From: Candidatus Thorarchaeota archaeon
GTDB lineage: Archaea > Asgardarchaeota > Thorarchaeia > Thorarchaeales > Thorarchaeaceae
Direction: 5' to 3'
Assembly (NCBI GenBank): GCA_029855935.1
Contig: JAGSHN010000005.1
Location: 124,001 to 188,000, forward strand
DNA length: 64,000 nucleotides
Shown: piece after piece, positions 1-64,000 of the stretch
How the letters are laid out: each line of letters opens with the position of its first letter
Numbering within the stretch: the first letter of the stretch is position 1
Translations under genes and position numbers: made by a program
Notes under the pieces: model-generated
Databases searched by the model: none
Told to the model about the DNA's origin: nothing
What the model saw: only the letters and a program-made list of their open reading frames with translations

Positions 1-750
1 CTGGCTCCTGACAACATCACACTTGATCTTATCGGAGGCACCGATGTGGCTTGGAGCCCGCCGATAGACTACATGAGATACGTCTTTGCCCCTGTGGTCC
101 GCCAGATGGGGGTGCACCTCGAGATTGAGGTGATGCGAAGGGGGCACTATCCACGGGGTGGCGGGAGAGTGAGATGCAGTATAAGACGCCCTGATGAGCT
201 AGTGCCCTCCGTGATGGACCGTCTGGGCAGAATTGAGAGAGTTGAGGGCATCTCGCACTGCGTCAAGCTGCCAGCACATGTCGCCAGACGACAAGCAGAG
301 GCGGCGGCCAGAGTTCTGAGAGTGAACGGAGTAGACAGAGTGGACATCCGAGTCGAAACCTACGAGAAGAAGTCTGACCCACACAGGGGGCCAGGCAGCG
401 GCATTGTCCTCTGGGCGGTGGACGACTCGGGTCACATTCTTGGAGCAGATTCATTGGGTGAGAGGAATAAGAGTGCGGAGAGCGTAGGACAAGAGGCAGC
501 CGAGAAACTCACGAGGTATATTGCCCGCGGAAGGGCACTGGATCCAAACTTGGGAGATATGATTGTACCCTACATTGCTCTCGCATCGGGAGAGAGTGCT
601 GTTTCGGTGGCTGAGGTGACATCACATCTTCGGACAAATGTGTGGGCGACAAACAGGATTCTCGGTGTAAACATCAAACTCGACGAGTTTGACGACGGGA
701 CCGGCAGGCTGATGGTGAGAGGAGTGGGGCTCAGGAGCCTGCCTCGGTGA
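1..750 (+). CDS. rtcA: RNA 3'-terminal phosphate cyclase, C-terminal part (cut by window edge)
   Basis: RtcA converts RNA 3'-phosphate ends to 2',3'-cyclic phosphates using ATP. The frame is open from base 1 and carries the family's glycine-rich motif GGTDVAWSPP at the left edge, followed by the EVMRRGHYPRGGG segment and an LRTN stretch near the C-terminus. About 249 residues are visible of the roughly 340 usual for the family, so the start lies upstream of the window. A GTG at 46 sits inside the conserved motif and is not the real start. The gene converges on the Nog1-type GTPase with a 20-base overlap of the coding ends. Confidence 0.92.
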   Translation: MAPDNITLDLIGGTDVAWSPPIDYMRYVFAPVVRQMGVHLEIEVMRRGHYPRGGGRVRCSIRRPDELVPSVMDRLGRIERVEGISHCVKLPAHVARRQAEAAARVLRVNGVDRVDIRVETYEKKSDPHRGPGSGIVLWAVDDSGHILGADSLGERNKSAESVGQEAAEKLTRYIARGRALDPNLGDMIVPYIALASGESAVSVAEVTSHLRTNVWATNRILGVNIKLDEFDDGTGRLMVRGVGLRSLPR

Positions 751-1771
751 CAATGTCTGTGTCCGAGACGAGTTCGATCTCCTCCAACGCGGCCTCGATG
801 ACCTCTGTGACGCCACGTCCCTCAGAGGCCACCATGAGCATAGCCTCAGGCACTCTCTCGCGAGCCGCACTAAGCCGGTCGGGAGGGGTGATGTCCACCT
901 TATTGAACACTGCGAACAATGGATTCAGGGGGAACATCCGTTGAACCTCACGATAGAGGTTCATCTGTTGGTCGAAGCTCCACCCACACGCCTCAGAGGG
1001 GTCAAACATATAGACAATCACGTGCGCGAGGTACTTCAGGGCTGCAATCGCTGAACGCTCAATCTCGTTCCGCTCGCTCATTGGACGATCGAGAATGCCC
1101 GGCGTGTCAATCACTTGAACCCGTCTATCATCAATGTCCAAATGGCCCACAATCACATTCTTAGTTGTGAACGGGTAATATGCTATCTCAGGCTCAGCCG
1201 TGGAAACCGCCCGGACAAAGGTAGATTTCCCAACGTTCGGAAACCCTGAACACACTATTGTAGGAACATCTGAACTCACTCCGGGGAGCTTGGAGAGAGT
1301 CTTCTTTGCCTCGATTATCAGGTCGAGATTTGGGGCGGTGGCACGGAGAACGGAGGCAATACGACCTTTCGCAGCACTGCGTGAACGGCGAATCTGTTGA
1401 TAGTCATCAGAGAGTTTCATTGCCTCGATGTGCTTCTTGGTGATACTGTCTATGAGGGGGATGCAGTTGTAGACGGAACCGAGGGCCTGCCTGAGCCGAT
1501 CAAGGCCAATCAGGATGTCAGCCAGTTCGTAGTAGAATGGGTGAATCCTGTCTAGAGAGGGAAAGCTCTCTACCGCCAAGCGGAGCTTGCTCTTGACCTG
1601 CCTTGTGAACTCCTTGAGACGGGCAATCTCACGTATCTGCGTACGCTTGAGCTTGCTAAGACGCATGGAACTCTTCATGCTCACGCGTACGGAACGTGAG
1701 TGAGCGAACTTGATAATCTCCTCCGCTCTCATCACGGTGGGAAGCCTTGCGAAGGGATTCAGCCACGACAT
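731..1771 (-). CDS. Nog1-type GTPase, probable ribosome-assembly factor
   Basis: A 346-residue protein with a basic helical N-terminal half (about 1-165) and a TRAFAC GTPase domain. G1 is GFPNVGKS at 176-183, G2 lies around Thr202-Thr203, G3 is DTPG at 222-225 and G4 is NKVD at 290-293. This arrangement and the length match archaeal Nog1 homologues; the eukaryotic Nog1 acts in 60S subunit maturation. The role here is inferred from family. ATG at 1771 begins MSWLNPFARL. It reads alone, away from psmB, and overlaps the end of rtcA on the other strand. Confidence 0.88.
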   Translation of the reverse strand: MSWLNPFARLPTVMRAEEIIKFAHSRSVRVSMKSSMRLSKLKRTQIREIARLKEFTRQVKSKLRLAVESFPSLDRIHPFYYELADILIGLDRLRQALGSVYNCIPLIDSITKKHIEAMKLSDDYQQIRRSRSAAKGRIASVLRATAPNLDLIIEAKKTLSKLPGVSSDVPTIVCSGFPNVGKSTFVRAVSTAEPEIAYYPFTTKNVIVGHLDIDDRRVQVIDTPGILDRPMSERNEIERSAIAALKYLAHVIVYMFDPSEACGWSFDQQMNLYREVQRMFPLNPLFAVFNKVDITPPDRLSAARERVPEAMLMVASEGRGVTEVIEAALEEIELVSDTDIVTEAGS

Positions 1772-1827
1772 CTCGTTTTCAGTCCTCTATGTTCGGCACA
1801 ACAGTTGAAAATGAGCTTTGGTAAACG

Positions 1828-1836
1828 TTTTAAAAA
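1828..1836 (+). promoter_or_regulatory. TATA box for the proteasome subunit gene
   Basis: A run TTTTAAAAA lies about 50 bases before the ATG at 1882, in the AT-rich gap after the divergent GTPase gene. Position and composition fit an archaeal TATA element, with transcription expected to begin near 1860. Confidence 0.55.
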
Positions 1837-1881
1837 GAATGGAATGTCCTAGAGTAAGACGCTGACGGAGGATGAACGACG

Positions 1882-2472
1882 ATGTCACTTCCCACGGGTG
1901 CAACAGTTGTTGGAATCAAGTGCAAGGACGGGGCCATAGTTGGCACGGACTCCCTCATAAGCTGGGGGACATTCATAATCACCGATAAGGGCATCAAGGC
2001 ATTCAAGCTCACCGATAGAATAGTTCTTGCATCCGCGGGACTGACATCCGACTATCAGATGCTGGTCAATGAACTCAAGGCACTAATCAGACTGTATGAG
2101 CTGGATCACAAGAAGCAGATTAGCGTGAGATCCCTCGCGAAGATGGTCGCAAACACTCTCTACGCGCGAAAGCTAATGCCCCTGTTCGTCCAGACGATAA
2201 TAGTGGGAGTTGACGAGAGCGGCCCGGCTCTGTATACGCTCGACATGGGAGGCTCGCTTATCCCAGACGAGTACGCTGCTGCGGGCAGTGGCATCCAGAC
2301 AGCATATGGTGTGCTCGAAAACGGGTACAAGCCGGGGATGACAGTAAAGCAGGCCGAGAAGCTGGTCATTGAGGCCGTAAGAGCAGGAATGGCAAGAGAT
2401 GCTCAATCCGGTGGAAAGATCCATATCATGGCCGTCACCTCCGAGGGCGTGAAAGAGAGAGTGGTGGAGTAA
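1882..2472 (+). CDS. psmB: 20S proteasome beta-type subunit lacking the Thr1 nucleophile
   Basis: A 196-residue Ntn-hydrolase of the proteasome beta family. Aligned by eye to archaeal beta subunits, the mature N-terminus falls at Gly6-Ala7-Thr8-Val9-Val10-Gly11, so the residue at the Thr1 position is Ala (GCA). The other active-site positions look intact: Asp17 in GTDS, Lys33 in DKGIK, Ser129 in AAGSG, and Asp166/Ser169 in RDAQSGG (mature numbering). The propeptide would be only about six residues. It may be a structural, non-catalytic beta partner of an active beta subunit encoded elsewhere, as reported for some Sulfolobales. An alternative is that Thr8 acts one residue out of register. A TATA box and purine-rich leader precede the ATG. 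Confidence 0.88.
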   Translation: MSLPTGATVVGIKCKDGAIVGTDSLISWGTFIITDKGIKAFKLTDRIVLASAGLTSDYQMLVNELKALIRLYELDHKKQISVRSLAKMVANTLYARKLMPLFVQTIIVGVDESGPALYTLDMGGSLIPDEYAAAGSGIQTAYGVLENGYKPGMTVKQAEKLVIEAVRAGMARDAQSGGKIHIMAVTSEGVKERVVE

Positions 2473-2487
2473 CGATCTCTTCTGTGC

Positions 2488-3765
2488 GTGTGTGTCTGTT
2501 TGCCCGCTGCCACACTCATATTTCGGTTTCATAACCAGTCACGTTACACAGCGGCCGCGCTTCTCGCGGCTGTCGAGATTGACCATCGACTCACAGATCT
2601 CAGAATACTCGTTCCTTCTGAGATTAGCGAAGACATTGTGACGGGTGCCCTTCAGGAGAGCGAGATTGTAGTCATCGCTCAGTCGGTGATGAGCACGCAG
2701 GTCCAACGGGTCGAGAGAGAAACCAAGAGTATCAGGAAGACATTCGGTGACAGAGTCGTTCTCATCGGGGGTGGGCCGCATGCAAGCGCGAGACCGCACG
2801 ACCTACTCCGTATGGGATTCGACTACGTGGTTGTGGGAGAGGGGGAGAGAGTATTCCCTGAGATGCTCTACAGACTGAAGACAGGTAAGAGTCCCGCAGG
2901 GATTAGAGGAGTGGTATCGACCGAACGGGAAACATTTCCTCTGCCACGAGACCTTCCAAGGGTCGATCTCGACGAGTATCCGCCCTTTGCGATAGGATTG
3001 AACATTGTCGGTCCAGTCGAGATAACAAGAGGCTGCCCCTTTCGATGCAAGTACTGCAGTACACCCTTCTTGACTGGCGGGGTTGTTCGTCATAGATCGG
3101 TGCCAGTCATCAGGTCTTGGCTAGAGCGTGCCGTCAGAGAGAGAGGCTTCCGCCGCACGTGGTTCCTATCCCCCAATGCACTCTCCTACGGTGGGCGTGG
3201 CAGGAGGCCCAATCGGGCCAAGATTGAGAAACTATTGGCAGAGGTGACCTCGATAGAAGGTCTTGAGGGCGTCTATTTCGGCTCCTTCCCGTCCGAGGTT
3301 CGTCCGGAGTTTGTCACAGAACAAATACTGAGGATGATGAGAGAATACGTTGCCAACCAGTCATTGCAGATAGGTCTGCAATCGGGAAGCGATAGAATAC
3401 TCCAACTCTGTAATCGACACCACTCTGTTGCACAGGGAGTTGAGGCAGTACGCATCGCGCTCGACTGTGGTTTTGTGCCTCACGTCGATGTGATCTTCGG
3501 TCTGCCGGGTGAAAACATAGAGGACAGACTAGAAACTCTTGAGGTATGCAACGACCTAGTCAACATGGGGGCGAGAATCCACGCGCACGTCTTTATGCCA
3601 CTGCCGGGCAGCCCATTCGAGAATATGCCTCCGGGTCAATTGGACGAGCAAACACGGCGGGCACTAGGAGACCTCTCCAGACGCGGCCTGTTGACTGGTT
3701 CGTGGGGGAATCAAGAGAGTCTTGCAAGAATGCTCGCGGAACGGGGCGGCGGTTCCAAAGGCTGA
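2488..3765 (+). CDS. B12-binding-like/radical SAM protein (MJ1487-like)
   Basis: A 425-residue protein with an N-terminal cobalamin-binding-type Rossmann region (about 1-130, including IGGGPHASARP) and a radical SAM domain. Its CxxxCxxC is seen in EITRGCPFRCKYCS at roughly residues 180-190. Later elements LQIGLQSGSD and FGLPGE are typical radical SAM barrel segments. The architecture resembles an uncharacterised archaeal family; the substrate is unknown. The GTG start at 2488 is 15 bases after psmB, and the gene continues into taw1, suggesting co-transcription. A cofactor-dependent methylation role is possible but unproven. Confidence 0.82.
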   Translation: MCVCLPAATLIFRFHNQSRYTAAALLAAVEIDHRLTDLRILVPSEISEDIVTGALQESEIVVIAQSVMSTQVQRVERETKSIRKTFGDRVVLIGGGPHASARPHDLLRMGFDYVVVGEGERVFPEMLYRLKTGKSPAGIRGVVSTERETFPLPRDLPRVDLDEYPPFAIGLNIVGPVEITRGCPFRCKYCSTPFLTGGVVRHRSVPVIRSWLERAVRERGFRRTWFLSPNALSYGGRGRRPNRAKIEKLLAEVTSIEGLEGVYFGSFPSEVRPEFVTEQILRMMREYVANQSLQIGLQSGSDRILQLCNRHHSVAQGVEAVRIALDCGFVPHVDVIFGLPGENIEDRLETLEVCNDLVNMGARIHAHVFMPLPGSPFENMPPGQLDEQTRRALGDLSRRGLLTGSWGNQESLARMLAERGGGSKG

Positions 3766-3802
3766 TAAAGAGGGCCTGTTGCAATTCAGCAAGTGTTGCG
3801 AA

Positions 3803-4771
3803 GTGAAGACTAGTCTGCCTCCAAGGCTGAGAGAGCGACTGGAGAAGCAGGGCTATCACCTTCTAGGTGGCAGTGCCGCGTTCAAGCCCTGTCAATGGCA
3901 GCAGAAGAGCCTGCTGGAGGACAGAGCGTGCTATAAGGAGCGGTTCTATGGAATAAGTTCTCACCGATGCGTCCAGATGACGCCAGTCGTGCACAAGTGC
4001 ACCCATCAATGCAGGTTCTGCTGGAGAATTACGCCCTCTGACCTAGGTATAGAGTGGAACCAGTTGGAGGTTGGCCAGGAGGAAGTCATGGACCCCGAGG
4101 AGCTTCTCGATGCCGTGCTGATGGCCAATGTTCGATCTCTGGGGGGATACAACCCCGAGGCCGGGGCGAGTGTACCTCAAGAGAAGTATGTTGAGGCAAG
4201 GTCACCGAAACACGTAGCCATATCGCTGGCAGGTGAGCCGACACTCTACCCCAGACTGGGGGAGTTTATCGATGTCATTCACAGGCGAGGGATGACATCT
4301 TTTCTTGTCACAAACGGAACGCGGCCAAGGGTCCTGCGGAGCCTAATCGAGCCAACGCAGCTCTACATCACATTGACAGCACCAGACGAGAAGACCTACA
4401 GGCGAATATCAAGACCAATGATAAAGAATGGATGGGAGCAGTTGCAAGAGGCACAGGAACTGTTGCAGTCGATGTCGTGTAGGACCGCGAATCGACTGAC
4501 GATGGTGTTTGGACACAATATGCATCACCTGAGAGGCTATGCCAAGCTCATTCTTGGTGGGTTGCCCGATTTCGTGGAGGTGAAAGGATACATGTTCCTA
4601 GGAGCATCTAGAGCAAGACTGAAACACAGTAATATGCCATCACATAGAGAGATTCGTGCCTTCGCGGCCAAGCTTGCCGCATTGACGGGGTACTATGTAC
4701 AAGATGAGCAGGTAGAGAGCAGAGTCGTTCTACTCTCCAAGAGTAGACGGCCACCAAGAATCAGGACGTGA
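3803..4771 (+). CDS. taw1: tRNA 4-demethylwyosine synthase Taw1 (TYW1 family)
   Basis: Radical SAM enzyme that condenses pyruvate carbons onto m1G37 of tRNA-Phe to form the tricyclic wyosine precursor. From the GTG at 3803 the protein has 322 residues. Cys30, Cys43 and Cys56 are spaced 13 and 13, as in the second [4Fe-4S] site of archaeal Taw1. The radical SAM triad is Cys66-x3-Cys70-x2-Cys73 in HKCTHQCRFCW. A TTG at 3722 would overlap the preceding gene by 44 bases; GTG 3803 gives the family's usual N-terminal length. Trm5, which makes the m1G37 substrate, lies at 7272-8333. Confidence 0.92.
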   Translation: MKTSLPPRLRERLEKQGYHLLGGSAAFKPCQWQQKSLLEDRACYKERFYGISSHRCVQMTPVVHKCTHQCRFCWRITPSDLGIEWNQLEVGQEEVMDPEELLDAVLMANVRSLGGYNPEAGASVPQEKYVEARSPKHVAISLAGEPTLYPRLGEFIDVIHRRGMTSFLVTNGTRPRVLRSLIEPTQLYITLTAPDEKTYRRISRPMIKNGWEQLQEAQELLQSMSCRTANRLTMVFGHNMHHLRGYAKLILGGLPDFVEVKGYMFLGASRARLKHSNMPSHREIRAFAAKLAALTGYYVQDEQVESRVVLLSKSRRPPRIRT

Positions 4772-4779
4772 CATGTGGG

Positions 4780-5427
4780 ATGGACAAATCGGAGCTCAGA
4801 GCCACCTTGGAAACAATCCGGCGAGAGATAGAAACAGACGACAAGGTGAGGGAGAAGATTCTCCCCCTTGTCAGACAGGCAGTGCGCCTGAGTAGTGATG
4901 CTGTCAAGGAAACACACAGGGGAAACTACGATGCGGCATGGGACCTCGTCCGTAAGGCGCAGCAGATTGTTAGTGATGCCGAAGAACAACTCGCAGAGAG
5001 TGCCTTTCTGCAGAGAAGCCGAATTGTGGATGTTGCATACCAAGAACTTGTTGAGGCGGCCAACATCTTGTCCATACTAAAGGACGGAAGATATACTCGG
5101 CCTGACGAACTGGGTGTGCCAAGTAGGCCCTACCTTACCGGGCTGGCTGATACTGTGGGCGAGCTGAGGAGAGCAGTTCTCGACTCAATCAGACGGGGCG
5201 AGCTCGATAGTGCAGAGAGGCTGCTGCAATACATGGAGGAGATACTCGACGAGTTGAACACGTTCGACTTTCCGAGCGCACTGGTGCCCGATCTGCGCAG
5301 GAAGTGCGATGTTGCACGGAGTCTCGTGGAGCGATCACGAGGCGAACTCACTCTTGCCCTGTATCAGGACCGTCTGATCAACGAACTCAGGTTGTTCGAG
5401 AAGAGGATAGAGGAGATGAAACAATGA
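4780..5427 (+). CDS. Translin family protein
   Basis: An all-helical protein of 215 residues. The segment PSRPYLTGLADTVGELRRA and the later FPSALVPDLRRKCDVARSLV are typical of archaeal members of the translin/TRAX family, which bind single-stranded nucleic acid and in some members have RNase activity. The role in archaea is not settled. ATG 4780 is used here; a GTG at 4768 would overlap the taw1 stop as GTGA and add four residues. The stop overlaps the ribK start as ATGA, so taw1, translin and ribK look co-transcribed. Confidence 0.88.
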   Translation: MDKSELRATLETIRREIETDDKVREKILPLVRQAVRLSSDAVKETHRGNYDAAWDLVRKAQQIVSDAEEQLAESAFLQRSRIVDVAYQELVEAANILSILKDGRYTRPDELGVPSRPYLTGLADTVGELRRAVLDSIRRGELDSAERLLQYMEEILDELNTFDFPSALVPDLRRKCDVARSLVERSRGELTLALYQDRLINELRLFEKRIEEMKQ

Positions 5428-6101
5428 CATCACCCGAGATGTGGTTCACCCTCTACGCAATAGCAGGGAAGGGTGCGGTTCACAGGCGTGTGACTATGAC
5501 AACCCGCGAGTTGGGAGCAATGCTCGGCGTCAGTCAGCAGACGGCATCAAGACGCCTTGCAGAGTGCGTACGTGCGGGACTAGTCTTGAAGAGCCACTCG
5601 GTCAATGGGACGATTTTGCAGCTCACCGAAGAGGGCATCAGAGAGCTTGAGCGGGTTCTACAGGGGCTGGAGGCGGTATTTGCACCTCCGAGGGACGAGA
5701 TAGTGATAGTGGGAAAGGTCACGGAGGGACTTGGCGAGGGAGCATACTATGTGGACATCTATGCGCAGAAGTTTCAGGAGGCACTCGGGTTTCGTCCTTT
5801 CCCTGGAACATTGAACGTCAGAGTGATTGATGAAGAGTCACGTCGAGCAGTGAACATGATGAAGAAGAGCCCACCCCTGATAGTTCCGGGTTTCGTCCAC
5901 GAGGGTCGTACCTTTGGTGACGTCATATGTTATCGAGTAAAGGTCGGTGAGGATATCAATGCAGCAATAGTGATTGCCCAACGGACCCATCATAGCTCAG
6001 ACATTCTAGAATTGGTCGCACCTGTCAATCTTAGAAGGAAACTCGGTCTTCGTAATGATGATACGATAACCCTGCGGGTGGTCCCCCTTCACAGAGCGTA
6101 G
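5424..6101 (+). CDS. ribK: CTP-dependent riboflavin kinase with N-terminal winged helix
   Basis: RibK phosphorylates riboflavin to FMN using CTP. The 225-residue product has a winged helix-turn-helix domain at about 1-80 (TTRELGAMLGVSQQTASRRL) and the kinase barrel at about 85-225 (GKVTEGLGEGAYY, FRPFPGTLNVRV). The fusion with a DNA-binding domain is known in archaeal RibK/RibR and suggests autoregulation by flavin, which is inference here. The ATG at 5424 overlaps the translin stop. The coding end converges on pcm with 13 bases of overlap. Confidence 0.93.
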   Translation: MTSPEMWFTLYAIAGKGAVHRRVTMTTRELGAMLGVSQQTASRRLAECVRAGLVLKSHSVNGTILQLTEEGIRELERVLQGLEAVFAPPRDEIVIVGKVTEGLGEGAYYVDIYAQKFQEALGFRPFPGTLNVRVIDEESRRAVNMMKKSPPLIVPGFVHEGRTFGDVICYRVKVGEDINAAIVIAQRTHHSSDILELVAPVNLRRKLGLRNDDTITLRVVPLHRA

Positions 6102-6775
6102 TGACCAAACTCTCCAGTCAGAGGAACAAATGCAACTCCACCCCATCTCTGCTTGCGTAGCGCCGAGTCAGACTTCTTCTCGACAATGAACAATTCCTGG
6201 TAGAATCCTCTCCAGCCAAGAGGAATCACCATAATACCCCCAGGCCTGAGCTGCTCGACTAGAGGCGGAGGAATGTCGGGAGCTGCTGCAGTGACCAGTA
6301 TCCTGTCAAAGGGAGCATACTCAGGAAGACCGCGGCCACCATCTCCCTCAATCAGCGTCACACGATCAGCATAACCAGCGCGTTCCAAGTTCTTTCGTGC
6401 GAACCCGACAAGAGAACTCACAATCTCGACCGTATAGACGTGACCAGGATTGTTAGATCCCTCGGGCGCTACGATCTCTGCACATAGCGCAGCATGATAT
6501 CCAGAACCGGCTCCTACCTCCAGGACCCGGTGCCCCTCTTGAAGGCGGAGAAGCTCGCACATGATCACGCACATATGCGGCGCAGATATTGTCTGCCCAC
6601 CAAGGATGGGAAGGGGAGTGTCGCGATACGCATCAGACCGCATCTGGGGGAGAACAAACTCCTCACGTGGAACTAGATTCAGGGCCCGCTCCACGGACTT
6701 GCTCTTCAGATAACCCATCCTCTTCAGGTTGGCTATGAGCTGCTCCTTGCTGCTCGATCTCCGAAAGCCGAACAT
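6089..6775 (-). CDS. pcm: Protein-L-isoaspartate O-methyltransferase
   Basis: SAM-dependent repair enzyme for isoaspartyl damage. The 228-residue product begins MFGFRRSSSK and shows GGQTISAPHM, the SAM-binding motif VLEVGAGSGYHA, and the downstream DRILVTAAAPDIP typical of the family. ATG 6775 is preferred; an in-frame ATG at 6814 would add 13 residues but sits too close to the shared TATA element at 6826-6836. It is transcribed divergently from the DUF371 gene and converges on ribK. Confidence 0.92.
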   Translation of the reverse strand: MFGFRRSSSKEQLIANLKRMGYLKSKSVERALNLVPREEFVLPQMRSDAYRDTPLPILGGQTISAPHMCVIMCELLRLQEGHRVLEVGAGSGYHAALCAEIVAPEGSNNPGHVYTVEIVSSLVGFARKNLERAGYADRVTLIEGDGGRGLPEYAPFDRILVTAAAPDIPPPLVEQLRPGGIMVIPLGWRGFYQELFIVEKKSDSALRKQRWGGVAFVPLTGEFGHYAL

Positions 6776-6825
6776 CTGGCCCGCCTCTGATTGGCCGAAA
6801 CCACTGATGAACATGAGCCGACGCG

Positions 6826-6836
6826 TTGATAAAAGG
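6826..6836. promoter_or_regulatory. AT-rich promoter element between pcm and DUF371
   Basis: TTGATAAAAGG lies about 26 bases before the DUF371 ATG at 6857, the spacing expected for a leaderless archaeal transcript. Read on the other strand, CTTTTATCAA could serve pcm with a leader of about 30 bases. One element may therefore drive both genes. Confidence 0.45.
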
Positions 6837-6856
6837 CTTGAGTGGGATAGTGGGAT

Positions 6857-7285
6857 ATGAGGAGCATCCGGTTTAAGGCATTCGGCCACGAGAACATCAG
6901 AGCCACCCACAAAACGACCATAGAGATAACGAGGGAGGACCGTCTTACAACGAGAGGCGACTGTATCGTTGGTGTGAGGGCGACACTGGCCTTGGCCAGC
7001 CTCCCCTCTTGGGCCAAGGCTGCTGCAAGAAACCCATTGACTGAGATTGTCCTGAGATTGATTGTTGACGACTATGTACAGGAAGTGCGAGGTCATGGGA
7101 GTCCCGGGCTCACGTATGAGAGCGAAACATGCATGGTCGTACGACGCAGTAACTACACCTGCGGTAGAACCCTGATGGTTGGCGCTGACAAGGCCGCCCT
7201 CGACCTCGATAGGGAGTTCGTGAGAAGGCTCGTCCATCCAGAGGCCGTACTAGTATGCGAACTCCAGTACATCAGCCGATCATAA
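6857..7285 (+). CDS. DUF371 family archaeal protein
   Basis: A 142-residue conserved archaeal protein of unknown function. The N-terminal AFGHENIRATHKTTIEITRE followed by LTTRGDCIVGV is the recognisable DUF371 signature. No catalytic motif or membrane segment is evident. It probably has a leaderless mRNA from the promoter shared with pcm. Its coding end overlaps trm5 by 14 bases on the opposite strand. Confidence 0.85.
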   Translation: MRSIRFKAFGHENIRATHKTTIEITREDRLTTRGDCIVGVRATLALASLPSWAKAAARNPLTEIVLRLIVDDYVQEVRGHGSPGLTYESETCMVVRRSNYTCGRTLMVGADKAALDLDREFVRRLVHPEAVLVCELQYISRS

Positions 7286-8333
7286 TGTCGGCCACCATCT
7301 GGACCTCGTACGGGGCACTATCACGTACCCGCTGCACAGTACATATCTTGGCAACCTCGTAGCCCGCATTGTTGATTAGATGGAGGACCTTCTCGCGAAG
7401 TCTATTCTTGGCATCGGCACTTGGTACAAAATCATAGTAGTGAATTATGCCTCCCCCGCGCACTGCTAGGCAGACCTCGGCGATGAACTGGCTGGCACCG
7501 GAGGGGTGGTTCATTATGACGCGATCCACGTTGTGGTCGAAGTTCGCGGGGACATACTGATGGGCATCAGCAACAACAGGAATGACTGTACCTCGGAGCC
7601 TGTTCATCTCAAGACTCTCTCTGAGAAGCGCAATGGCATGCGGATTGATGTCTATTGCCGTGACGGTCGCCTGATGATTGCGGGCTATGTGGAGTGCGAA
7701 AGGACCAACGCCCGTGAACATGTCCAGTACGCTTTCGCCATCTTCAACTTGTGCGGCCACACGATGATGCTCCTCTAGTAGCCTAGGACTGAAATAGGCC
7801 ACAGCAAGATCGACCGCGATTCTACACCCATACTCAGTATGGACTGTCTTCGTCTTGCGTACTCCCGACAGTAGCTCATAGTCGCGGGTTCTAGTGATCC
7901 CAGAGATAGCACCGCGCTTACACAGAACGGTCGAGAAGTTGGGATGGAGAGAGTGAAAGGCCCGTCCAATCTCAAAGCGATATTCATACAGCTCTCGGGG
8001 AATCTCGAGAATTGCTATGTTTCCCACGGCATCATACGCGCGGGGGAGCAGGTGGAGGAGATGTCTAGGCAAGACCCCTGTAAGAGCCTCTTCAATTGTT
8101 GAGGGGCCTCTTCTCTTCACGGGAATCTCTCTACGGCCGTACTCCAAGAGAAGATTTCCCAGAGCTTGAGTCACCTCTTCGAGAGAGGCGTCTTGGTGGA
8201 GAGGCAGCAACAACGTGTCACTCTCGTGCAGAATTCGTCGCTTGGTGTCAAGGAGATGTTGCCGCTGAAGCAGTCGTTTGGCGAGTTCCCCATTCTTGAC
8301 AGCGACCCTTGCATAGGGAGTTTCGTCTGTCAT
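7272..8333 (-). CDS. trm5: tRNA (guanine(37)-N1)-methyltransferase Trm5
   Basis: Class I SAM methyltransferase that makes m1G37 in tRNA, which prevents frameshifting and is the first step toward wyosine. The 353-residue product has an N-terminal region with RGPSTIEEAL, a middle THUMP-like segment ending in EYGCRIAVDLAVAYFSPRL, the SAM motif VLDMFTGVGPFALHIA and the catalytic-loop motif MNHPSGASQF (NLP-like in most Trm5). The variant HPSGA is slightly unusual. ATG 8333 is chosen over an adjacent GTG at 8336. Confidence 0.9.
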   Translation of the reverse strand: MTDETPYARVAVKNGELAKRLLQRQHLLDTKRRILHESDTLLLPLHQDASLEEVTQALGNLLLEYGRREIPVKRRGPSTIEEALTGVLPRHLLHLLPRAYDAVGNIAILEIPRELYEYRFEIGRAFHSLHPNFSTVLCKRGAISGITRTRDYELLSGVRKTKTVHTEYGCRIAVDLAVAYFSPRLLEEHHRVAAQVEDGESVLDMFTGVGPFALHIARNHQATVTAIDINPHAIALLRESLEMNRLRGTVIPVVADAHQYVPANFDHNVDRVIMNHPSGASQFIAEVCLAVRGGGIIHYYDFVPSADAKNRLREKVLHLINNAGYEVAKICTVQRVRDSAPYEVQMVADIMIG

Positions 8334-8426
8334 CACTACTGGAACTAGGGGACTGACCTAAGACCATTGTGATACGATCCTTGATCACGCAACAGGTAAG
8401 AGCACCCAGCCAAGAAACGAAGCAAA

Positions 8427-9485
8427 TCATAAGAAACGTATGTACTCTTGACCAGCGCCCTTCATCGTCCCGACCATCACCTGATATAGCGGCTCAGAGT
8501 CAGAACGTGGGACTTTGTCTACTCGTTGAAGCATGCCACAGACCTCGATTCTGTCCCCAGAGCGTAACAGACCGCGATATGCGCCCTCGTAAATCATCAG
8601 TCGGGTCACACGGAACGGGTGAATCAATTCTATCGGGTCTGAGATACCATAGAGAATCGACGGGAGAAAGATGCTGAACGTGTCATCGTGTATCGTCATC
8701 ACGGTCCGAATGGGCTGCGGGGACACGTTTCTGTACACCTCCGACCCGTGCAAAATCGGAGCCTCGTCAGGCATGAGAATTGGAGTGACACCGATGGAGA
8801 AGCCGTCGATACACAATGCTCTGCGACGCTCAAACAGGGTCTGAAGGTCACTCATAGTCAGATGGGTTGATCGCCCCAGCAGCCTCTGCTTTGATCTCAC
8901 CCACTCAGACTCTGGCCGTAGTTCGATGTAGGGCGCCTCTTCGGCCAATGTGTCATAGCCGTGCTCAAGGCGCCAACCGTTCTCCAAACCGTAGACATTC
9001 ATATTGACATCGGAGATTTCAGGGTCGTGAGCATTCCAGGCGACACTACCACCGACACCAATCCGTTCGAGCGGGATGTGTAGAACATCGTGTATGGCCT
9101 CAGCAAGACGCAGGGCTCGTTTCTCCAGAATGTCGGCGGGTCCATTCTTGACTATCGACTCCAGACGGCGATCGGGTAGAAAGTAGGAGGAGATGCTGGA
9201 CACGTGTATCTCGGGCAGTACTGTGCCAAAGTGCGAGTCGTAACGGAGAAAGTCCCTGGGGATTTGACTCTCCGCGGAGATCACAGACTCGACACCGCCC
9301 CAGAAGACCCGACGATATGTCTTGCCGGAGGACCTCCAGCGACCTCCCTCGTCGGGAACATACTTCAGGAACACCAGTACATGCTGCGGCGGTTGAATAT
9401 GACCAAGAACCGTATATACGCAGCCCTCACCATCTTGGACAATATCGCGGTCACGAAACCAGTTCAGTCTCTCCGTCAACACCAA
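8427..9485 (-). CDS. Predicted nucleotidyltransferase-like archaeal protein (COG1665-like)
   Basis: A 352-residue protein whose N-terminus (RDRDIVQDGEGCVYTVLGH, then LKYVPDEGGRW) and central GVGGSVAWNAHDPEISDVN resemble an archaeal family labelled predicted nucleotidyltransferase. The central motif fits the GS-x(n)-SD-x-D pattern of polymerase-beta-like transferases, but the second acidic residue is Asn (SDVN), so metal binding may be impaired. The C-terminal half (about 250-350) contains beta-rich segments of unknown role. The TTG at 9485 is tentative; GTG 9482 is equally possible. Substrate unknown. Confidence 0.6.
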   Translation of the reverse strand: MVLTERLNWFRDRDIVQDGEGCVYTVLGHIQPPQHVLVFLKYVPDEGGRWRSSGKTYRRVFWGGVESVISAESQIPRDFLRYDSHFGTVLPEIHVSSISSYFLPDRRLESIVKNGPADILEKRALRLAEAIHDVLHIPLERIGVGGSVAWNAHDPEISDVNMNVYGLENGWRLEHGYDTLAEEAPYIELRPESEWVRSKQRLLGRSTHLTMSDLQTLFERRRALCIDGFSIGVTPILMPDEAPILHGSEVYRNVSPQPIRTVMTIHDDTFSIFLPSILYGISDPIELIHPFRVTRLMIYEGAYRGLLRSGDRIEVCGMLQRVDKVPRSDSEPLYQVMVGTMKGAGQEYIRFL

Positions 9486-9552
9486 TCACGCCAGTCTTGC
9501 CAGTGAGAAACGTAGATAGGGAACAGCCTCCTGCGTTCCAGTGTGTAAGCTG

Positions 9553-10761
9553 ATGAGAATTCTCCACTTATGTGATAGTATTAATCCAGCGGGTCTCGGA
9601 GGTTACGAGTCATATCTGCGAACACTCGCGAAACGATTGACACATCTAGGCCATGAAACAATGATTGTGACTCAGACGTCAGGCAGGAATCTACCTCGAA
9701 GAGAGGAACTGCCCACGCACACAATCATCAGACTGGATGGCAATCTACTGGAGGCAAGAAAGTGGGAGTTTCTGGAGTTGCCACCTGCAGAGAGAGAGGA
9801 GGTGGTAGATGACCTCTTTGCCAGCGACGACTTGGAGAGAAATGTGGACCTGCTTGTCACCGAGCTTGACAACGTACTCGAGGAAATTCAGCCGGATGTG
9901 ATACACGCTCACAGCACCTATGTCGTGTTCAATCGCGTACTTGAAACTATGAGGGAGCATTATCACATTCAGACGCCACTGGTATTGACAGTCCACGGGC
10001 TTCCCAAGCCGTTGATACTGCCTAGCGGTGAGAACACGACCGACTATGAGCAACTTGCAACGCACTGTCCCTTCGATGTGGTGTATGGAGTCAGTAAGCA
10101 TGTGACAGCCAGCCTCGAGAAACACCTCAGATCGGACATTCGGATTGAAGCAATGTATCTCGGCGTGGACGCGGAACTCTTCAGTCCTGGAGAAGACTAT
10201 GGCAGTCGGTGGGACTTGGTATTCGCGGGGCGAATCGAGAAGGTGAAGGGAGTCGATCTGTTCCCCGATATGCTCAGGCTCCTGAGCAAGAAGAACCCCA
10301 GGATGAGTATGGCAATCACAGGTGCGGGCAGCTATGAGGAACAACTGCGCGCCGACCTTGAGAGCACTGGCACAATCGACATGGTCACATTCCTTGGTGT
10401 CGTAGACTGGGATGATGTGCCCCGAGCAATCAACTCCTCTCAGGTGTTCCTGTATCCATCGAGGAGAGAGCCATTTGGGCTCGCAATTGTAGAAGCTATG
10501 GCCTGTGAGAGAGCCGTTGTCTCATCAGACATCTTTGGCCCCACAGAGATAATCACACCTAACAAGGATGGAATGCTGGTTCGCCCAGATGACCCAAGAG
10601 TTCTTGCCGAAACCGTGTGGTGGTTGATGACACACGAACGCAAGCGTAGGATGATTGGAGCAGCAGCACGCCAGACGGTCCTCCAGCGCTTCGATATAGA
10701 TAGACACGTCAGACTGCTCCTATGTAAGTATGAGAAGATGAGAGATGGGGTGGGCAAGTGA
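9553..10761 (+). CDS. GT4-family glycosyltransferase
   Basis: A 402-residue GT-B glycosyltransferase. The N-terminal lobe shows GLGGYESYLRTLAKRL and DVIHAHS. The C-terminal lobe shows FAGRIEKVKGVDLF and the donor-binding EPFGLAIVEAMAC with the E-x7-E pattern of GT4 enzymes. There is no membrane segment, so it is probably cytosolic or peripheral. Acceptor and donor are unknown; glycan assembly for N-glycosylation is a guess supported only by aglB elsewhere in the window. ATG 9553 is preferred to a GTG at 9541. Confidence 0.85.
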   Translation: MRILHLCDSINPAGLGGYESYLRTLAKRLTHLGHETMIVTQTSGRNLPRREELPTHTIIRLDGNLLEARKWEFLELPPAEREEVVDDLFASDDLERNVDLLVTELDNVLEEIQPDVIHAHSTYVVFNRVLETMREHYHIQTPLVLTVHGLPKPLILPSGENTTDYEQLATHCPFDVVYGVSKHVTASLEKHLRSDIRIEAMYLGVDAELFSPGEDYGSRWDLVFAGRIEKVKGVDLFPDMLRLLSKKNPRMSMAITGAGSYEEQLRADLESTGTIDMVTFLGVVDWDDVPRAINSSQVFLYPSRREPFGLAIVEAMACERAVVSSDIFGPTEIITPNKDGMLVRPDDPRVLAETVWWLMTHERKRRMIGAAARQTVLQRFDIDRHVRLLLCKYEKMRDGVGK

Positions 10762-10807
10762 GGGGCGAGATCCCCTCACTCGCGGGGCTAGAGGTCTTGA
10801 TGTTGGC

Positions 10808-11458
10808 TTATATTCGCTTCTTGCAGAAGAACCAGTCAGCGCAGTCATATCCTTCTCTCAGCCGCTTCTCAGCCTCTTCCGCGGTCTGGGGAGGAGGAAC
10901 AATGACTTCATCGCCGGGCTGCCAGTTCGCAGGAGTCGCGACACCGTACTTGTCGGACACCTGGAATGCGTCTATGGCCCGGAGAATCTCCTGCATATTG
11001 CGACCATTGCTGAGGGGGTAGTAAATCAATGCCCTCAGCTTGAACTCAGGATCTATGAAGAAGACGGCACGCACAGCCGCTGTTGAGCTCTGGGCGGGAT
11101 GTATCATTCCGTACTTTCGGGCGACATTCATACTGAGGTCCTCGATTATGGGGAATGGGATGTCTTTGCCCAGCTTCTCGCGAATTGTGCGTGTCCAGGC
11201 GATATGGGAATAGATGCTGTCAATGCTGAGGCCAATGAGCTTCACATTTCGTTTTCGAAGCTCGTCATAGATATCAGCGAAAGCCATGAACTCTGTCGTG
11301 CAGACTGGTGTGAAGTCAGCAGGATGAGAGAAGAGTATGACCCAGCTGCCCTTCGCCCATTCTGAGAACTTGATTCGACCATGGGTTGTGTTCGCCTCGA
11401 AGTCAGGAACCTCTTCGCCTATCAGTAGCATTCTTCTTTCCGATTCTTGTGATTCCAT
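10808..11458 (-). CDS. Peroxiredoxin, ApTPx/Prx6-like
   Basis: Thiol peroxidase for H2O2 and organic peroxides. The peroxidatic Cys53 lies in [10 protein letters not shown]. The long C-terminal arm carries Cys206 and Cys212 (DCADWFFC), matching the extra cysteine pair of the archaeal ApTPx type. The length of 216 is normal. ATG 11458 is preceded by AAGGTGAG, a good ribosome binding site; a GTG at 11467 falls inside that site. The gene is divergent from a Fur-family regulator, suggesting peroxide-responsive control. Confidence 0.93.
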
Positions 11459-11504
11459 GAGTCTCACCTTGTAGGGAATATTGATTACAATTCCCTGGAT
11501 TAAT

Positions 11505-11519
11505 TTAGAATCATTCGTA
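11505..11519. promoter_or_regulatory. Candidate Per-box-like operator between prx and the Fur-family gene
   Basis: The 15-mer TTAGAATCATTCGTA matches about 10 of 14 defined positions of the bacterial Per box and contains the exact inverted core GAAT-C-ATTC. It lies in the 135-base divergent gap, just downstream of a possible peroxiredoxin TATA (CTTAAATA on the minus strand). Assignment rests on resemblance and position only. Confidence 0.35.
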
Positions 11520-11593
11520 TTTAAGGGTTATTATGTATAAAAACGCCATTAAAAGAAGAGTTTTATTGATTCGTGTGTCAGTCAATTGTGACA

Positions 11594-12055
11594 ATGAGGC
11601 TCACGAGGAAAGAGATTGCAGAGATGATTAGAAGTAGAGGCTATCGAGCCACACCTCAGAGGGTGGCCATTTACGAGGCCGTGTGGAGAGCAGGCTCTCA
11701 CCCGACAGTGGCCGAGATCTACGAGTATGCCACGAAGAGCGATCCGTCGATAAGCCTCGCGACCGTATACAACACTCTGCATCTGCTTGAGGAGATAGGG
11801 CTCGTCCAAGAGCTGAGTGCAAGGGACGGGTCTGCTAGGTACGACCCCGACGTCCATTTCCATATCAACATAGTCTGTCGGTCGTGTGGAAAAGTCGTTG
11901 ACTACGAGTACAAACCACTCGACAAGCTTGCGAAGGACATACAGGAGGTAACTGGATTCGGAATCACCGTACCTGTGTTTGAGGTAAAGGGACTATGTAG
12001 TGACTGTAGAGCGGAAAATCAAGAGACGGCGATAGCCTCAGTCAGAGAGATGTAG
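11594..12055 (+). CDS. Fur/PerR-family metal-dependent repressor
   Basis: A 153-residue winged-helix regulator. The DNA-binding domain includes RGYRATPQRVAIYEAVW and LATVYNTLHLLEEIGLVQEL. The C-terminal dimerisation domain has the histidine-rich HFHINIVCRSCG and a second pair CSDC, giving the two CxxC structural zinc sites. The divergent peroxiredoxin gene points to a PerR-like role, but the regulatory-site ligands cannot settle Fe versus peroxide sensing. ATG 11594 is preferred over a GTG at 11573. Confidence 0.9.
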   Translation: MRLTRKEIAEMIRSRGYRATPQRVAIYEAVWRAGSHPTVAEIYEYATKSDPSISLATVYNTLHLLEEIGLVQELSARDGSARYDPDVHFHINIVCRSCGKVVDYEYKPLDKLAKDIQEVTGFGITVPVFEVKGLCSDCRAENQETAIASVREM

Positions 12056-12294
12056 CTCCGTTGCACACTTGGACATCACCATTCTCTTCTCAATGTATGA
12101 CCAAAGATGGGAGCGATTGAAAGGAGGCAGACGTATCCGCAGTTCCCCACTCGAAGCTGCCCCCCAGTGGCAGTGACTAGATTGGGCGCATACAAATGCT
12201 ACAGCAGTCCAGGCTGTCGGAGGATATGAGAACACTCTCGAACGCAATGCACTTGCGTCAACTCGCGACTGGAGATCAACAAGAAGAGAGATAA

Positions 12295-12395
12295 TGGCGG
12301 GCCAGGAGGGATTCGAACCCTCGACCAACAGGTGACTCCACTCCCGTATCGGGAACTTAAGAGCCTGTCGCTATACCTGGCTTAGCCACTGGCCC
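12295..12395 (-). tRNA. tRNA-Lys(CUU) with a 24-nt intron, CCA encoded
   Basis: Read on the minus strand from 12395: acceptor GGGCCAG/CTGGCCC, D stem GCTA/TAGC, anticodon stem ACAGG/CCTGT, T stem GAGGG/CCCTC with loop TTCGAAT, discriminator G and encoded CCA (12297-12295). The anticodon CTT follows U33. A 24-base intron at 12334-12357 sits at the canonical 37/38 position. The precursor folds into a regular bulge-helix-bulge: helix CTCT/GGAG, bulges TAA and TCA each cut after the second base, and a capping hairpin TCCCG/CGGGA. The spliced anticodon loop is CTCTTAA. Confidence 0.95.
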
Positions 12396-12419
12396 CTGCA
12401 CTTGGATGGCGGTCGTTCA

Positions 12420-12426
12420 ATTTATA
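12420..12426 (-). promoter_or_regulatory. TATA box of tRNA-Lys
   Basis: TATAAAT on the minus strand lies about 28 bases before the mature 5' end at 12395, a normal spacing for an archaeal tRNA promoter. The insertion sequence target site begins at 12435, only 8 bases further upstream. Confidence 0.6.
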
Positions 12427-12434
12427 GAGATTGC

Positions 12435-12443
12435 GGTGAGAAC
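12435..12443. repeat. Left copy of 9-bp target-site duplication
   Basis: GGTGAGAAC directly precedes the left end of the insertion sequence and is repeated exactly at 13441-13449. An intact duplication implies a fairly recent insertion. Confidence 0.93.
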
Positions 12444-13440
12444 GGCTCTGTGGAAAAAGTCGATGACGTAATACAAAGTGATGTGACCAGACTGACTGTA
12501 TCTCACAATCTATGTCCTACTACAGATCATACGGTACAGCCAAGTCTCGTCACACTCTATTCTTGCTTGAGGAACTTATCAAGCTTAGTGTTATGGTACC
12601 GACTCGAAGTTCCAACTTTGGCAGACCCCCAGACTCTCCACTCCCCGTCCTCTTTGTTCTTCTGGGTCTCAAGTTCGACTCAGGTCTCAGTTATCGGGAC
12701 TTTGTTGCTTGGCTCTCTCTCACCACTGCTCCTCCAACGACTTGGTCTTGAGCGTCCGCCCTCCTACTCACTTCTTCAGAAGACACTGAAGCGACTGGAC
12801 ACCCGCCTCCTCCACAGGATGTATCGGCTCCTCGCTCGGAGACACCCTCCGCCCAGAGACGTCGCAGTGGACTCCACAGGCTTCTCCCACTCCACCGGTG
12901 GGGAATGGATGGCCGTCCGGTTCAAAAAGACCCGCAGACGGCGATCTACGGCGCTTCACGCGATTGTGGACACCGACACCCTGATGATCCACGGGGCCAG
13001 GGTGAAGACGCGACCCGGCGGTGATGCAAGAGAGTTGATCCCACTCCTGAGGAGTGTACCTCATCAGCGTCTCGAGACCGTCTACGGGGACAAGGCCTAC
13101 ATCTCACGAGAGAACGTACAGGCCATCCATGATCTGGGGGCCTATCCGTGTATCGAACCGAGGAGGGGGATGAGAGCCAGGTCCATAGGATACCGTGGCT
13201 ACAGGGAGTTGATCAGCGAATATAGACGAGATCCCGAGGGCTGGAAGAAGAGACACGACTATGGGAGGCGAGGCCTGGTGGAGACCGTATTTGGGATGAT
13301 GAGGGTGAGATTCACCGGGGGCCTGAGTTCAAGAAGACAGAGAGAACAGCGAAGAGAGTTGTTGATCAGAGTGATTCTGCACAACATAGAACGCCTGAAC
13401 ATTCTGGAGTGTGCCGGGAGGTGACTTTTTCCACAGGGCC
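12444..13440 (+). mobile_element. 997-bp insertion sequence, IS4/IS5-like DDE transposase group
   Basis: The element is bounded by 18-bp terminal inverted repeats (12444-12461 and 13423-13440) that differ at one position, sharing CTGTGGAAAAAGTC, and is flanked by 9-bp direct repeats. It carries one DDE transposase gene split by a frameshift. A 9-bp duplication occurs in some IS5-family subgroups; the exact family needs a database match. It landed just upstream of the tRNA-Lys promoter and upstream of glyA. Confidence 0.93.
12512..13424 (+). pseudogene. DDE transposase, disrupted by a +1 frameshift near 12715-12750
   Basis: The N-terminal part reads in one frame from ATG 12512 (MSYYRSYGTAKSRHTL to YRDFVAWLSLT) and stops at 12751. 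The protein continues in another frame from about 12725 (LLLQRLGLERPPSYS) to the stop at 13424, which lies in the right inverted repeat. Catalytic elements are in the second part: AVDSTGF (first Asp), YGDKAY (second Asp) and GLVETVFGMM (Glu). No A-rich slippery site is present; the crossover is a CTCTCTCT tract. It may be an inactivating indel, an unusual programmed frameshift, or a sequencing error. Confidence 0.85.
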
Positions 13441-13449
13441 GGTGAGAAC
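13441..13449. repeat. Right copy of 9-bp target-site duplication
   Basis: GGTGAGAAC directly follows the right end of the insertion sequence and equals the copy at 12435-12443. Confidence 0.93.
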
Positions 13450-13512
13450 TGTATCGTGGGAGCCTTGTGCACTGGTGGAACCTCTCGTTATTGTGTGCTG
13501 ATAGGACTGGGC

Positions 13513-13530
13513 ATATGACGGAAGTCATAT
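13513..13530. promoter_or_regulatory. 18-bp inverted repeat over the glyA promoter
   Basis: ATATGAC-GGAA-GTCATAT is a perfect 7-4-7 inverted repeat. Its right arm overlaps CATATAAC, the likely glyA TATA element, about 45 bases before the start codon. A protein bound here would block TBP, so it is a candidate repressor operator. Confidence 0.45.
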
Positions 13531-13575
13531 AACGGGGTTGCAATCATCGGCCGAATAGACGGTACGCGCAAGGGA

Positions 13576-14907
13576 GTGCCCAAAGTGACTGAGCACAAAG
13601 AATTGTATGACCGAGTATTTGGGCTCATTGAGAAACACGACCAATGGATGCACAACACAATCAATCTCATAGCATCGGAGAACGTTTCGTCGCCAGCGGT
13701 CAGGTCGGCCATTGTATGCGATTTTCGTGATAGATACGCAGAAGGATGGCCGGGCGAGAGAGTCTATGCGGGCTGCAGATACATTGACGAAGTGGAGCTC
13801 GTCTGCATAGACCTAGCGAAGAAGCTCTTCAGAGCCGAGTTCGCCGATGTTCGACCCGTGTCAGGAGTCGTGGCCAATCTGATGATGTACACGGCGTTCA
13901 TGGCGCCAGGCGACAGAATGATGGCATTGTCGATTGCACACGGGGGTCATATCTCCCACGCCAGGGGTAGTCTTGGTGGGACAGCAGGGGCAGTCCGTGG
14001 GCATAAGGTTCAGAACTGGGTGTTCGATGAAGCGGAATTCAACATCGATGTTGATGCCAGCATGAAGAAGATCAGGGGCCTCTTTCAGGATGGCAAGGAG
14101 GTCAAGTTTCTTCTCTTTGGCGGCAGTGTCTTCCTATTTCCGCACCCAGTCAAGGAGTTTCGTGATATAGCAGACGAGTACGGAATGCACATAGGATATG
14201 ACTCAGCTCATGTGTCGGGACTCATAGCAGGAGGAAAGTTCCAAGACCCCTTGAGAGAGGGCGCTGACGTTGTCACTGCATCGACACACAAGACCCTGCC
14301 CGGGCCGCAGCACGGAATTGTCCTCAGCAGGGAGGAATTCGCCGAGGCCATTAAGAGAGCAGCCTTCCCAGGGCTGATGAGCAATCATCATCTCCATAAC
14401 GTCGCAGGACTGGCCGTCGCACTCGCAGAGATGATGGAGTTCGGCAAGGACTACACTGCGCAGATATTGAAGAACGCTAGGGCTCTCGGTCAGGCACTGC
14501 ATGAGAGAGGTTGGAAGGTCGTAGCAGAGCACAAGGGATTCACGGAGTCCCATCAGATCCTAGTGGACATATCCGAGACACCGATGAAAGACGGGCGTAC
14601 GGTAGAGGAACAGCTCGAGCGCGCGAACATCGTCATCAACAGGAACCTATTGCCTTGGGATAAGAAGAGAGGACGAGACTACAAGAGACCAGGTGGAATC
14701 CGACTCGGGACAAGTGAGATGACGCGACTTGGAATGCGTAAGTCCGAGATGGAGGCGATTGCGGAGTTCATGACACGAGTCGTAATGCGTGGAGAGGATG
14801 TCACCAAGGTCGCAAAGGATGTTGCAGAGTTCCGGAAGGACTACCAGAGGGTGCACTACGCCTTTGATACAGAAACGCCCGCATATCAGCACCTGCGCTT
14901 CAAGTGA
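13576..14907 (+). CDS. glyA: Serine hydroxymethyltransferase
   Basis: PLP enzyme that interconverts serine and glycine while loading one-carbon units onto a pterin carrier. The 443-residue product shows NLIASENVSSPAVR, the PLP-lysine segment TASTHKTLPGPQHG and GGIRLGTSEMTRLG near the C-terminus. GTG 13576 follows a purine-rich AAGGGA. Folate/methanopterin and glycine cleavage genes lie 7-10 kb downstream. The mazG start overlaps its stop. Confidence 0.95.
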   Translation: MPKVTEHKELYDRVFGLIEKHDQWMHNTINLIASENVSSPAVRSAIVCDFRDRYAEGWPGERVYAGCRYIDEVELVCIDLAKKLFRAEFADVRPVSGVVANLMMYTAFMAPGDRMMALSIAHGGHISHARGSLGGTAGAVRGHKVQNWVFDEAEFNIDVDASMKKIRGLFQDGKEVKFLLFGGSVFLFPHPVKEFRDIADEYGMHIGYDSAHVSGLIAGGKFQDPLREGADVVTASTHKTLPGPQHGIVLSREEFAEAIKRAAFPGLMSNHHLHNVAGLAVALAEMMEFGKDYTAQILKNARALGQALHERGWKVVAEHKGFTESHQILVDISETPMKDGRTVEEQLERANIVINRNLLPWDKKRGRDYKRPGGIRLGTSEMTRLGMRKSEMEAIAEFMTRVVMRGEDVTKVAKDVAEFRKDYQRVHYAFDTETPAYQHLRFK

Positions 14908-14948
14908 TATCTCTGAGTCAGGACCGACCCCCAGAGAGAGGGATCCCT

Positions 14949-15245
14949 GTGGAAATTAGAGACGCCCAAGAGATGATGCGTAGAATATACTATGAGAGGG
15001 ACAGAGCACGTGGTATTGAACGCACCATGTTGAGGACGTTTCAGGAGCTCGGCGAGCTGAGCGACGCGATACTGAGAAAGTCGTCTCACGAGGAATTGGA
15101 GGCAGAGATGGCTGATGTCTTCGCGTGGCTCTGTTCCCTCGCAAATTTGATGGACATTGACCTAGGAGAAGTCCTCAGTCGGAAATATCCTAACTCGTGC
15201 TCTCGCTGTGGAAAATCACCCTGTGTCTGCAAGAACGAACCATAG
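14949..15245 (+). CDS. MazG-like nucleotide pyrophosphohydrolase with C-terminal Cys cluster
   Basis: A 98-residue all-alpha NTP-PPase. The metal-binding helices carry FQELGELSDAIL (ExxE-like) and EELEAEMADVFAWL (ExxxD). The tail CSRCGKSPCVC could bind zinc, as seen in several archaeal homologues. It probably hydrolyses aberrant nucleotides. GTG 14949 gives the family N-terminus; a GTG at 14904 overlapping the glyA stop would add 15 residues. Confidence 0.82.
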   Translation: MEIRDAQEMMRRIYYERDRARGIERTMLRTFQELGELSDAILRKSSHEELEAEMADVFAWLCSLANLMDIDLGEVLSRKYPNSCSRCGKSPCVCKNEP

Positions 15246-15335
15246 TCCGGCGCCGATGCTATGACTGGATGATACATGCTTGGAAAGGGTTAAAAGTAGA
15301 GGGAGGAGAGAGCCGTAGGCACGGAGGCCAATCTG

Positions 15336-15518
15336 ATGCCGAAGAGCAGCAAGAAGAGAAAGCGGAAGAAGGGCGAGGGCCCCATGCCCTCAGGCGGGGC
15401 GGGTCTGATCCGATTCTTTGAGGACGAGACCCCAGGAATCAAGATTGGCCCGACGCTCGTGGTTGTGTTCGCCGCGATTCTCATTATCGCGACAGTACTT
15501 GGTCATCTGTCCCCCTAG
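15336..15518 (+). CDS. Sec61-beta subunit of the protein translocase
   Basis: A 60-residue tail-anchored protein: basic N-terminus (KKRKRKKG), the conserved GLIRFFEDETPGIKIGP just before the membrane, and one transmembrane helix at about 38-57. This is the archaeal/eukaryotic Sec61-beta pattern. A TTAAAAG element near 15290 is a plausible TATA box. Confidence 0.93.
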   Translation: MPKSSKKRKRKKGEGPMPSGGAGLIRFFEDETPGIKIGPTLVVVFAAILIIATVLGHLSP

Positions 15519-15593
15519 TCCAAGCGACCCACGCCCCAAGAATTATAAAGAATCCAGTGACGGACCATTCGCTCTTGATGTGGTGAAACGTCA

Positions 15594-15875
15594 ATGAAGA
15601 TGCGTGCTACAATTAACCGATACTGTCCCAGATGCAGGACATACACTGAACACGCCGTTTCGCTCTACAAAAAGGGGAAGGATAGATCGAGAGCACAGGG
15701 CGCCAGAAGGATGGCGCGTAAGACAAAGGGGTATGGCTCTTTTCCGAAGCCCATTCAGAAGAGGTTTGCCAAGACGACGAAAAAAGTCATGCTCAAGTAC
15801 AAGTGCAAAGAGTGCGGATATATTGTCCAGTCCAGGGGAATGAGACTGAAGAAGATAGAGATTCAGCGTACGTAG
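15594..15875 (+). CDS. rpl44e: Ribosomal protein L44e
   Basis: A 93-residue large-subunit protein with a CPRC pair at the N-terminus (RYCPRCRTYTEH) and a CKECGY pair near residue 75, forming the zinc ribbon, joined by the basic GKDRSRAQGARRMARKTKGYG stretch. It opens the conserved L44e-S27e-aIF2alpha-Nop10 run. AATTATAAAG near 15540 is a likely TATA box. Confidence 0.96.
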   Translation: MKMRATINRYCPRCRTYTEHAVSLYKKGKDRSRAQGARRMARKTKGYGSFPKPIQKRFAKTTKKVMLKYKCKECGYIVQSRGMRLKKIEIQRT

Positions 15876-16065
15876 CCCCTGCCGTCAACTCTGTGGAACT
15901 GGACCACAGGACATAGCGTAACGTGTCAGTCGCAGACTAAGGATTCTCGCTCGCTGATGTCGACTGGCTGCTGGTGATAGAGATACAGTTATAATGGCAC
16001 CCATTCGCACTGGGTGTAGACCTCCGGACGGGCCTCGTTCTACGTTGAGGCAATACACGAGTCAA

Positions 16066-16278
16066 GTGGTGATAGAGTTGACAAAGAAGGAGATAGTTGA
16101 GCAGCCGCGATCGCGGTTTCTACGAGTTCAATGTCTCGACTGCGAGAATGAGCAGATCATCTTCGACCATGCCACAACAGAGGTGAAATGCCTTAAGTGC
16201 GGGAAGGTGCTTGCCAAACCCGCGGGCGGTAAGGCCAAGCTTCAGCCCATAGCCAGAGAGATCGAAGTCCTTCCATAG
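16066..16278 (+). CDS. rps27e: Ribosomal protein S27e
   Basis: A 70-residue small-subunit zinc-ribbon protein with PRSRFLRVQCLDC, then VKCLKCGKVLAKP. Starts at 16066 or 16069 (adjacent GTG codons) give the usual length. The frame is open further upstream, but a TATA-like GTTATAAT at 15986 implies transcription begins near 16015, consistent with the later start. Confidence 0.94.
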   Translation: MVIELTKKEIVEQPRSRFLRVQCLDCENEQIIFDHATTEVKCLKCGKVLAKPAGGKAKLQPIAREIEVLP

Positions 16279-16314
16279 GAGAATGGGTACACTCCCGGCG
16301 GGAGGCGTCATACG

Positions 16315-17109
16315 ATGGTCCGAAAGCGAGCAGAATGGCCCCAACCAGATGAGTACGTAATCGCGATTGCTACAAAGGTAGCACCCTATGGTGCATATGT
16401 CGTATTGCCAGAGTACGGAAACAAAGAGGGGTTCATACATATATCAGAAGTCAGCAGCACGTGGGTACGAAATATTAGGAACCATATTCATGAGGGGTCG
16501 AGGGTCATCGTCAAAGTACTCCAAGTCGATCCGCAGAGAGGGCATATCGACTGCTCGCTTCGCAGGGTTTCGAACGAGGCCAAGAGAAAGAAGAACAGCG
16601 AATGGAAGAGGGCCCAGAAGGCAGAAAAGCTATTGGAGTTTATTGCCAAAGAAAACAACATGACCCTTGAGGAAGTGTATGAGAAGATTGGCTGGCCGCT
16701 TGAGGACTACTACGGGGAGATATACAAGGGCCTTGAACGAGCAGCTGACATCGGTATGGAGGCCCTCGAGGACATAGATGCGCCCAAGGAGCTCAAGGAG
16801 CAACTTGTGGCACTGGCGAAGGCAAGGATAGAGATACCATCTGTTGAGATAGACGGAGAGATGACCGTCTTCGTTCCGGGACCCAATGGGGTTGAGGTCA
16901 TAAGAGAAGCGCTGACAAGGGGCCTAGAGATTGGTAAGCAGTACCAAAAGACCGACGTGGAGATCTATACACTCGGTGCCCCCCGCTACAAGCTTCGGAT
17001 CACAAGCCCCGACTATAGAGAGGCCGAACAGGTGTTGTTCGAGATCATAGAGGCCGTGCAGAAGATTGTTGAGAGCAACGGTGGCACCTTTAAGTTTGCC
17101 CGAAAATAG
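16315..17109 (+). CDS. Translation initiation factor aIF2, alpha subunit
   Basis: Part of the heterotrimer that brings initiator Met-tRNA to the ribosome. The 264 residues comprise an S1 domain (about 10-85, YGAYVVLPEYGNKEGFIHISE), a helical middle domain and a C-terminal alpha-beta domain. The loop equivalent to the eIF2-alpha Ser51 region reads SEVSSTWVRNIRN. It lies 36 bases after S27e and 20 before nop10, the usual archaeal order. Confidence 0.95.
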   Translation: MVRKRAEWPQPDEYVIAIATKVAPYGAYVVLPEYGNKEGFIHISEVSSTWVRNIRNHIHEGSRVIVKVLQVDPQRGHIDCSLRRVSNEAKRKKNSEWKRAQKAEKLLEFIAKENNMTLEEVYEKIGWPLEDYYGEIYKGLERAADIGMEALEDIDAPKELKEQLVALAKARIEIPSVEIDGEMTVFVPGPNGVEVIREALTRGLEIGKQYQKTDVEIYTLGAPRYKLRITSPDYREAEQVLFEIIEAVQKIVESNGGTFKFARK

Positions 17110-17129
17110 AGCGCGAGGGGAGGGGGGCG

Positions 17130-17348
17130 TTGCCACTTCTTTTCAAGTGTGTGGAATGTGGGGAGTATACATTGGAGGAGCGGAGATGCCCCCGTTGCGG
17201 AGGGGCTGTGAGGAATCCCCACCCGGCCAAATATAGTCCACTCGACAAGTATGGGGCGTATAGACGAGCGGCCAAGAAACGGGCAAGAGCATCTGATGCG
17301 GTAGAGAATAGGCAGAGTAGCCTCAAAGGCCAGCGGCGTCCAATGTGA
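17130..17348 (+). CDS. nop10: H/ACA RNP protein Nop10
   Basis: A 72-residue small protein of the pseudouridylation RNP. The zinc ribbon CVECGEYTLEERRCPRCG is followed by the conserved NPHPAKYSPLDKYGAYRR helix that contacts Cbf5. A TTG start at 17130 is favoured because GAGGGGAGGGGGG lies directly upstream. The C-terminal tail of about 15 residues exceeds the usual length. Confidence 0.93.
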   Translation: MPLLFKCVECGEYTLEERRCPRCGGAVRNPHPAKYSPLDKYGAYRRAAKKRARASDAVENRQSSLKGQRRPM

Positions 17349-17442
17349 TACCGTTGCAGTCGCATGGGGATCAGTCTTGATTCTCAGACCGATTCATCTA
17401 GAGGAGGGACTGAGAGGAAGTTGATCGGACTCAACATTCCTC

Positions 17443-20247
17443 TCAATGTAGTTCAACGGGGACCCAGAATGTAGACCAAGATGTCGCAAAGGTCGGGCTG
17501 CCAGTATTAACGTTGTTCCAGAACAACAGTCGAATCTGATAGTTCATGCCCACCTGCAATAGAAGGTCCTCAGCGTCGCCTGAGTCTAGAGGCAACAGGA
17601 ACTCCACTACGCCGTCGCTATAGGCGTATTCACTCGATGATGACCCAGTGGAGTCCAGCTGCCAGTCACCAACGTAGGACACATGGCCGTCATAGTAGTC
17701 ATGACCCTCATAGTTCACAATCCGGAGATCGGGTCGTTCGGTATTGTCCACCGGTGCCAGCTGTATTCCTAGGGAATCCTCCGTGGCGGAGAAGTCATCC
17801 ATTCGAATTCCGAAGTAGATGTGTGTCCCGTTAGACTGACAGTAGACTGTTGCACGGTAGTCACCACCGAACACAGTTTCATAGTGGGCGAAACTAGTTT
17901 CCGCGGTAGATAGCGACCCATCGAGCGACACGCCATCCAGTGGACCAATATTAGGTTTCCAGTCAGCTGCAGTCCTGTTCAACGACTGTTCAAGCATCGT
18001 GTAGTTGATCTCATAGATCTTCACCAGTCCGTACTCGGCACTGGTATACACGAGATTGAATGTATTGTACAGGGTGTCAGGGATATTGTTGACCCAACGC
18101 TTGTCACTGTCCTGCATATAGCCCCCAAGGTCGGCCCTCTTCCGAGCATCGGACAGCCCCATATCATTTGCCTCCTGCTCGCTATGGGGCTCGTTATAGA
18201 GCATCAGCTTGTAGAGAGTTGATGAGAAGAAGGCATCTTGGGTGTACTCCTTCTCCACAACGTCGGGTGTATCTGGGTTGTCACCAAGATAAGTGGCATC
18301 ATCAATCAGGCTGCTGCCGAATCGGTCCTCCGCGATTCGGACCATCCATGGCCACTTGCCGTCATCGCCGCCAAAGCCAGATATTCGATGACCCCAGTAT
18401 ACAAGAACGTGAGTTGCATTCCACATCTTGAATACGCGTAGCGACTCCGTCAGATTCAAGGCCATCAACGCATAGCCCATAAGAGCTATCTGCGTCCTAT
18501 TGTGAGTTGAGTTGTCGACTATTGTTCGCCCGCCACCAGCGCTATTAATCCAGTATCCATAGTCCCACCAGCTGGCAATCGTTGCTGTGGGCGGAAGAAC
18601 GTTCCTGATGAAGTTCATAGCGGTCTGCCAGTCAGTGTACTGTGCACCCTCGGCAATACTGCCAGATGCGAGCTCTGGACCACTGACCTGATTCACGGTA
18701 TAGCTGACACCACCAAAGACTGCCATAGATAGGACTAGAGCAACAAAACCATAGGCCATCAGCGTGTGCTCCGATGTCAGAGAAGTGCTGACTCGAAACC
18801 GTCTTCTCTCAAACACCGATTTCTCGGCAACTATCTTTGCATATGGCGACAGAGTCTGATGCACAGCCACAGCTGACAGGATGGCAACCCCTGGCGCGAG
18901 AATCAGAGCCAACCGGATCATGCTTCCCGCAAAGTACACCGACGTGAGGCCATATAGAAGGATGAGCCAGTCCTCATCGTGGCCTCGCTTGTAGAGGAAG
19001 TACATACCGAGCGGGAAGAAGAATATCAGCACCAGAAGCGTGTTGTAGAAGCTTGACCACGGGCTCGGGAGATGCTCTGCAACAGAGGCGAAGATCCGCT
19101 GGTCGAGCCTATAGAAGGGATTGATGACCGTCAGAAACTTGCCACCGATTCGGAGAACTGCGTTGGAATTGGCGGTTCTGATTGACAGGTCAGTTCCACT
19201 CCCGTATAAGAAGTAGGCACCGACGGCAATCAACGGCATGATGAGGCCTATTAGGAGCGGCTTCATGTGCGGAGAGAGTGCTGCAGCCGTAGAAACACGA
19301 TACCTCTCTATGCGTGTCCAGACCTCGTAGCTGGCAAGGAGCGCACCCACAGCAATCGGGGCCATATACGAGAGGGAGGTGATGTTCTCAAATCCGTTGC
19401 GAGGAACCAGTCCCCCGATGAATAGGCCCAATGATATCGTAATCATGTAGGAGGATAGAAGGCGCCGGCTGTACCGGCCTGCAACAAACATAAGGAATGC
19501 GTAGACAGCCAGAAGATCAACGAGGAAGTCAGCTGCGCCCCACGAGGCCATCAGATATCCGACCGATAGCCCCGCACCGACCGCAGAGGCAATCGAGTCG
19601 CGTTTGATGCTGCGAGTGAAGAAGAACAGACCGAGCACTATTGCGAAAACACCAATACACTCATTGTCAAAGAAGCCTTCCACAGTTCTCTGTAGGAAGG
19701 CGGGGAGATATCCCATGAACAGCGCAGTCAGAAGCCCTACGGTGTTGTTGTAGAGCTCGCGACCAAGAAAGAATGCAACAATTGTTGTCAGAGCACCCAT
19801 CAGAGCAGGCATGATCACAGAAACAAAGGTCACACTCACGTTGATTCCGAGAGCATGTGCTGCGAAGTAGAGGAAGGCGCTGGTGAATGGTACACCAACA
19901 TAGGTGGCCGTTGCAATGTCCCGGCCAAAGGGCATCCATGTCGTGTCATCGTACCAAGTGAAGAAGGCACCATATCCATGCTCTGAGATGTACTCAGTGA
20001 CCTTGAGTTGGAACCAAGGGTCGAACGCGCGGACTATTGGCTGCCTATCGACAAGAGGAAGAAGCCGAAGGGCGAGTGACACGAAGAAAATTATCGTCAA
20101 GGCAACAATGACCATCACGGATCCTCGTGAGATCTTTGCTTTCGGACGGTGAAATACCTGGCGGAGAAATCTGCCTGCAGACCTCTTGAGCTTCCTGAAT
20201 CGGGCCATAATGGGTGCGCTCTCCAATTCGTCTGGAATCATCGGCAT
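17443..20247 (-). CDS. aglB: Oligosaccharyltransferase AglB/STT3 with C-terminal beta-sandwich extension
   Basis: Transfers lipid-linked glycans to Asn in secreted proteins. The 934-residue product has about 13 membrane helices to residue 520. The metal-site Asp lies in AFDPWFQ (about 76), a second acidic loop in WYDDTTW, and WWDYGYW (560-566) is the catalytic-motif region. Residues about 776-934, after the globular domain, form a separate soluble segment rich in aromatic and acidic residues (YFGIRMDDFSATEDSLGI, YSDGVVEFLLPLDS), resembling DOMON/CBM9-like beta-sandwich domains. It probably faces outside the cell. An OSTC-like partner lies at 24195-24620. Confidence 0.95.
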   Translation of the reverse strand: MPMIPDELESAPIMARFRKLKRSAGRFLRQVFHRPKAKISRGSVMVIVALTIIFFVSLALRLLPLVDRQPIVRAFDPWFQLKVTEYISEHGYGAFFTWYDDTTWMPFGRDIATATYVGVPFTSAFLYFAAHALGINVSVTFVSVIMPALMGALTTIVAFFLGRELYNNTVGLLTALFMGYLPAFLQRTVEGFFDNECIGVFAIVLGLFFFTRSIKRDSIASAVGAGLSVGYLMASWGAADFLVDLLAVYAFLMFVAGRYSRRLLSSYMITISLGLFIGGLVPRNGFENITSLSYMAPIAVGALLASYEVWTRIERYRVSTAAALSPHMKPLLIGLIMPLIAVGAYFLYGSGTDLSIRTANSNAVLRIGGKFLTVINPFYRLDQRIFASVAEHLPSPWSSFYNTLLVLIFFFPLGMYFLYKRGHDEDWLILLYGLTSVYFAGSMIRLALILAPGVAILSAVAVHQTLSPYAKIVAEKSVFERRRFRVSTSLTSEHTLMAYGFVALVLSMAVFGGVSYTVNQVSGPELASGSIAEGAQYTDWQTAMNFIRNVLPPTATIASWWDYGYWINSAGGGRTIVDNSTHNRTQIALMGYALMALNLTESLRVFKMWNATHVLVYWGHRISGFGGDDGKWPWMVRIAEDRFGSSLIDDATYLGDNPDTPDVVEKEYTQDAFFSSTLYKLMLYNEPHSEQEANDMGLSDARKRADLGGYMQDSDKRWVNNIPDTLYNTFNLVYTSAEYGLVKIYEINYTMLEQSLNRTAADWKPNIGPLDGVSLDGSLSTAETSFAHYETVFGGDYRATVYCQSNGTHIYFGIRMDDFSATEDSLGIQLAPVDNTERPDLRIVNYEGHDYYDGHVSYVGDWQLDSTGSSSSEYAYSDGVVEFLLPLDSGDAEDLLLQVGMNYQIRLLFWNNVNTGSPTFATSWSTFWVPVELH

Positions 20248-20552
20248 CAGACTGTGGATGTGCTAAAAAGGTTGCGTTTGGAGGGGCACTTGTACTAGGA
20301 CTGCAAACAGCTGTCATGTAGAACTTCGTCGTTTTTGGAAATCTCGCGAGTGAATCATAGAGGCTCAAGGCAGAAAAGGAGTGCTACGATTCAGGAAGAC
20401 AGGTGGCGAGCCAAGTCAGGGTGCAGATGACCGACGCCATTGGCACACGGTTGCCCACTGGATGGCTAATCAGTATCCAGCGATGTAGGAACACAGATAG
20501 AAGCGGTGAGAGAGGGAACAGGGTCGCCCCATCACGTGCCCCGGGGCGACTA
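20248..20552. other. 305-base gap between aglB and gcvH
   Basis: No convincing gene is seen. The aglB-proximal side has a TTTTTAGC element on the minus strand near 20261 that may be its promoter. The gcvH-proximal side holds the hairpin listed at 20523-20550. The rest shows no recognised structure. Confidence 0.5.
20523..20550 (-). terminator. Perfect 8-bp hairpin after gcvH
   Basis: GTCGCCCC and GGGGCGAC form a perfect 8-bp stem with a 12-base loop, starting two bases beyond the gcvH stop codon. No U-tract follows, so it may stabilise the 3' end or act with a termination factor rather than as a simple intrinsic terminator. Confidence 0.4.
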
Positions 20553-20957
20553 CTATTCTTGCAGTTCCGCGATGTACTTGGAATACTCCTCACTGGTCAT
20601 CAGAGATTTGAGGTCCTCTTCTAACTTGGATGGACGAATCTTGAACATCCATCCTCGACCGTACGGGTCCTCATTCACAATCTCGGGAGCATCTTCAAGT
20701 TCGGTGTTGACCTCGATGATCTCACCGCTGACTGGACTGAAGATGTCGGATGAGGCCTTCATCGACTCGACGAGCCCGCATTCTTCCCCCGCATTGACGA
20801 CGGTCCCGACCTCACTTATCTCGACATAGGTGATCTCGTGAAGCGCGTGTTGGGCATGGTCGGTTATTCCAACAACGACCACTCCATCTTCAATTCGAGC
20901 CCATTCATGATCCTTCGAGTAGTAGAGCCCGTCAACGACCTTCTTTCCTTCGCTCAT
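20553..20957 (-). CDS. gcvH: Glycine cleavage system H protein
   Basis: Lipoyl carrier protein of 134 residues. The lipoylation site is Lys67 in GLVESMKASSDI, and the flanking VGTVVNAGE and SPVSGEI segments are typical. ATG 20957 begins MSEGKKVVDG. It is downstream of gcvT on the same strand (71-base gap), so the two are probably co-transcribed. The P-protein and dihydrolipoamide dehydrogenase are not in the window. Confidence 0.95.
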   Translation of the reverse strand: MSEGKKVVDGLYYSKDHEWARIEDGVVVVGITDHAQHALHEITYVEISEVGTVVNAGEECGLVESMKASSDIFSPVSGEIIEVNTELEDAPEIVNEDPYGRGWMFKIRPSKLEEDLKSLMTSEEYSKYIAELQE

Positions 20958-21028
20958 CAGAGTGCACCTTCGCTCTTGGCTGACGCACAAGGGTGCTTAA
21001 ATGAGTTGCTGCAAAGCTAGCGGCCTAC

Positions 21029-22177
21029 CTACTGATTGCGCGCTTCACCATATCTCTGTGGGTCGTAGAATGGCCATTTGCGAGCCTCAGCACGTCTAAT
21101 TCTGCCCTTGATGTCAACCTCTATAGTATCACCCTCGTCGACCGAGCCGGGTGAAACATAGCCCATACCAATGCCCTTACCGAGGATGGGTGAGAGCCCG
21201 CCACTTGTGACAACTCCTATTTCATTGCCATCCGACAATAGTCGATACCCCTGTCGTGGAATACCACGGTCCACCATCACGAATCCTATTCTTGTCTTGC
21301 GAATCGCCCCCTCTTTCTTGTGTCTATATACAACGTCATAGCCAATATAGTGGGGCTCGACCTTCAGCTTAACTGCATAGGGGATCCGTGCCTCAATCGG
21401 CGATGTGTCCTCATCAAGCTCGTGACCGTACAGCACAAAACCAGCCTCGAGACGGGTCGAGTCGCGAGATCCAAGCCCACAGGGGCGCGCCCCAAGGTCT
21501 TCACCGGTTGAGAGTATTCTCTCCCAGAACTCTATTGCTTTCCTACGTCCCTCATCGTTGAAGGGAGTGTCAAGCAATAGAATCTCGCCACCAGCCTCAC
21601 CAGTGTACCCAGTTCGGCACAAGTAGCAATCTTGGCCAAACAATGTCATCCGACTACAGCTGAAACGTGGAAGAGAGCGAACATCGGTGTTTGCCATCCT
21701 TGAGAGAAGCTCAAGAGCGTTTGGACCTTGGACCGCAATCATGACAACCCTGCGCGACCAGTCCTCCAGATGGACATCGAACCCACTGGAATGCTCTTGG
21801 AGATGGCCCCAGATCTTGGAGGCATTCGATGCATTGGTGACCCAGATGAATTCGTGCTCGCCTACTCGATAGAGCATCAGGTCGTCTCGCACGCCGCCTC
21901 GCTCATTGAGACAGGTCGAGTAGTGTCCCATATTGATGCGCAACTTCCGGACGTTGTTTGTTGTCACGGTCTGCAGAAAGTCGACCGCATCGGGGCCAGA
22001 TATGGAGAAGCGTGCCATATGGGTGGTATCGAATATTCCGACCGCCTCTCGAACCGCCATATGCTCCTCGCGAATATCGCTAAACCGGACTGGCATCTCC
22101 CATCCTGCAAACTCTACGATGTCGCCATGCTTCACATGCCATTCGTATAGGTGAGTCCTCTTCAGACCTGTATTCAT
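21029..22177 (-). CDS. gcvT: Glycine cleavage system T protein (aminomethyltransferase)
   Basis: Transfers the methylene carbon from H-protein-bound glycine to a tetrahydropterin. The 382-residue product shows EFAGWEMPVRFSDIREEH at the N-terminus, the pterin-pocket acidic region and RLEAGFVLYGHELDEDTSPIEA. ATG 22177 is preceded by GGTG. It is divergent from the DHPS-like gene across 76 bases. Confidence 0.96.
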   Translation of the reverse strand: MNTGLKRTHLYEWHVKHGDIVEFAGWEMPVRFSDIREEHMAVREAVGIFDTTHMARFSISGPDAVDFLQTVTTNNVRKLRINMGHYSTCLNERGGVRDDLMLYRVGEHEFIWVTNASNASKIWGHLQEHSSGFDVHLEDWSRRVVMIAVQGPNALELLSRMANTDVRSLPRFSCSRMTLFGQDCYLCRTGYTGEAGGEILLLDTPFNDEGRRKAIEFWERILSTGEDLGARPCGLGSRDSTRLEAGFVLYGHELDEDTSPIEARIPYAVKLKVEPHYIGYDVVYRHKKEGAIRKTRIGFVMVDRGIPRQGYRLLSDGNEIGVVTSGGLSPILGKGIGMGYVSPGSVDEGDTIEVDIKGRIRRAEARKWPFYDPQRYGEARNQ

Positions 22178-22253
22178 AGGGGCACCACTGTATGCTCGGC
22201 CGGCCATGCTAGGTTTTAATTTCTTCCATTCTTGCGAAACTTGGCGAGCGCAG

Positions 22254-23483
22254 ATGTTGTATCAACGACAGGTACGTGTGAGGGACACATATGTCGGGCG
22301 TGACGCGCCCACGCGTCTAATGGCCGTTGTGAATGTCTCTAGCGAGTCGTTCTTTGCAGGCTCGGTAGTGGCCCCCGAGAGCATCGACAAGAGAGTGAGG
22401 CTGTTAGAGAGGCAGGGAGCAGAGATCATAGACATAGGTGGGGCATCCAGCGCGCCCACAGAGATCTATGGTACTGAGCATATCTCCGTCGAGGAAGAAT
22501 TGAAACGGATACAGCGAGCAATGAGGGTTGCACGAGACGCAACCGACCTCCCCATCTCGATTGACACTAGCTCTGCAGATGTGGCAAGGTTGGCTCTGGA
22601 CCTCGGTGCGGATATGGTCAATGATATCACTGGCCTCAAGGGAGACCCACAGATGGCACCTCTTGTAGTGAGAGAGGACGTTCCGGTGGTGATAATGGCG
22701 AGCTGCAATGGGCCGTGCCAAGATGCAGAAACGACATGGATGGAAATGAAGAGGAGTCTTGAGCTGGCAGCACAGGCAGGAATTGATGATGACAAGATAG
22801 TCATTGACCCGGGCATAGGATTTGGGAGACCACCAGATGAGGACTTCCGGCTCATCAGGGAGTTGCCCATGTTTTGCACTCTCGGTCATCCGGTCCTAGT
22901 AGGAGTTTCTCGAAAGGCATTCATAGGAAGCCTTCTCAATCACCCGAACCCCGAGGACCGCCTCATAGGAAGTGTTGCCGTCACATCAGTCGCAGTCGCA
23001 AATGGCGCGGACATAATCAGGACGCATGATGTCGAGGAAACAAGGGAGGCAATACAGATAGGGCTGGCGCTTAGAAGACCTGAGATACGGAACGAGGAAA
23101 CCGTCCTCCTTGACAATGTGGAAGAGCCTCAGCTGATCTCTGTGCTCGAGAGGATTGGTGTTGATCCGGAGATTAGAGGAAGATTGACGAAAAAGAGTGT
23201 CATGCTGAATCTGTTGATTGGAAGTGTTGCCACACCTGCCGCGCTCGTGATAAAGCAGGAGATGCTGGCATTGGGCGGCGATGCCGCCTACCACAGAGAC
23301 GTTATTGACTGCAGGGTATCAGACACCACTCTCTTGATTGTGGGGACTCCATTGCAGTTGGAGAAACTAGGGAGGCGACTGCGAAAGATGAACTACTTCG
23401 GATTGCCGAGGATTGCTGAACAGATTCGATATATCTTGGAGAAGAGAGAGGAGAGGGCGGTGGTCCCGGTTGGACTGGGCTGA
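22254..23483 (+). CDS. Dihydropteroate synthase-like protein with C-terminal extension
   Basis: TIM-barrel enzyme of pterin biosynthesis. The DHPS core (about 1-270 of 409 residues) shows MAVVNVSSESFF, IIDIGGASSAP, DTSSADVARLALDLGADMVNDI and VGVSRKAF. A C-terminal domain of about 130 residues (KKSVMLNLLIGSVATPA) is typical of archaeal DHPS-related proteins whose acceptor differs from that of bacterial FolP. ATG 22254 is preferred; the TATA-like TTTTAAT at 22212 rules against ATG 22206. It is co-transcribed with mptE. Confidence 0.88.
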   Translation: MLYQRQVRVRDTYVGRDAPTRLMAVVNVSSESFFAGSVVAPESIDKRVRLLERQGAEIIDIGGASSAPTEIYGTEHISVEEELKRIQRAMRVARDATDLPISIDTSSADVARLALDLGADMVNDITGLKGDPQMAPLVVREDVPVVIMASCNGPCQDAETTWMEMKRSLELAAQAGIDDDKIVIDPGIGFGRPPDEDFRLIRELPMFCTLGHPVLVGVSRKAFIGSLLNHPNPEDRLIGSVAVTSVAVANGADIIRTHDVEETREAIQIGLALRRPEIRNEETVLLDNVEEPQLISVLERIGVDPEIRGRLTKKSVMLNLLIGSVATPAALVIKQEMLALGGDAAYHRDVIDCRVSDTTLLIVGTPLQLEKLGRRLRKMNYFGLPRIAEQIRYILEKREERAVVPVGLG

Positions 23484-24204
23484 GTGGAAACCTCTGTATT
23501 TGCGGATAGTAGATATGCTTGGTCTCGATGTCGAAGCGGACAGGCGTGCCACTGCCATGTTGGATCGCCTGCTCGCTAGCCGTGACGTAGATGATCTCGT
23601 GCAGAAACTCAGACGGACAATATATGATACGGAGGTCATAGTGTGTGGAGCTGCCCCCTCACTTGACGCCCATCTCAGGATGATCAAGGAACAGCATTTC
23701 GCGGACGGGCGGGTGGTCATTGCAGCAGATGGGGCACTGGAGGCGCTGATAGGTGAGGAAGTCCATTGTGATATAGTCGTCACAGACCTTGATGGTGATC
23801 GGGGAGGGCTGATTCCCTCTACAAGACAGGGCACCCTTGCGGTAGTCCATGCACACGGAGACAACATCCCGCTCATACGAAGCGTTGTGCCGAGAGCATC
23901 TAATATCATTGGTAGTACCCAGGTTGAGCCGACTGAACATGTACATCTTTGGGGCGGTTTCACCGATGGGGACAGAGCATGCTATCTAGCGGCCCACTAC
24001 AGCCCACGCAAGATAATCCTAGCAGGCATGGACTTTGGGAGCATAGTTGGGAGATGGTCCAAGCCCGCGTGTGAGTCAGCGTCCCCAGCGAGCAGACAAA
24101 AGCGTCTCAAGATGTCGATTGGGAGGTGGCTTCTCTCTACGATAGAGAAACGGTTTCACGTCCCTCTGACGTATGTTGACAATGAAACTGTGTTTCAGCG
24201 CTGA
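23470..24204 (+). CDS. mptE: 6-hydroxymethyl-7,8-dihydropterin pyrophosphokinase MptE
   Basis: Archaeal enzyme that activates 6-hydroxymethyl-dihydropterin for coupling by DHPS-type enzymes. The TTG at 23470 gives the family N-terminus MDWAEWKPLYLRIVDMLGL and overlaps the DHPS-like gene by 14 bases. Core motifs are VCGAAPSLDAH, IAADGALEAL, DIVVTDLDGD and VHAHGDN. The length of 244 is normal. It forms an operon with the preceding gene. Confidence 0.92.
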   Translation: MDWAEWKPLYLRIVDMLGLDVEADRRATAMLDRLLASRDVDDLVQKLRRTIYDTEVIVCGAAPSLDAHLRMIKEQHFADGRVVIAADGALEALIGEEVHCDIVVTDLDGDRGGLIPSTRQGTLAVVHAHGDNIPLIRSVVPRASNIIGSTQVEPTEHVHLWGGFTDGDRACYLAAHYSPRKIILAGMDFGSIVGRWSKPACESASPASRQKRLKMSIGRWLLSTIEKRFHVPLTYVDNETVFQR

Positions 24205-24620
24205 GGTGGCAACTTGAGGCCGAAGAGATACGTCATTATGAGGTACGCAGCACCAGCGAGGATAGCACCAAGTATTAGGAGACGAGTCGCGTAACCCGGC
24301 TGAAACACGTACTTCGAGGAGTAGTATATGAGGCCCAAGCCCAATGTCCCTATGAAAATAACCACCGACGCCACAAGGCCCTCCATTCCTAGCTGTACGT
24401 CAATTCCTCTCACAACAAGAATGGGCTCGCCATTGGGGCCACCAGCAATGGGCGGAGGAGTCTTCACCAGCGTGTAGATGTTTCCGCCGAGAACGAAGAG
24501 TATGGCAATGAACATGATTCCAAAGACCACTATGTCAGGAGGCCGTGTCGGCGTACTGAATCTCGGACGAGCTAGACGCATCCGAGGTCGAACTATGAAC
24601 TTGGGCCACCACATCTTCAC
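24195..24620 (-). CDS. OSTC/DC2-like (Ost3/Ost6-type) oligosaccharyltransferase subunit
   Basis: A 141-residue membrane protein with three predicted helices (about 30-50, 79-100, 111-134). From memory it lines up closely with eukaryotic OSTC/DC2: GGNIYTLVKTPPPI matches GGIIYDVIVEPPSV, the MEGL at 79-82 opens helix 2 in both (MEGLVAS against MEGLASS), and the protein ends KLP as OSTC does. OSTC links STT3A to the Sec61 channel; Ost3/Ost6 share this membrane module. Here it could partner AglB. It is convergent with mptE (10-base overlap). No thioredoxin domain is present. Confidence 0.72.
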   Translation of the reverse strand: MKMWWPKFIVRPRMRLARPRFSTPTRPPDIVVFGIMFIAILFVLGGNIYTLVKTPPPIAGGPNGEPILVVRGIDVQLGMEGLVASVVIFIGTLGLGLIYYSSKYVFQPGYATRLLILGAILAGAAYLIMTYLFGLKLPPQR

Positions 24621-24801
24621 TTGGCAAACCTCAGGCTGCGAAATAGCGGTCGGCTTTTAAGAATATCGCGAGATGAGAAATCGCACTAGGGCAGGTCATG
24701 GCCAGATCACTCACCAGTGACACAATCACTTCGATAGTCCTTCAAGATACCTTCAACCACCACTCGCAACTATGGCCTCGTCATAACCAGGGGAGAGAAA
24801 G

Positions 24802-26928
24802 ATGGCGAAAGTCCTGATAATCTCAGAGAAGCCGGCTGCAGCCGAGAAAATAGCGTTGGCATTGGATGAGAAGCATGAACCAAAGGTCATCAAGGCCAGA
24901 GGAGCATCATACTATGAATGCGAGAGAAACAACGACACGCTCTTTGTTGTCTATGCACTTGGGCACCTGTACGAACTCAAGCAGACACAGAAGGGATGGA
25001 CGTATCCACGGTTCGAAACCAAATGGGTCCCAAAGTACGAGGTAGAAAAGAAGGCCACGAACGTCAAACCTGTCATCAGTCTCATCCGGAAACTGTCCAA
25101 GGAGTCTGATGCCTTTGTCGTTGCAACGGACTATGACATAGAGGGAAGTCTCATCGGATATCTCGCACTCAAGTACGCGTGCGGAGTCGACCTTCAGAGG
25201 GCAAGAAGAATGCGCTTCTCCACGCTCACCGTGGGAGAACTGGAGAGAGCCTATGTCAACGCTCTGCCCAGCCTAGACTTCCCGCTTGTACGTGCAGGCT
25301 GTCTGAGGCACAAGGTTGACTGGCTATACGGGATCAACCTAACTCGGGCACTGACACTATCAATCAAGAGAGCAGCAGGCTGGTTCAAGATTGTTTCGAC
25401 TGGGAGGGTGCAGGGCCCGACGCTGGCGCTTGTGGCTGAACGGGAGAAGCAGATCAATAGCTTTGTTCCCACCCCCTACTGGGTCATAGTCGGCAGAGTG
25501 AGAGTCAATGACAAGACCATCGACATAGATTATAGACGGCAGCGCATCCAGACGCGAATGGAGGCTCAATCTGTCGTCAATGCGCTTCAAGGCAAGCAAC
25601 TTACCGTGACGCAAGTAGAAAGCAAGAGAAGGAAGCTCGGCCCACCAGTACCGTTCAATCTCAGCGGACTCCAGAGCGAGGCATACAGGCACTTTGGCTT
25701 CAGGCCAAGTCGTACACTGGCGATAGCGCAGAAACTGTATCTTGATGCCCTCATCTCATATCCCCGGACATCGAGCCAGCAGATTCCCGACAGTATAGAT
25801 ACTCGCAGTATATTGCGGCAACTGGGTGAACAGAAGAAGTATGCAAGAATCGTCGAAGAAGTGCTGCAAAGCGGAAGGGAGAGGCCAGTACAAGGGAAGA
25901 AGACGGATCCTGCACATCCTGCCATCCATCCTACAGGCAATGCACCAACAAGGAAATTGACACCAAGCGAGAGGAAGCTGTACGATCTGGTCGTCCGCAG
26001 GTTCGTTGCACTGTTCGGGAAGGATGCCCTGAGGGAGAGCGTGAGGGTGACTCTGAAGCACGATGAGCACATCTTCTACATCAGGGGACGACGCATATTG
26101 GAGCGTGGCTGGATAGAATACTACGAACCATACGTTGAGATGGGCGAACGGGAGGTCCCGGCACTTGCAGAGGGCGATGTCTTGAAGATTGCGGAGGTAG
26201 TAGCCGAGGAGAAGACAACGACGCCCCCGCCGCGGTACAATCCTTCCAGTCTTTTGAAGGAACTTGAGAAGCAGGGCCTTGGTACGAAGGCCACGCGCGC
26301 CTCCATTGTCGACTCGCTAAAATCACGAGGCTACACTCTGAACGACAAGTTTGAGCTGTCGGCACTTGGCTACGCGGCATTTGAAACACTCGAACGTCAC
26401 GTTCCCGAGATCCTCTCGGCTGAGTTCACACGGAGGTTGGAGCGGCATATGGAGGAGGTACAACTGGGGAAACGCACAATGGAGGAGGTTCTCAATGAGG
26501 CGGAGGCGACCCTTGGAAGAATCCTCGAACAGTTCAAGGAGAGAGAGGAGGCCATAGGCGAAGAGCTGGTTGCGGGACTCAGAGGCTATTGGAGAGAGAG
26601 GGAGGAGATTGGGCTGTGTCCGAAATGTGGTGAAGGAACCTTGGTCATCATACGCTCCCCAAAGACCGGAAAACGGTTTATCGGATGCTCAAGATACAAA
26701 GAGGGTGGCTGTGATGCGACATTCCCGCTACCTCAGAAGGGGACCATCACCCCCTTGAAGAAGAAATGCGAATACTGTGGGTATCAGATGATTAGGATCT
26801 CGCGAGGAAAGAGGGGGTGGGAAACCTGCATCAATTGGGCCCAGTGTCCGGGACGCCAAGATCAGCTCAAGCGGCTGAGAGAGCGACAACGTCAGGAGGA
26901 AACAAAGGAGGGCGACAATAGTGAGTGA
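24802..26928 (+). CDS. topA: DNA topoisomerase I (type IA)
   Basis: A 708-residue type IA topoisomerase. The Toprim domain has ISEKPAAAEKIA at the N-terminus and TDYDIEG at 109-115. The catalytic tyrosine is Tyr320 in ALISYPRTSSQQ. Two C-terminal zinc ribbons follow (CPKCGEGTL...GCSRYKEGGC and CEYCGYQM...CINWAQC), giving single-strand binding. It relaxes negative supercoils or decatenates. The last 8 bases overlap the next gene. Confidence 0.96.
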   Translation: MAKVLIISEKPAAAEKIALALDEKHEPKVIKARGASYYECERNNDTLFVVYALGHLYELKQTQKGWTYPRFETKWVPKYEVEKKATNVKPVISLIRKLSKESDAFVVATDYDIEGSLIGYLALKYACGVDLQRARRMRFSTLTVGELERAYVNALPSLDFPLVRAGCLRHKVDWLYGINLTRALTLSIKRAAGWFKIVSTGRVQGPTLALVAEREKQINSFVPTPYWVIVGRVRVNDKTIDIDYRRQRIQTRMEAQSVVNALQGKQLTVTQVESKRRKLGPPVPFNLSGLQSEAYRHFGFRPSRTLAIAQKLYLDALISYPRTSSQQIPDSIDTRSILRQLGEQKKYARIVEEVLQSGRERPVQGKKTDPAHPAIHPTGNAPTRKLTPSERKLYDLVVRRFVALFGKDALRESVRVTLKHDEHIFYIRGRRILERGWIEYYEPYVEMGEREVPALAEGDVLKIAEVVAEEKTTTPPPRYNPSSLLKELEKQGLGTKATRASIVDSLKSRGYTLNDKFELSALGYAAFETLERHVPEILSAEFTRRLERHMEEVQLGKRTMEEVLNEAEATLGRILEQFKEREEAIGEELVAGLRGYWREREEIGLCPKCGEGTLVIIRSPKTGKRFIGCSRYKEGGCDATFPLPQKGTITPLKKKCEYCGYQMIRISRGKRGWETCINWAQCPGRQDQLKRLRERQRQEETKEGDNSE

Positions 26929-27151
26929 GTGTAGAATCTGTGGGAGGGAGCCGGTAGATGGCAGGTACTGTAGATATCATAGGGTCGCATTCGACAATCT
27001 AAGAGAGAAATATGCGGTGTGGAAAGAGGCGGCGGGTGTGTCGTGGGACGACTACCTAGAGCGATTGAGGCAGAACCCGGAAACGGGCCGATGGGTCTTA
27101 GAACTCATCGAGGATCTGATGACAGAAGATGATCCTTCAGTGACTGCATAA
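26921..27151 (+). CDS. Small zinc-finger protein downstream of topA
   Basis: A 76-residue protein with a CxxC...CxxH cluster at Cys4, Cys7, Cys17 and His20, followed by an acidic helical tail (WDDYLERLRQNPETGRWVLELIEDL). GTG 26921 overlaps topA by 8 bases, suggesting translational coupling. Function is not known. The coding end overlaps the opposite-strand gene by 47 bases. Confidence 0.7.
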   Translation: MSECRICGREPVDGRYCRYHRVAFDNLREKYAVWKEAAGVSWDDYLERLRQNPETGRWVLELIEDLMTEDDPSVTA

Positions 27152-27491
27152 GACTTGGCAATATGTCCCGACCAAGTCGGTCAACCGACACGATGGCAAG
27201 ACATGGGCGGCCAGTCCATCGAGACACCTGTTCCGCTATCACTCGAACAATCATCTGTTCTGCGTCAACACCGAAAAGCGGTGTGGAGAGCGGGCCCTCC
27301 ATACCCGATGCTCCAGGAAATGCCAGTGCAATTGGGCCGATACGGAACCCCTCTGTGGAAGACAATAGCAGCACGATAGAGTCTGCGAGATGAAGCGCTC
27401 GCCCATATACCCTTCCAGCTTGCGTTTCAATCACAAAGTCAGACAGTTCGGTGGATGCCATAGGTTCTATGACCTCATTCCCAATAGTCAT
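27105..27491 (-). CDS. PAC3/PAC4-like small protein (possible proteasome assembly chaperone)
   Basis: A 128-residue protein with no catalytic motif. The pattern ADSIVLLLSSTEGFRIGPIA, then PLSTPLFG and CLAIVSVD, resembles the beta-strand order of eukaryotic PAC4 (DSLFLWVG, PVSTSLLG, VFVSYNL in memory). This is a weak, fold-level similarity. It could also be an unrelated archaeal conserved protein. ATG 27491 is used; ATG 27461 is an alternative. It is divergent from the XPD gene. Confidence 0.4.
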   Translation of the reverse strand: MTIGNEVIEPMASTELSDFVIETQAGRVYGRALHLADSIVLLLSSTEGFRIGPIALAFPGASGMEGPLSTPLFGVDAEQMIVRVIAEQVSRWTGRPCLAIVSVDRLGRDILPSLMQSLKDHLLSSDPR

Positions 27492-27567
27492 GCGTCAATC
27501 TCGACGCCCTACCAACTGTGAGACAATAGCATTATCAAGATGTTGCATGCCTATCCACGAGAGCCGA

Positions 27568-29496
27568 ATGACAGAGAACTACTCGTACAGGGACTTCTTT
27601 CCATATTCGTCAGCCCGAGAGGGGCAGATAGAGATGATGGAAACCATAGAGGAGTGCGTACGGACGGCTCGTCACGTGTGTGCAGAGGCGCCCAATGGAT
27701 TCGGCAAGACCTGTGTGACCCTCGCGGGTGTGCTTCCGTGGGTCAAGGAGAACGAGGGGAAGGTGCTCTATTGCGCAAGAACTCACAAGCAGCTCGACCG
27801 AGTGATGGAGGAGCTCGCAGAGATAGCAACCAAGACCGGCGCGTCGGGGGTTTCTTTCAGAGGACGCCAACATATGTGCATCAACGACTTTGTCACAGAG
27901 AACGCGGGGACTGTGGCACCGCTCAGTGAGGTGTGCGGCCACCTGAAGGCTGAGAGAAGGTGTCCCTACTATGAAAATCTCAGGCCATATCGCGGGACTG
28001 GCGACTTGCTGGCCGACTTTGACAAATCGGTCCTGACAGCGACCGAGATAGTGCAGTTCGGTCGCGAGGAGGAACTTTGTCCCTACGAACTCGCAAAGCT
28101 CCTTGCCAAAGAGGTTGATGTCGTGGCCCTCTCCTATCTGTATGTCTTCGATCCACATATCCTAGAGCGTTTTGCTCCCGAGCTGGAGATTCCACTGTCC
28201 AAGGTGGTGCTCGTGGAAGATGAGGCACACAATGTCCCGCACACTGCTCTTGATTCGGCCAGTGATGCGCTCACGCTCCGAACCATCCGACAGGCAATCA
28301 ATGAGGGGGGCACTTACAATGACGATTCATCAAAGAGGTTCTGCCGTGGACTCGCGCGTGTCCTGCTCGATTTGTCATCTGACATGAGCGACAATTCCGA
28401 GATGGTCATTCAACCAGATGATGTGATGGGACGGGTCAAGAGAGAAGCTGACCTGAGAGACTTGACCGAAGTCCTTGTCCACATGGTGGAGCTTGGACTG
28501 AGCATAAAGAGAGGGCTTGTCCGAGTCGGCAAGTATCCTGTGTCAGCCATTCATAGAGTGGCGGAGTTCACGATACGGTTCAGGCAGGTATCCAGCCGTG
28601 AAGACTTTGCCTTTCTTGTATCGTCAAGTATCACCCCCCGTGGGTCAAAACGTGTAGCCCTCGAGATTGTGGCTCTGGACCCCACCTCGGTCACAGCGCC
28701 AATCGTGAGAAGAGTTCATTCTGTGGTCGCGGTATCAGGAACCATGTCGCCACTCTGGGCCTACGCGGAGATGATGGGTCTCAACGCTGATACTAGGACG
28801 TTTGCGGTGAGGAATCCCTTCTCGAGGACGAGCCGGATTGCCCTTGTTGTCGACGGCTTGGATACGTCCTATGCAGAGAGAACCCGAGCACTGTTTGAGA
28901 GGATGGTCAATCATTGTGTTGCAGTGGCGCACTCCACACCCGGAAACACAGGAATCTTCACTACAAGCTACAAGGTGCTCCGAGAGCTATTGGCAGCAGG
29001 CCTAGGTAAGCGGCTGAAGAAGAAACTGTATGTTGAGAAACAGGGTGCCAAGAATACAGAGAATGATCGGCTCGTGGAACAGTTCAGGGAGAGCAGTACA
29101 CAGGGAGGAGCTGTTCTGCTGGGGGTGCAGGGTGGACGTAACTCTGAGGGCGGCGATTTCCCGGGCGACACGATGAACAGTGTCGTTGTGGTTGGAGTGC
29201 CCTACGCGCGTCCGACACCAAGAATTGGGGCGCTGATAGAATACTATGATGCTCGTTTCAATGGTCGGGGCAGAGACTACGCATATGTTCTCCCAGCGAT
29301 GACAAGGGCGATCCAAGCAGCAGGACGACCAGTGAGGAGACTAGAAGATAGGGGTGCCATAGTATTTTTGGACCAGAGATTTGCAACACCGTACCTGCGT
29401 CGCTTCCTGCCAGCGTGGCTCTCGGAGGTCCTTGAGGTCGTCCCAGACGATCCGTCGACCGTTGCGGAGCGGGTTCATTCATTCTTTGCCGGATGA
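27568..29496 (+). CDS. xpd: XPD/Rad3-family iron-sulfur DNA helicase
   Basis: A 642-residue superfamily 2 5'-3' helicase. Walker A is APNGFGKT at 41-48, and the four cluster cysteines are Cys104, Cys123, Cys132 and Cys171. The DEAH box is at about 218-221 (VEDEAHN). Later motifs are SGTMSPL, the G-D-F-P-G run in SEGGDFPGD and QAAGRPVRR. It acts in nucleotide excision repair in eukaryotes; the archaeal role is less certain. ATG 27568 is favoured by an ATTATC element about 37 bases upstream; ATG 27547 is possible. Confidence 0.94.
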   Translation: MTENYSYRDFFPYSSAREGQIEMMETIEECVRTARHVCAEAPNGFGKTCVTLAGVLPWVKENEGKVLYCARTHKQLDRVMEELAEIATKTGASGVSFRGRQHMCINDFVTENAGTVAPLSEVCGHLKAERRCPYYENLRPYRGTGDLLADFDKSVLTATEIVQFGREEELCPYELAKLLAKEVDVVALSYLYVFDPHILERFAPELEIPLSKVVLVEDEAHNVPHTALDSASDALTLRTIRQAINEGGTYNDDSSKRFCRGLARVLLDLSSDMSDNSEMVIQPDDVMGRVKREADLRDLTEVLVHMVELGLSIKRGLVRVGKYPVSAIHRVAEFTIRFRQVSSREDFAFLVSSSITPRGSKRVALEIVALDPTSVTAPIVRRVHSVVAVSGTMSPLWAYAEMMGLNADTRTFAVRNPFSRTSRIALVVDGLDTSYAERTRALFERMVNHCVAVAHSTPGNTGIFTTSYKVLRELLAAGLGKRLKKKLYVEKQGAKNTENDRLVEQFRESSTQGGAVLLGVQGGRNSEGGDFPGDTMNSVVVVGVPYARPTPRIGALIEYYDARFNGRGRDYAYVLPAMTRAIQAAGRPVRRLEDRGAIVFLDQRFATPYLRRFLPAWLSEVLEVVPDDPSTVAERVHSFFAG

Positions 29497-30261
29497 TCTC
29501 CCGCGCGTAAGTACGAGCAGAGACGTTTCACCAGCAATCACCCGTTTCGCATCACGTGGCGAGAGACCATTGGACCCCGTCAGTTTCGTGAAGAGCTTCT
29601 GGAGTAGCCGTACATATACATCTCGCTCCTCAAGAATCATGTCAGCATCTGTAACAGGAACTCCGCCACGCAGCGCGATTAGGCGGGCCGAGGAACAATC
29701 ATCAGCACCATTCACTGTGGTATTCCGCTCATCGGTCAGCTCGACTGGCGACTCGTTGTCTATCATCTTGAGACTACGGAGATACAGCGCCCCGAAGAGT
29801 CTGGAGCCATTACCCACGCGAATGACAATGCTACAGTATGGAAATCGCTTCCTGATGGCAGAAGTCCAGAGGGCGGTCTTCCTTGCGGCATCACCTGGCG
29901 ATAGAGCAAGTGAAGACAGGATGTGTGCACCATCAATCAGGAGAGCCAGGCCAAATCGCATACCGGGATCAATACCAATGGTTGCTGTGTTCGGCCGTTC
30001 GATTCCCCGTAAGAGGGTCAGAGCCGCAATCAATGCATCCTCGATACTGTCAGTTGACTCTATGCCGACCAGATGTGGAATCGTCCCCGAGGCGTCGTCT
30101 GTCAGTACAGACCGAGCGACCCCGCAGATGGGATCGTTTGGATTGCGGACAACAAAGTCCACTCTCAAGTCTTTGAGTCGTTGAATCACAAGAAAGCGTA
30201 GACGTGAGTCATTGATAGCGACAACTATGGTATCGTGCAGCCCCATATTATCGACAGTCAT
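29479..30261 (-). CDS. RuvC/YqgF-like RNase H-fold protein
   Basis: A 260-residue protein whose centre has IGIDPGMRFGLALLIDG (Asp98), the first strand and acidic residue of RuvC/YqgF-type RNase H folds. Further acidic residues occur in GADDCSSARLIAL. The N-terminal 90 residues look like a separate alpha-beta domain. It recalls the nuclease part of archaeal DUF460 proteins, but without the long coiled coil. A nuclease or resolvase role is inferred. ATG 30261 avoids overlap with the divergent radB. Its end overlaps xpd by 18 bases. Confidence 0.55.
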   Translation of the reverse strand: MTVDNMGLHDTIVVAINDSRLRFLVIQRLKDLRVDFVVRNPNDPICGVARSVLTDDASGTIPHLVGIESTDSIEDALIAALTLLRGIERPNTATIGIDPGMRFGLALLIDGAHILSSLALSPGDAARKTALWTSAIRKRFPYCSIVIRVGNGSRLFGALYLRSLKMIDNESPVELTDERNTTVNGADDCSSARLIALRGGVPVTDADMILEERDVYVRLLQKLFTKLTGSNGLSPRDAKRVIAGETSLLVLTRGRSSGKE

Positions 30262-30306
30262 GGAGCAGTTATCCTTATCACTTCTGCGCAATAGGGCAGA
30301 ATAGTG

Positions 30307-31014
30307 ATGACAGAGAGTAGTGTCCTCAGCTCGGGACTGGGCTGTATAGACAGACTTCTGGAGGGAGGTCTGAGGGGTGGACAACTGATTCATATCTATG
30401 GAGAGGCTGCATCTGGAAAGAGCACACTTGCCTATGTCTTCATCAGGGCCGCGTACAGGATGGGCGGTGCGTCTGTCTTGCTGAACTGTGAAACCAGTTC
30501 GCCCGTCGAGCGGCTGGAGCAGGTCCTTGAACGACGAATAAGAGATGTACAGGACCACTTGCGTATCTTTGTGCCAAAGACCTTCGAGGAGCAGGCGGAG
30601 CTCATAGATGATCTCGACCTTTATCTGCCGGAAAATACTATGCTAGTAGTTGTTGACACACTGACCCGGCTGTATAGGGCTAGCCTAGAGGACAAGGAGA
30701 GCAATTATCGGATTCACAGAGAGCTGAACAGACAGATGGGAATATTGAAGGGCATTGCGACACAGCGTGGCCTTCCCGTGTTGGTGCTCAATCAGGTCAG
30801 AGCAGCTCTCAATGGTGATGAGAGCCGATTCGAGCCTGTTGCAAAGAGCATAATGGCATATTGGGCCGATGTCGTCATTCGAATGGAAGTTGGGAACCTG
30901 CGAGGTGAGAGGATTGTGTCCCGTACGGACCGCAAAGGCAAGCGTTCCGTCTGCCGGTTGGTATTGACTCAAGACGGGCTCGTTACAGCAGGCTCATCAT
31001 ATGAGAAAGAGTGA
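30307..31014 (+). CDS. radB: RadB, RecA/RadA paralogue
   Basis: A 235-residue single-domain RecA-fold ATPase: Walker A GEAASGKS near residue 30, Walker B MLVVVDTL near 115, and LPVLVLNQVRAAL. It lacks the N-terminal helix-hairpin-helix domain of RadA, which defines RadB. It is thought to regulate recombination with RadA. ATG 30307 is preferred to GTG 30304. carS follows at once. Confidence 0.9.
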   Translation: MTESSVLSSGLGCIDRLLEGGLRGGQLIHIYGEAASGKSTLAYVFIRAAYRMGGASVLLNCETSSPVERLEQVLERRIRDVQDHLRIFVPKTFEEQAELIDDLDLYLPENTMLVVVDTLTRLYRASLEDKESNYRIHRELNRQMGILKGIATQRGLPVLVLNQVRAALNGDESRFEPVAKSIMAYWADVVIRMEVGNLRGERIVSRTDRKGKRSVCRLVLTQDGLVTAGSSYEKE

Positions 31015-31048
31015 TATAACCAACAAAGAAGCACGACAAGAATGTCAG

Positions 31049-31609
31049 ATGTACGAAGAGATTGCCGTCGTCGAGATCGCATTGTGGTTGGGACTCCCAG
31101 CATGGATTGCCAATGCAGTTCCAGTAATCTTAGGGGGAGGACGACCAATCGATGGCGGACGTCGCTTTAGGGATGGACGAAGAATACTCGGTGATGGCAA
31201 GACCATCAGGGGATTCGTTTCTGGTGTCGTACTGGGAACTGCCACTGGCATTGTTCAGGGCATAGTAGCCCCTTGGATACCCGCGCTCTTGGATAGGTTT
31301 ATTGTGGTGACCAATGACATGATTGAGGTCATCTACATCAGGCCCGATACGGCATTCTTGCTGTCTTTTGGGGCCTTGGTCGGGGACCTAGTGGGCTCGT
31401 TCATCAAACGGCGTGTAGGGCTCAGAAGCGGTGGACCAGCGCCAGTATTGGATCAGCTCGGATTTATTGTCATGGCATTGATAATGGCGGCACCTGTAAT
31501 TCAGCCAGCGTATCAGTACGTGAGCGTGCTGGTTATTCTGACGCTCATTGTTCACTATCTTAGCAACGTGGGAGGATATCTGCTGGGCTACAAGAGGCAC
31601 CCCTGGTAG
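31049..31609 (+). CDS. carS: CDP-archaeol synthase
   Basis: Membrane CTP-transferase that activates digeranylgeranylglyceryl phosphate for polar lipid headgroup addition. The 186 residues have about five hydrophobic helices and the signature ILGDGKTIRGFVSG and FGALVGDLVGSFIKRR. ATG 31049 begins MYEEIAVVEIALWLG; earlier in-frame starts overlap radB. Together with egsA it marks archaeal ether-lipid synthesis. Confidence 0.93.
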   Translation: MYEEIAVVEIALWLGLPAWIANAVPVILGGGRPIDGGRRFRDGRRILGDGKTIRGFVSGVVLGTATGIVQGIVAPWIPALLDRFIVVTNDMIEVIYIRPDTAFLLSFGALVGDLVGSFIKRRVGLRSGGPAPVLDQLGFIVMALIMAAPVIQPAYQYVSVLVILTLIVHYLSNVGGYLLGYKRHPW

Positions 31610-31710
31610 TTAGAGGGCGAAACGCCGTGGCAACAGAGTCGGATGCCGAGGATGTGCCACAGCACTGTTGCGCCTGATCCTATTGAGGGGACCCACATCA
31701 GTGTAAACGT

Positions 31711-31720
31711 TATATTAAAA
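31711..31720 (+). promoter_or_regulatory. TATA box of the CBS-domain gene
   Basis: TATATTAAAA lies 93 bases before the start codon at 31813, implying a leader of roughly 65 bases that contains the hairpin at 31751-31768. Confidence 0.55.
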
Positions 31721-31750
31721 AGTACGTACGCGGGGCTATCCTCAAGTGCT

Positions 31751-31768
31751 CGGAGAGGTGATTCTCCG
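31751..31768 (+). promoter_or_regulatory. Leader hairpin before the CBS-domain gene
   Basis: CGGAGA and TCTCCG pair around GGTGAT within the predicted 5' leader. It may modulate expression; no known riboswitch is recognised. Confidence 0.25.
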
Positions 31769-31812
31769 CACGCACAGTACAACCAATTCTTGATACCGGA
31801 GTCGTTTGAACA

Positions 31813-32664
31813 ATGAAGGTAGCAGACTTTATGCAGACGGACGTCGTTCATGTGCATGTCCCCGGGACTCGAGAGGACGTTCTGCAGCTGATGGCCGAGA
31901 AGCAGATTAACGGTCTTCCTGTGGTCAAGAAGGGGACGAAGAAACTCGTCGGGATTATCACCAGAACTGACCTCTTGCGGAAGGCCGACGAAGATCAGCT
32001 TGCTATGTTGATGGTACGTGACCCGCTGACAGTGACCCCGAGAACGACACTGAAGAAGGCTGCAGAACTCATGCTAAAGAGAGGCTATCGACGACTGCCG
32101 GTAGTTGAGGGAGAAGAACTGGTCGGGCTCATTTCGATACCGGACATTCTTGGTGCAATACTGGAGAATAATGAGGTGGCGCAGAATACTCCAATCCGGG
32201 AATTTGTCCGTAGGAGTATACTCAGTGTGTGGGAGAAGACCCCATTGCCTCTCGCATACATGATAATGGACATGGCCGGTCAGAACGCTCTTGTTGTGTT
32301 GAATGATCAGGGAGGGGTGACAGGCCTCATCACAGTGAGCGACTTCATCCGTATGTCGGAGGAAACCGTCGAGAACAACGTTTCCGCCACTTTCAGCGGA
32401 ACTGAGAATACAGTCGAGTGGGGCTGGACATCCAAGGAGTTTCTCATAGTGACGAAGAAGCTGCTGAGGCTGCCAGACGTGCCAGTGGAGAAGATTGTCA
32501 CAAGGGACATAATCAGCGTCACGGAAGTGACGACTGTGGCTGAATGTATCCGGACAATGCGGAAGAATGATATAGATCAGGCCCCGGTATTGTCAGCCTC
32601 AGGCAATCTGATTGGGATGATTGAGGACCGTGACCTGCTCAGCTTCGCAATCGAACAGATTTAG
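31813..32664 (+). CDS. Protein with four CBS domains
   Basis: A 283-residue protein built of two Bateman modules. CBS repeats begin near residues 5 (DFMQTDVVHVHVPG), 68 (VRDPLTVTPRTTLKKAAELM), about 135 and about 222 (TRDIISVTEVTTVAECIRTM). Such modules bind adenosyl nucleotides and regulate partners. No effector domain is attached, so the target is unknown. The end overlaps DP2 by 4 bases on the opposite strand. Confidence 0.9.
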   Translation: MKVADFMQTDVVHVHVPGTREDVLQLMAEKQINGLPVVKKGTKKLVGIITRTDLLRKADEDQLAMLMVRDPLTVTPRTTLKKAAELMLKRGYRRLPVVEGEELVGLISIPDILGAILENNEVAQNTPIREFVRRSILSVWEKTPLPLAYMIMDMAGQNALVVLNDQGGVTGLITVSDFIRMSEETVENNVSATFSGTENTVEWGWTSKEFLIVTKKLLRLPDVPVEKIVTRDIISVTEVTTVAECIRTMRKNDIDQAPVLSASGNLIGMIEDRDLLSFAIEQI

Positions 32665-35600
32665 AAGAAGTCCGTCAGAGCCGTCTGTTTCGACACGAAG
32701 AGAGAGTCTAGGGAGGCCTCCATCAGACGTACGCGTTCGCGGAGGTAGTTGCTGAGGTCGTATTCGTCCAACATTCTCTTTGCAATGTCAAGATACTTGG
32801 ATATGTTGCGTTCGCGGACCGTAAGGGATAGGCTTGCTCCACAGACGCATTTTCCTGAGAGAGGAACTCTTCGGTAGACTCTGTGGCATCTCAGGCACTG
32901 TATCTTCTGAGTGGAGTAAGCACGGAGATTGCCTCGAATGTCGCGGATGAAGTGGTGGGAGAGAACGCGCTCGGCCACATCCCTTGCGTCCACCGCAGCA
33001 ATGAGCTTTGCAATCTTCAACTGGGCCTCGAGCTTCTCGGCCATAGTACCGAGAACCTTGTACCTCGTGGTTTCTGGACCGGAATTGATGTTCGAGGTGC
33101 CGTGTGTGAACGCGAAACCCTCATACTGCGCAGCAGTCCCAAGACGCCTAGCCAGTATGTCTACAAGACGTTCCACGTCCTTTGGGCTACCACCGCGTGC
33201 GGCCATGTCATAAAACTCGGCGGGATACCGACCGCACACCTCCATGTTGTGACTCTCGTCATCCACCTCCGCAGGATTCAATATCACAGAGAGAACGAGA
33301 GGCGCATCCATAAAACCTCCGCGTCCCGCAGGGAGAAAGTGCTTCGAGAAATTGAGGAGCGCATCGAGTACCAGAATTACCGCATCCTCGTCACCATCGC
33401 AGTTTCGACGCTTGGCCGCGTGCCAGTATGGATGCGCATAGCATACACTGGCACTGGTAAAGCCGATTACCCGCCCTATGATTCCAGCCGATGTATGTGG
33501 AGCAAGACCAATTACAAGATGCCCCACAACATCGTCGCGTTTCTTGAACTTGTAGTACCGTGACATATTGTAGATCTTCTCTAGACAGTCGTCGACAAAC
33601 TTGCCCACTCGTACAAGGTAATCTGCACAGTTCTCAGGAACAACAATGTCCTGCACTTTCAGTTCTAGAACTTGATCCTCCGATGTTAGTGGCATGCCTT
33701 GGTAGTCCGTATGATATCCGAGACCGCGCAAACGTTCAACGGATACACCAATCTCTCGTGGCGTAAAATGAGTGAGTGGAGCATCTGTCGCGTCAAAGCG
33801 CGCAGTACCGTCTCGGTAGGAGTAGACTCCGTGCTTCGCTCTCAGAATTCCCTTACCGATATACTCGGGAATCTTGAAACTGCTGGTCAGTCCAAGAACA
33901 CCACGAACACCATACGTCTGTGTTTCGCCAATCTCGGACTTGACACGTTCGAGTAGTTCTCGCATGTCTATACTGTACGTTCTGGTCGCCTTGACGAGGT
34001 TGACATCGTGACCCAATGGGCACATTCCGGTCTTCGGATCCACAGGGCGACCACAGTCCTCATACGAACAGTAACGTATGATGTCGGTATGCGAGCCACA
34101 CTCGGGACATCGCGACTCGAAGGTGTTGTGATGGCAGGTGGGACATAAGCGATTGACCATCTCAACAGTTATCCCACGTGAGGCAGTGTCCAAAGAGTGA
34201 CCGGATCCATCCTCAGTGAGTACAGCTGAGGAGGAGTTTACACTCATTCCCTCGGCCACACGCTCCAGAGAGCGCTCACTCCCCATCTCTCTGCCAACTG
34301 GAAAGAGTACTTGGACAGGGGGATGCATGCGACGTTCTTCGGCTTTCTCCGGACGACCCATACGGGCACCTATTGAAACACCAAGCTTGTCACGAAGTGG
34401 AACCTCGGACACAGAGTTTAGGAGAGCAACCGCAGAGTCGCCAGAAGGGGTCGCCTCCGGCGAGCCTAGCTGAGCAAGGATTGTCACGGGGCTGTCTGCA
34501 AGAGTCAGATGCGCATGTGTTGGGATGTGTGGAATGCCCGCACGTTCTAATAGGGACTTGAAGTACTGATCGGATGGGATGACAATATGCTTAGCATCCT
34601 TGACCTCTAGTATCTCCATATTGGATAGTATCCAGTTTCTCAGCTCCATGACCTCTTCAGCGGAGAGGGCTTGCCAGCGATAGAGGTAGGAGGGGTGTAG
34701 TGGCACTCCGAAGACCTTTGAGAGAGCAACGGCCTGCTCGGGGGTAGGAGTGTGCGATAGAGGCAACTTGATGAACTGATCAAGAAGTTGTGCGGTCACT
34801 CCACACTTCGTCAATCGTCCTGCCAGTTCACGCTCAGGAACCGAACTCACAGCCCTCTCAAGATCGTGTGACCACCACTCCTCACAATACCCAATGGGCA
34901 CTAGCGGATGATTGTTCTCTATGAACTCTCCAACCGCCACTAGAATGTCACCAAGATAGAGAATCTTGGCAACACGGTCACGCACCTCAAGTGCTCTCTT
35001 GACAGTGGATATCTGTTCGACACTGCCATCATCCAGTAGCACTATCGGCCCTTCAATGGAGTCCACGGGCGCAGCAATAGAGCCCTTGCCAGGGCGTTCA
35101 GTGCGAATGTGCGTTCCCGGCGCCAAGAACTCGTCAACAAGATACATCGTGGCGGGGTGGATTCCGACACCAGCGAGGCCAGTGTTTCTGGATCGGCCAT
35201 AGCGGAGCCTAAAACCCCCTGTGCGGGAGGGGTGCGAGAATACGGGTCGTCCACCTATGACATCCTCAAGATACTCGGTCTTGGGCGCAATTGCCTTAGC
35301 GATATCATCACCAGTCTCTGCCTGCTTTGCCTTTGATGTTTTCTTCACAAGGTCCTCAAGCCATTCCCAACCCGGAATGTTGATTCTGCTCACTATGCGG
35401 GCGAGCTTCGCAGCTCGGCCGACCACTCCATCATTCAGAACAAGGACCATCCCGCTCCGTACACGGTTGGTCTCTATCCGGGGCAGGTCGCGGGTCCCTG
35501 ATACCTCAAAATCCTCGGTCGGTTCGCCAGTGAGCATTATGGGAAGATGGGATGCAGCGTAGCGAATCAGCTCTGGTTGTACAGAGTATTGTAGATGGAC

Positions 35601-36197
35601 GGCACGTGCGTACAGCTCGACCTCCTCTAGGGCACGCTCGACCTCCTCGGGTGTCGACTTTAGCGCAGGGAGACCTAGAACCTGCCGGACGTAATCTGTG
35701 ACCAAAACAGTCATTGCGGCCTCGGTGCCACCTGCAGCGCGAATGGGACCTGCAAGATAGAGCGCTAGGTATCGCTCGTCACCGGACCCGCGGATGCGTA
35801 CCTTTGCTATGCCCTCAAGAGGGGCTGCTGTGATGCTCTCCGTCAGAATTGAGAGAGCGACACGGACAGCCTTGTCGGCGGCCTTCTCAGGATCGGCGAT
35901 ATCGCCCAGCGTCCCCTGCGCAATCTCCTTGGCAATCTGGAACGCCACCTCTTCACGTGACATCTTGCTCTGGAGCTCGCGAATACGTGCGGCAACACCT
36001 TGTGGCCCCTCCAGCGTTGCCTCTACACGGGCGGCCACATCGTGAGCATGCGGAATCTCCACGCGTCGTACAGGATCAACCCCCACAGCGCGTGCTCTCT
36101 CCGCAATGTGGTATATCCGCTGCACCTCCTCACTTAGCTTCTGAAAGTAGAGCGCATACGCTGGACTATGCTCCGGAAGAGTGTGTTCTACCGCCAT
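32661..36197 (-). CDS. polC: DNA polymerase D large (catalytic) subunit DP2
   Basis: Replicative polymerase subunit of archaeal PolD, 1178 residues. The N-terminal region starts MAVEHTLPEHSPAY and has RIRGSGDERYLALYLAGPIRAAGGTEAA. A zinc cluster CPTCHHNTFESRCPECG lies in the middle, and the catalytic NCDGDEDAV at about 932. The C-terminal zinc site CLRCHRVYRRVPLSGKCVCG precedes the small-subunit and PCNA-contact tail. No intein is visible. It is divergent from the RPA gene; the small subunit DP1 is not in the window. Confidence 0.97.
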   Translation of the reverse strand: MAVEHTLPEHSPAYALYFQKLSEEVQRIYHIAERARAVGVDPVRRVEIPHAHDVAARVEATLEGPQGVAARIRELQSKMSREEVAFQIAKEIAQGTLGDIADPEKAADKAVRVALSILTESITAAPLEGIAKVRIRGSGDERYLALYLAGPIRAAGGTEAAMTVLVTDYVRQVLGLPALKSTPEEVERALEEVELYARAVHLQYSVQPELIRYAASHLPIMLTGEPTEDFEVSGTRDLPRIETNRVRSGMVLVLNDGVVGRAAKLARIVSRINIPGWEWLEDLVKKTSKAKQAETGDDIAKAIAPKTEYLEDVIGGRPVFSHPSRTGGFRLRYGRSRNTGLAGVGIHPATMYLVDEFLAPGTHIRTERPGKGSIAAPVDSIEGPIVLLDDGSVEQISTVKRALEVRDRVAKILYLGDILVAVGEFIENNHPLVPIGYCEEWWSHDLERAVSSVPERELAGRLTKCGVTAQLLDQFIKLPLSHTPTPEQAVALSKVFGVPLHPSYLYRWQALSAEEVMELRNWILSNMEILEVKDAKHIVIPSDQYFKSLLERAGIPHIPTHAHLTLADSPVTILAQLGSPEATPSGDSAVALLNSVSEVPLRDKLGVSIGARMGRPEKAEERRMHPPVQVLFPVGREMGSERSLERVAEGMSVNSSSAVLTEDGSGHSLDTASRGITVEMVNRLCPTCHHNTFESRCPECGSHTDIIRYCSYEDCGRPVDPKTGMCPLGHDVNLVKATRTYSIDMRELLERVKSEIGETQTYGVRGVLGLTSSFKIPEYIGKGILRAKHGVYSYRDGTARFDATDAPLTHFTPREIGVSVERLRGLGYHTDYQGMPLTSEDQVLELKVQDIVVPENCADYLVRVGKFVDDCLEKIYNMSRYYKFKKRDDVVGHLVIGLAPHTSAGIIGRVIGFTSASVCYAHPYWHAAKRRNCDGDEDAVILVLDALLNFSKHFLPAGRGGFMDAPLVLSVILNPAEVDDESHNMEVCGRYPAEFYDMAARGGSPKDVERLVDILARRLGTAAQYEGFAFTHGTSNINSGPETTRYKVLGTMAEKLEAQLKIAKLIAAVDARDVAERVLSHHFIRDIRGNLRAYSTQKIQCLRCHRVYRRVPLSGKCVCGASLSLTVRERNISKYLDIAKRMLDEYDLSNYLRERVRLMEASLDSLFVSKQTALTDFF

Positions 36198-36415
36198 CTC
36201 CGTCCAATAGAAGATGCCTTTGCCCGCTTTTGAGTGTTGAGATACAAGGCGGCAGAAGAGAGTGCCTCAGCGACCTTCATGCGCATAGTCAATGGTCGCA
36301 TAATGCGTGAGGAAGATTGCGTCAGGCCAACATAGCTCTGAACCACCGAGCAGTGACACTTTAAGGGTCATTGTACAACAGAGAGGCAGAGTCGAATTGA
36401 GAGGATGAACTGTAG

Positions 36416-38179
36416 TTGCTCACGCTAGAGGAAACAATTCAATTGATTCTCAAGAACAGGACGGACTTGGATCGCAAGGCAGTCATGGAGATGATAGAAC
36501 AGAAGCGCCAACAGATGGGGCCCGAGTTAGTGAACGAGGAGTCTGCCGCAATGATTGTGGCGCGCGACTTGGGTATCGACCTCCACCAGATAACAGCGAG
36601 ACCGCGCATGAAGATTGAGGACATCACGGAGGGGAGCAGAAGTGTCACTCTTACTGCGAAGGTGGTTGGAGTGGACACCGTGAGGGAGTTCTCCAGGAGT
36701 GGAGGAGGGACTGGCAGGGTCGCAAGTATCACTGTGGCCGACGACACGGGAAGAATAAGGGTCGTTCTATGGGACGAAACGACAAGACTTGTTTCAGATG
36801 GCCTGGTGACCGTAGGATCGTGGGTCCAGATACGGAACGCCTATGTAAAACAGGGATTGAGGGGCGCACTTGAGCTGAACATCGGACGAATGGGAGGAAT
36901 AAGGGCTCTTGAGGATTACGAGATTGAGGAACTCGACATCGAAGTCGCCGATGCTGAAACCGTCAAGCTGGGAGAACTCAGGGAGAATATGTACGACGTC
37001 GTTGTGGTCTTCGCGGTTCAGAGAGTATTTGGGCTATCCACGTTCACTAGGAAGTCAGATGGCAGTGAGGGAAAGGTGCTCAGCCTGATTGGCGCGGATG
37101 AAACAGGATCCGCGCGCATAGTATTCTGGGACGATCAAGCGGAGCAGATGAGAGATGTCGAGGAGGGTGAGGTGATACGACTCTCGGGAGCATACACAAG
37201 AAAGGGCAGATACGGCGACATAGAGGTACATGCCGGAAGATCGTCGCGGATTGACAGAGGACTGGACCAGAAGATTGAGGCCGTTGAAACTCCATCCGCG
37301 AAGTTCCAAGAGATGGGGCTACAGCCAATCAAGAGCCTCTCCATTGAGATGAGGGACGTGGATATCGAGGGTAAAGTGCTCAAGATATTCCCCGCGACCA
37401 CCTTTCAGAGAGAAAATGGAGAGGGGCGGGTTCAAAATATTCTCGTCACAGATGGCACGGGCACTGTCAGAGTGACATTCTGGAATGACGATGTCGACAA
37501 AGTGAAAGACCTACATGAAGGCGACATCATAAGAATCAGACATGGCTATATCAAGGAGGGGTTCAGGGGAGGAGTGGACTTTCAGGTGGGTCGAAGAGCC
37601 GAGATTGAGATAAATCCAAGAGGGACTGGCCTTGAGAACCTGGATTTGAGTCAGGTCGATCTCGTTCCCACCACCTTGGGAAACCGAGTGCAGATCGCAA
37701 AGATTGACGAGAGCATGGAGGGTAAGAGTGTGGAGATAAGCGGCCTAATAATGACCGTTTCGCGGAGGAGCCCAATCTACGCAGCCTGTCCCAACTGTAA
37801 GAAGAAGGTTGAGGAGGATGCACAGGGATACACCTGTCCAGTCTGTGGCCCAGTTCCTCAGCCAGAGTACCGTATGCTGTACAAGGTGACAATAGACGAC
37901 GGGACCAGTTCAATTCCGGTGACGCTCTTCGGACAGACTGCCGAGGAGTTGTTGGGCATGACTGCAGCAGAGGCGCATGAACTCATCACGAGGAGTGGGA
38001 AGGAGAGCGAGCCATTCGACAGGAACTCCCATCGAATGCTTGGAGTGCGCGTAGCAGTCAGAGGTAGAGTGACAAGGTTTCGAGACTCGTTGGAGATCGC
38101 CGCCTCATCCCTAGCGTTTCCCGACATCATAAGAGAGATAGAGAGAGAACGAGAGAGGATTGGACAGCTCATGAGGTGA
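36416..38179 (+). CDS. Replication protein A-like single-stranded DNA-binding protein
   Basis: A 587-residue multi-OB-fold protein. An N-terminal helical domain (1-60) is followed by OB folds at about 65-165, 185-280 and 305-400, and a fourth with a zinc ribbon (Cys458, Cys461, Cys474, Cys477) at about 425-560. Repeated G-x-I/V-R-I/V-x-FW segments mark the OB cores. TTG 36416 is the start because a TAG in frame lies immediately before it. A TATA-like CTTTAAGG lies near 36358. It faces DP2 across a 218-base gap. Confidence 0.92.
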   Translation: MLTLEETIQLILKNRTDLDRKAVMEMIEQKRQQMGPELVNEESAAMIVARDLGIDLHQITARPRMKIEDITEGSRSVTLTAKVVGVDTVREFSRSGGGTGRVASITVADDTGRIRVVLWDETTRLVSDGLVTVGSWVQIRNAYVKQGLRGALELNIGRMGGIRALEDYEIEELDIEVADAETVKLGELRENMYDVVVVFAVQRVFGLSTFTRKSDGSEGKVLSLIGADETGSARIVFWDDQAEQMRDVEEGEVIRLSGAYTRKGRYGDIEVHAGRSSRIDRGLDQKIEAVETPSAKFQEMGLQPIKSLSIEMRDVDIEGKVLKIFPATTFQRENGEGRVQNILVTDGTGTVRVTFWNDDVDKVKDLHEGDIIRIRHGYIKEGFRGGVDFQVGRRAEIEINPRGTGLENLDLSQVDLVPTTLGNRVQIAKIDESMEGKSVEISGLIMTVSRRSPIYAACPNCKKKVEEDAQGYTCPVCGPVPQPEYRMLYKVTIDDGTSSIPVTLFGQTAEELLGMTAAEAHELITRSGKESEPFDRNSHRMLGVRVAVRGRVTRFRDSLEIAASSLAFPDIIREIERERERIGQLMR

Positions 38180-38275
38180 CGGACTGGATTCTCCTGTCAG
38201 CCACGACGACCCCGAGCAGAGAACGACTGGTGATGGCGGGGACTACATAGTCGGAGTGTAAAGATATCTCTAGCA

Positions 38276-39517
38276 TCACCTACTGGCCTCGACTAGGGAC
38301 TGCAGACCCTCCAGAAAGACATCAACATCGTGCTGGTTATTATAGAGGTAGAAGCTCGCACGCGCCGTGCCTACAGTCGGAGGTATTCCTTCTTGATAGT
38401 GGAACGGGTGGGCACAATGAGCCCCCGACCTTACCATCACCGCAAACTCGTCATTGAGAAACGTTGCAACATCGTGGGCCGAGCCCACCGTGTCTACTCC
38501 GAATGTCACGAGACCAGTACGCACGTCGACATCGGTGGAACCTAGGATGTGCACGTGATCCATCTCCTTCATGCTCTTCAGTGCTCTCGCCAGCAGTCTT
38601 CGTTCGTGCCTCTCAATCTCATGCATCCCTATTGACAAGAGGTAGTCGGCAGCGGCACCAGCACCAATCGCACCCGCATAGTTCTGGAGACCCGCCTCAA
38701 ACTTCTCCGGAGGCGGGAGATACTCGGGGATTATCCGACCATTCTCATATCGGACGTCAGCCACTGTGTCGCCACCCGTGAGAAACATGTCCATTGACTT
38801 GAGATGCTCAATCTTCCCGTAGAGAAGGCCCATTCCACTCGGACCACACATCTTGTGAACAGACAGCGCTGAGAAGTCAACATCCAATGCCTGTACGTCC
38901 AATGGATGGTGTGGGGCATACTGAGCATCATCTGAAACAACAATGGCGCCTCGGTCGTGAGCTATCTCCACAATCTCGCGCAAAGGTGCCACAGTGCCTG
39001 TGACATTTGAGGAGTGGACGACGGAAACGATCTTAGTCTTACTGTCAATCGCCTCTTTCCAACGCTCTATGTCAAAGGTGCCATCACTACGAGCGGGGAC
39101 TATCTCAATCCCGAGGCCATCTCGCCGTGCTCGTTCTACGAAGGGTAAGGAACCACTGTGATGCTCCAAGGAAGTTGTCACAATCTTTGACCCCTGGGGC
39201 AGGGGGAATGAGCGAGCCACTATGTTGAGGGCTTCAGTGGCATTGCGAGTCCAGATACATTCATCCTCGCGTGTGGCATTGATGAAAGAGGCCATCTTCC
39301 TTCGGGCCTCCGCATAGGCGGCGGAAACCTCTTTCCCCAATGTATGGATACTGCGTCCTCCGCAAGCGGGAAACCTCAGATAGTATTCGTTCATCGCATC
39401 TATGACCTGCTGTGGCTTGAGGGACATGCAGGCGCTATCCAAGTACACGATTGGCCTGCCGTTGATCTTGCGTTTCAACGCAGGAAAATCGTCGCGTATC
39501 TGATTCCAATCGACCAT
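38276..39517 (-). CDS. SufS-like cysteine desulfurase
   Basis: PLP-dependent class V aminotransferase of 413 residues. The PLP lysine is in SVHKMCGPSGMG and the active cysteine loop is VRSGAHCAHPFH, the SufS pattern. It also has YLDSACMSLKP and SLEHHSGSLPF. It probably supplies sulfur for Fe-S clusters such as those of XPD, RpoD and Taw1. ATG 39517 is chosen over GTG 39523. The upstream winged-helix gene ends 6 bases before and may be co-transcribed. Confidence 0.9.
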   Translation of the reverse strand: MVDWNQIRDDFPALKRKINGRPIVYLDSACMSLKPQQVIDAMNEYYLRFPACGGRSIHTLGKEVSAAYAEARRKMASFINATREDECIWTRNATEALNIVARSFPLPQGSKIVTTSLEHHSGSLPFVERARRDGLGIEIVPARSDGTFDIERWKEAIDSKTKIVSVVHSSNVTGTVAPLREIVEIAHDRGAIVVSDDAQYAPHHPLDVQALDVDFSALSVHKMCGPSGMGLLYGKIEHLKSMDMFLTGGDTVADVRYENGRIIPEYLPPPEKFEAGLQNYAGAIGAGAAADYLLSIGMHEIERHERRLLARALKSMKEMDHVHILGSTDVDVRTGLVTFGVDTVGSAHDVATFLNDEFAVMVRSGAHCAHPFHYQEGIPPTVGTARASFYLYNNQHDVDVFLEGLQSLVEASR

Positions 39518-39523
39518 GGTCAC

Positions 39524-39754
39524 TTACCTCACTATCGACCAGCGGTAGCCACCCTTGCCGAACCGCTTCGTTATCAGACCAAGTGATACCAGTTCATTTG
39601 CCGCTGCAACAAAGGCGTCACCACCAGCACAGTCCGTACAGACCTCTGCAAATTCGGGACGCCGTGCCATCTCGAGAATCTCCGAGGTGGTGAGCGAACC
39701 GGCAGTTTCGAGAATCTTGAGTACACACTGGGCATTCCTAGACAGGTCGGACAT
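39524..39754 (-). CDS. Small winged-helix protein with CxxC, upstream of the desulfurase
   Basis: A 76-residue protein with helices consistent with a winged helix (NAQCVLKILETAGSLTTSEIL, ANELVSLGLITKRFGKGGYRW) and a CTDCAGG insert between helices. It could sense metal or Fe-S status and control the adjacent desulfurase, but that is inference. ATG 39754 is the likely start; an ATG at 39817 would add 21 poorly folded residues. Confidence 0.6.
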   Translation of the reverse strand: MSDLSRNAQCVLKILETAGSLTTSEILEMARRPEFAEVCTDCAGGDAFVAAANELVSLGLITKRFGKGGYRWSIVR

Positions 39755-39919
39755 CTTGGAATGCCACGGGCCAAACAACAATATGAAGACTTCTGTCGAG
39801 CCAATGTCGATAGGCATTCTCGTTACCGAACAAAATCCTTAAATGAATGCCAGAGTGCGCAATAATGCTCCTTCTTGCAGGGCCCTCTGAACTTGTGGAA
39901 AATAGATAAGGTGAAGGAA

Positions 39920-40174
39920 TTGGGAAGACGACGACGACAAAAGGTCATTAGACGACCTCAGAAGAAGATCCCAGATGTGTATCCGTGCCCAGAGTGTGGT
40001 AACACAGCAATCAAGATTGAGCTGTACAAGGATAACAAGGTGGCACTCGTCAAGTGTGGCTCCTGTGGACTTGAAACGCTGATTGACGAGGTGACCCCTC
40101 TGACTGAAGCAGTCGATGTGTATGGAACATTCATCGACAGGTACTATGAGGAGAGGCGACTCACGACCACATAG
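39920..40174 (+). CDS. elf1: Elf1-type transcription elongation factor
   Basis: An 84-residue protein: basic N-terminus GRRRRQKVIRRPQKK, zinc ribbon Cys23/Cys26/Cys46/Cys49, then TPLTEAVDVYGTFIDRYYEE, matching the eukaryotic Elf1 end (SEPVDVYSDWIDACE from memory). It binds RNA polymerase and aids passage through chromatin in eukaryotes. TTG 39920 is supported by GGTGA five bases upstream and by the conserved MGRR start. A TATA-like CTTAAAT lies near 39838. Confidence 0.9.
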   Translation: MGRRRRQKVIRRPQKKIPDVYPCPECGNTAIKIELYKDNKVALVKCGSCGLETLIDEVTPLTEAVDVYGTFIDRYYEERRLTTT

Positions 40175-40256
40175 GCACAGGGCGCACAGATAGAGTAGCC
40201 CAACGAAGTTAGCAACCGTTATAAGAGGACAGCAATCTCGCAGGAAACGATCTCCA

Positions 40257-40373
40257 ATGCAGGCTGAAGTCACAACACAAATCTTGAGCATTATTCTGAC
40301 GGCTCTAGGTATCATTGCCCTGCTACTGATTCTAGGATACTCCATCTACGGCGAGGAGGAGGCACAGGAGTAA
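40257..40373 (+). CDS. 38-residue single-span membrane protein
   Basis: ATG 40257 to TAA 40373 encodes a short polar N-terminus (MQAEVTTQ), one hydrophobic helix at about 9-31 and an acidic tail EEEAQE. A GTTATAAG element at 40219-40226, about 35 bases upstream, and the clean 80-base gap after elf1 support a real gene. Size and topology recall mini-subunits such as Ost4, but sequence similarity is not demonstrable by eye. Function unknown. Confidence 0.55.
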   Translation: MQAEVTTQILSIILTALGIIALLLILGYSIYGEEEAQE

Positions 40374-40406
40374 TACAAGAGAAGAGTAGGTGGGGGCTCG
40401 CCATCC

Positions 40407-40652
40407 TTGTGGTCGGAGATCGCAAGTGTGGTCAATAGATCATTCGAGCAGGCGGCCGCGCATCTGGCGAACTTGGGACCAGTGAGAAACATTATCGATG
40501 ACCTACTCAAAGAGAGTCGGTCCATAGAGGGGTTTCTCGCTCGGCTGGAGGAATACGAGCGCACAGGCCAGGATGTAACAATCAGAACAGACATCCGCAT
40601 CCTCATCAATGAGATAAGACACATAATGGCGCAGCGGAAGGCAACAAGATGA
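40407..40652 (+). CDS. Small helical protein coupled to lhr, unknown function
   Basis: An 81-residue, probably all-helical protein (FEQAAAHLANLGPVRNIIDDLL, GFLARLEEYERTGQDV). No family is recognised. Its stop overlaps the lhr ATG as ATGA, suggesting translational coupling. The start is uncertain: TTG 40407 or GTG 40428. Confidence 0.55.
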   Translation: MWSEIASVVNRSFEQAAAHLANLGPVRNIIDDLLKESRSIEGFLARLEEYERTGQDVTIRTDIRILINEIRHIMAQRKATR

Positions 40653-43498
40653 CCTCGGCGTTTGGCCGCTTGAGTAGCGAGATTGTCGAGTACATATCGA
40701 GTGAGGGGATTAGTGAGCCGACGCCAATCCAAGAAACCGCAATTCCGCAGATTCTTGACTCAGACGACTGTTTCCTGCTCTCGGCACCTACTGGAACTGG
40801 AAAGACCGAGGCCGCGCTACTGCCTCTGCTTCACAAGCTATCCGCGAGGATAGAGAAGGACGGAGGCATCTTTGGAATAGCGATACTCTACATAACACCG
40901 CTCAAGGCCCTGAATAGAGATGTGTTCAAGAGAGTAAGGGGGCTCTGCGAACATCTAGGGGTCGGAATAGATGTCAGGCATGGAGACACGACCGCCTATG
41001 CCAGAAGAAAGCAAGCACTCTATCCTCCCAACCTGATGGTCACAACCCCCGAAACCCTTCAGGCAATCCTCCCGGGAAAACGAATGCGCTTTAATCTGCG
41101 CAGTGTCACGGCGGTTGTAGTAGATGAGGTTCATGAGATTGCAGGGAGCAAGAGAGGGGTCCAGCTTGCTGTCGCACTGGAACGACTTGAGCATCTAGTA
41201 GGGCGGCCAGTGCAGCGGGTCGGACTCTCGGCGACTGTTGGAAATACGCGAGAGGTCGCCAGACTCGTGGGAGGTGTAGGAAGACCAGTCAAGATGCTCT
41301 GGGCGGGATATGCCACCAGAGATCTGTCAATGAGAGTAGAGATGCCAGTTCCGACCGACAAACATCATCTGCTCGCCAAGCGATTGGCCTACCCTGCACA
41401 CCCCATATCACGTCTCGATAGAATCAGGGAGCTAGTGGAGGGACACGAGAGCACGATAGTATTTGCGAATACACGGTCACTGGCCGAAACTATGGGGGCG
41501 AAACTAAGGCTTCTGGCGCCCTCACTGGAGTTCGAGGTCCATCATGGATCGCTCTCTAAGGATGCACGCCTTGCGGCAGAACACCGTCTAAGAGAGGGAG
41601 AGATAAGAGCGATTATTGCCACATCAAGCCTGGAACTGGGTATAGACATCGGCCAGGTCGATCTTGTGATTCAATATGGCAGCCCCCGAAACACATCTAG
41701 GGCGGTTCAGCGGGTTGGAAGGGCAGGTCATAGAGTTGGAGGTAAGTCAGAGGGGGTGATCATTGCCACAGTCAACCTAGATGATGTCACGGAGTCGGGG
41801 GTGATACTCCGAAGAGCACGGGCGAACAGAATCGAGAGAACGCACGTGTTACGCAGGGCATGGGACGTATTGGCACACCAGGTGGCAGGCATTGTTCTAG
41901 AGCATAGAGCTATAGATGTCAGAACGATACTTCAGATTGTCAGAAAGGCGAGCCCCTTCAGAAACGTTTCAATGGCCGAACTGAATAGAATCATCGATTT
42001 CCTAGCCAAGCGAGGTATGCTGCGTCGAAACGAGTATGAGGTCAAGATGGGACCGCGCACCCGAGCGTACTACTATGAGGGGCTGAGCACAATTCCTGAT
42101 GTCCAGCAAGTTATGGTTGTCGACAGCATCACACGATCCAGCATCGGAGTGCTGGACGAAGAATATGTGCGCGAGTATATTGACACAGGGTCGACTTTCG
42201 TGATACGTGGACGCCCGTATGTTGTTGTTTCAGTCGACGACGAAGAGGTACTGTGTCAACCAATCGTTGGGACTGACCCCACCGCACCGCGTTGGATTGG
42301 TGAGATGATACCTGTTCCATTCGAGGTCGCATGTGAGGTTGCGGACCTGTGGAATAAGGCTGCAGAGAGGAACGAGAGAGAAGTTCGCAGAGACATCAAG
42401 AAGAGATACTGCCTAGAGGATGCTGCGGTGGGCTTTCTTCTGAGGGAGAGTAGGAGGGCCAGAGAGGAGCTGGGATGCCTGCCCTCAAAACGCAGGATTG
42501 TGATAGAACAGTTTCCGAGTGGTACTGTGATCCACGCCCCCCTTGGAACTCAAGGTAATGAAACTCTCGGGCTGATCGTGGCGGCAGTCCTTACAACGCG
42601 GATTGGCTCTGAGATTTTGGTCGAACACGACCCCTACAGAATCCTCCTCGTATCGAGGGGCACCGTCGATGCGCAGGCCGTCAAGAGTATTCTTCGCACC
42701 TATGATCGAGAACAAATCAATGTGGTTCTTCGACTGGCACTCAAGAACACACAGACCTTTGCATCAAGATTCGTACAAGTGGCCCGGAGAATGGGGATAG
42801 TCAAGAGAAACGCAAGGCTGCGTGACATTCCGGTAGGGAGGCTGATCGAGAGCTACGTGGACAGTCCTGTGTTCGAGGAGGCTATGGAGGAAGTGTTGTC
42901 CGAAAAGATGGACCCTATGCTGATTGGAAACGTGATCGACCGTGTCCGAGAGGGTACTGTTGAGATTACTACGGTCAGAACCGAGAAACCCTCAACTCTG
43001 GCAAGGCTGATAGTCGAGCACAAGACTCGATTCGAAATGATCACAGAGGTCACTGGCGAAGAGGATGTCCTGCGCCTCCTTGAGGAGCGACTGCTATCAA
43101 GACGGATGAGATTGGTGTGTATGAGGGGGGACTGGGAGAGCATAAGAACGGTGTCCACCTTGGACGACACCGTCAGATGTACGAGATGTGGGTCGACACT
43201 CGTTGCGGTGACCAACACCACAGACAAGGACTTGAAACAGCTGATTGCACGAGTGCAGAGGGGAGAGAGTCTCACTAGAAACGAGAGGAGAAGATACGAA
43301 CGGGCCGCACTGTCATCTAGCTTGGTGGCAACATACGGCAAGGTTGCGGTAATGGTATTGGCTGGACGCGGAATAGGACCAGAAACAGCATCAAGGATTC
43401 TCAGGCCGGGAAATGTAGAGCACCGATTGACTCTTTTGAGGGCGGTGGCAAGAGCAGAGAGAGACTATGCACGAACCCATCAGTACTGGGCCAGATGA
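40649..43498 (+). CDS. lhr: Lhr-type large DEAD/DEAH helicase
   Basis: A 949-residue superfamily 2 helicase. Walker A is APTGTGKT at 46-53 and the DEVH box at 159-162. RecA2 motifs are IIATSSLELGIDIG and QRVGRAGHR, followed by the winged-helix and Lhr-core domains. A C-terminal CTRCGSTL segment may bind zinc. Lhr acts in DNA repair and branched-DNA unwinding in archaea. It starts within the upstream small gene and overlaps engB by 32 bases. Confidence 0.93.
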   Translation: MTSAFGRLSSEIVEYISSEGISEPTPIQETAIPQILDSDDCFLLSAPTGTGKTEAALLPLLHKLSARIEKDGGIFGIAILYITPLKALNRDVFKRVRGLCEHLGVGIDVRHGDTTAYARRKQALYPPNLMVTTPETLQAILPGKRMRFNLRSVTAVVVDEVHEIAGSKRGVQLAVALERLEHLVGRPVQRVGLSATVGNTREVARLVGGVGRPVKMLWAGYATRDLSMRVEMPVPTDKHHLLAKRLAYPAHPISRLDRIRELVEGHESTIVFANTRSLAETMGAKLRLLAPSLEFEVHHGSLSKDARLAAEHRLREGEIRAIIATSSLELGIDIGQVDLVIQYGSPRNTSRAVQRVGRAGHRVGGKSEGVIIATVNLDDVTESGVILRRARANRIERTHVLRRAWDVLAHQVAGIVLEHRAIDVRTILQIVRKASPFRNVSMAELNRIIDFLAKRGMLRRNEYEVKMGPRTRAYYYEGLSTIPDVQQVMVVDSITRSSIGVLDEEYVREYIDTGSTFVIRGRPYVVVSVDDEEVLCQPIVGTDPTAPRWIGEMIPVPFEVACEVADLWNKAAERNEREVRRDIKKRYCLEDAAVGFLLRESRRAREELGCLPSKRRIVIEQFPSGTVIHAPLGTQGNETLGLIVAAVLTTRIGSEILVEHDPYRILLVSRGTVDAQAVKSILRTYDREQINVVLRLALKNTQTFASRFVQVARRMGIVKRNARLRDIPVGRLIESYVDSPVFEEAMEEVLSEKMDPMLIGNVIDRVREGTVEITTVRTEKPSTLARLIVEHKTRFEMITEVTGEEDVLRLLEERLLSRRMRLVCMRGDWESIRTVSTLDDTVRCTRCGSTLVAVTNTTDKDLKQLIARVQRGESLTRNERRRYERAALSSSLVATYGKVAVMVLAGRGIGPETASRILRPGNVEHRLTLLRAVARAERDYARTHQYWAR

Positions 43499-44114
43499 CA
43501 CGCGAGAACTAGTCGTCTTCGTAGGAAGAAGTAATGTCGGGAAGAGCAGTATCATCAGAGCCCTCACGGGGAAGCGGGTCCGTGTCGGAAAGCATCCCGG
43601 CAGCACTCGCAAGTTCCTAGCTCTCGATATGGGGCCAGTCATCTTCATAGACATGCCCGGATTTGGGTATATGGCCAAGCAGAGCAGGACCAAGATTGAG
43701 GAAACTAAGACAGCCATAGTCAGGTCTCTTGAGAAGCTTCAGGAGAGAATCGTATTGGGAGTTCTCATACTGGATGTTTCCCTATTCAGAGAAATAGTAG
43801 AGAGATGGGAGCGGCGTGGAGAGATTCCAATAGATGTGGAGTTCTATGCGTTCCTCCACGAGGTGGCAAGACAGGTCATAGTTGTGGCCAACAAGATCGA
43901 TAAGGTGCGTAGACGCGATAGAGGGGACGTATTGAGTTACGTCGCTCAGCGTCTGACCGAGGCGATGCCAACAAAACAACTCAATCTTGTCGTGACATCT
44001 GCGTCTAAGAAACACGGCATCTCAGAGCTGAGAGAGGCCATAGAGGCATGTCTTGATAGCGAGGGTGTTGGCATCCCGCGCTGGCCAGGGATTGAAGTTG
44101 ATCAGAGCGACTAG
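43467..44114 (+). CDS. engB: EngB-type GTPase
   Basis: A 215-residue TRAFAC GTPase: G1 GRSNVGKSS near residue 20, G2 at about 46 (HPGSTRKF), G3 DMPGFGYM, G4 NKID, and TSASKKHG as G5. The EngB family assists large-subunit assembly in bacteria; the archaeal role is inferred. It starts inside lhr with a 32-base overlap. Its end overlaps the convergent surface-protein gene by 4 bases. Confidence 0.9.
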   Translation: MHEPISTGPDDTRELVVFVGRSNVGKSSIIRALTGKRVRVGKHPGSTRKFLALDMGPVIFIDMPGFGYMAKQSRTKIEETKTAIVRSLEKLQERIVLGVLILDVSLFREIVERWERRGEIPIDVEFYAFLHEVARQVIVVANKIDKVRRRDRGDVLSYVAQRLTEAMPTKQLNLVVTSASKKHGISELREAIEACLDSEGVGIPRWPGIEVDQSD

Positions 44115-45214
44115 CGTCGTTTCCTCACAGAATAGTATATGACTCCGAGCATAAGAACGACCGACGATACTGTGAGCATAGGAGTGATCGCAGTCGGCGA
44201 TTCGATGTGCTGCTCTGAGAGCCAGTTGAGGATGTTCATGAATAGGCGTGCATTGTCAGCAGTGTAGAACCACTTCATCTCCGAACGGGCGTCGGACTCT
44301 GGAAGGTCAAGTGGTCGACCGGTGAACATTATGGTAGACCCCGATATGACAATACGACTACGACCATACTCGAATGCGGCAAGCCAAGGCGGGAAAGTAC
44401 CGTTGATTGCCGAGTACGAATAGGGGCGCTCCTCAAACTCGGCCAGACTCATATTCGGAAACGAGATGTTAGCAAAAGAATACGGGCCCTTCCTGTACTG
44501 AGCAAAAGATGTGTCATAACCACGTGCAATCGCGCAGGAAACGTCAATGGGCTTGAGCGTAGCGGTCATCACGACCAGCTCATTGATGTCATTGAATATT
44601 GGATGAGAGGTGTTCCAAGTGGTACTGTCCAACCGAATGACCTGAGGGCGCGTTTCATTGAGCGCATGCTCATAATCGAACATAGAGTCAGACCAGTATC
44701 TATCCTCCGTGGCATTGATGCTGAACCGCACACCAGACATGTTGAGAGCATCGAGAAGCCTGTTGACCGCGATATTGTCTCCTAGGTCCTGAAACGGCTG
44801 TTCAGACCAGTATGTCGAGTTCTGATCGATTGCTGGATCTCCCATAATGAGCATGTCGCTCCCATTTTTGAGAAAGTCTGAGATGGCTCTAATCTCGGAG
44901 GGCTCGAATTCGCCGCTTCGGTCAGGATCCGCGATTATCAGAAGGTCGACATCGTTGAGGAGCGACTCATTGAGTGGGGAACCCTCGTGCACCTTGACGA
45001 GGTATCGCGTGGAGGCGTTCACCATATCGAGCATCAGCTTCAGACCGTTCTCTTCGTCGTCGGGAGCAAACTGTTGGAGATGGCTCGCGTCGTACAGGAC
45101 CACAATCGGATCCAACGTGGATTGGGCCCGAACGCCTAACGGGATGGACGACGCCATTGTCAGGGCAATAATGGCAATGGCAAGGAACTTTGACGATCTA
45201 CTGAGCCTCGACAT
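44111..45214 (-). CDS. Secreted, membrane-anchored IFT52/GldG-like protein
   Basis: A 367-residue protein with a signal peptide (about 1-30, ending GVRAQS), an extracytoplasmic domain and a C-terminal helix (about 340-362) followed by RKRR. The segment IVVLYDASHLQQF, then DLLIIADPDRSGEFEPSEIRAISDFLKNG and LIMGDPA, recalls the glutamine-amidotransferase-like fold in GldG and IFT52. Eleven N-x-S/T sequons dot the outer domain, making it a likely AglB substrate. Function is unknown; ABC-transport or surface remodelling is a guess. Confidence 0.6.
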   Translation of the reverse strand: MSRLSRSSKFLAIAIIALTMASSIPLGVRAQSTLDPIVVLYDASHLQQFAPDDEENGLKLMLDMVNASTRYLVKVHEGSPLNESLLNDVDLLIIADPDRSGEFEPSEIRAISDFLKNGSDMLIMGDPAIDQNSTYWSEQPFQDLGDNIAVNRLLDALNMSGVRFSINATEDRYWSDSMFDYEHALNETRPQVIRLDSTTWNTSHPIFNDINELVVMTATLKPIDVSCAIARGYDTSFAQYRKGPYSFANISFPNMSLAEFEERPYSYSAINGTFPPWLAAFEYGRSRIVISGSTIMFTGRPLDLPESDARSEMKWFYTADNARLFMNILNWLSEQHIESPTAITPMLTVSSVVLMLGVIYYSVRKRR

Positions 45215-45367
45215 CTTGGGGTTTCCGACCTTCCTGCTCAGACTGCGACCACCAATCTGGCTTCGGTTTTAAAGATATTCCTCGGATTTTGGGATGAAAT
45301 GAACTCAACGAGAGGCAGCCTCTAGTGAGGCCGGACAGCAGGAGGGCCACTGGGGGCTGACAGAGGC

Positions 45368-45754
45368 CTAGTCTGTGCGTCGCCATCGTGCGAGGAACTC
45401 TTTCCGTTCGGAATCGTGTACGTGGACACGTGTAAAACGACCGAGAATCTGAGCAATCTCCTGTGCTAGGAGATGATAACAGAAGTCTAAACGATGAGAC
45501 AGTACTACGTCTTGGTAGAAACTTCGGCAGCTGCAATAGACGTTGGGTATCACCAGGTATTCTCGTTTGGCCCCGAGCACTATCCACCTGCTTGTTCCAC
45601 TCGGTCTGAAAATGTAGTGCTGTACTCTATCCTCTTCCACTGCTCGAGCCGCACGAATGAATCTATTGCCATATTGATTGGTGAGAACTTCCACTGTCCT
45701 ATTGTTAATACCGTTTGACCTGATCAGTTCAATCTCAGACTCGCTAAGGACCAT
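45368..45754 (-). CDS. SWIM zinc-finger protein
   Basis: A 128-residue protein with the SWIM signature CxCx(n)CxH in VYCSCRSFYQDVVLSHRLDFCYH. The N-terminal part (residues 1-60) is beta-rich. SWIM proteins of the SWS1 type partner Rad51 paralogues; an archaeal link to RadA/RadB is conceivable but unshown. It is divergent from the phosphoesterase gene. Confidence 0.8.
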   Translation of the reverse strand: MVLSESEIELIRSNGINNRTVEVLTNQYGNRFIRAARAVEEDRVQHYIFRPSGTSRWIVLGAKREYLVIPNVYCSCRSFYQDVVLSHRLDFCYHLLAQEIAQILGRFTRVHVHDSERKEFLARWRRTD

Positions 45755-45816
45755 CCTTGGTCAATAGGTCATTACAGCAGCGGTTAAAACATTGTGCCCT
45801 CTCAGATGACGGTGAA

Positions 45817-46647
45817 ATGGAGATCATTCTTGAGAGACGTGGAATGATTCTATCGTCCGGTGACCGATCGTCACTTCTTGTCGCAGACCTACACCTGGGA
45901 CTCCACAGAGAACTTGAAACTAGGACTGGTGCTGTCTTCGACTCAGAGCAGGAGGCCATCACACACGATATTGAGAAACTCATCAGGCGATACAGAGTGG
46001 ATAATCTGTGGATTGTAGGCGATCTGAAACACTCCATTGGAGTTGACACGGGATACAACTGGAGCGAGATTCCCAAGTTCCTAGACAGACTCAGTAGCAG
46101 GGTGAACGTCACGATACTTCCAGGCAACCACGATGGCGAGATTCGCGCACTAGTTCCAAGGAGAGTTGTAATAGGCGACGCTAGGGGGTGTACGGTCTGG
46201 CGCGGGGAACTGGTAATAGCCGCCGTTCATGGTCATGCTTGGCCCTCACCAGAGGTGCTGAGCGCAGATGTCATTGTGATGGGACATAATCATCCAGCCA
46301 TTCGTATCATCCATGAAGTTCCCCTCGGCAGTGGCGGACGAGTTAGAAGGAGAGGAATGCCAGTTCCTGTCTTTCTGAAGATGCCATTGAGCAGGCAATG
46401 CGTCGCAAGGCACGCGAGGATGAACTCAAGAACCGAGAGACGCGGAGAGGCAGTATTGTTCGTCATGCCAAGTTTCAATCCGCTCGCAGCAGGTGTAAAC
46501 ATAGGCAGAGCGGATGCGAAACTACGCGGACCTATGATAGAGAGCGGATGTGCTGACAAGTCCCAAGCGGACGTATACAGCGAGAACGGAGTATTCCTGG
46601 GAGATCTGGCGAGTCTATCAGAGAGAACTAACGAAAGCATTAAATGA
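45817..46647 (+). CDS. Calcineurin-like metallophosphoesterase (COG1407-like)
   Basis: A 276-residue phosphoesterase. Metal motifs are ADLHLGLH near residue 28, VGDLKH, LPGNHDGE, AVHGHAW and MGHNHPA. In archaea this family often sits beside lhr or ligase-type genes. The substrate is not known. ATG 45817 is supported by a TTAAAAC element about 35 bases upstream; a TTG at 45757 is unlikely. The tRNA-Pro promoter lies in its last codons. Confidence 0.88.
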   Translation: MEIILERRGMILSSGDRSSLLVADLHLGLHRELETRTGAVFDSEQEAITHDIEKLIRRYRVDNLWIVGDLKHSIGVDTGYNWSEIPKFLDRLSSRVNVTILPGNHDGEIRALVPRRVVIGDARGCTVWRGELVIAAVHGHAWPSPEVLSADVIVMGHNHPAIRIIHEVPLGSGGRVRRRGMPVPVFLKMPLSRQCVARHARMNSRTERRGEAVLFVMPSFNPLAAGVNIGRADAKLRGPMIESGCADKSQADVYSENGVFLGDLASLSERTNESIK

Positions 46648-46672
46648 CTCCAGAGGCGGAATTGAGATTGAT

Positions 46673-46749
46673 GGGTCGGTGGTCTAGCTTGGTATGATTC
46701 TTGGTTCGGGACCAAGAGGTCGCGAGTTCAAATCTCGTCCGGCCCACCA
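46673..46749 (+). tRNA. tRNA-Pro(CGG), CCA encoded
   Basis: Acceptor GGGTCGG/CCGGCCC (one G-U pair), anticodon stem CTTGG/CCAAG with loop TTCGGGA giving anticodon CGG, T stem CGAG with loop GTTCAAATC, discriminator A, and encoded CCA at 46747-46749. There is no intron. A TTAAATG element at about 46640, inside the end of the phosphoesterase gene, is the probable TATA box. Confidence 0.95.
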
Positions 46750-46818
46750 CCGACCCACCGTCTTCTGCTAGAGCATAGCTCGGAAACATTGACACTGTCT
46801 TCGGGGGGGAATTACACA

Positions 46819-47295
46819 TCACTGTTGTGCCGATTTGATTGCGTGGAGAAGAACGGACGCCGTTGCGGCCGGACCAATATCGATCTGGGAGTCAATGCTT
46901 ACACACTCGCCAAGGTCCATCTCTCGCCTTGAGAATGAACTGGTACTGCCGGACAGGGTTATCATAACACGCTCACCGTTTGTTACCTGCCGCGACAAAT
47001 CGTGCAGATTCACACGATTCTTCGTCAACATTGGGGAAACCAGCATCAGAGGACGCGCTACGCCCAACAGTTCGATGGCATCTGACAAGTCTGGCAAGAC
47101 GATGAATCTACCGTTCATCTTCAGAGCAAGTTTGTTCGCATCTGGAACACCGCTCTGGGCAGCAGCACCCTCCGGTTTCGATACTATGAATGTTGGAAAA
47201 CCCATCCCGTACACAACTTGGGCAGTGTCTACGACTTTGCTGACGGAGTGGACATTGTGGAGTACGACGAATACGTTATCAAACTTATGAAACAT
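46819..47295 (-). CDS. COG4080-like SPOUT-related archaeal protein
   Basis: A 158-residue conserved archaeal protein. VFVVLHNVHSVSKVVDTAQV, then GFPTFIVSKPEGAAAQSGVPDA and FIVLPDLSDAIELL, match, from memory, a family labelled SpoU-like methylase. The C-terminal GECVSIDSQIDIGPAATASV could be the knot region. Substrate unknown. ATG 47295 follows a strong AGGAGG site. It overlaps the upstream methyltransferase gene by 11 bases, so both are probably co-transcribed. Confidence 0.55.
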   Translation of the reverse strand: MFHKFDNVFVVLHNVHSVSKVVDTAQVVYGMGFPTFIVSKPEGAAAQSGVPDANKLALKMNGRFIVLPDLSDAIELLGVARPLMLVSPMLTKNRVNLHDLSRQVTNGERVMITLSGSTSSFSRREMDLGECVSIDSQIDIGPAATASVLLHAIKSAQQ

Positions 47296-48247
47296 GAACC
47301 TGAACCTCCTGTGCAATCAGATGGGAGATCAGAGGTGGAACACTCTCTCCAACTTGATTGTATTGGCTTTCAATCGGGCCTACAAACTGGTAGTCATCAG
47401 GATAACTCATCAGTCTTGCGTGTTCTCTCACAGTGAGTAATCGGTGCTCATATGGATGTATGTATCGTGAGAGACCGTTGACAGATGTTGCGACTTGATT
47501 TGGATGAAGACGTACCCAGTTGGGGATGGTCCGTCCACGAGATCGAAAGTACCGAATTCCTTGACCCCAACGAGTCTTACGTACGAGCTTCTCTCGCGAC
47601 GGGGGCAGCAGGCGCAGCTGATGATTCGGAACATCGTTCGCTTGAGGTGAGAACAGAGCATCAAGACCTAATGGTGGTAAGTCGCCGATGGCCTCCTCAA
47701 CAACTGGGGCACGACGACGAGGCAGATGCAGTCGAATGTTGCTGATGAATAGCCTCAGCCTGCGAGACGGGTTCCCGTGCTCTTCAGCCCGGATCAGATT
47801 GAAGTTGACGTTGCTGATACCAGCCCGCTCCATCTCCTCCAGCACTATGTCTCGGCCACCTGCACGAAGCAGAGCTGCTACGTTCTCGATAACATAGACC
47901 TGTGGCTCTAGGTCGCCGATGAGCCGAATCGCATCGAGGAGTAGTCGCGCTGTCCCCTCGCCATAGACCCGCTCGATTGCAGGGCGCTCACTAGTCGGGT
48001 TGGCCAAACTGAACTCCTCACATGGGGGAGAGGCGATGACTATATCCGGTCGACCTCCAAGGAACCGTTCAATAGTCAGGGAGTGAAGGGCGCGGATATC
48101 GTGTAGCAGCACCGTTGCCTGCGGATTATTCAACTGGTAGGTTGCAAGAGCGAACGAATCCACATCTATTGCAAGATGATGCGTTGCAAGATGGGCGAAT
48201 CCCTGTGAGAAGCCTCCAGCGCCGCAGAAGAGGTCAACAATCTTCAT
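47285..48247 (-). CDS. DNA cytosine-5 methyltransferase (orphan)
   Basis: A 320-residue C5 methyltransferase with motif I DLFCGAGGFSQGF, motif IV SPPCEEFS with catalytic Cys76, motif VI IENVAAL, motif VIII RRLRLFISN and motif X QVGESVPP. The target recognition region is about 170-260. No restriction endonuclease gene is adjacent, so it may be a regulatory or protective orphan enzyme. ATG 48247 begins MKIVDLFCG; the upstream extension to 48274 is unlikely. Confidence 0.92.
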   Translation of the reverse strand: MKIVDLFCGAGGFSQGFAHLATHHLAIDVDSFALATYQLNNPQATVLLHDIRALHSLTIERFLGGRPDIVIASPPCEEFSLANPTSERPAIERVYGEGTARLLLDAIRLIGDLEPQVYVIENVAALLRAGGRDIVLEEMERAGISNVNFNLIRAEEHGNPSRRLRLFISNIRLHLPRRRAPVVEEAIGDLPPLGLDALFSPQANDVPNHQLRLLPPSREKLVRKTRWGQGIRYFRSRGRTIPNWVRLHPNQVATSVNGLSRYIHPYEHRLLTVREHARLMSYPDDYQFVGPIESQYNQVGESVPPLISHLIAQEVQVHVS

Positions 48248-48359
48248 GCTCGTCACCGGGTCGGAACCAGGCAATAGAAACCTATCGGTTGATGATTAAC
48301 CAAGAAGAGTTCAAACAGGTGTGCTAGGCAGCTGTCGACGGAAGAGTTCAAATGGAACG

Positions 48360-49343
48360 ATGAACAACAGACCGCTCACACCGCAACAAGAGAGTGAGAG
48401 AATGGGCACCGGAACAGGAAAGGGCAAGACCATTCTGTTTGGTGAGCACTTTGTCGTATACGGATATCCAGCACTAGCTGCAGGAATTGCAGCTGAAACT
48501 GTTGCTGTTGTGACGAGAAAGGAAGAGCCCGGCTGGACGCTTGACGATCAGAGACCCGAGATGCCGGGCTACAAGAAGGAGAAAGCCGAAGAGCAGCGCA
48601 TCTCGATAGAAAACGTCCTGCGATTCTGTGGAATTGATGTGTCAAAACAGGGCATTCACATAGAGTTTGGTGGTAATCTCGTTTGTGCCTCAGGAATAGG
48701 TGCGAGTGCGGCAAGCTGCGTTGCACTTGCACGTGCACTGAATGACGAGTTTGGACTGGGCTTCGACGACGAGAAGATAAATGAGGCTGCATACGAGGGG
48801 GAGAAAGGCTATCATGGGACCCCCTCGGGGATAGACAATACCGCATCGACATTTGGCGGACTTGTGTGGTATGTGCGGAATTTGGAGGGCGGACCACCAA
48901 CCTTTGAGAGAATCAAACTATCAAGGGGAGTAGACCTCGTCATTGCGGCAACGGGACTGACTGCTAGTACGAGGGAAGTGGTGGGTGATGTTAGAAGGAA
49001 GAAGGAGAGTAACCCTGAATGGTTCAAGGAGATAGTGACGGAGTATGATGGACTCGTCAGATCGGCTAGGGAGGCCCTCATCGCCCTCGACCTCAAGAAG
49101 GTGGGAGAACTGATGAACAGAAACCACGAACTGCTACAGGAACTGACAGTTTCCTGCGAGGAGCTAGACAATCTTGTGGGCATAGCACGAGAGAACGGTG
49201 CTCTGGGGGCAAAGCTTACGGGAACGGGACGAGGGGGGAATATGATAGCGCTGGCAGAAAGCCCACAGGCGGCACAAGACATCGGGGAGGCCTTGAAAAG
49301 GGGAGGTGCTGCTGCTGTGTGGATAACATCGTTTGGACTATGA
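48360..49343 (+). CDS. mvk: Mevalonate kinase
   Basis: GHMP-family kinase making mevalonate 5-phosphate. The 327 residues show KTILFGEHFVVYGYPALAAG at the N-terminus, the ATP loop CASGIGASAASCVALARAL, GIDNTAS and the C-terminal GALGAKLTGTGRGGNM. ATG 48360 is the preferred start, with an ATG at 48402 as alternative. It heads a cluster whose next three genes complete the archaeal phosphomevalonate branch. Confidence 0.95.
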   Translation: MNNRPLTPQQESERMGTGTGKGKTILFGEHFVVYGYPALAAGIAAETVAVVTRKEEPGWTLDDQRPEMPGYKKEKAEEQRISIENVLRFCGIDVSKQGIHIEFGGNLVCASGIGASAASCVALARALNDEFGLGFDDEKINEAAYEGEKGYHGTPSGIDNTASTFGGLVWYVRNLEGGPPTFERIKLSRGVDLVIAATGLTASTREVVGDVRRKKESNPEWFKEIVTEYDGLVRSAREALIALDLKKVGELMNRNHELLQELTVSCEELDNLVGIARENGALGAKLTGTGRGGNMIALAESPQAAQDIGEALKRGGAAAVWITSFGL

Positions 49344-49370
49344 GAACTAATCAAGAGGAGGTAGAGAACG

Positions 49371-50678
49371 GTGATTCTGGAGGAATACGTCAACACCCAA
49401 CGAAATGATGGCAGACTCAGAGTGGTAAGAAAAGAGGTTTCCAAGAACTTGGAGGCCGCGGGAGTTCTAAGTGCAATGGAGCCTACTCCAATTCTCTTCG
49501 AAAACATAGCGGAGTCCGAATTCAGGGTTGTGGGAAACCTCTTCTGCACGAAGATGCAGATAGCAGACTACTTCGGCATCTCGGTTCAGGACATCATCCC
49601 CATCCTCACCGCAGCGATTGAGAAGAGAAGCCCACCAGAGGTCACGGACAATGCACCATGTCAAGAGGTTGTGAGAGAGCACGTCGACCTGAATGAGCTG
49701 CCGATACTCGTGCACAATGAGGTTGATGGTGGGCCGTACATCTCGTCGGGCGTGATGGTGGCATCCGACCCGGAGTATGGTCAGAACCTGGACTTCCACA
49801 GAGCCATGCAATTTGACAAAGACAAGATGGTGATTCGTGTTGTCCGTGGGCGCGACTTTCACAAGTTCCTACAGAAGAATGGAGAACTTGATGTGGCACT
49901 TTGTGTTGGAAACACTCCAGAGGTTCTCATCGCGGCCGCAACGTCGGTAGAAACTGGCATCAACGAGCTTGAGATTGCGAATGCGCTTCGGCCAATTCAG
50001 GTCACAAAGGCCAAGCTCTCAGACCTGTTGATTCCTGCCGACTGTGAGTTCGTTCTCGAGGGGCGGGTCTTTCTTGAGGAGCTTCACGACGAAGGACCAT
50101 TCATTGACCTCACAGAAACTGTCGATGTAGTCCGACAGGAACCGGTCTTTGAAGTCAGGAAGATAACTCATAGGAAGACGGCCATCTGGCAGGCTCTGCT
50201 CCCAGGTAAGCTGGAGCACAAGATCCTGATGGGAATGCCACGTGAGCCCACAATATTCAGAAAGGTCAGGGAGAGAAACGTGGAGGTTCTCGACGTGTAC
50301 ATCACACCGGGAGGCGCGAGCTGGCTCCATGTCGCTGTCAAAATAAGAAAGCACAATGAGGATGACGGGCTGAGAGCCGTCCAGGCTGCATTTGAGGGCC
50401 ATAAGAGCGCAAAGCATGTCTGGGTGTACGACGATGATATAGACATCTATGATGAGCGTGAGCGTGAGTGGGCCATGGCAACTAGGTTTCAGGCCGATGA
50501 GGACCTTCTGATCAAAGACAGGGAGCCCGGTAGCTCTCTCGACCCCAGCGCCGAGCCGGGCACCAAGATGACGACCAAGGTGGGATTTGACTGTACAAAG
50601 CCCCTTGTCACAAAGGGCAAGAGCTTTGACAAGGCGAAATTCCCTGTCGTTGATGTTGATAAGTATCTGGGTGAGTGA
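49371..50678 (+). CDS. UbiD-family decarboxylase (anhydromevalonate phosphate decarboxylase)
   Basis: A 435-residue prenylated-FMN-dependent decarboxylase. EVVREHVDLNELPILVHNEVDGGPYI, then GMPREPTIF and the C-terminal WVYDDDIDIYDEREREWAMATR, are UbiD hallmarks. Beside mvk and aconitase X it most likely decarboxylates trans-anhydromevalonate phosphate to isopentenyl phosphate. The UbiX-type cofactor synthase is not in the window. GTG 49371 follows AGAGGAGGTAG. The end is one base from the next start. Confidence 0.92.
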   Translation: MILEEYVNTQRNDGRLRVVRKEVSKNLEAAGVLSAMEPTPILFENIAESEFRVVGNLFCTKMQIADYFGISVQDIIPILTAAIEKRSPPEVTDNAPCQEVVREHVDLNELPILVHNEVDGGPYISSGVMVASDPEYGQNLDFHRAMQFDKDKMVIRVVRGRDFHKFLQKNGELDVALCVGNTPEVLIAAATSVETGINELEIANALRPIQVTKAKLSDLLIPADCEFVLEGRVFLEELHDEGPFIDLTETVDVVRQEPVFEVRKITHRKTAIWQALLPGKLEHKILMGMPREPTIFRKVRERNVEVLDVYITPGGASWLHVAVKIRKHNEDDGLRAVQAAFEGHKSAKHVWVYDDDIDIYDEREREWAMATRFQADEDLLIKDREPGSSLDPSAEPGTKMTTKVGFDCTKPLVTKGKSFDKAKFPVVDVDKYLGE

Positions 50679-50679
50679 A

Positions 50680-51867
50680 ATGGGACTCGAACTGACGAGA
50701 GAAGAACAAGAGATGCTGGACGGGAAACACGGCAAGGCAACCCAGAAAGCAATGGAGATTATCACAACACTGGGAGAAATATATGGTGCAGAGAAACTGA
50801 TTCCGGTTTCAAGCGTGCAGATTGCGGGTGTCTCATATCACAACCTCGGAGAGGCTGGGCTTGAGTATCTCGCGGAGATGGCGGAGGACGGAAGGGTGCG
50901 CGTTCTGACCACTCTCAATCCAGCAGGTATGGACCTGACCGAGTGGAAAAAACATGGAATTCCCGAGGACTTTGCCAAGAATCAGCAACGAGTGGTCGAA
51001 GCATTTGCAAGGATGGGGGTCATAACTACCTGCACCTGCACCCCCTATCTGATTGGCAACCTTCCGCACTACGGTGAACACATAGCTTGGGCCGAGTCCT
51101 CTGCGGTCTGCTTTGCTAACTCGATTATCGGAGCACGAACGAATCGCGAGGGCGGTCCCAGCGCTCTCGCCGCGGCACTCACTGGACGGACAGCGGAATA
51201 CGGACTTCATCTCGATGAAAACAGGAATGCACAAGTGAGATACATTGTGGAGGCCGACCTTGAAAACACGGACGACTTTGGTCTGCTGGGAAAGGTGATA
51301 GGTGACCGTACCAAGAAGAGGGTGCCATATATAGTCGGCATAGAGAGTGCGACCACTGAGGAATTGAAGTCTCTCTGTGCATCCATTGCGACATACGGCG
51401 GTCTGGGCATATTTCACATCGAGGGCATAACGCCCAACCGAACACCAATCCCTGAAGAAACAGAAACGGTCACTCAAGAAGATCTGGAGCAGGCGAGGGA
51501 CGAACTCGACGACCGGGACGCGGAAATAGACTTCATCAGCATTGGATGCCCTCACGCCAGCATAAAGGAGATAGTGAGGGTTGCTGAACTCCTGAAGGGG
51601 AAAAAGATTGCTGAGGGGAAGACTGTCTGGATAACCACTGCAAGGCCAACAAAGGATCTTGCCATCAAGATGGGATACTATGACATCATAGAACAGGCAG
51701 GAGCATTCCTTGTCAGCGATGCTTGCTGTGCAGTGGCCCCGCTCAAGGGCAGGTTCAAGGGCCTGATGACGGACTCCGCCAAGGCTTGCTTCTATGCCAG
51801 AGGCAAGAACAAGTTCAGGACCGAGATTCGGACTGTGGAGGAATGCATCAGGGAGGCGACATCATGA
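50680..51867 (+). CDS. Phosphomevalonate dehydratase large subunit (aconitase X)
   Basis: A 395-residue Fe-S dehydratase. MGLELTREEQEMLDGKHGKATQKA and TCTCTPYLIGN, with AWAESSAVCFANSIIGARTNREGG, are aconitase X marks, and SDACCAVAPLKGR supplies further cysteines. With the small subunit it dehydrates mevalonate 5-phosphate to trans-anhydromevalonate phosphate. ATG 50680 lies one base after the UbiD-like stop. Confidence 0.93.
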   Translation: MGLELTREEQEMLDGKHGKATQKAMEIITTLGEIYGAEKLIPVSSVQIAGVSYHNLGEAGLEYLAEMAEDGRVRVLTTLNPAGMDLTEWKKHGIPEDFAKNQQRVVEAFARMGVITTCTCTPYLIGNLPHYGEHIAWAESSAVCFANSIIGARTNREGGPSALAAALTGRTAEYGLHLDENRNAQVRYIVEADLENTDDFGLLGKVIGDRTKKRVPYIVGIESATTEELKSLCASIATYGGLGIFHIEGITPNRTPIPEETETVTQEDLEQARDELDDRDAEIDFISIGCPHASIKEIVRVAELLKGKKIAEGKTVWITTARPTKDLAIKMGYYDIIEQAGAFLVSDACCAVAPLKGRFKGLMTDSAKACFYARGKNKFRTEIRTVEECIREATS

Positions 51868-52256
51868 AACTCCAGGGAAGGCGCATATTCAAGGGAAAAG
51901 CAACGGGAGAGGTCCTCGCCACCTCCGAGGACATCTCGTTCTACGGAGGCTGCGATCCGGAAACAGGGGAGATTGTCGAGAAGAACCACCCTCTTGAGGG
52001 GCAGTCCGTTGCGGGGAAAGTTCTGGTATTTCCAACGGGAAAGGGCAGCACAGTCGGATCATACGTTCTGTACGCCCTGAAGAAAGCAGGTAAGGCCCCT
52101 CTTGCAATTATCAATAGGGCGACGGACCCCGTCATTGCCGTCGGATGTATAATAAGTGAGATTCCCGCAGTGGATCAGATAGACATAGACCATCTCAGGA
52201 CGGGACAGAGAGTGGAAGTGGATGCAGACAACGGCACCGTCACAATCTTGGACTAG
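51864..52256 (+). CDS. Phosphomevalonate dehydratase small subunit (aconitase X swivel)
   Basis: A 130-residue swivelling domain partner. TSEDISFYGGCDPETGEI, then FPTGKGSTVGSYVLYAL and RATDPVIAVGCIISEIP, fit the aconitase X small subunit. Its ATG overlaps the large-subunit stop (ATGA), so the two are translationally coupled. The end overlaps rpsB by 4 bases on the other strand. Confidence 0.93.
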   Translation: MKLQGRRIFKGKATGEVLATSEDISFYGGCDPETGEIVEKNHPLEGQSVAGKVLVFPTGKGSTVGSYVLYALKKAGKAPLAIINRATDPVIAVGCIISEIPAVDQIDIDHLRTGQRVEVDADNGTVTILD

Positions 52257-52873
52257 AGCCGCTGAATCTGCGGCTCAAAGTCCTCCACCGTGAACGCCGG
52301 CTCTGCATCTTCAGGAATATCCCCGCGTTCGATTAGTACCTGCTTCGTGAGGAGATAGTAGATCAACGCCAGTGCCTTGCGTCCGCGGTTGTTCGTCGGG
52401 ATGACTAAATCGACGTTGGTCACCACGTTGTCGGTGTCGCACAGTGCCACAACGGGAACACCGATTTTCGATGCCTCTGTCAGGGCCTGCTGATCGGTAC
52501 GCGGGTCTGTCAGTATGACCAGCTCCGGCTCCACGTATACACGAGGACCAGCAATGCTCGGGTTTGTTAGCGTTCCTGGAATGAACCTTGTTGTGAACGC
52601 ATTTGCACCCGTGTAGTGCGCGAAGGTTTCCACAGGACGCTTACCATATGCGCGACCCGATACCACCGCGATCTTTGATGGTTCAAACCTTGCAATGAAC
52701 TTGGCAGCAACACGTAGACGCTCATCGGTCTTGCGGACATCCAGAACATAGACGCCCGTTGGTCGCTGACGATAGACGAACTGATCCATATCCTCTGTCT
52801 TCATTGTCGTGCCTATGTGACATCCAGCAGCGAGATAGTTGTCCAGTGATGTCAGCAGGTCAATCTCAGCCAT
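52253..52873 (-). CDS. rpsB: Ribosomal protein S2
   Basis: A 206-residue small-subunit protein with YLAAGCHIGTTMKTEDM, GRAYGKRPVETFAHYTGA and PVVALCDTDN. ATG 52873 begins MAEIDLLTSL; a GTG at 52888 overlapping the rpoN stop is possible. It closes the operon rpoD-L18e-L13-S9-rpoN-S2. The rpoK and enolase genes often found between rpoN and S2 are absent here. Confidence 0.96.
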   Translation of the reverse strand: MAEIDLLTSLDNYLAAGCHIGTTMKTEDMDQFVYRQRPTGVYVLDVRKTDERLRVAAKFIARFEPSKIAVVSGRAYGKRPVETFAHYTGANAFTTRFIPGTLTNPSIAGPRVYVEPELVILTDPRTDQQALTEASKIGVPVVALCDTDNVVTNVDLVIPTNNRGRKALALIYYLLTKQVLIERGDIPEDAEPAFTVEDFEPQIQRL

Positions 52874-52880
52874 CTCAGTA

Positions 52881-53105
52881 TCACTCACTCTGCTTAGCCT
52901 CCTCTGCGCCAATTGTCGCAAACGCCATGAAGCTGTCGATGATGTCAATATGGGCGAGCAACATCCGACGACAGCAGTACCGATGAAGCCCCAGATTGTC
53001 TAGAACCTCAGCGGGATCAGCTCCCTGTCGGACCTGACGCCGAAACTCTTCATACTTGTCTGCAACAACTTTTCCGCACGTGAAACATCGCACTGGGATT
53101 ATCAA
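52881..53105 (-). CDS. rpoN: RNA polymerase subunit N (Rpb10)
   Basis: A 74-residue subunit with the CFTCGKV and RYCCRRM zinc motif. The conserved start [11 protein letters not shown] falls at the TTG 53105, and GAGGTG sits 8 bases before it and downstream of the more distal ATG 53123. TTG is therefore the likely start, and the longer form is unlikely. Confidence 0.93.
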
Positions 53106-53123
53106 TCGTTCACACCTCATCAT

Positions 53124-53528
53124 CTACCTGTATGACTTCTGATATCGTGCTCTTGCAGACGGGCCTCCGAACTTCTTGGGCTCGGTTCGACGCGCGTCAC
53201 CCACAAGCATCGTACGATCATGCTCGAGCATTCGGGAGCGGGCCTCGTAGTCCTGACTCATCTTGATCAGGCCAGTCGCAATTGCCATTCTCACTGCATC
53301 AGCCTGACTCATAAAACCGCCACCGCGTACCCTGACACGGATGTCGTATTTCTTCCATCCGTCACCAAACAGAAGCAGTGGTTCCATAATCCTCAGCCTT
53401 GCCACCTCGGGCTCAAGTATCTCAAGGGGCTTGCCGTTGATACGGATACGTCCCTTCCCCTCCCGGATTGTGGCCTTAGCCAAGGATGTCTTTCTCTTTC
53501 CTGTAGACACTACGACCCGCACTTTCAC
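53124..53528 (-). CDS. rpsI: Ribosomal protein S9
   Basis: A 134-residue small-subunit protein with VSTGKRKTSLAKATI, VRGGGFMSQADAVRMAIA and the C-terminal PKKFGGPSARARYQKSYR that reaches the P site. GTG 53528 overlaps the L13 stop by four bases (GTGA). Confidence 0.96.
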   Translation of the reverse strand: MKVRVVVSTGKRKTSLAKATIREGKGRIRINGKPLEILEPEVARLRIMEPLLLFGDGWKKYDIRVRVRGGGFMSQADAVRMAIATGLIKMSQDYEARSRMLEHDRTMLVGDARRTEPKKFGGPSARARYQKSYR

Positions 53529-53980
53529 GCCTCCTCCATGGGATTCCTCCAGCCAAGCTCGTGACATAGCTCGCCGACCGTTATGTATTTCCTAGTCAGA
53601 CTGGTGTACCGGGCCCCCTCCAGCACGATGGGGTCTATGTCAGCATATTCCTCCGGAACCCCTATGTAGACACGAATCCGCTTGTAAGCAGCCTTGCCTC
53701 TGGGCTTGGGCCAAGGCAACATTCCACGGATGATTCTACGCACCAAAGTATCAGGCCTCTTGGGATGAAAAGGCCCTTTGCGAGGATTGTATGACGTACG
53801 AATCCGACGCTTGGACTTGTATGCCTTGATCACTGTATACCGGTCGCCCGTTATGATTGCTTTCTCAGCGTTGACGATGACCACAATCTCGCCCAAGAGC
53901 GCAGCCTTTGCCGCCTTGGCCGCAAGGCGCCCTACGACCAGATTCGATGCATCGTACACTTTGACTCGCTGTTCGTTCAT
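53525..53980 (-). CDS. rplM: Ribosomal protein L13
   Basis: A 151-residue large-subunit protein with VYDASNLVVGRLAAKAAKA, VNAEKAIITG, PKRPDTLVRRIIRGMLPW and KRIRVYIGVPEEY. Three ATG codons lie in a row; the third (53980) has the best spacing to GAGGTG. The start lies 11 bases after the L18e stop. Confidence 0.96.
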   Translation of the reverse strand: MNEQRVKVYDASNLVVGRLAAKAAKAALLGEIVVIVNAEKAIITGDRYTVIKAYKSKRRIRTSYNPRKGPFHPKRPDTLVRRIIRGMLPWPKPRGKAAYKRIRVYIGVPEEYADIDPIVLEGARYTSLTRKYITVGELCHELGWRNPMEEA

Positions 53981-53991
53981 CATCATCCACC

Positions 53992-54354
53992 TCAAATAAT
54001 GATTGTCACCCCTCGCCCAGTTGGCCGCTGGGCCAGTAGTTCGTCAATCGAAATCAGTGATCCACCAGCACCTACAATCATAGACCGCGCAGATGCTGAT
54101 GCGTTCAAGGCGGCAACTGTGACCTTGTGCGCAATGGTCCCGGCTCCAAGTACTTTGCCAGGGACCACAACTATGTCCCCGTCATCTGTATAGCGTGCAA
54201 TCTTGCCGATGTTGACCACCACTCTCTTGCGTGCAGGCCGAGCGATGAGCTCAGCGACACGCTTCCATATGTTCACACCGTGCCTGTTCGCAGTTCTGCG
54301 AAGGGCCTTGATTAGAGCACGGGTGTTGGGGTCTGTTGCTCCGGATTTCACCAT
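53992..54354 (-). CDS. rpl18e: Ribosomal protein L18e
   Basis: A 120-residue large-subunit protein with DPNTRALIKALRR, RVVVNIGKIARYTDDGD and VVPGKVLGAGTI. It lies 15 bases after rpoD in the conserved archaeal order. Confidence 0.96.
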   Translation of the reverse strand: MVKSGATDPNTRALIKALRRTANRHGVNIWKRVAELIARPARKRVVVNIGKIARYTDDGDIVVVPGKVLGAGTIAHKVTVAALNASASARSMIVGAGGSLISIDELLAQRPTGRGVTIII

Positions 54355-54369
54355 TTGTTGTCTCCGCTC

Positions 54370-55170
54370 CTATAACAAGTTCGCAAAGTCCAAGGCGATA
54401 CGTATCCGCTCCTTCAGGATGTCAAGAGCCTTCTCTATAATTACGGTCGGTTCTAACGCACCGGTCGACTCAACCTTGAACAAGAAGCTATCAGGTTTTG
54501 AGTCGATTGTTATTGCATTCGGCTCACATTCTTTCACGCAGAGCTCACACAGGCTGCATTCGAGTGTGTTCTGCGTCGATAAGACATCCCCCTCAAGACG
54601 GAATATCTTCTTCGGGCATATCTCGACGCAGACACCGCACCTGTCGCAGGCCTTGGTGTCTATGCTCACTACAGGAACATACTTGTATGCAACCGTGGAC
54701 ACCGGCTGGAACTTCGCATTCTCCCGACCAGTTCCCAGACGGGCATAGGCCTCGATGATGATTCTCTGTCCAGGAGCGAGTTTGACGAGCGGGATCTTGT
54801 CTGAGGCGGGCACAACCTTTGGGTCCTGAGACATTAGGTCGCCAGAGTAGACGAGCTTCTCCTCGCCCTCAGCCTCAACCTCAAGAGTGAGTGTACACTG
54901 GCAGAGGCTACAGCCCTTCCCCTCGCAATCGCACTCGTCGGGATGATTGTAGTCTTCCAGTGGTGTCACCAAGGGTATGAGGCCAAGGCGGTGCGCCAGC
55001 ATCTCATCGTACATTACACTCGTGTTCTCCAGAATGAGAACTTCATCTATGGCCATTGATGGCACCCGCGTCAACATAGTACGCCGGAGAGCATTTGCAA
55101 AGGCCACGTCTACTCCTTCGATGAGGAAGTGGCACACGTCATCTTTCATATATATGATTGTGACTTCCAC
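54370..55170 (-). CDS. rpoD: RNA polymerase subunit D (Rpb3) with zinc loop and two-cluster ferredoxin domain
   Basis: A 266-residue assembly-platform subunit. The alpha-like core begins MEVTIIYMKDDVCHFLIEGV with FANALRRTML. A Cys-rich loop CDCEGKGCSLCQC (80-92) matches the zinc-binding loop of eukaryotic Rpb3. A ferredoxin-like insert carries Cys175/178/181/185 and Cys205/208/211/215, enough for two [4Fe-4S] clusters. It is the first gene of the operon in this window; S13, S4 and S11 are not found upstream. Confidence 0.95.
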   Translation of the reverse strand: MEVTIIYMKDDVCHFLIEGVDVAFANALRRTMLTRVPSMAIDEVLILENTSVMYDEMLAHRLGLIPLVTPLEDYNHPDECDCEGKGCSLCQCTLTLEVEAEGEEKLVYSGDLMSQDPKVVPASDKIPLVKLAPGQRIIIEAYARLGTGRENAKFQPVSTVAYKYVPVVSIDTKACDRCGVCVEICPKKIFRLEGDVLSTQNTLECSLCELCVKECEPNAITIDSKPDSFLFKVESTGALEPTVIIEKALDILKERIRIALDFANLL

Positions 55171-55277
55171 CTAATCACCTGACCTCAGAGGCTGTGTGTG
55201 TCCACCCAAAAGACACTGTTCCCGGACGGACTCGCTATCGACCGGTGTGTCGTCTAGCTCACTCGCCCGTGTCCTGG

Positions 55278-55294
55278 GCAGGTCTGCGACCTGC
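55278..55294. repeat. 7-bp inverted repeat upstream of rpoD
   Basis: GCAGGTC-TGC-GACCTGC is perfect. It lies in the 261-base gap between rpoD and the Arf-like gene. The rest of that gap shows an AATAAAAGG stretch and no gene. It could be a terminator for upstream-strand transcription or a protein site. Confidence 0.3.
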
Positions 55295-55431
55295 GCACGA
55301 CAATAAAAGGATTACCGTAGAGCCGTGTGATTTTGTCCAGTAGCGCAGATCGAATTGGGCAAGCAGGAGTACGCGATGCAGGGTGGGCGAACGTCCGTCC
55401 CCACAAATCAAGTGCCTAATGACCAAGGTGC

Positions 55432-55929
55432 CTAGGCAGCCAGTTGGACCATGTCCCTCAGACCCTCCACTATCAGTCGATATCCACGTAGGCGCTGTTT
55501 CGGATCAATTGCTATCATCCCGTAGGTCGGAATTCCTAGGAGGTCCTGAACAGACTCCGGGCGCATTGAACCAGGCAGGTCTTGTTTGTTAGCGATGGCG
55601 ATTACCTGTTTCCCAGCCAAGAGAGCTTCGTATTTCTTCAGCAGCTGGCGGGTCTTGAGAACTGCCTTGGGAGTACTCTCTGTGACCACGACAATCATCT
55701 CGCTGCCCTTCATAAAATCGGGCCACATAAACTCAAAATGAGCTTGACCACCCATCTCAACAAGTGTGATCTTCGTCCGATCATCGAGGGTGATTGTCCC
55801 GCAGTCCATTCCTGCGGTCGGCTGGTACTTGCTTTGAAGCTTGGTGACATCATCCGTCAACAGACGAATCAGAGTAGATTTGCCAGCGTACCCCGCGCCC
55901 ATCAGGGCAACCTTGACGTATCGAGTCAT
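55432..55929 (-). CDS. Arf-like small GTPase
   Basis: A 165-residue Ras-superfamily GTPase: G1 GAGYAGKST (11-19), G2 around Thr38, G3 EMGGQ (58-62) where Arf proteins have DxGGQ, and G4 ANKQDLPGSM (Asn114 to Asp117), which closely matches Arf. There is no N-terminal amphipathic helix and no membrane anchor. Such GTPases are abundant in Asgard archaea. It may work with a partner on the membrane; this is not shown. ATG 55929 begins MTRYVKVALM. An inverted repeat sits upstream at 55990. Confidence 0.88.
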   Translation of the reverse strand: MTRYVKVALMGAGYAGKSTLIRLLTDDVTKLQSKYQPTAGMDCGTITLDDRTKITLVEMGGQAHFEFMWPDFMKGSEMIVVVTESTPKAVLKTRQLLKKYEALLAGKQVIAIANKQDLPGSMRPESVQDLLGIPTYGMIAIDPKQRLRGYRLIVEGLRDMVQLAA

Positions 55930-55989
55930 TTCATACGGCTCCAGTCGAGTTCTCGACGGGGATAAGGGATACAATACATATCAGCCATC

Positions 55990-56007
55990 GTGTTACGATT
56001 GTAACAC
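55990..56007. promoter_or_regulatory. 18-bp inverted repeat between Arf-like gene and egsA
   Basis: GTGTTAC-GATT-GTAACAC is a perfect 7-4-7 inverted repeat just upstream of an ATATGTAT element that could be the Arf-like gene's TATA box. egsA has its own elements further right (CTTTAAAC near 56041). It is a candidate transcription-factor site. Confidence 0.45.
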
Positions 56008-56111
56008 AGGCTGCTCCAGAGATAGGTACATATTGCCCCCTTTAAACTGCCACACGGTCTAACAGAAGCTCTTAACAAGCGGCTTACAGCTGTGACTGTT
56101 GGTCGGGTAAC

Positions 56112-57095
56112 ATGGACAATGTTCGTCCCGAAATAGTGTTCATCCAAAACGATGCAATAGAGAGGCTTCCGGAGATTGTTTCAAGGTACGGAAAAGGACT
56201 CGTAGTTACAGACAGTATCATCTTCAAGCGATACGGGGAGAGGCTTGCCAAGACTTGTGATAGTGACCCAACGTGGGTGCTGGTGGACAAGGGAATTCCC
56301 AATGACCTGCAGGTAGAGGGAATCGATGTCATTGTGGGGTTTGGAGGAGGACGAAGCATTGATGCAGCTAAGCTCATAGCCGCGCAGACCAAGTTGGATT
56401 GGATTTCCGTTCCGACTGCAGCATCGCACGATGGTATTGCTAGTGAGGCAGCCTCTGTCGCCCACAATGGTTATCGATACTCGAAGCGTTGTAAGCTACC
56501 CGTTGCTGTAGTGGCAGACCTGTCGATAATCTCAGATGCGCCAGTGGAGCTGAAGCAGGCTGGAACGGGGGACATACTGTGCAAGGCATCCAGCCTTAGT
56601 GAGTGGAAGTTCGCACACGAGAGGTATGAGGAACCGTTTGTCCAAGAGGCATACAACCTGGTCAGGCGCGCACTAGACCAAGTAATTCGGGACGACCGCC
56701 TTGAAACCCTAGTGCGTGCGGAGATTGATGCGGGACGGGCCATGTACTTGGCACAGAGCTCTAGACCCTGTTCGGGGACCGAACACGCAATATCACATGC
56801 GATGGAGCGTCGGAACCATGCGCTTCACGGTCTACAGGTCATCTTTGCCACACCTTTGTGCCTGCACTACCTAGAGGCGAGAGGCCAAGCGCTCTATTCA
56901 AGGGACTTTATGACTGAGGTGATCAGTGAAAGAGGACTGCCACGTATGCTTGAAGACCTAGACCTCACTCTAGAGATGTTCGTCGACGATATTCATCATG
57001 CACTCAAGATAATGCAGCGGAGGAACAGACACTCGATACTCGCGGACGTTGAGGACGAGGAACTCAGACGAGTGATATTGGATCTGTACACATAG
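56112..57095 (+). CDS. egsA: sn-Glycerol-1-phosphate dehydrogenase
   Basis: Makes the archaeal glycerophosphate backbone from dihydroxyacetone phosphate. The 327 residues have the NAD(P) loop GFGGGRSIDAAK, PTAASHDGIAS, and metal ligands in AGTGDIL (Asp), SSRPCSGTEHAISHA (His) and HALHGLQV (His). ATG 56112 is used. TATA-like elements at about 56041 and 56074 give short leaders. Confidence 0.95.
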   Translation: MDNVRPEIVFIQNDAIERLPEIVSRYGKGLVVTDSIIFKRYGERLAKTCDSDPTWVLVDKGIPNDLQVEGIDVIVGFGGGRSIDAAKLIAAQTKLDWISVPTAASHDGIASEAASVAHNGYRYSKRCKLPVAVVADLSIISDAPVELKQAGTGDILCKASSLSEWKFAHERYEEPFVQEAYNLVRRALDQVIRDDRLETLVRAEIDAGRAMYLAQSSRPCSGTEHAISHAMERRNHALHGLQVIFATPLCLHYLEARGQALYSRDFMTEVISERGLPRMLEDLDLTLEMFVDDIHHALKIMQRRNRHSILADVEDEELRRVILDLYT

Positions 57096-57115
57096 ATGCG
57101 CTGACACTTCGACAG

Positions 57116-57123
57116 TTTTAAAA
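57116..57123 (+). promoter_or_regulatory. TATA box of the L7Ae operon
   Basis: TTTTAAAA lies 83-90 bases before the L7Ae start, in a clean intergenic gap after egsA. Confidence 0.55.
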
Positions 57124-57205
57124 GAACCAGCCATGACGACGACCAGAGCGCCGATAAGAGAGCGTTCTCATTACCAATGAAGTATTAGACAGAGGTAGTT
57201 GAAAC

Positions 57206-57577
57206 ATGCCGAAACCGAGTTTTGTTGACTGGGAACCCACAGAGGACCTCCAGAAGAAGGCTTTGCAGGCACTGGAGATGGCAAGGGATACGGGTCGTAT
57301 CAAGAAGGGAATAAACGAAACGACCAAATCCATCGAGAGAGGCATTGCAAAACTGGTCCTTATTGCCGAGGATGTGGAACCTCAGGAGGTCATTATGTAC
57401 CTGCCTGGGCTGTGCGACGACAAGAACGTGCCCTATATCTTCGTAAAGAGCAAAAAGGATCTCGGTGCGGCTGCGGGAATTCAGCGACCCACAGCTGCTG
57501 CCTCGATTCTTGTTGAGGGTAAAGGAAAAGACCTTGTTGCCGATGTTGTAGACAAGATTGCTGCACTACGTAAGTGA
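57206..57577 (+). CDS. rpl7ae: Ribosomal protein L7Ae
   Basis: A 123-residue kink-turn-binding protein also used in box C/D, H/ACA and RNase P RNPs. Segments KKGINETTKSIERG, LIAEDVEPQEVIMYLPGLC and LGAAAGIQRPTAAASIL are diagnostic. It opens the L7Ae-S28e-L24e operon. Confidence 0.97.
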   Translation: MPKPSFVDWEPTEDLQKKALQALEMARDTGRIKKGINETTKSIERGIAKLVLIAEDVEPQEVIMYLPGLCDDKNVPYIFVKSKKDLGAAAGIQRPTAAASILVEGKGKDLVADVVDKIAALRK

Positions 57578-57602
57578 AGATTGAAGTAGGTGATGGTTTT
57601 CA

Positions 57603-57827
57603 ATGAGTAAGGAAGCAGAGAAGGAGCCAGCCATCCCTGCCGAGGTCCTCGAACTGCTCGGTAGAACTGGCGTGACCGGGGAGATTACTCAGGTCAGGGT
57701 CAGGATACTTGAGGGCAGAGACGAGGGGCGTGTTCTCACACGCAACGTGAAGGGCCCCGTGCGTGTCGGGGACATTCTCATTCTACGGGAAACCGAGCGT
57801 GAGGCCCGCAAGATGAGGAGGCGCTAG
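57603..57827 (+). CDS. rps28e: Ribosomal protein S28e
   Basis: A 74-residue small-subunit OB-fold protein with [20 protein letters not shown], then [20 protein letters not shown]. It lies 25 bases after L7Ae and two bases before the L24e start. Confidence 0.96.
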
Positions 57828-57829
57828 TC

Positions 57830-58027
57830 GTGGTTGGTACTCAGAAATGCGTCTTTTGCGGTCGAGACATCGAGCCGGGGACGGGCATTGCTTTTGTTAG
57901 AACAAAGGATGGGGCGGTGCTCTGGTTCTGTTCCAATAAATGCAAGGTTGCCAGTCTGAAGCGGGGGATGAAGCCCCGGGACACGAAGTGGACTGCAGAA
58001 TACAAGAAAGGTGCAAGGGGCAAATAG
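57830..58027 (+). CDS. rpl24e: Ribosomal protein L24e
   Basis: A 65-residue zinc protein: CVFCGRDIEPGTGIAFVRTK, then FCSNKCK and MKPRDTKWT. GTG 57830 follows the S28e stop by two bases. In many euryarchaea ndk and infB follow in the same direction; here ndk is inverted. Confidence 0.96.
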   Translation: MVGTQKCVFCGRDIEPGTGIAFVRTKDGAVLWFCSNKCKVASLKRGMKPRDTKWTAEYKKGARGK

Positions 58028-58084
58028 AGAGCGGAAGCAGAGTGACCCTTTGTCGCCATTTGGGCGTCGCTGACGAAGGAGCAA

Positions 58085-58110
58085 GGGCCCGTTGGGCCCC
58101 GTTGGGCCCC
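58085..58110. repeat. Tandem GC-rich repeat with three GGGCCC palindromes
   Basis: The unit GTTGGGCCCC occurs twice in tandem (58091-58110), preceded by a third GGGCCC at 58085-58090. It lies in the 115-base gap between convergent L24e and ndk genes, where strong hairpins could end transcription on both strands. Confidence 0.5.
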
Positions 58111-58142
58111 GCTCCATCACAAGTATAGCGATGAGATGCCGT

Positions 58143-58808
58143 TCATCCGCTCTTCGAAACCTCTTCCTTTACCAACGCGAAGATTGCCTCAGCTAGTTTC
58201 TCGACCTCATCGTCCTCCACATCGCGCGCGTCCTTGGCGATGAGGACCTCTAGCGACTCCAGAACCGAGGAACTAACATCATCACTATCTATTGCGTGCA
58301 CAACAACCTCACGAATCTCGGATGTGTGATCAGAAGCCTCAGCTGTGTATCGTTCAATGTAGGTCAGCATCTCTTTTTCAGCTCCATCTGACTCCCGAAC
58401 ATTGCCCTCTCTGCTCCAGAGGTCAATCTCGGTGGCAGCCGTTTCTGGACTATCGGACGCATGGGCTATGTTGATGCCCCCCCAGATGCCATACCTACCA
58501 CGCAGGGTGTCAGGTGGGGCCTTCTGCACGAATGTGGGCCCAAGTGCATCACGTATCCTCTGAATCGCATTCTCTCCCTCAAACACCAGCACAAGAACGC
58601 GTCCAGATGTGATGAACTGGACAAGCCAAGGAAAGAACGGCTTTCCTTTATGAACTGCATAATGCTTCTCGGCAAGCTCTTGAGAAACTCGCATCTCTCG
58701 AAAGGCACGGACCCTGAGGCCGAGTCCGTGAAGTGCTTCAATGACACGGGCTCCGACTGTCCTGCGTACTGCGCCATCAGGCTTGATTATGACAAGAGAA
58801 CGTTCCAT
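58143..58808 (-). CDS. ndk: Nucleoside diphosphate kinase with C-terminal extension
   Basis: Balances NTP pools. The NDK core is about 1-145, with SLVIIKPDGAVRR and the catalytic His116 in NIAHASDSPETA (usually NxxHGSDS). Residues about 146-221 form an acidic helical tail (IDSDDVSSSVLESLEVL, DARDVEDDEVEKLAEAIFAL) not found in ordinary NDKs of about 150 residues. ATG 58808 begins MERSLVIIKP. It is transcribed away from infB, an inversion relative to the usual order. Confidence 0.94.
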   Translation of the reverse strand: MERSLVIIKPDGAVRRTVGARVIEALHGLGLRVRAFREMRVSQELAEKHYAVHKGKPFFPWLVQFITSGRVLVLVFEGENAIQRIRDALGPTFVQKAPPDTLRGRYGIWGGINIAHASDSPETAATEIDLWSREGNVRESDGAEKEMLTYIERYTAEASDHTSEIREVVVHAIDSDDVSSSVLESLEVLIAKDARDVEDDEVEKLAEAIFALVKEEVSKSG

Positions 58809-58948
58809 TCGATTCACCAACTTGATTCGTGCTTGCACCAAGGCAAAACGTGGCTTATTTTAGCATTGTGACGTCGCCAGTCTCTAAGGCAAGTTTCATA
58901 TGCTCGCAGTAGTTGCCCGCTCATAGTTTAGTCAGCGAGGGCCTGCCA

Positions 58949-60745
58949 ATGAAGCCGTCAGAGAGAAACACGAGGGAACGACTTCGCTCGCCAATTGTCA
59001 CCGTCCTTGGTCACATAGACCACGGAAAGACTTCGCTCCTTGACAAGATGCGCGGAACAGCTGTGCAGCACAGGGAAGCGGCAGGAATAACCCAGCACAT
59101 TGGCGCATCGTTTTTCCCCACTGAAACGATAATGTCCATATGTGGCAACCTCCTCAAGGCCATAAAGACCGAACTCAGGATAGATGGGTTGCTGTTCATA
59201 GATACCCCAGGACATGAAGCGTACCTGAACCTCCGCCGACGAGGCGGAGCCATAGCTGACATAGCAATATTGGTTATCGACATAAACGAGGGGCCCCTCA
59301 CACAGACCTACGAGTCCCTGAAGATTCTGCGAGCTGGGAGGACGCCATTCCTAATTGCAGCGAACAAACTCGACAAGGTCCCCGGTTGGCAGCCAAAGCC
59401 TGAGCTTCCGCTGGTACAGGCAATTAAAGCACAGAGTAGGACCACCCAAGCAGAGATTGATCGGAGGCTCTATGAGATAGTTGGAGCGCTATCAGCAAAT
59501 GGGATTCAGTCGGAGCGATTCGACAGGGTGAGGGACTTCACAAGGACTGTTGCCATTGTCCCCACAAGCGCGAAGACTGGTGAGGGAATTCCTGAGCTTC
59601 TCATGGTCTTGGCGGGACTGACGCAGCAATATATGAAGGAACGGCTCCGAGTGTCGACAGGTCCGGCAAAGGGTGTAGTTCTAGAAGTGAGGGAGGAAAC
59701 TGGGTTGGGGGTCACACTAGACACAATTATCTATGACGGAGTGTTGCGAAAGACTGACACAATTGTCGTCGGGGGTCTTGAGGATGCCATTGTGGCGAAG
59801 ATAAGGGCGCTCCTTCTACCAAAGCCACTCGATGAGATTCGTGATCCAAGGGAGAGGTTCACACAGGTCGATGAGATACACGCTGCAGCAGGAGTTAAGA
59901 TAGTTTCGCCAGACATTCAGGGAGCAGTGGCGGGAGCACCCATTTATGGGGTCGGCGAAACAGATGATATCGAGGAGATTAAGCAGAAAGTCCGCGATGA
60001 GGTGGGCGCTGTCAGAATCCATCGCGACTCATCGGGTATCGTTGTCAAGGCTGACACCCTGGGGTCGCTAGAGGCTGTGACACAGTTCCTTCAAGAGAGA
60101 AAGATACCCGTGCGAGTCGCGGATGTGGGGCCAATTGTGAAACGTGACATAATCGAGGCAAGTGCGGCAGGGGAAACTGACCCACTTAATGCTGTTGTCC
60201 TAGGATTCAATGTCAAGGTAGCTCCCGGTATTGAGGACCTTGCCGCAGAATACGGAGTAGAGATATTCGTCAGTGATGTCATATATCGCCTCTATGACGA
60301 GTATTACGCTTGGCTTATTGTCAAGAGGGAACAAGCCAAGGCTAAAACTCTGGGCCACATGATACGGCCAGGAAAGATAGAGATTCTCCCAGACTACGTA
60401 TTTCGAAACAAGGATCCAGCAATCGTAGGAGTCCGGGTTCACGGCATAATCCGTCCCAAGACTGCACTGATAAATGCTGAGGGGCGCCGTATTGGTACAA
60501 TCCTCCAGATTCAAGACAGAGGTGTGGCGATAGAGGAGGCTACTGACGGAATGGAGGTGGCAGTATCCATTAGGGGGCCAACCATTGGGAGACAGGTGAA
60601 GCCTAGTGAAACCCTGTATGTTGATGTGCCTGACAAGCACATTCAGGCACTCCGCAAGAAGTTCAGGGAGGAGCTGAGTCAATCCGAGCTAGAGATTCTA
60701 GAAGAGATTATCCGCATTAAGAGAGCGGCAGGGGCGTTGATATAG
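58949..60745 (+). CDS. infB: Translation initiation factor aIF5B (IF2-like)
   Basis: A 598-residue ribosomal subunit-joining GTPase. The G domain has GHIDHGKTSLLDKM near residue 30, DTPGHEAY, and ANKLDK; beta-barrels and the C-terminal tRNA-contact domain follow. Ends IIRIKRAAGALI. ATG 58949 is favoured; an ATG at 58913 would add 12 residues. It converges on EF-1alpha. Confidence 0.96.
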   Translation: MKPSERNTRERLRSPIVTVLGHIDHGKTSLLDKMRGTAVQHREAAGITQHIGASFFPTETIMSICGNLLKAIKTELRIDGLLFIDTPGHEAYLNLRRRGGAIADIAILVIDINEGPLTQTYESLKILRAGRTPFLIAANKLDKVPGWQPKPELPLVQAIKAQSRTTQAEIDRRLYEIVGALSANGIQSERFDRVRDFTRTVAIVPTSAKTGEGIPELLMVLAGLTQQYMKERLRVSTGPAKGVVLEVREETGLGVTLDTIIYDGVLRKTDTIVVGGLEDAIVAKIRALLLPKPLDEIRDPRERFTQVDEIHAAAGVKIVSPDIQGAVAGAPIYGVGETDDIEEIKQKVRDEVGAVRIHRDSSGIVVKADTLGSLEAVTQFLQERKIPVRVADVGPIVKRDIIEASAAGETDPLNAVVLGFNVKVAPGIEDLAAEYGVEIFVSDVIYRLYDEYYAWLIVKREQAKAKTLGHMIRPGKIEILPDYVFRNKDPAIVGVRVHGIIRPKTALINAEGRRIGTILQIQDRGVAIEEATDGMEVAVSIRGPTIGRQVKPSETLYVDVPDKHIQALRKKFREELSQSELEILEEIIRIKRAAGALI

Positions 60746-60812
60746 CGCGCGAATCAGGCACCCACTCGGTTTCACCACTGTGGGGAGAAACAATACGAAA
60801 AAGAATCGAACA

Positions 60813-60846
60813 CGGGCCACTAGGGCCCGGTTCACGTGTACACGTG
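60813..60846. terminator. Hairpin plus perfect palindrome between convergent infB and EF-1alpha
   Basis: CGGGCC-ACTAG-GGCCCG (60813-60829) is followed by the 14-bp perfect palindrome CACGTGTACACGTG (60833-60846), both inside the 118-base convergent gap. They could form 3' hairpins for either transcript. The palindrome could also be a protein site. Confidence 0.4.
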
Positions 60847-60863
60847 TTTGTTCTACGATGGAG

Positions 60864-62171
60864 CTACTTGCCACGCGGTGTGATGTCAAGTACCACACCG
60901 ACAGCGACCGTCATGCCCATATCTCGAACAGCGAATCGACCAAGTTGAGGAATCTCCTTGTACTTCTCAATGACCATAGGCTTGAGGGGTACAAGCTTTG
61001 CAATCATCGACTCGCCTCTCTTGACGAAGTCAGGGTTCTCCTGAATCACCTGACCTGTGCGCTGGTCGATCTTCTTCAGTAGCTCCTCAAATCGGCACGC
61101 CACCTGAGCCGTGTGAGCATGGACGACTGGCGTATACCCCTTCGTGATTGCCGTCGGATGCTGGATGACCATAATCTGCCCGGTGAAGTCGGCAGCGACC
61201 GTGGGCGGAGTATCAGCATGACCTGCAACATCACCGCGTCCGAGGTCCTTTCGCTCAATGCCACGAACGTTGAATCCTATGTTGTCACCGGGGACAGCCT
61301 GATCCAGCTGCTCATGATGCATCTCAATAGACTTGACCTCGCCAGTCTTGTTCGGCGGCATGAATGTAACCTTGTCGCCAGGCCTGAGAATGCCCGTTTC
61401 AACACGACCGACAGGTACGGTGCCGACACCCTTGATCGAGTACACGTCGTTGATTGGGATTCGCAAGGGCTTATCGACGGGCTTCGGCGGAGGCTCGACC
61501 AAGTCAAGCGCCTCCAGCAGACAAGGCCCATCGTACCAGGGGGTCAGATCGGGTGTTCGTTCCTTCAAGTTGGCCGCGTCGAGAGCCGAGGTTGGAATGA
61601 AGGGAATCTTATCGGTCTTGTAGCCGATACTCTTAAGGAATGATTCAACCTCTTCCTTGACCTCTTTGTAGCGCTCCTCGCTGTACTTGACGCTCTCGTC
61701 ATCCATCTTGTTGATACAGACAATCATACTGGGAACGCCGAGCGTCATCGCGAGATACGCATGCTCCTTTGTCTGACCACCAGGACCAATTCCGGCCTCA
61801 AACTCGCCCTTCTTGGCAGACACGACCAGCAGGGCCACATCAGCCTGCGATGCGCCAGTGATCATGTTCTTGATGAAGTCCTTGTGACCGGGCGCATCGA
61901 TGATGGTGTAGTAGTACCTTTTCGTCATGAACTTGAAGAAGGCGATGTCAATCGTGAGGCCACGCTCCCGTTCCTCCTTGAGACGGTCCAGCGCAAAAGC
62001 CCATGCCCAGCTGGGCCGCCCAAGTTTCTCAGCTTCGGCCTTATACTGCTGGAACGTACGTTCGTCAACAGCGCCTGTTTCGTATAGGAGCCTGCCAGTC
62101 ATCGTGCTCTTGCCGTGGTCAACATGACCGATGACGACGAGATTCAGGTGCTCCTTCTCTTTCTTGGACAA
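60864..62171 (-). CDS. tuf: Elongation factor 1-alpha
   Basis: Delivers aminoacyl-tRNA. The 435 residues show GHVDHGKST, DAPGHKDF, NKMD, and the C-terminal HAHTAQVACRFEELL with GRFAVRDMGMTVAVGVV. The TTG at 62171 gives the expected MSKKEKEHLNLV, with AAGGAGA upstream. An ATG four bases before it is out of frame, and longer in-frame starts add basic residues unlike the family. Confidence 0.97.
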   Translation of the reverse strand: MSKKEKEHLNLVVIGHVDHGKSTMTGRLLYETGAVDERTFQQYKAEAEKLGRPSWAWAFALDRLKEERERGLTIDIAFFKFMTKRYYYTIIDAPGHKDFIKNMITGASQADVALLVVSAKKGEFEAGIGPGGQTKEHAYLAMTLGVPSMIVCINKMDDESVKYSEERYKEVKEEVESFLKSIGYKTDKIPFIPTSALDAANLKERTPDLTPWYDGPCLLEALDLVEPPPKPVDKPLRIPINDVYSIKGVGTVPVGRVETGILRPGDKVTFMPPNKTGEVKSIEMHHEQLDQAVPGDNIGFNVRGIERKDLGRGDVAGHADTPPTVAADFTGQIMVIQHPTAITKGYTPVVHAHTAQVACRFEELLKKIDQRTGQVIQENPDFVKRGESMIAKLVPLKPMVIEKYKEIPQLGRFAVRDMGMTVAVGVVLDITPRGK

Positions 62172-62240
62172 GGCATTAGTCTCCTTTCTCTTTTTTAGTC
62201 GGTTCACTGAACCGGGACTCTGGTCAACCCTTCGTGAGAT

Positions 62241-62249
62241 GCTTTTAAC
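62241..62249 (-). promoter_or_regulatory. TATA box of EF-1alpha
   Basis: GTTAAAAGC on the minus strand lies about 75 bases before the TTG start, implying a leader of roughly 45 bases. Confidence 0.5.
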
Positions 62250-62380
62250 GCTTTCGACAATACACATTGACCAAGTCGCGGAACTGGCGACCTGACCAAG
62301 AGAATGACTCTAGGACAAAGGAGAACTGGATGAATTGAGAAACAAGAGAACAGGGAATGCTACAAGGGTGGCATTGAGAG

Positions 62381-62496
62381 TGGCGCCGGGGGAGGGATTT
62401 GTCCCAAGTTGGCCACAGTCCAACTCGTTTGAACCCTCGCGTGCGGAGCACACCAACTTAGCAGGCTGGCTCCTTACCAGGCTAGGAAACCCCGGC
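62381..62496 (-). tRNA. tRNA-Ser(GCU) with a 30-nt intron in the T loop, CCA encoded
   Basis: Minus strand from 62496: acceptor GCCGGGG/CCCCGGC, D stem TCCT/AGGA, anticodon stem CCAGC/GTTGG with loop CTGCTAA (anticodon GCT), a long variable arm closed by GTGC/GCAC, and T stem GAGGG/CCCTC. The T loop should be TTCAAAT but is interrupted: TTCAA, then 30 bases (62399-62428), then AT. The insert forms an 8-bp stem (CGAGTTGG with CCAACTTG) and a GTTC/GGAC helix with AAA bulges cut after the second A, a relaxed bulge-helix-bulge. Discriminator G; CCA at 62383-62381. Confidence 0.9.
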
Positions 62497-62524
62497 AGCG
62501 TGACAAAGGCCCTTGAATCCTCTC

Positions 62525-62531
62525 TTAAACA
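62525..62531 (-). promoter_or_regulatory. TATA box of tRNA-Ser
   Basis: TGTTTAA on the minus strand lies about 30 bases before the mature tRNA 5' end at 62496. Confidence 0.5.
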
Positions 62532-62559
62532 TTGCCGTAGTATCGCGGGTCAAAACTAG

Positions 62560-62887
62560 GTCTATGAGGTGCAGCGGCCCCTTGGCCTCGAGCGTCCCTC
62601 GCCTTGGCGCGATCTCGCACCTTTCTCGGAGCGGCTACCTCCGAGGCTCCACCACTCCTCCTTAGGGCTGTTCCCGCCAGGGCCTGACCCGGTTCGGAGG
62701 TCTAAGCCAATCCCAGCAGTCCTACAACCGCCGTTATGGCCGTGGCAGACTTCGGAGACCGCCCGTCATGGTCTAGTGCGAGGGCGCACAAGGCTTGGGT
62801 TTCGCCCTCAGCCTCGGTTACTGGTCCCGGCTATTGCCATACCGGTCACAGGTCGCGGCAAACGACCCGACCCTACCCGCTGCAATA
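62560..62887 (-). ncRNA. Signal recognition particle (7S) RNA
   Basis: Minus strand. The 5' and 3' ends pair (TGCAGCGG at 62884-62877 with CCGCTGCA at 62577-62570). The Alu domain has a UGUGA (UGUNR motif, 62850-62846). The SRP54-binding helix 8 reads GGGTCAGGCCC-TGGC-GGGAACAGCC at 62690-62666. Helix 8 departs from the common form: the tetraloop is UGGC instead of GNAR and the 3' loop is AACAG instead of AGCAG. Ends are approximate; a TATA element lies at 62908-62915. Confidence 0.87.
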
Positions 62888-62907
62888 GGAGGTTCGTGGA
62901 CTTGTGC

Positions 62908-62915
62908 CTAAAAAC
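62908..62915 (-). promoter_or_regulatory. TATA-like element of SRP RNA
   Basis: GTTTTTAG on the minus strand lies about 25 bases before the predicted RNA start near 62887. Confidence 0.45.
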
Positions 62916-62977
62916 GTTGTCAAACAGTAGGATTCTTACTCTATGAATCGTACCCGCAACGAGAGCCCAGATAGGAA

Positions 62978-63172
62978 GTGATTCTGACGGAACAGGGAGA
63001 TGGGTCTCTGAGGCGACTAGTACTGCTGATATTGTTGATTCTGCTGCTGACATCTCCAGGAACGCTCTTGGTCTTTCTCTCGCTGGGACCGATGGACCCA
63101 TTGCCCCTATTGATTATGTGGCCAGTCGGCATTGCGTTCGTTGCATGGTGGATACGAAAGACACGGAGGTAG
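62978..63172 (+). CDS. Small two-span membrane protein, unknown
   Basis: A 64-residue protein with two hydrophobic helices (about 13-35 and 41-58) and a basic end RKTRR. GTG 62978 is the only good start. It converges on rpsG and diverges from SRP RNA. No family is recognised; a chance reading frame cannot be excluded. Confidence 0.45.
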   Translation: MILTEQGDGSLRRLVLLILLILLLTSPGTLLVFLSLGPMDPLPLLIMWPVGIAFVAWWIRKTRR

Positions 63173-63199
63173 TATGAGCGAAGAGGGCAATCCTCTACT

Positions 63200-63862
63200 C
63201 TACCGTGCCGACCGCGCGACACGCTCACGCTCATCTTTCCTGGCAATTGCAAAACTCGCGGAATCGCCCTTGTAAGCCAAGAGCAACTCGTCCACGATGC
63301 ACTCCTCATACGACTTGGCACTGTTATGGGCATTGCGGGTCGCTCCAACAGCAAGATACCGTAATGCGAGATCAATTCTTCGCTGAGGGGCAACATCTAC
63401 CGAGCGGGGATAGGCCATTCCACCATAGGATATTCGTGTTGTTTCTTCTGCGGGGGCGGCATTCTCCACAGCTGTGACTAGCACCTGAATGGGGTTGAGG
63501 CCCGTTCGGTGATCAATCATCTCGAAGACACGTCGTAGGATACCTATCGCACGGGCCTTCTTGCCAGAACCGCGACCAGTGCGCGTCTTCTTCTCTTTCC
63601 GCGAACCGGCATTCATTAGCTTGTTGACGAATCGTTCAACAATTGGTACTTTCGACTTGTGGAAACGGTGGTTGGCATGCCGACCAGCTGTGTGTGGTAT
63701 CAGTACGGGTTTGAGAGATATGTATCGCTGGAGGCCGATATCGCGCACTTGAACCTCAGAGGGGTTCCACTTGCCGAATAGCAGGAGATGAGGTGTTTCA
63801 TGTTTTGCATCGTCAGTCGTTTCAGATGACGCAGCAGGAGTCGTATGTTCTTTGTCGGACAT
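63200..63862 (-). CDS. rpsG: Ribosomal protein S7
   Basis: A 220-residue small-subunit protein with PIVERFVNKLMNAGSRKEKK, NPIQVLVTAVENAAPAEETT and a C-terminal ERERVARSAR. The N-terminal extension of about 30 residues (DKEHTTPAASSETTDD) is acidic and Thr-rich, unlike bacterial S7. ATG 63862 is supported by GGGTGATG upstream. It follows S12 by 14 bases. Confidence 0.95.
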   Translation of the reverse strand: MSDKEHTTPAASSETTDDAKHETPHLLLFGKWNPSEVQVRDIGLQRYISLKPVLIPHTAGRHANHRFHKSKVPIVERFVNKLMNAGSRKEKKTRTGRGSGKKARAIGILRRVFEMIDHRTGLNPIQVLVTAVENAAPAEETTRISYGGMAYPRSVDVAPQRRIDLALRYLAVGATRNAHNSAKSYEECIVDELLLAYKGDSASFAIARKDERERVARSAR

Positions 63863-63876
63863 GACGTGCATCACCC

Positions 63877-64000
63877 TTATCTAATCGGTTTCTCGGCCTT
63901 GCCATAGATCAGCGACTCTAGACTGACACCATTGACCTTGAAGACGCGCCATCGAACACCAGGCAGATCACCGATAGCACCACCCATAGCGCCACCAATC
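63877..64000 (-). CDS. rpsL: Ribosomal protein S12, C-terminal end (cut by window edge)
   Basis: The last 40 residues are visible on the minus strand. [19 protein letters not shown] and [11 protein letters not shown] match the S12 C-terminus. The gene continues beyond base 64000. It heads an S12-S7 pair of str-operon type. Confidence 0.93.

Follow-up and report, generated by a model that had tools for sequence, protein, structure and literature searches.

Position 59/60, within the T loop, is among the listed sites of non-canonical introns in archaeal tRNAs (Yoshihisa 2014, PMC4090602, summarising Sugahara 2008 and Chan 2011), and the introns listed there come mainly from Crenarchaeota and Nanoarchaeota. 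In Thermoproteales, transposed introns that are near-identical across the tRNAs of one genome have been described (Fujishima 2010, as cited in PMC4090602). Among the Asgard archaea, abundant non-canonical tRNA introns have been reported from the Atabeyarchaeia and Freyarchaeia (Valentin-Alvarado et al. 2024, PMC11291895); T-loop positions, sizes and covariation are absent from the main text of that paper. On the enzyme side, cleavage of relaxed bulge-helix-bulge (BHB) substrates has been tied to a loop lysine and its basic neighbour (PMC6379350, PMC12397907), and the loop rule has been worded as lysine, then proline or valine, then a basic residue (PMC12397907). The roles ascribed to endonuclease residues below are taken from these two papers. 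The BHB models of tRNAscan-SE 2.0 were trained on introns of Crenarchaeota/Euryarchaeota and Thaumarchaeota, and the Asgard archaea are unmentioned in the paper (PMC8450103).

The locus described here shares with the published 59/60 introns (PMC4090602) its insertion site, the BHB signal, the class of endonuclease and the occurrence of several introns per genome. It differs in that the host is an Asgard archaeon, and in that the introns measure 29-31 nt and fall into two adjacent registers (58/59 and 59/60). With the Atabeyarchaeia and Freyarchaeia it has in common the phylum and the large number of introns at non-canonical positions, those lineages being other classes. Since both the 59/60 site and non-canonical Asgard introns have been published, the intron is of a known type and constitutes a further case of it; the narrow size rule and the apparent BHB introns in EF-1α are the more interesting by-products. 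No publication on the 30-nt rule or on the two registers was found in a literature search that covered few of the subscription journals. We consider it very probable that the locus is a functional tRNA-Ser(GCU) gene of a Thorarchaeota-like Asgard archaeon carrying a 30-nt BHB intron in its T loop, which would be cut out by the organism's own endonuclease and its exons joined by RtcB.

The window, the whole stretch of 64,000 nt that was analysed, belongs to an Asgard genome of 2.97 Mb in 32 contigs that is 97.3% complete. The gene lies on its minus strand, as do all the features of the tRNA described below, and runs from G1 at 62496 to the encoded CCA end at 62381; the initial annotation had given this span exactly and had left out the strand. 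Just upstream is the archaeal SRP RNA (62572..62882, minus strand; Rfam RF01857, 106 bits) and just downstream the gene for EF-1α (60864..~62174, minus strand), which was used to place the genome and to build a tree. A Thorarchaeota MAG (QMYR01000026.1) has an EF-1α 94% identical to this one, and most of the best genome matches are to Thorarchaeota.

Read 5' to 3' on the minus strand, the layout is GCCGGGG-TT-TCCT...AGGA-G-CCAGC-CTGCTAA-GTTGG-variable arm-GAGGG-TTCAAA-(30 nt)-T-CCCTC-CCCCGGC-G-CCA. The 5' exon (62428..62496) comprises the acceptor stem, the D arm, the anticodon arm (CUGCUAA), the variable arm, the 5' strand of the T stem (GAGGG) and the T-loop residues UUCAAA (positions 54-59). 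The 3' exon (62385..62397) supplies U60, the 3' strand of the T stem (CCCUC) and that of the acceptor stem (CCCCGGC), and is followed by the discriminator G73 and the encoded CCA (62381..62384), as read from the sequence. Between the exons lies the intron, CGAGUUGGACUGUGGCCAACUUGGGACAAA (62398..62427), which is exactly the 30 extra T-loop bases claimed beforehand. It occupies tRNA positions 59/60, or 58/59 if the cuts fall where the BHB predicts them; since CAAA stands at either end, the boundary could be shifted by up to 3-4 nt, and either cut leaves an identical product with the T loop UUCAAAU. With the 30 nt deleted, ARAGORN calls a tRNA-Ser(gct) with a complete class II cloverleaf and a GCU anticodon, and in the unspliced sequence it calls no tRNA. 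The intron-bearing gene was likewise missed by the ARAGORN and Rfam scans of the window and by a whole-genome Rfam tRNA search.

The insert can be modelled as an essentially canonical BHB, in which two AAA bulges flank a central helix of 4 bp and an inner helix of 8 bp follows. In the central helix G53, U54, U55 and C56 of the exon (62431..62434) pair with GGAC of the intron (62401..62404). It is flanked by a 5' AAA bulge (62428..62430) and a 3' AAA bulge (62398..62400), with the predicted splice site in each between the second and third A. The inner helix joins CGAGUUGG (62420..62427) to CCAACUUG (62405..62412). The arrangement looked for, two 3-nt bulges around a 4-bp helix of exon and intron, is thus present as AAA, GUUC:GGAC and AAA, and the hairpin with an AAA bulge on each side noticed earlier is borne out; the 12 BHB pairs in the exact register were matched 0 times when the insert was shuffled 200,000 times. 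RNAfold leaves the T stem intact, enclosing the 8-bp hairpin. Since G53 must quit the T stem, the BHB fold lies 2.4-3 kcal/mol above the fold of minimum energy. When G53 pairs with the intron the outer helix is one pair short, U60 and C61 being unpaired.

Further T-loop introns were sought with a finder that used the tRNA stems and the TTCRA motif alone, with no hairpin term. On 278 kb of shuffled sequence it had 0 hits, and it recovered several T-loop introns in this genome and in related ones. With a covariance model the survey was then widened to 47 genomes of the family and 196 of the phylum, and the sequences obtained were read and parsed. Because the model score fails to separate intron-bearing from intronless Ser tRNAs (the intronless Ser tRNA of genome G001 scores 84.8 bits), the presence of an intron was read from the sequence. 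Seven tRNAs of the genome carry T-loop introns: Ser(GCU), Leu(UAA), Arg(UCG), Thr(CGU), Tyr(GUA), Val(CAC) and Asn(GUU). These are alike in structure and length, and outside the BHB elements their sequences have nothing in common, which speaks against their being recent copies of one another and sets them apart from the transposed introns of Thermoproteales. Across the phylum 97 distinct T-loop-intron tRNA sequences were collected from at least eight Asgard families, 90 of them with introns of 29-31 nt (63 of 30 nt, 17 of 29 nt and 10 of 31 nt). The window intron belongs to this phylum-wide set of ~30-nt T-loop introns. The initial annotation had described T-loop introns as rare and mainly known from Thermoproteales-type archaea with heterodimeric-like endonucleases; the type of endonuclease was correct (see below), while neither the rarity nor the lineage held, given seven such introns in one Thorarchaeota-like Asgard genome and their wide distribution in the phylum.

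Introns at other sites were also seen. The anticodon-loop introns called by ARAGORN in the same genome are more variable in size (9-63 nt), and the tRNA-Lys(CUU) of the window (12298-12395, minus strand) has an ordinary anticodon-loop intron of 24 nt. Two arginine tRNAs encoded on contig C14 of the genome (21633-21764 and 205118-205248), Arg(UCU) and Arg(CCU), possess D-loop introns of ~29 nt in addition to anticodon-loop introns. Longer T-loop inserts, of 35-130 nt, occur in tRNAs adjacent to EF-1α at six loci of DPANN archaea (Woesearchaeota, Nanoarchaeota).

A single register for all introns was abandoned after counting revealed two. In 82 of the 97 the central helix involves exon positions 54-57 (59/60 splice) and in 15, the window intron among them, positions 53-56 (58/59 splice); a central helix of 3-4 bp fits one of the two registers in all but two of the 97. 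In the 54-57 register exon base 57 covaries with its partner in the intron (A-T 32, G-C 31, G-T wobble 3, A-C 0; Fisher p ~1e-15, a nominal value because the sequences are related). Among the 54 gapless introns of 30 nt, 91.4% of cells are paired as against 35-57% in slid controls, there are 284 double changes versus 92 in shuffles, and all eight pairs of the inner helix change on both sides. The support for compensatory change comes from these homologous introns in T loops across the phylum, the window intron itself being without an alignable orthologue. The survey set was chosen in part by a covariance model into which the inner helix is built; since the 16 introns recovered independently of it pair equally well (mean 8.75 of 10 pairs, against 8.8 in the rest), model selection is not the source of the signal.

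The genome contains two genes with the splicing endonuclease domain PF01974, on contigs C5 (in the region of 20800) and C14 (in the region of 203504). The C5 protein is nearest to the catalytic EndA of Aeropyrum pernix [3p1z; E 4e-47], aligned over nearly its whole length, and retains the catalytic Tyr/His/Lys. Its residues K51-P52-K53 align without gaps to K44-P45-R46 of A. pernix, the crenarchaea-specific loop. In the C14 protein the two endonuclease domains are present and the catalytic His is absent, as would be expected of a structural (β-like) subunit. Judged by these genes, the endonuclease is of the (αβ)2 type with the crenarchaeal specificity loop, for which a heterotetramer with a broad substrate range is predicted. 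The likeness to the (αβ)2 EndA of A. pernix (PDB 3p1z, 3ajv) extends to the K-P-K motif at K44-P45-R46, the Tyr/His/Lys and a non-catalytic second subunit; the putative enzyme described here differs in coming from an Asgard archaeon, an unexpected lineage for this type. A gene for the ligase RtcB was also found. The suggestion that the insert is compatible with a splicing endonuclease is therefore strengthened by its BHB geometry, by covariation in 54-97 homologous cases, by the sole copy of the gene, and by a matching endonuclease and RtcB; a survey of the genome, proposed in the initial annotation, did reveal genes for two subunits, one of them catalytic and bearing the crenarchaea-type loop.

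An insertion might instead have broken this copy, leaving a decayed pseudogene while another tRNA-Ser(GCU) decodes, and the failure of ARAGORN and Rfam to detect the gene as it stands speaks for this. BLAST of the spliced sequence against the genome matched only this locus, as two exons, and no second tRNA-Ser(GCU) was found in the 97.3%-complete genome by BLAST, by Rfam and tailored covariance models, or by ARAGORN on the recovered tRNA loci; an intact second copy had been named in the initial annotation among the observations that would speak against an intron in a working gene. AGC/AGT serine codons are present in six of six window genes checked. With this the sole tRNA-Ser(GCU) and AGY codons in use, the gene must work and the insert must be removed, so that splicing is almost certainly required. 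The exons are moreover undamaged, with a full acceptor stem and an encoded CCA, and the insert has BHB geometry and is matched by like inserts in six more tRNAs of the genome. Decay is for these reasons very improbable, and the single copy, the intact exons and the seven like-structured inserts in one genome likewise rule out an assembly error. The mature tRNA might also retain the insert as an extended T loop. The tRNA elbow needs an intact UUCRANN T loop, relatives have a plain one, and the rules of the splicing endonuclease are obeyed both by the ends of the insert and by exon base 57 in its covariation with the intron; retention is accordingly about as hard to credit as decay.

In the preferred reading, a functional gene whose intron is spliced, the pre-tRNA would fold into the T stem as outer helix, the 4-bp exon-intron helix and the 8-bp intron hairpin, set apart by the two AAA bulges. 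The (αβ)2 endonuclease, with its crenarchaea-specific loop and a presumed tolerance of non-canonical substrates, would cut inside both bulges; RtcB would ligate the exons to restore the normal UUCAAAU T loop, and the excised 30 nt would be discarded or circularised.

Three genomes of the same genus have a tRNA-Ser(GCU) with an uninterrupted T loop, its 5' exon 97-99% identical to that described here. In the EF-1α tree, whose placement of these relatives covers G001 and G002 (G003 is not placed), the genome is sister to the intronless G001 (support 0.99) and the intronless G002 lies outside. The intron could be ancestral in the genus and have been precisely lost in all three relatives, and it is true that such introns are common outside the genus: among 29 family genomes scored for a T-loop intron in Ser(GCU), 13 have one at 58-60, a single genome has it at 55/56, and it is absent from 15, of which some possess an anticodon-loop intron. 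The sequence and register of the window intron are, however, unlike those of introns in other genera, and on the EF-1α tree a single gain is more economical than two or more losses. Ancestry with loss is on these grounds rather unlikely, and the comparison suggests that the intron was probably gained recently in this lineage. T loops and the 3' halves of tRNAs are common targets of integrases. If the intron has selective value, it might lie in disrupting the tRNA 3' half, into which plasmids and viruses could otherwise integrate, the idea of Randau and Söll as it is cited in PMC3293823. The recurrence of introns at the same spot in many tRNAs of the phylum would agree with such a role; closely related genomes nevertheless manage without the Ser(GCU) intron, and a neutral, tolerated intron accounts for the data equally well, so that we think protection against integration an improbable explanation. 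In the genome with the intron at 55/56 (G014), the sequence across the intron reads GAGGGUU | AGGUUGG...CGAA | CAAAUCCCUC. Another presence/absence pair is offered by loci L099 and L072/L075, closely similar tRNA-Ser(GCU) genes which have an anticodon-loop intron in common and of which the T-loop intron is present or absent.

The phylum-wide set offers presence/absence pairs within a genus that are usable for testing the gain and loss of BHB introns. The locus also demonstrates that an essential tRNA can escape the standard tRNA finders in Asgard genomes, a group central to the question of eukaryote origin. It further links the abundance of introns with an endonuclease loop of crenarchaeal type, a link not documented for this lineage in the papers covered.

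In three Thorarchaeota genera (G005, G010 and G019) the EF-1α gene is interrupted between DFI and KNM by an in-frame insert of 30 nt that contains a TGA stop; the EF-1α gene of the window genome has no insert at this place. In G010 and G005 the insert folds as a UUCAU:GUGGA helix plus a hairpin, with 3-nt bulges. These inserts look like BHB introns of a protein gene, for which the introns of the cbf5 pre-mRNA in Crenarchaeota (Yokobori et al. 2009, PMC2738675) are a precedent; the gene and the lineage differ, the cbf5 introns being crenarchaeal and the suspected EF-1α introns lying in relatives of the window's genome. It is conceivable, and is offered here tentatively, that a phylum-wide class of ~30-nt BHB introns repeatedly enters the T loops of numerous tRNAs, and protein mRNAs such as that of EF-1α, turns over within genera and is held in check by a crenarchaea-type endonuclease of broad specificity; its spread may use RNA, by reverse splicing into UUCR-like targets. 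A genome of another Asgard family (G088) has a 33-nt EF-1α insert with two stops in the P-loop (HIDHG|STM), the BHB fold of which is less clear and which is a possible second protein-gene intron.
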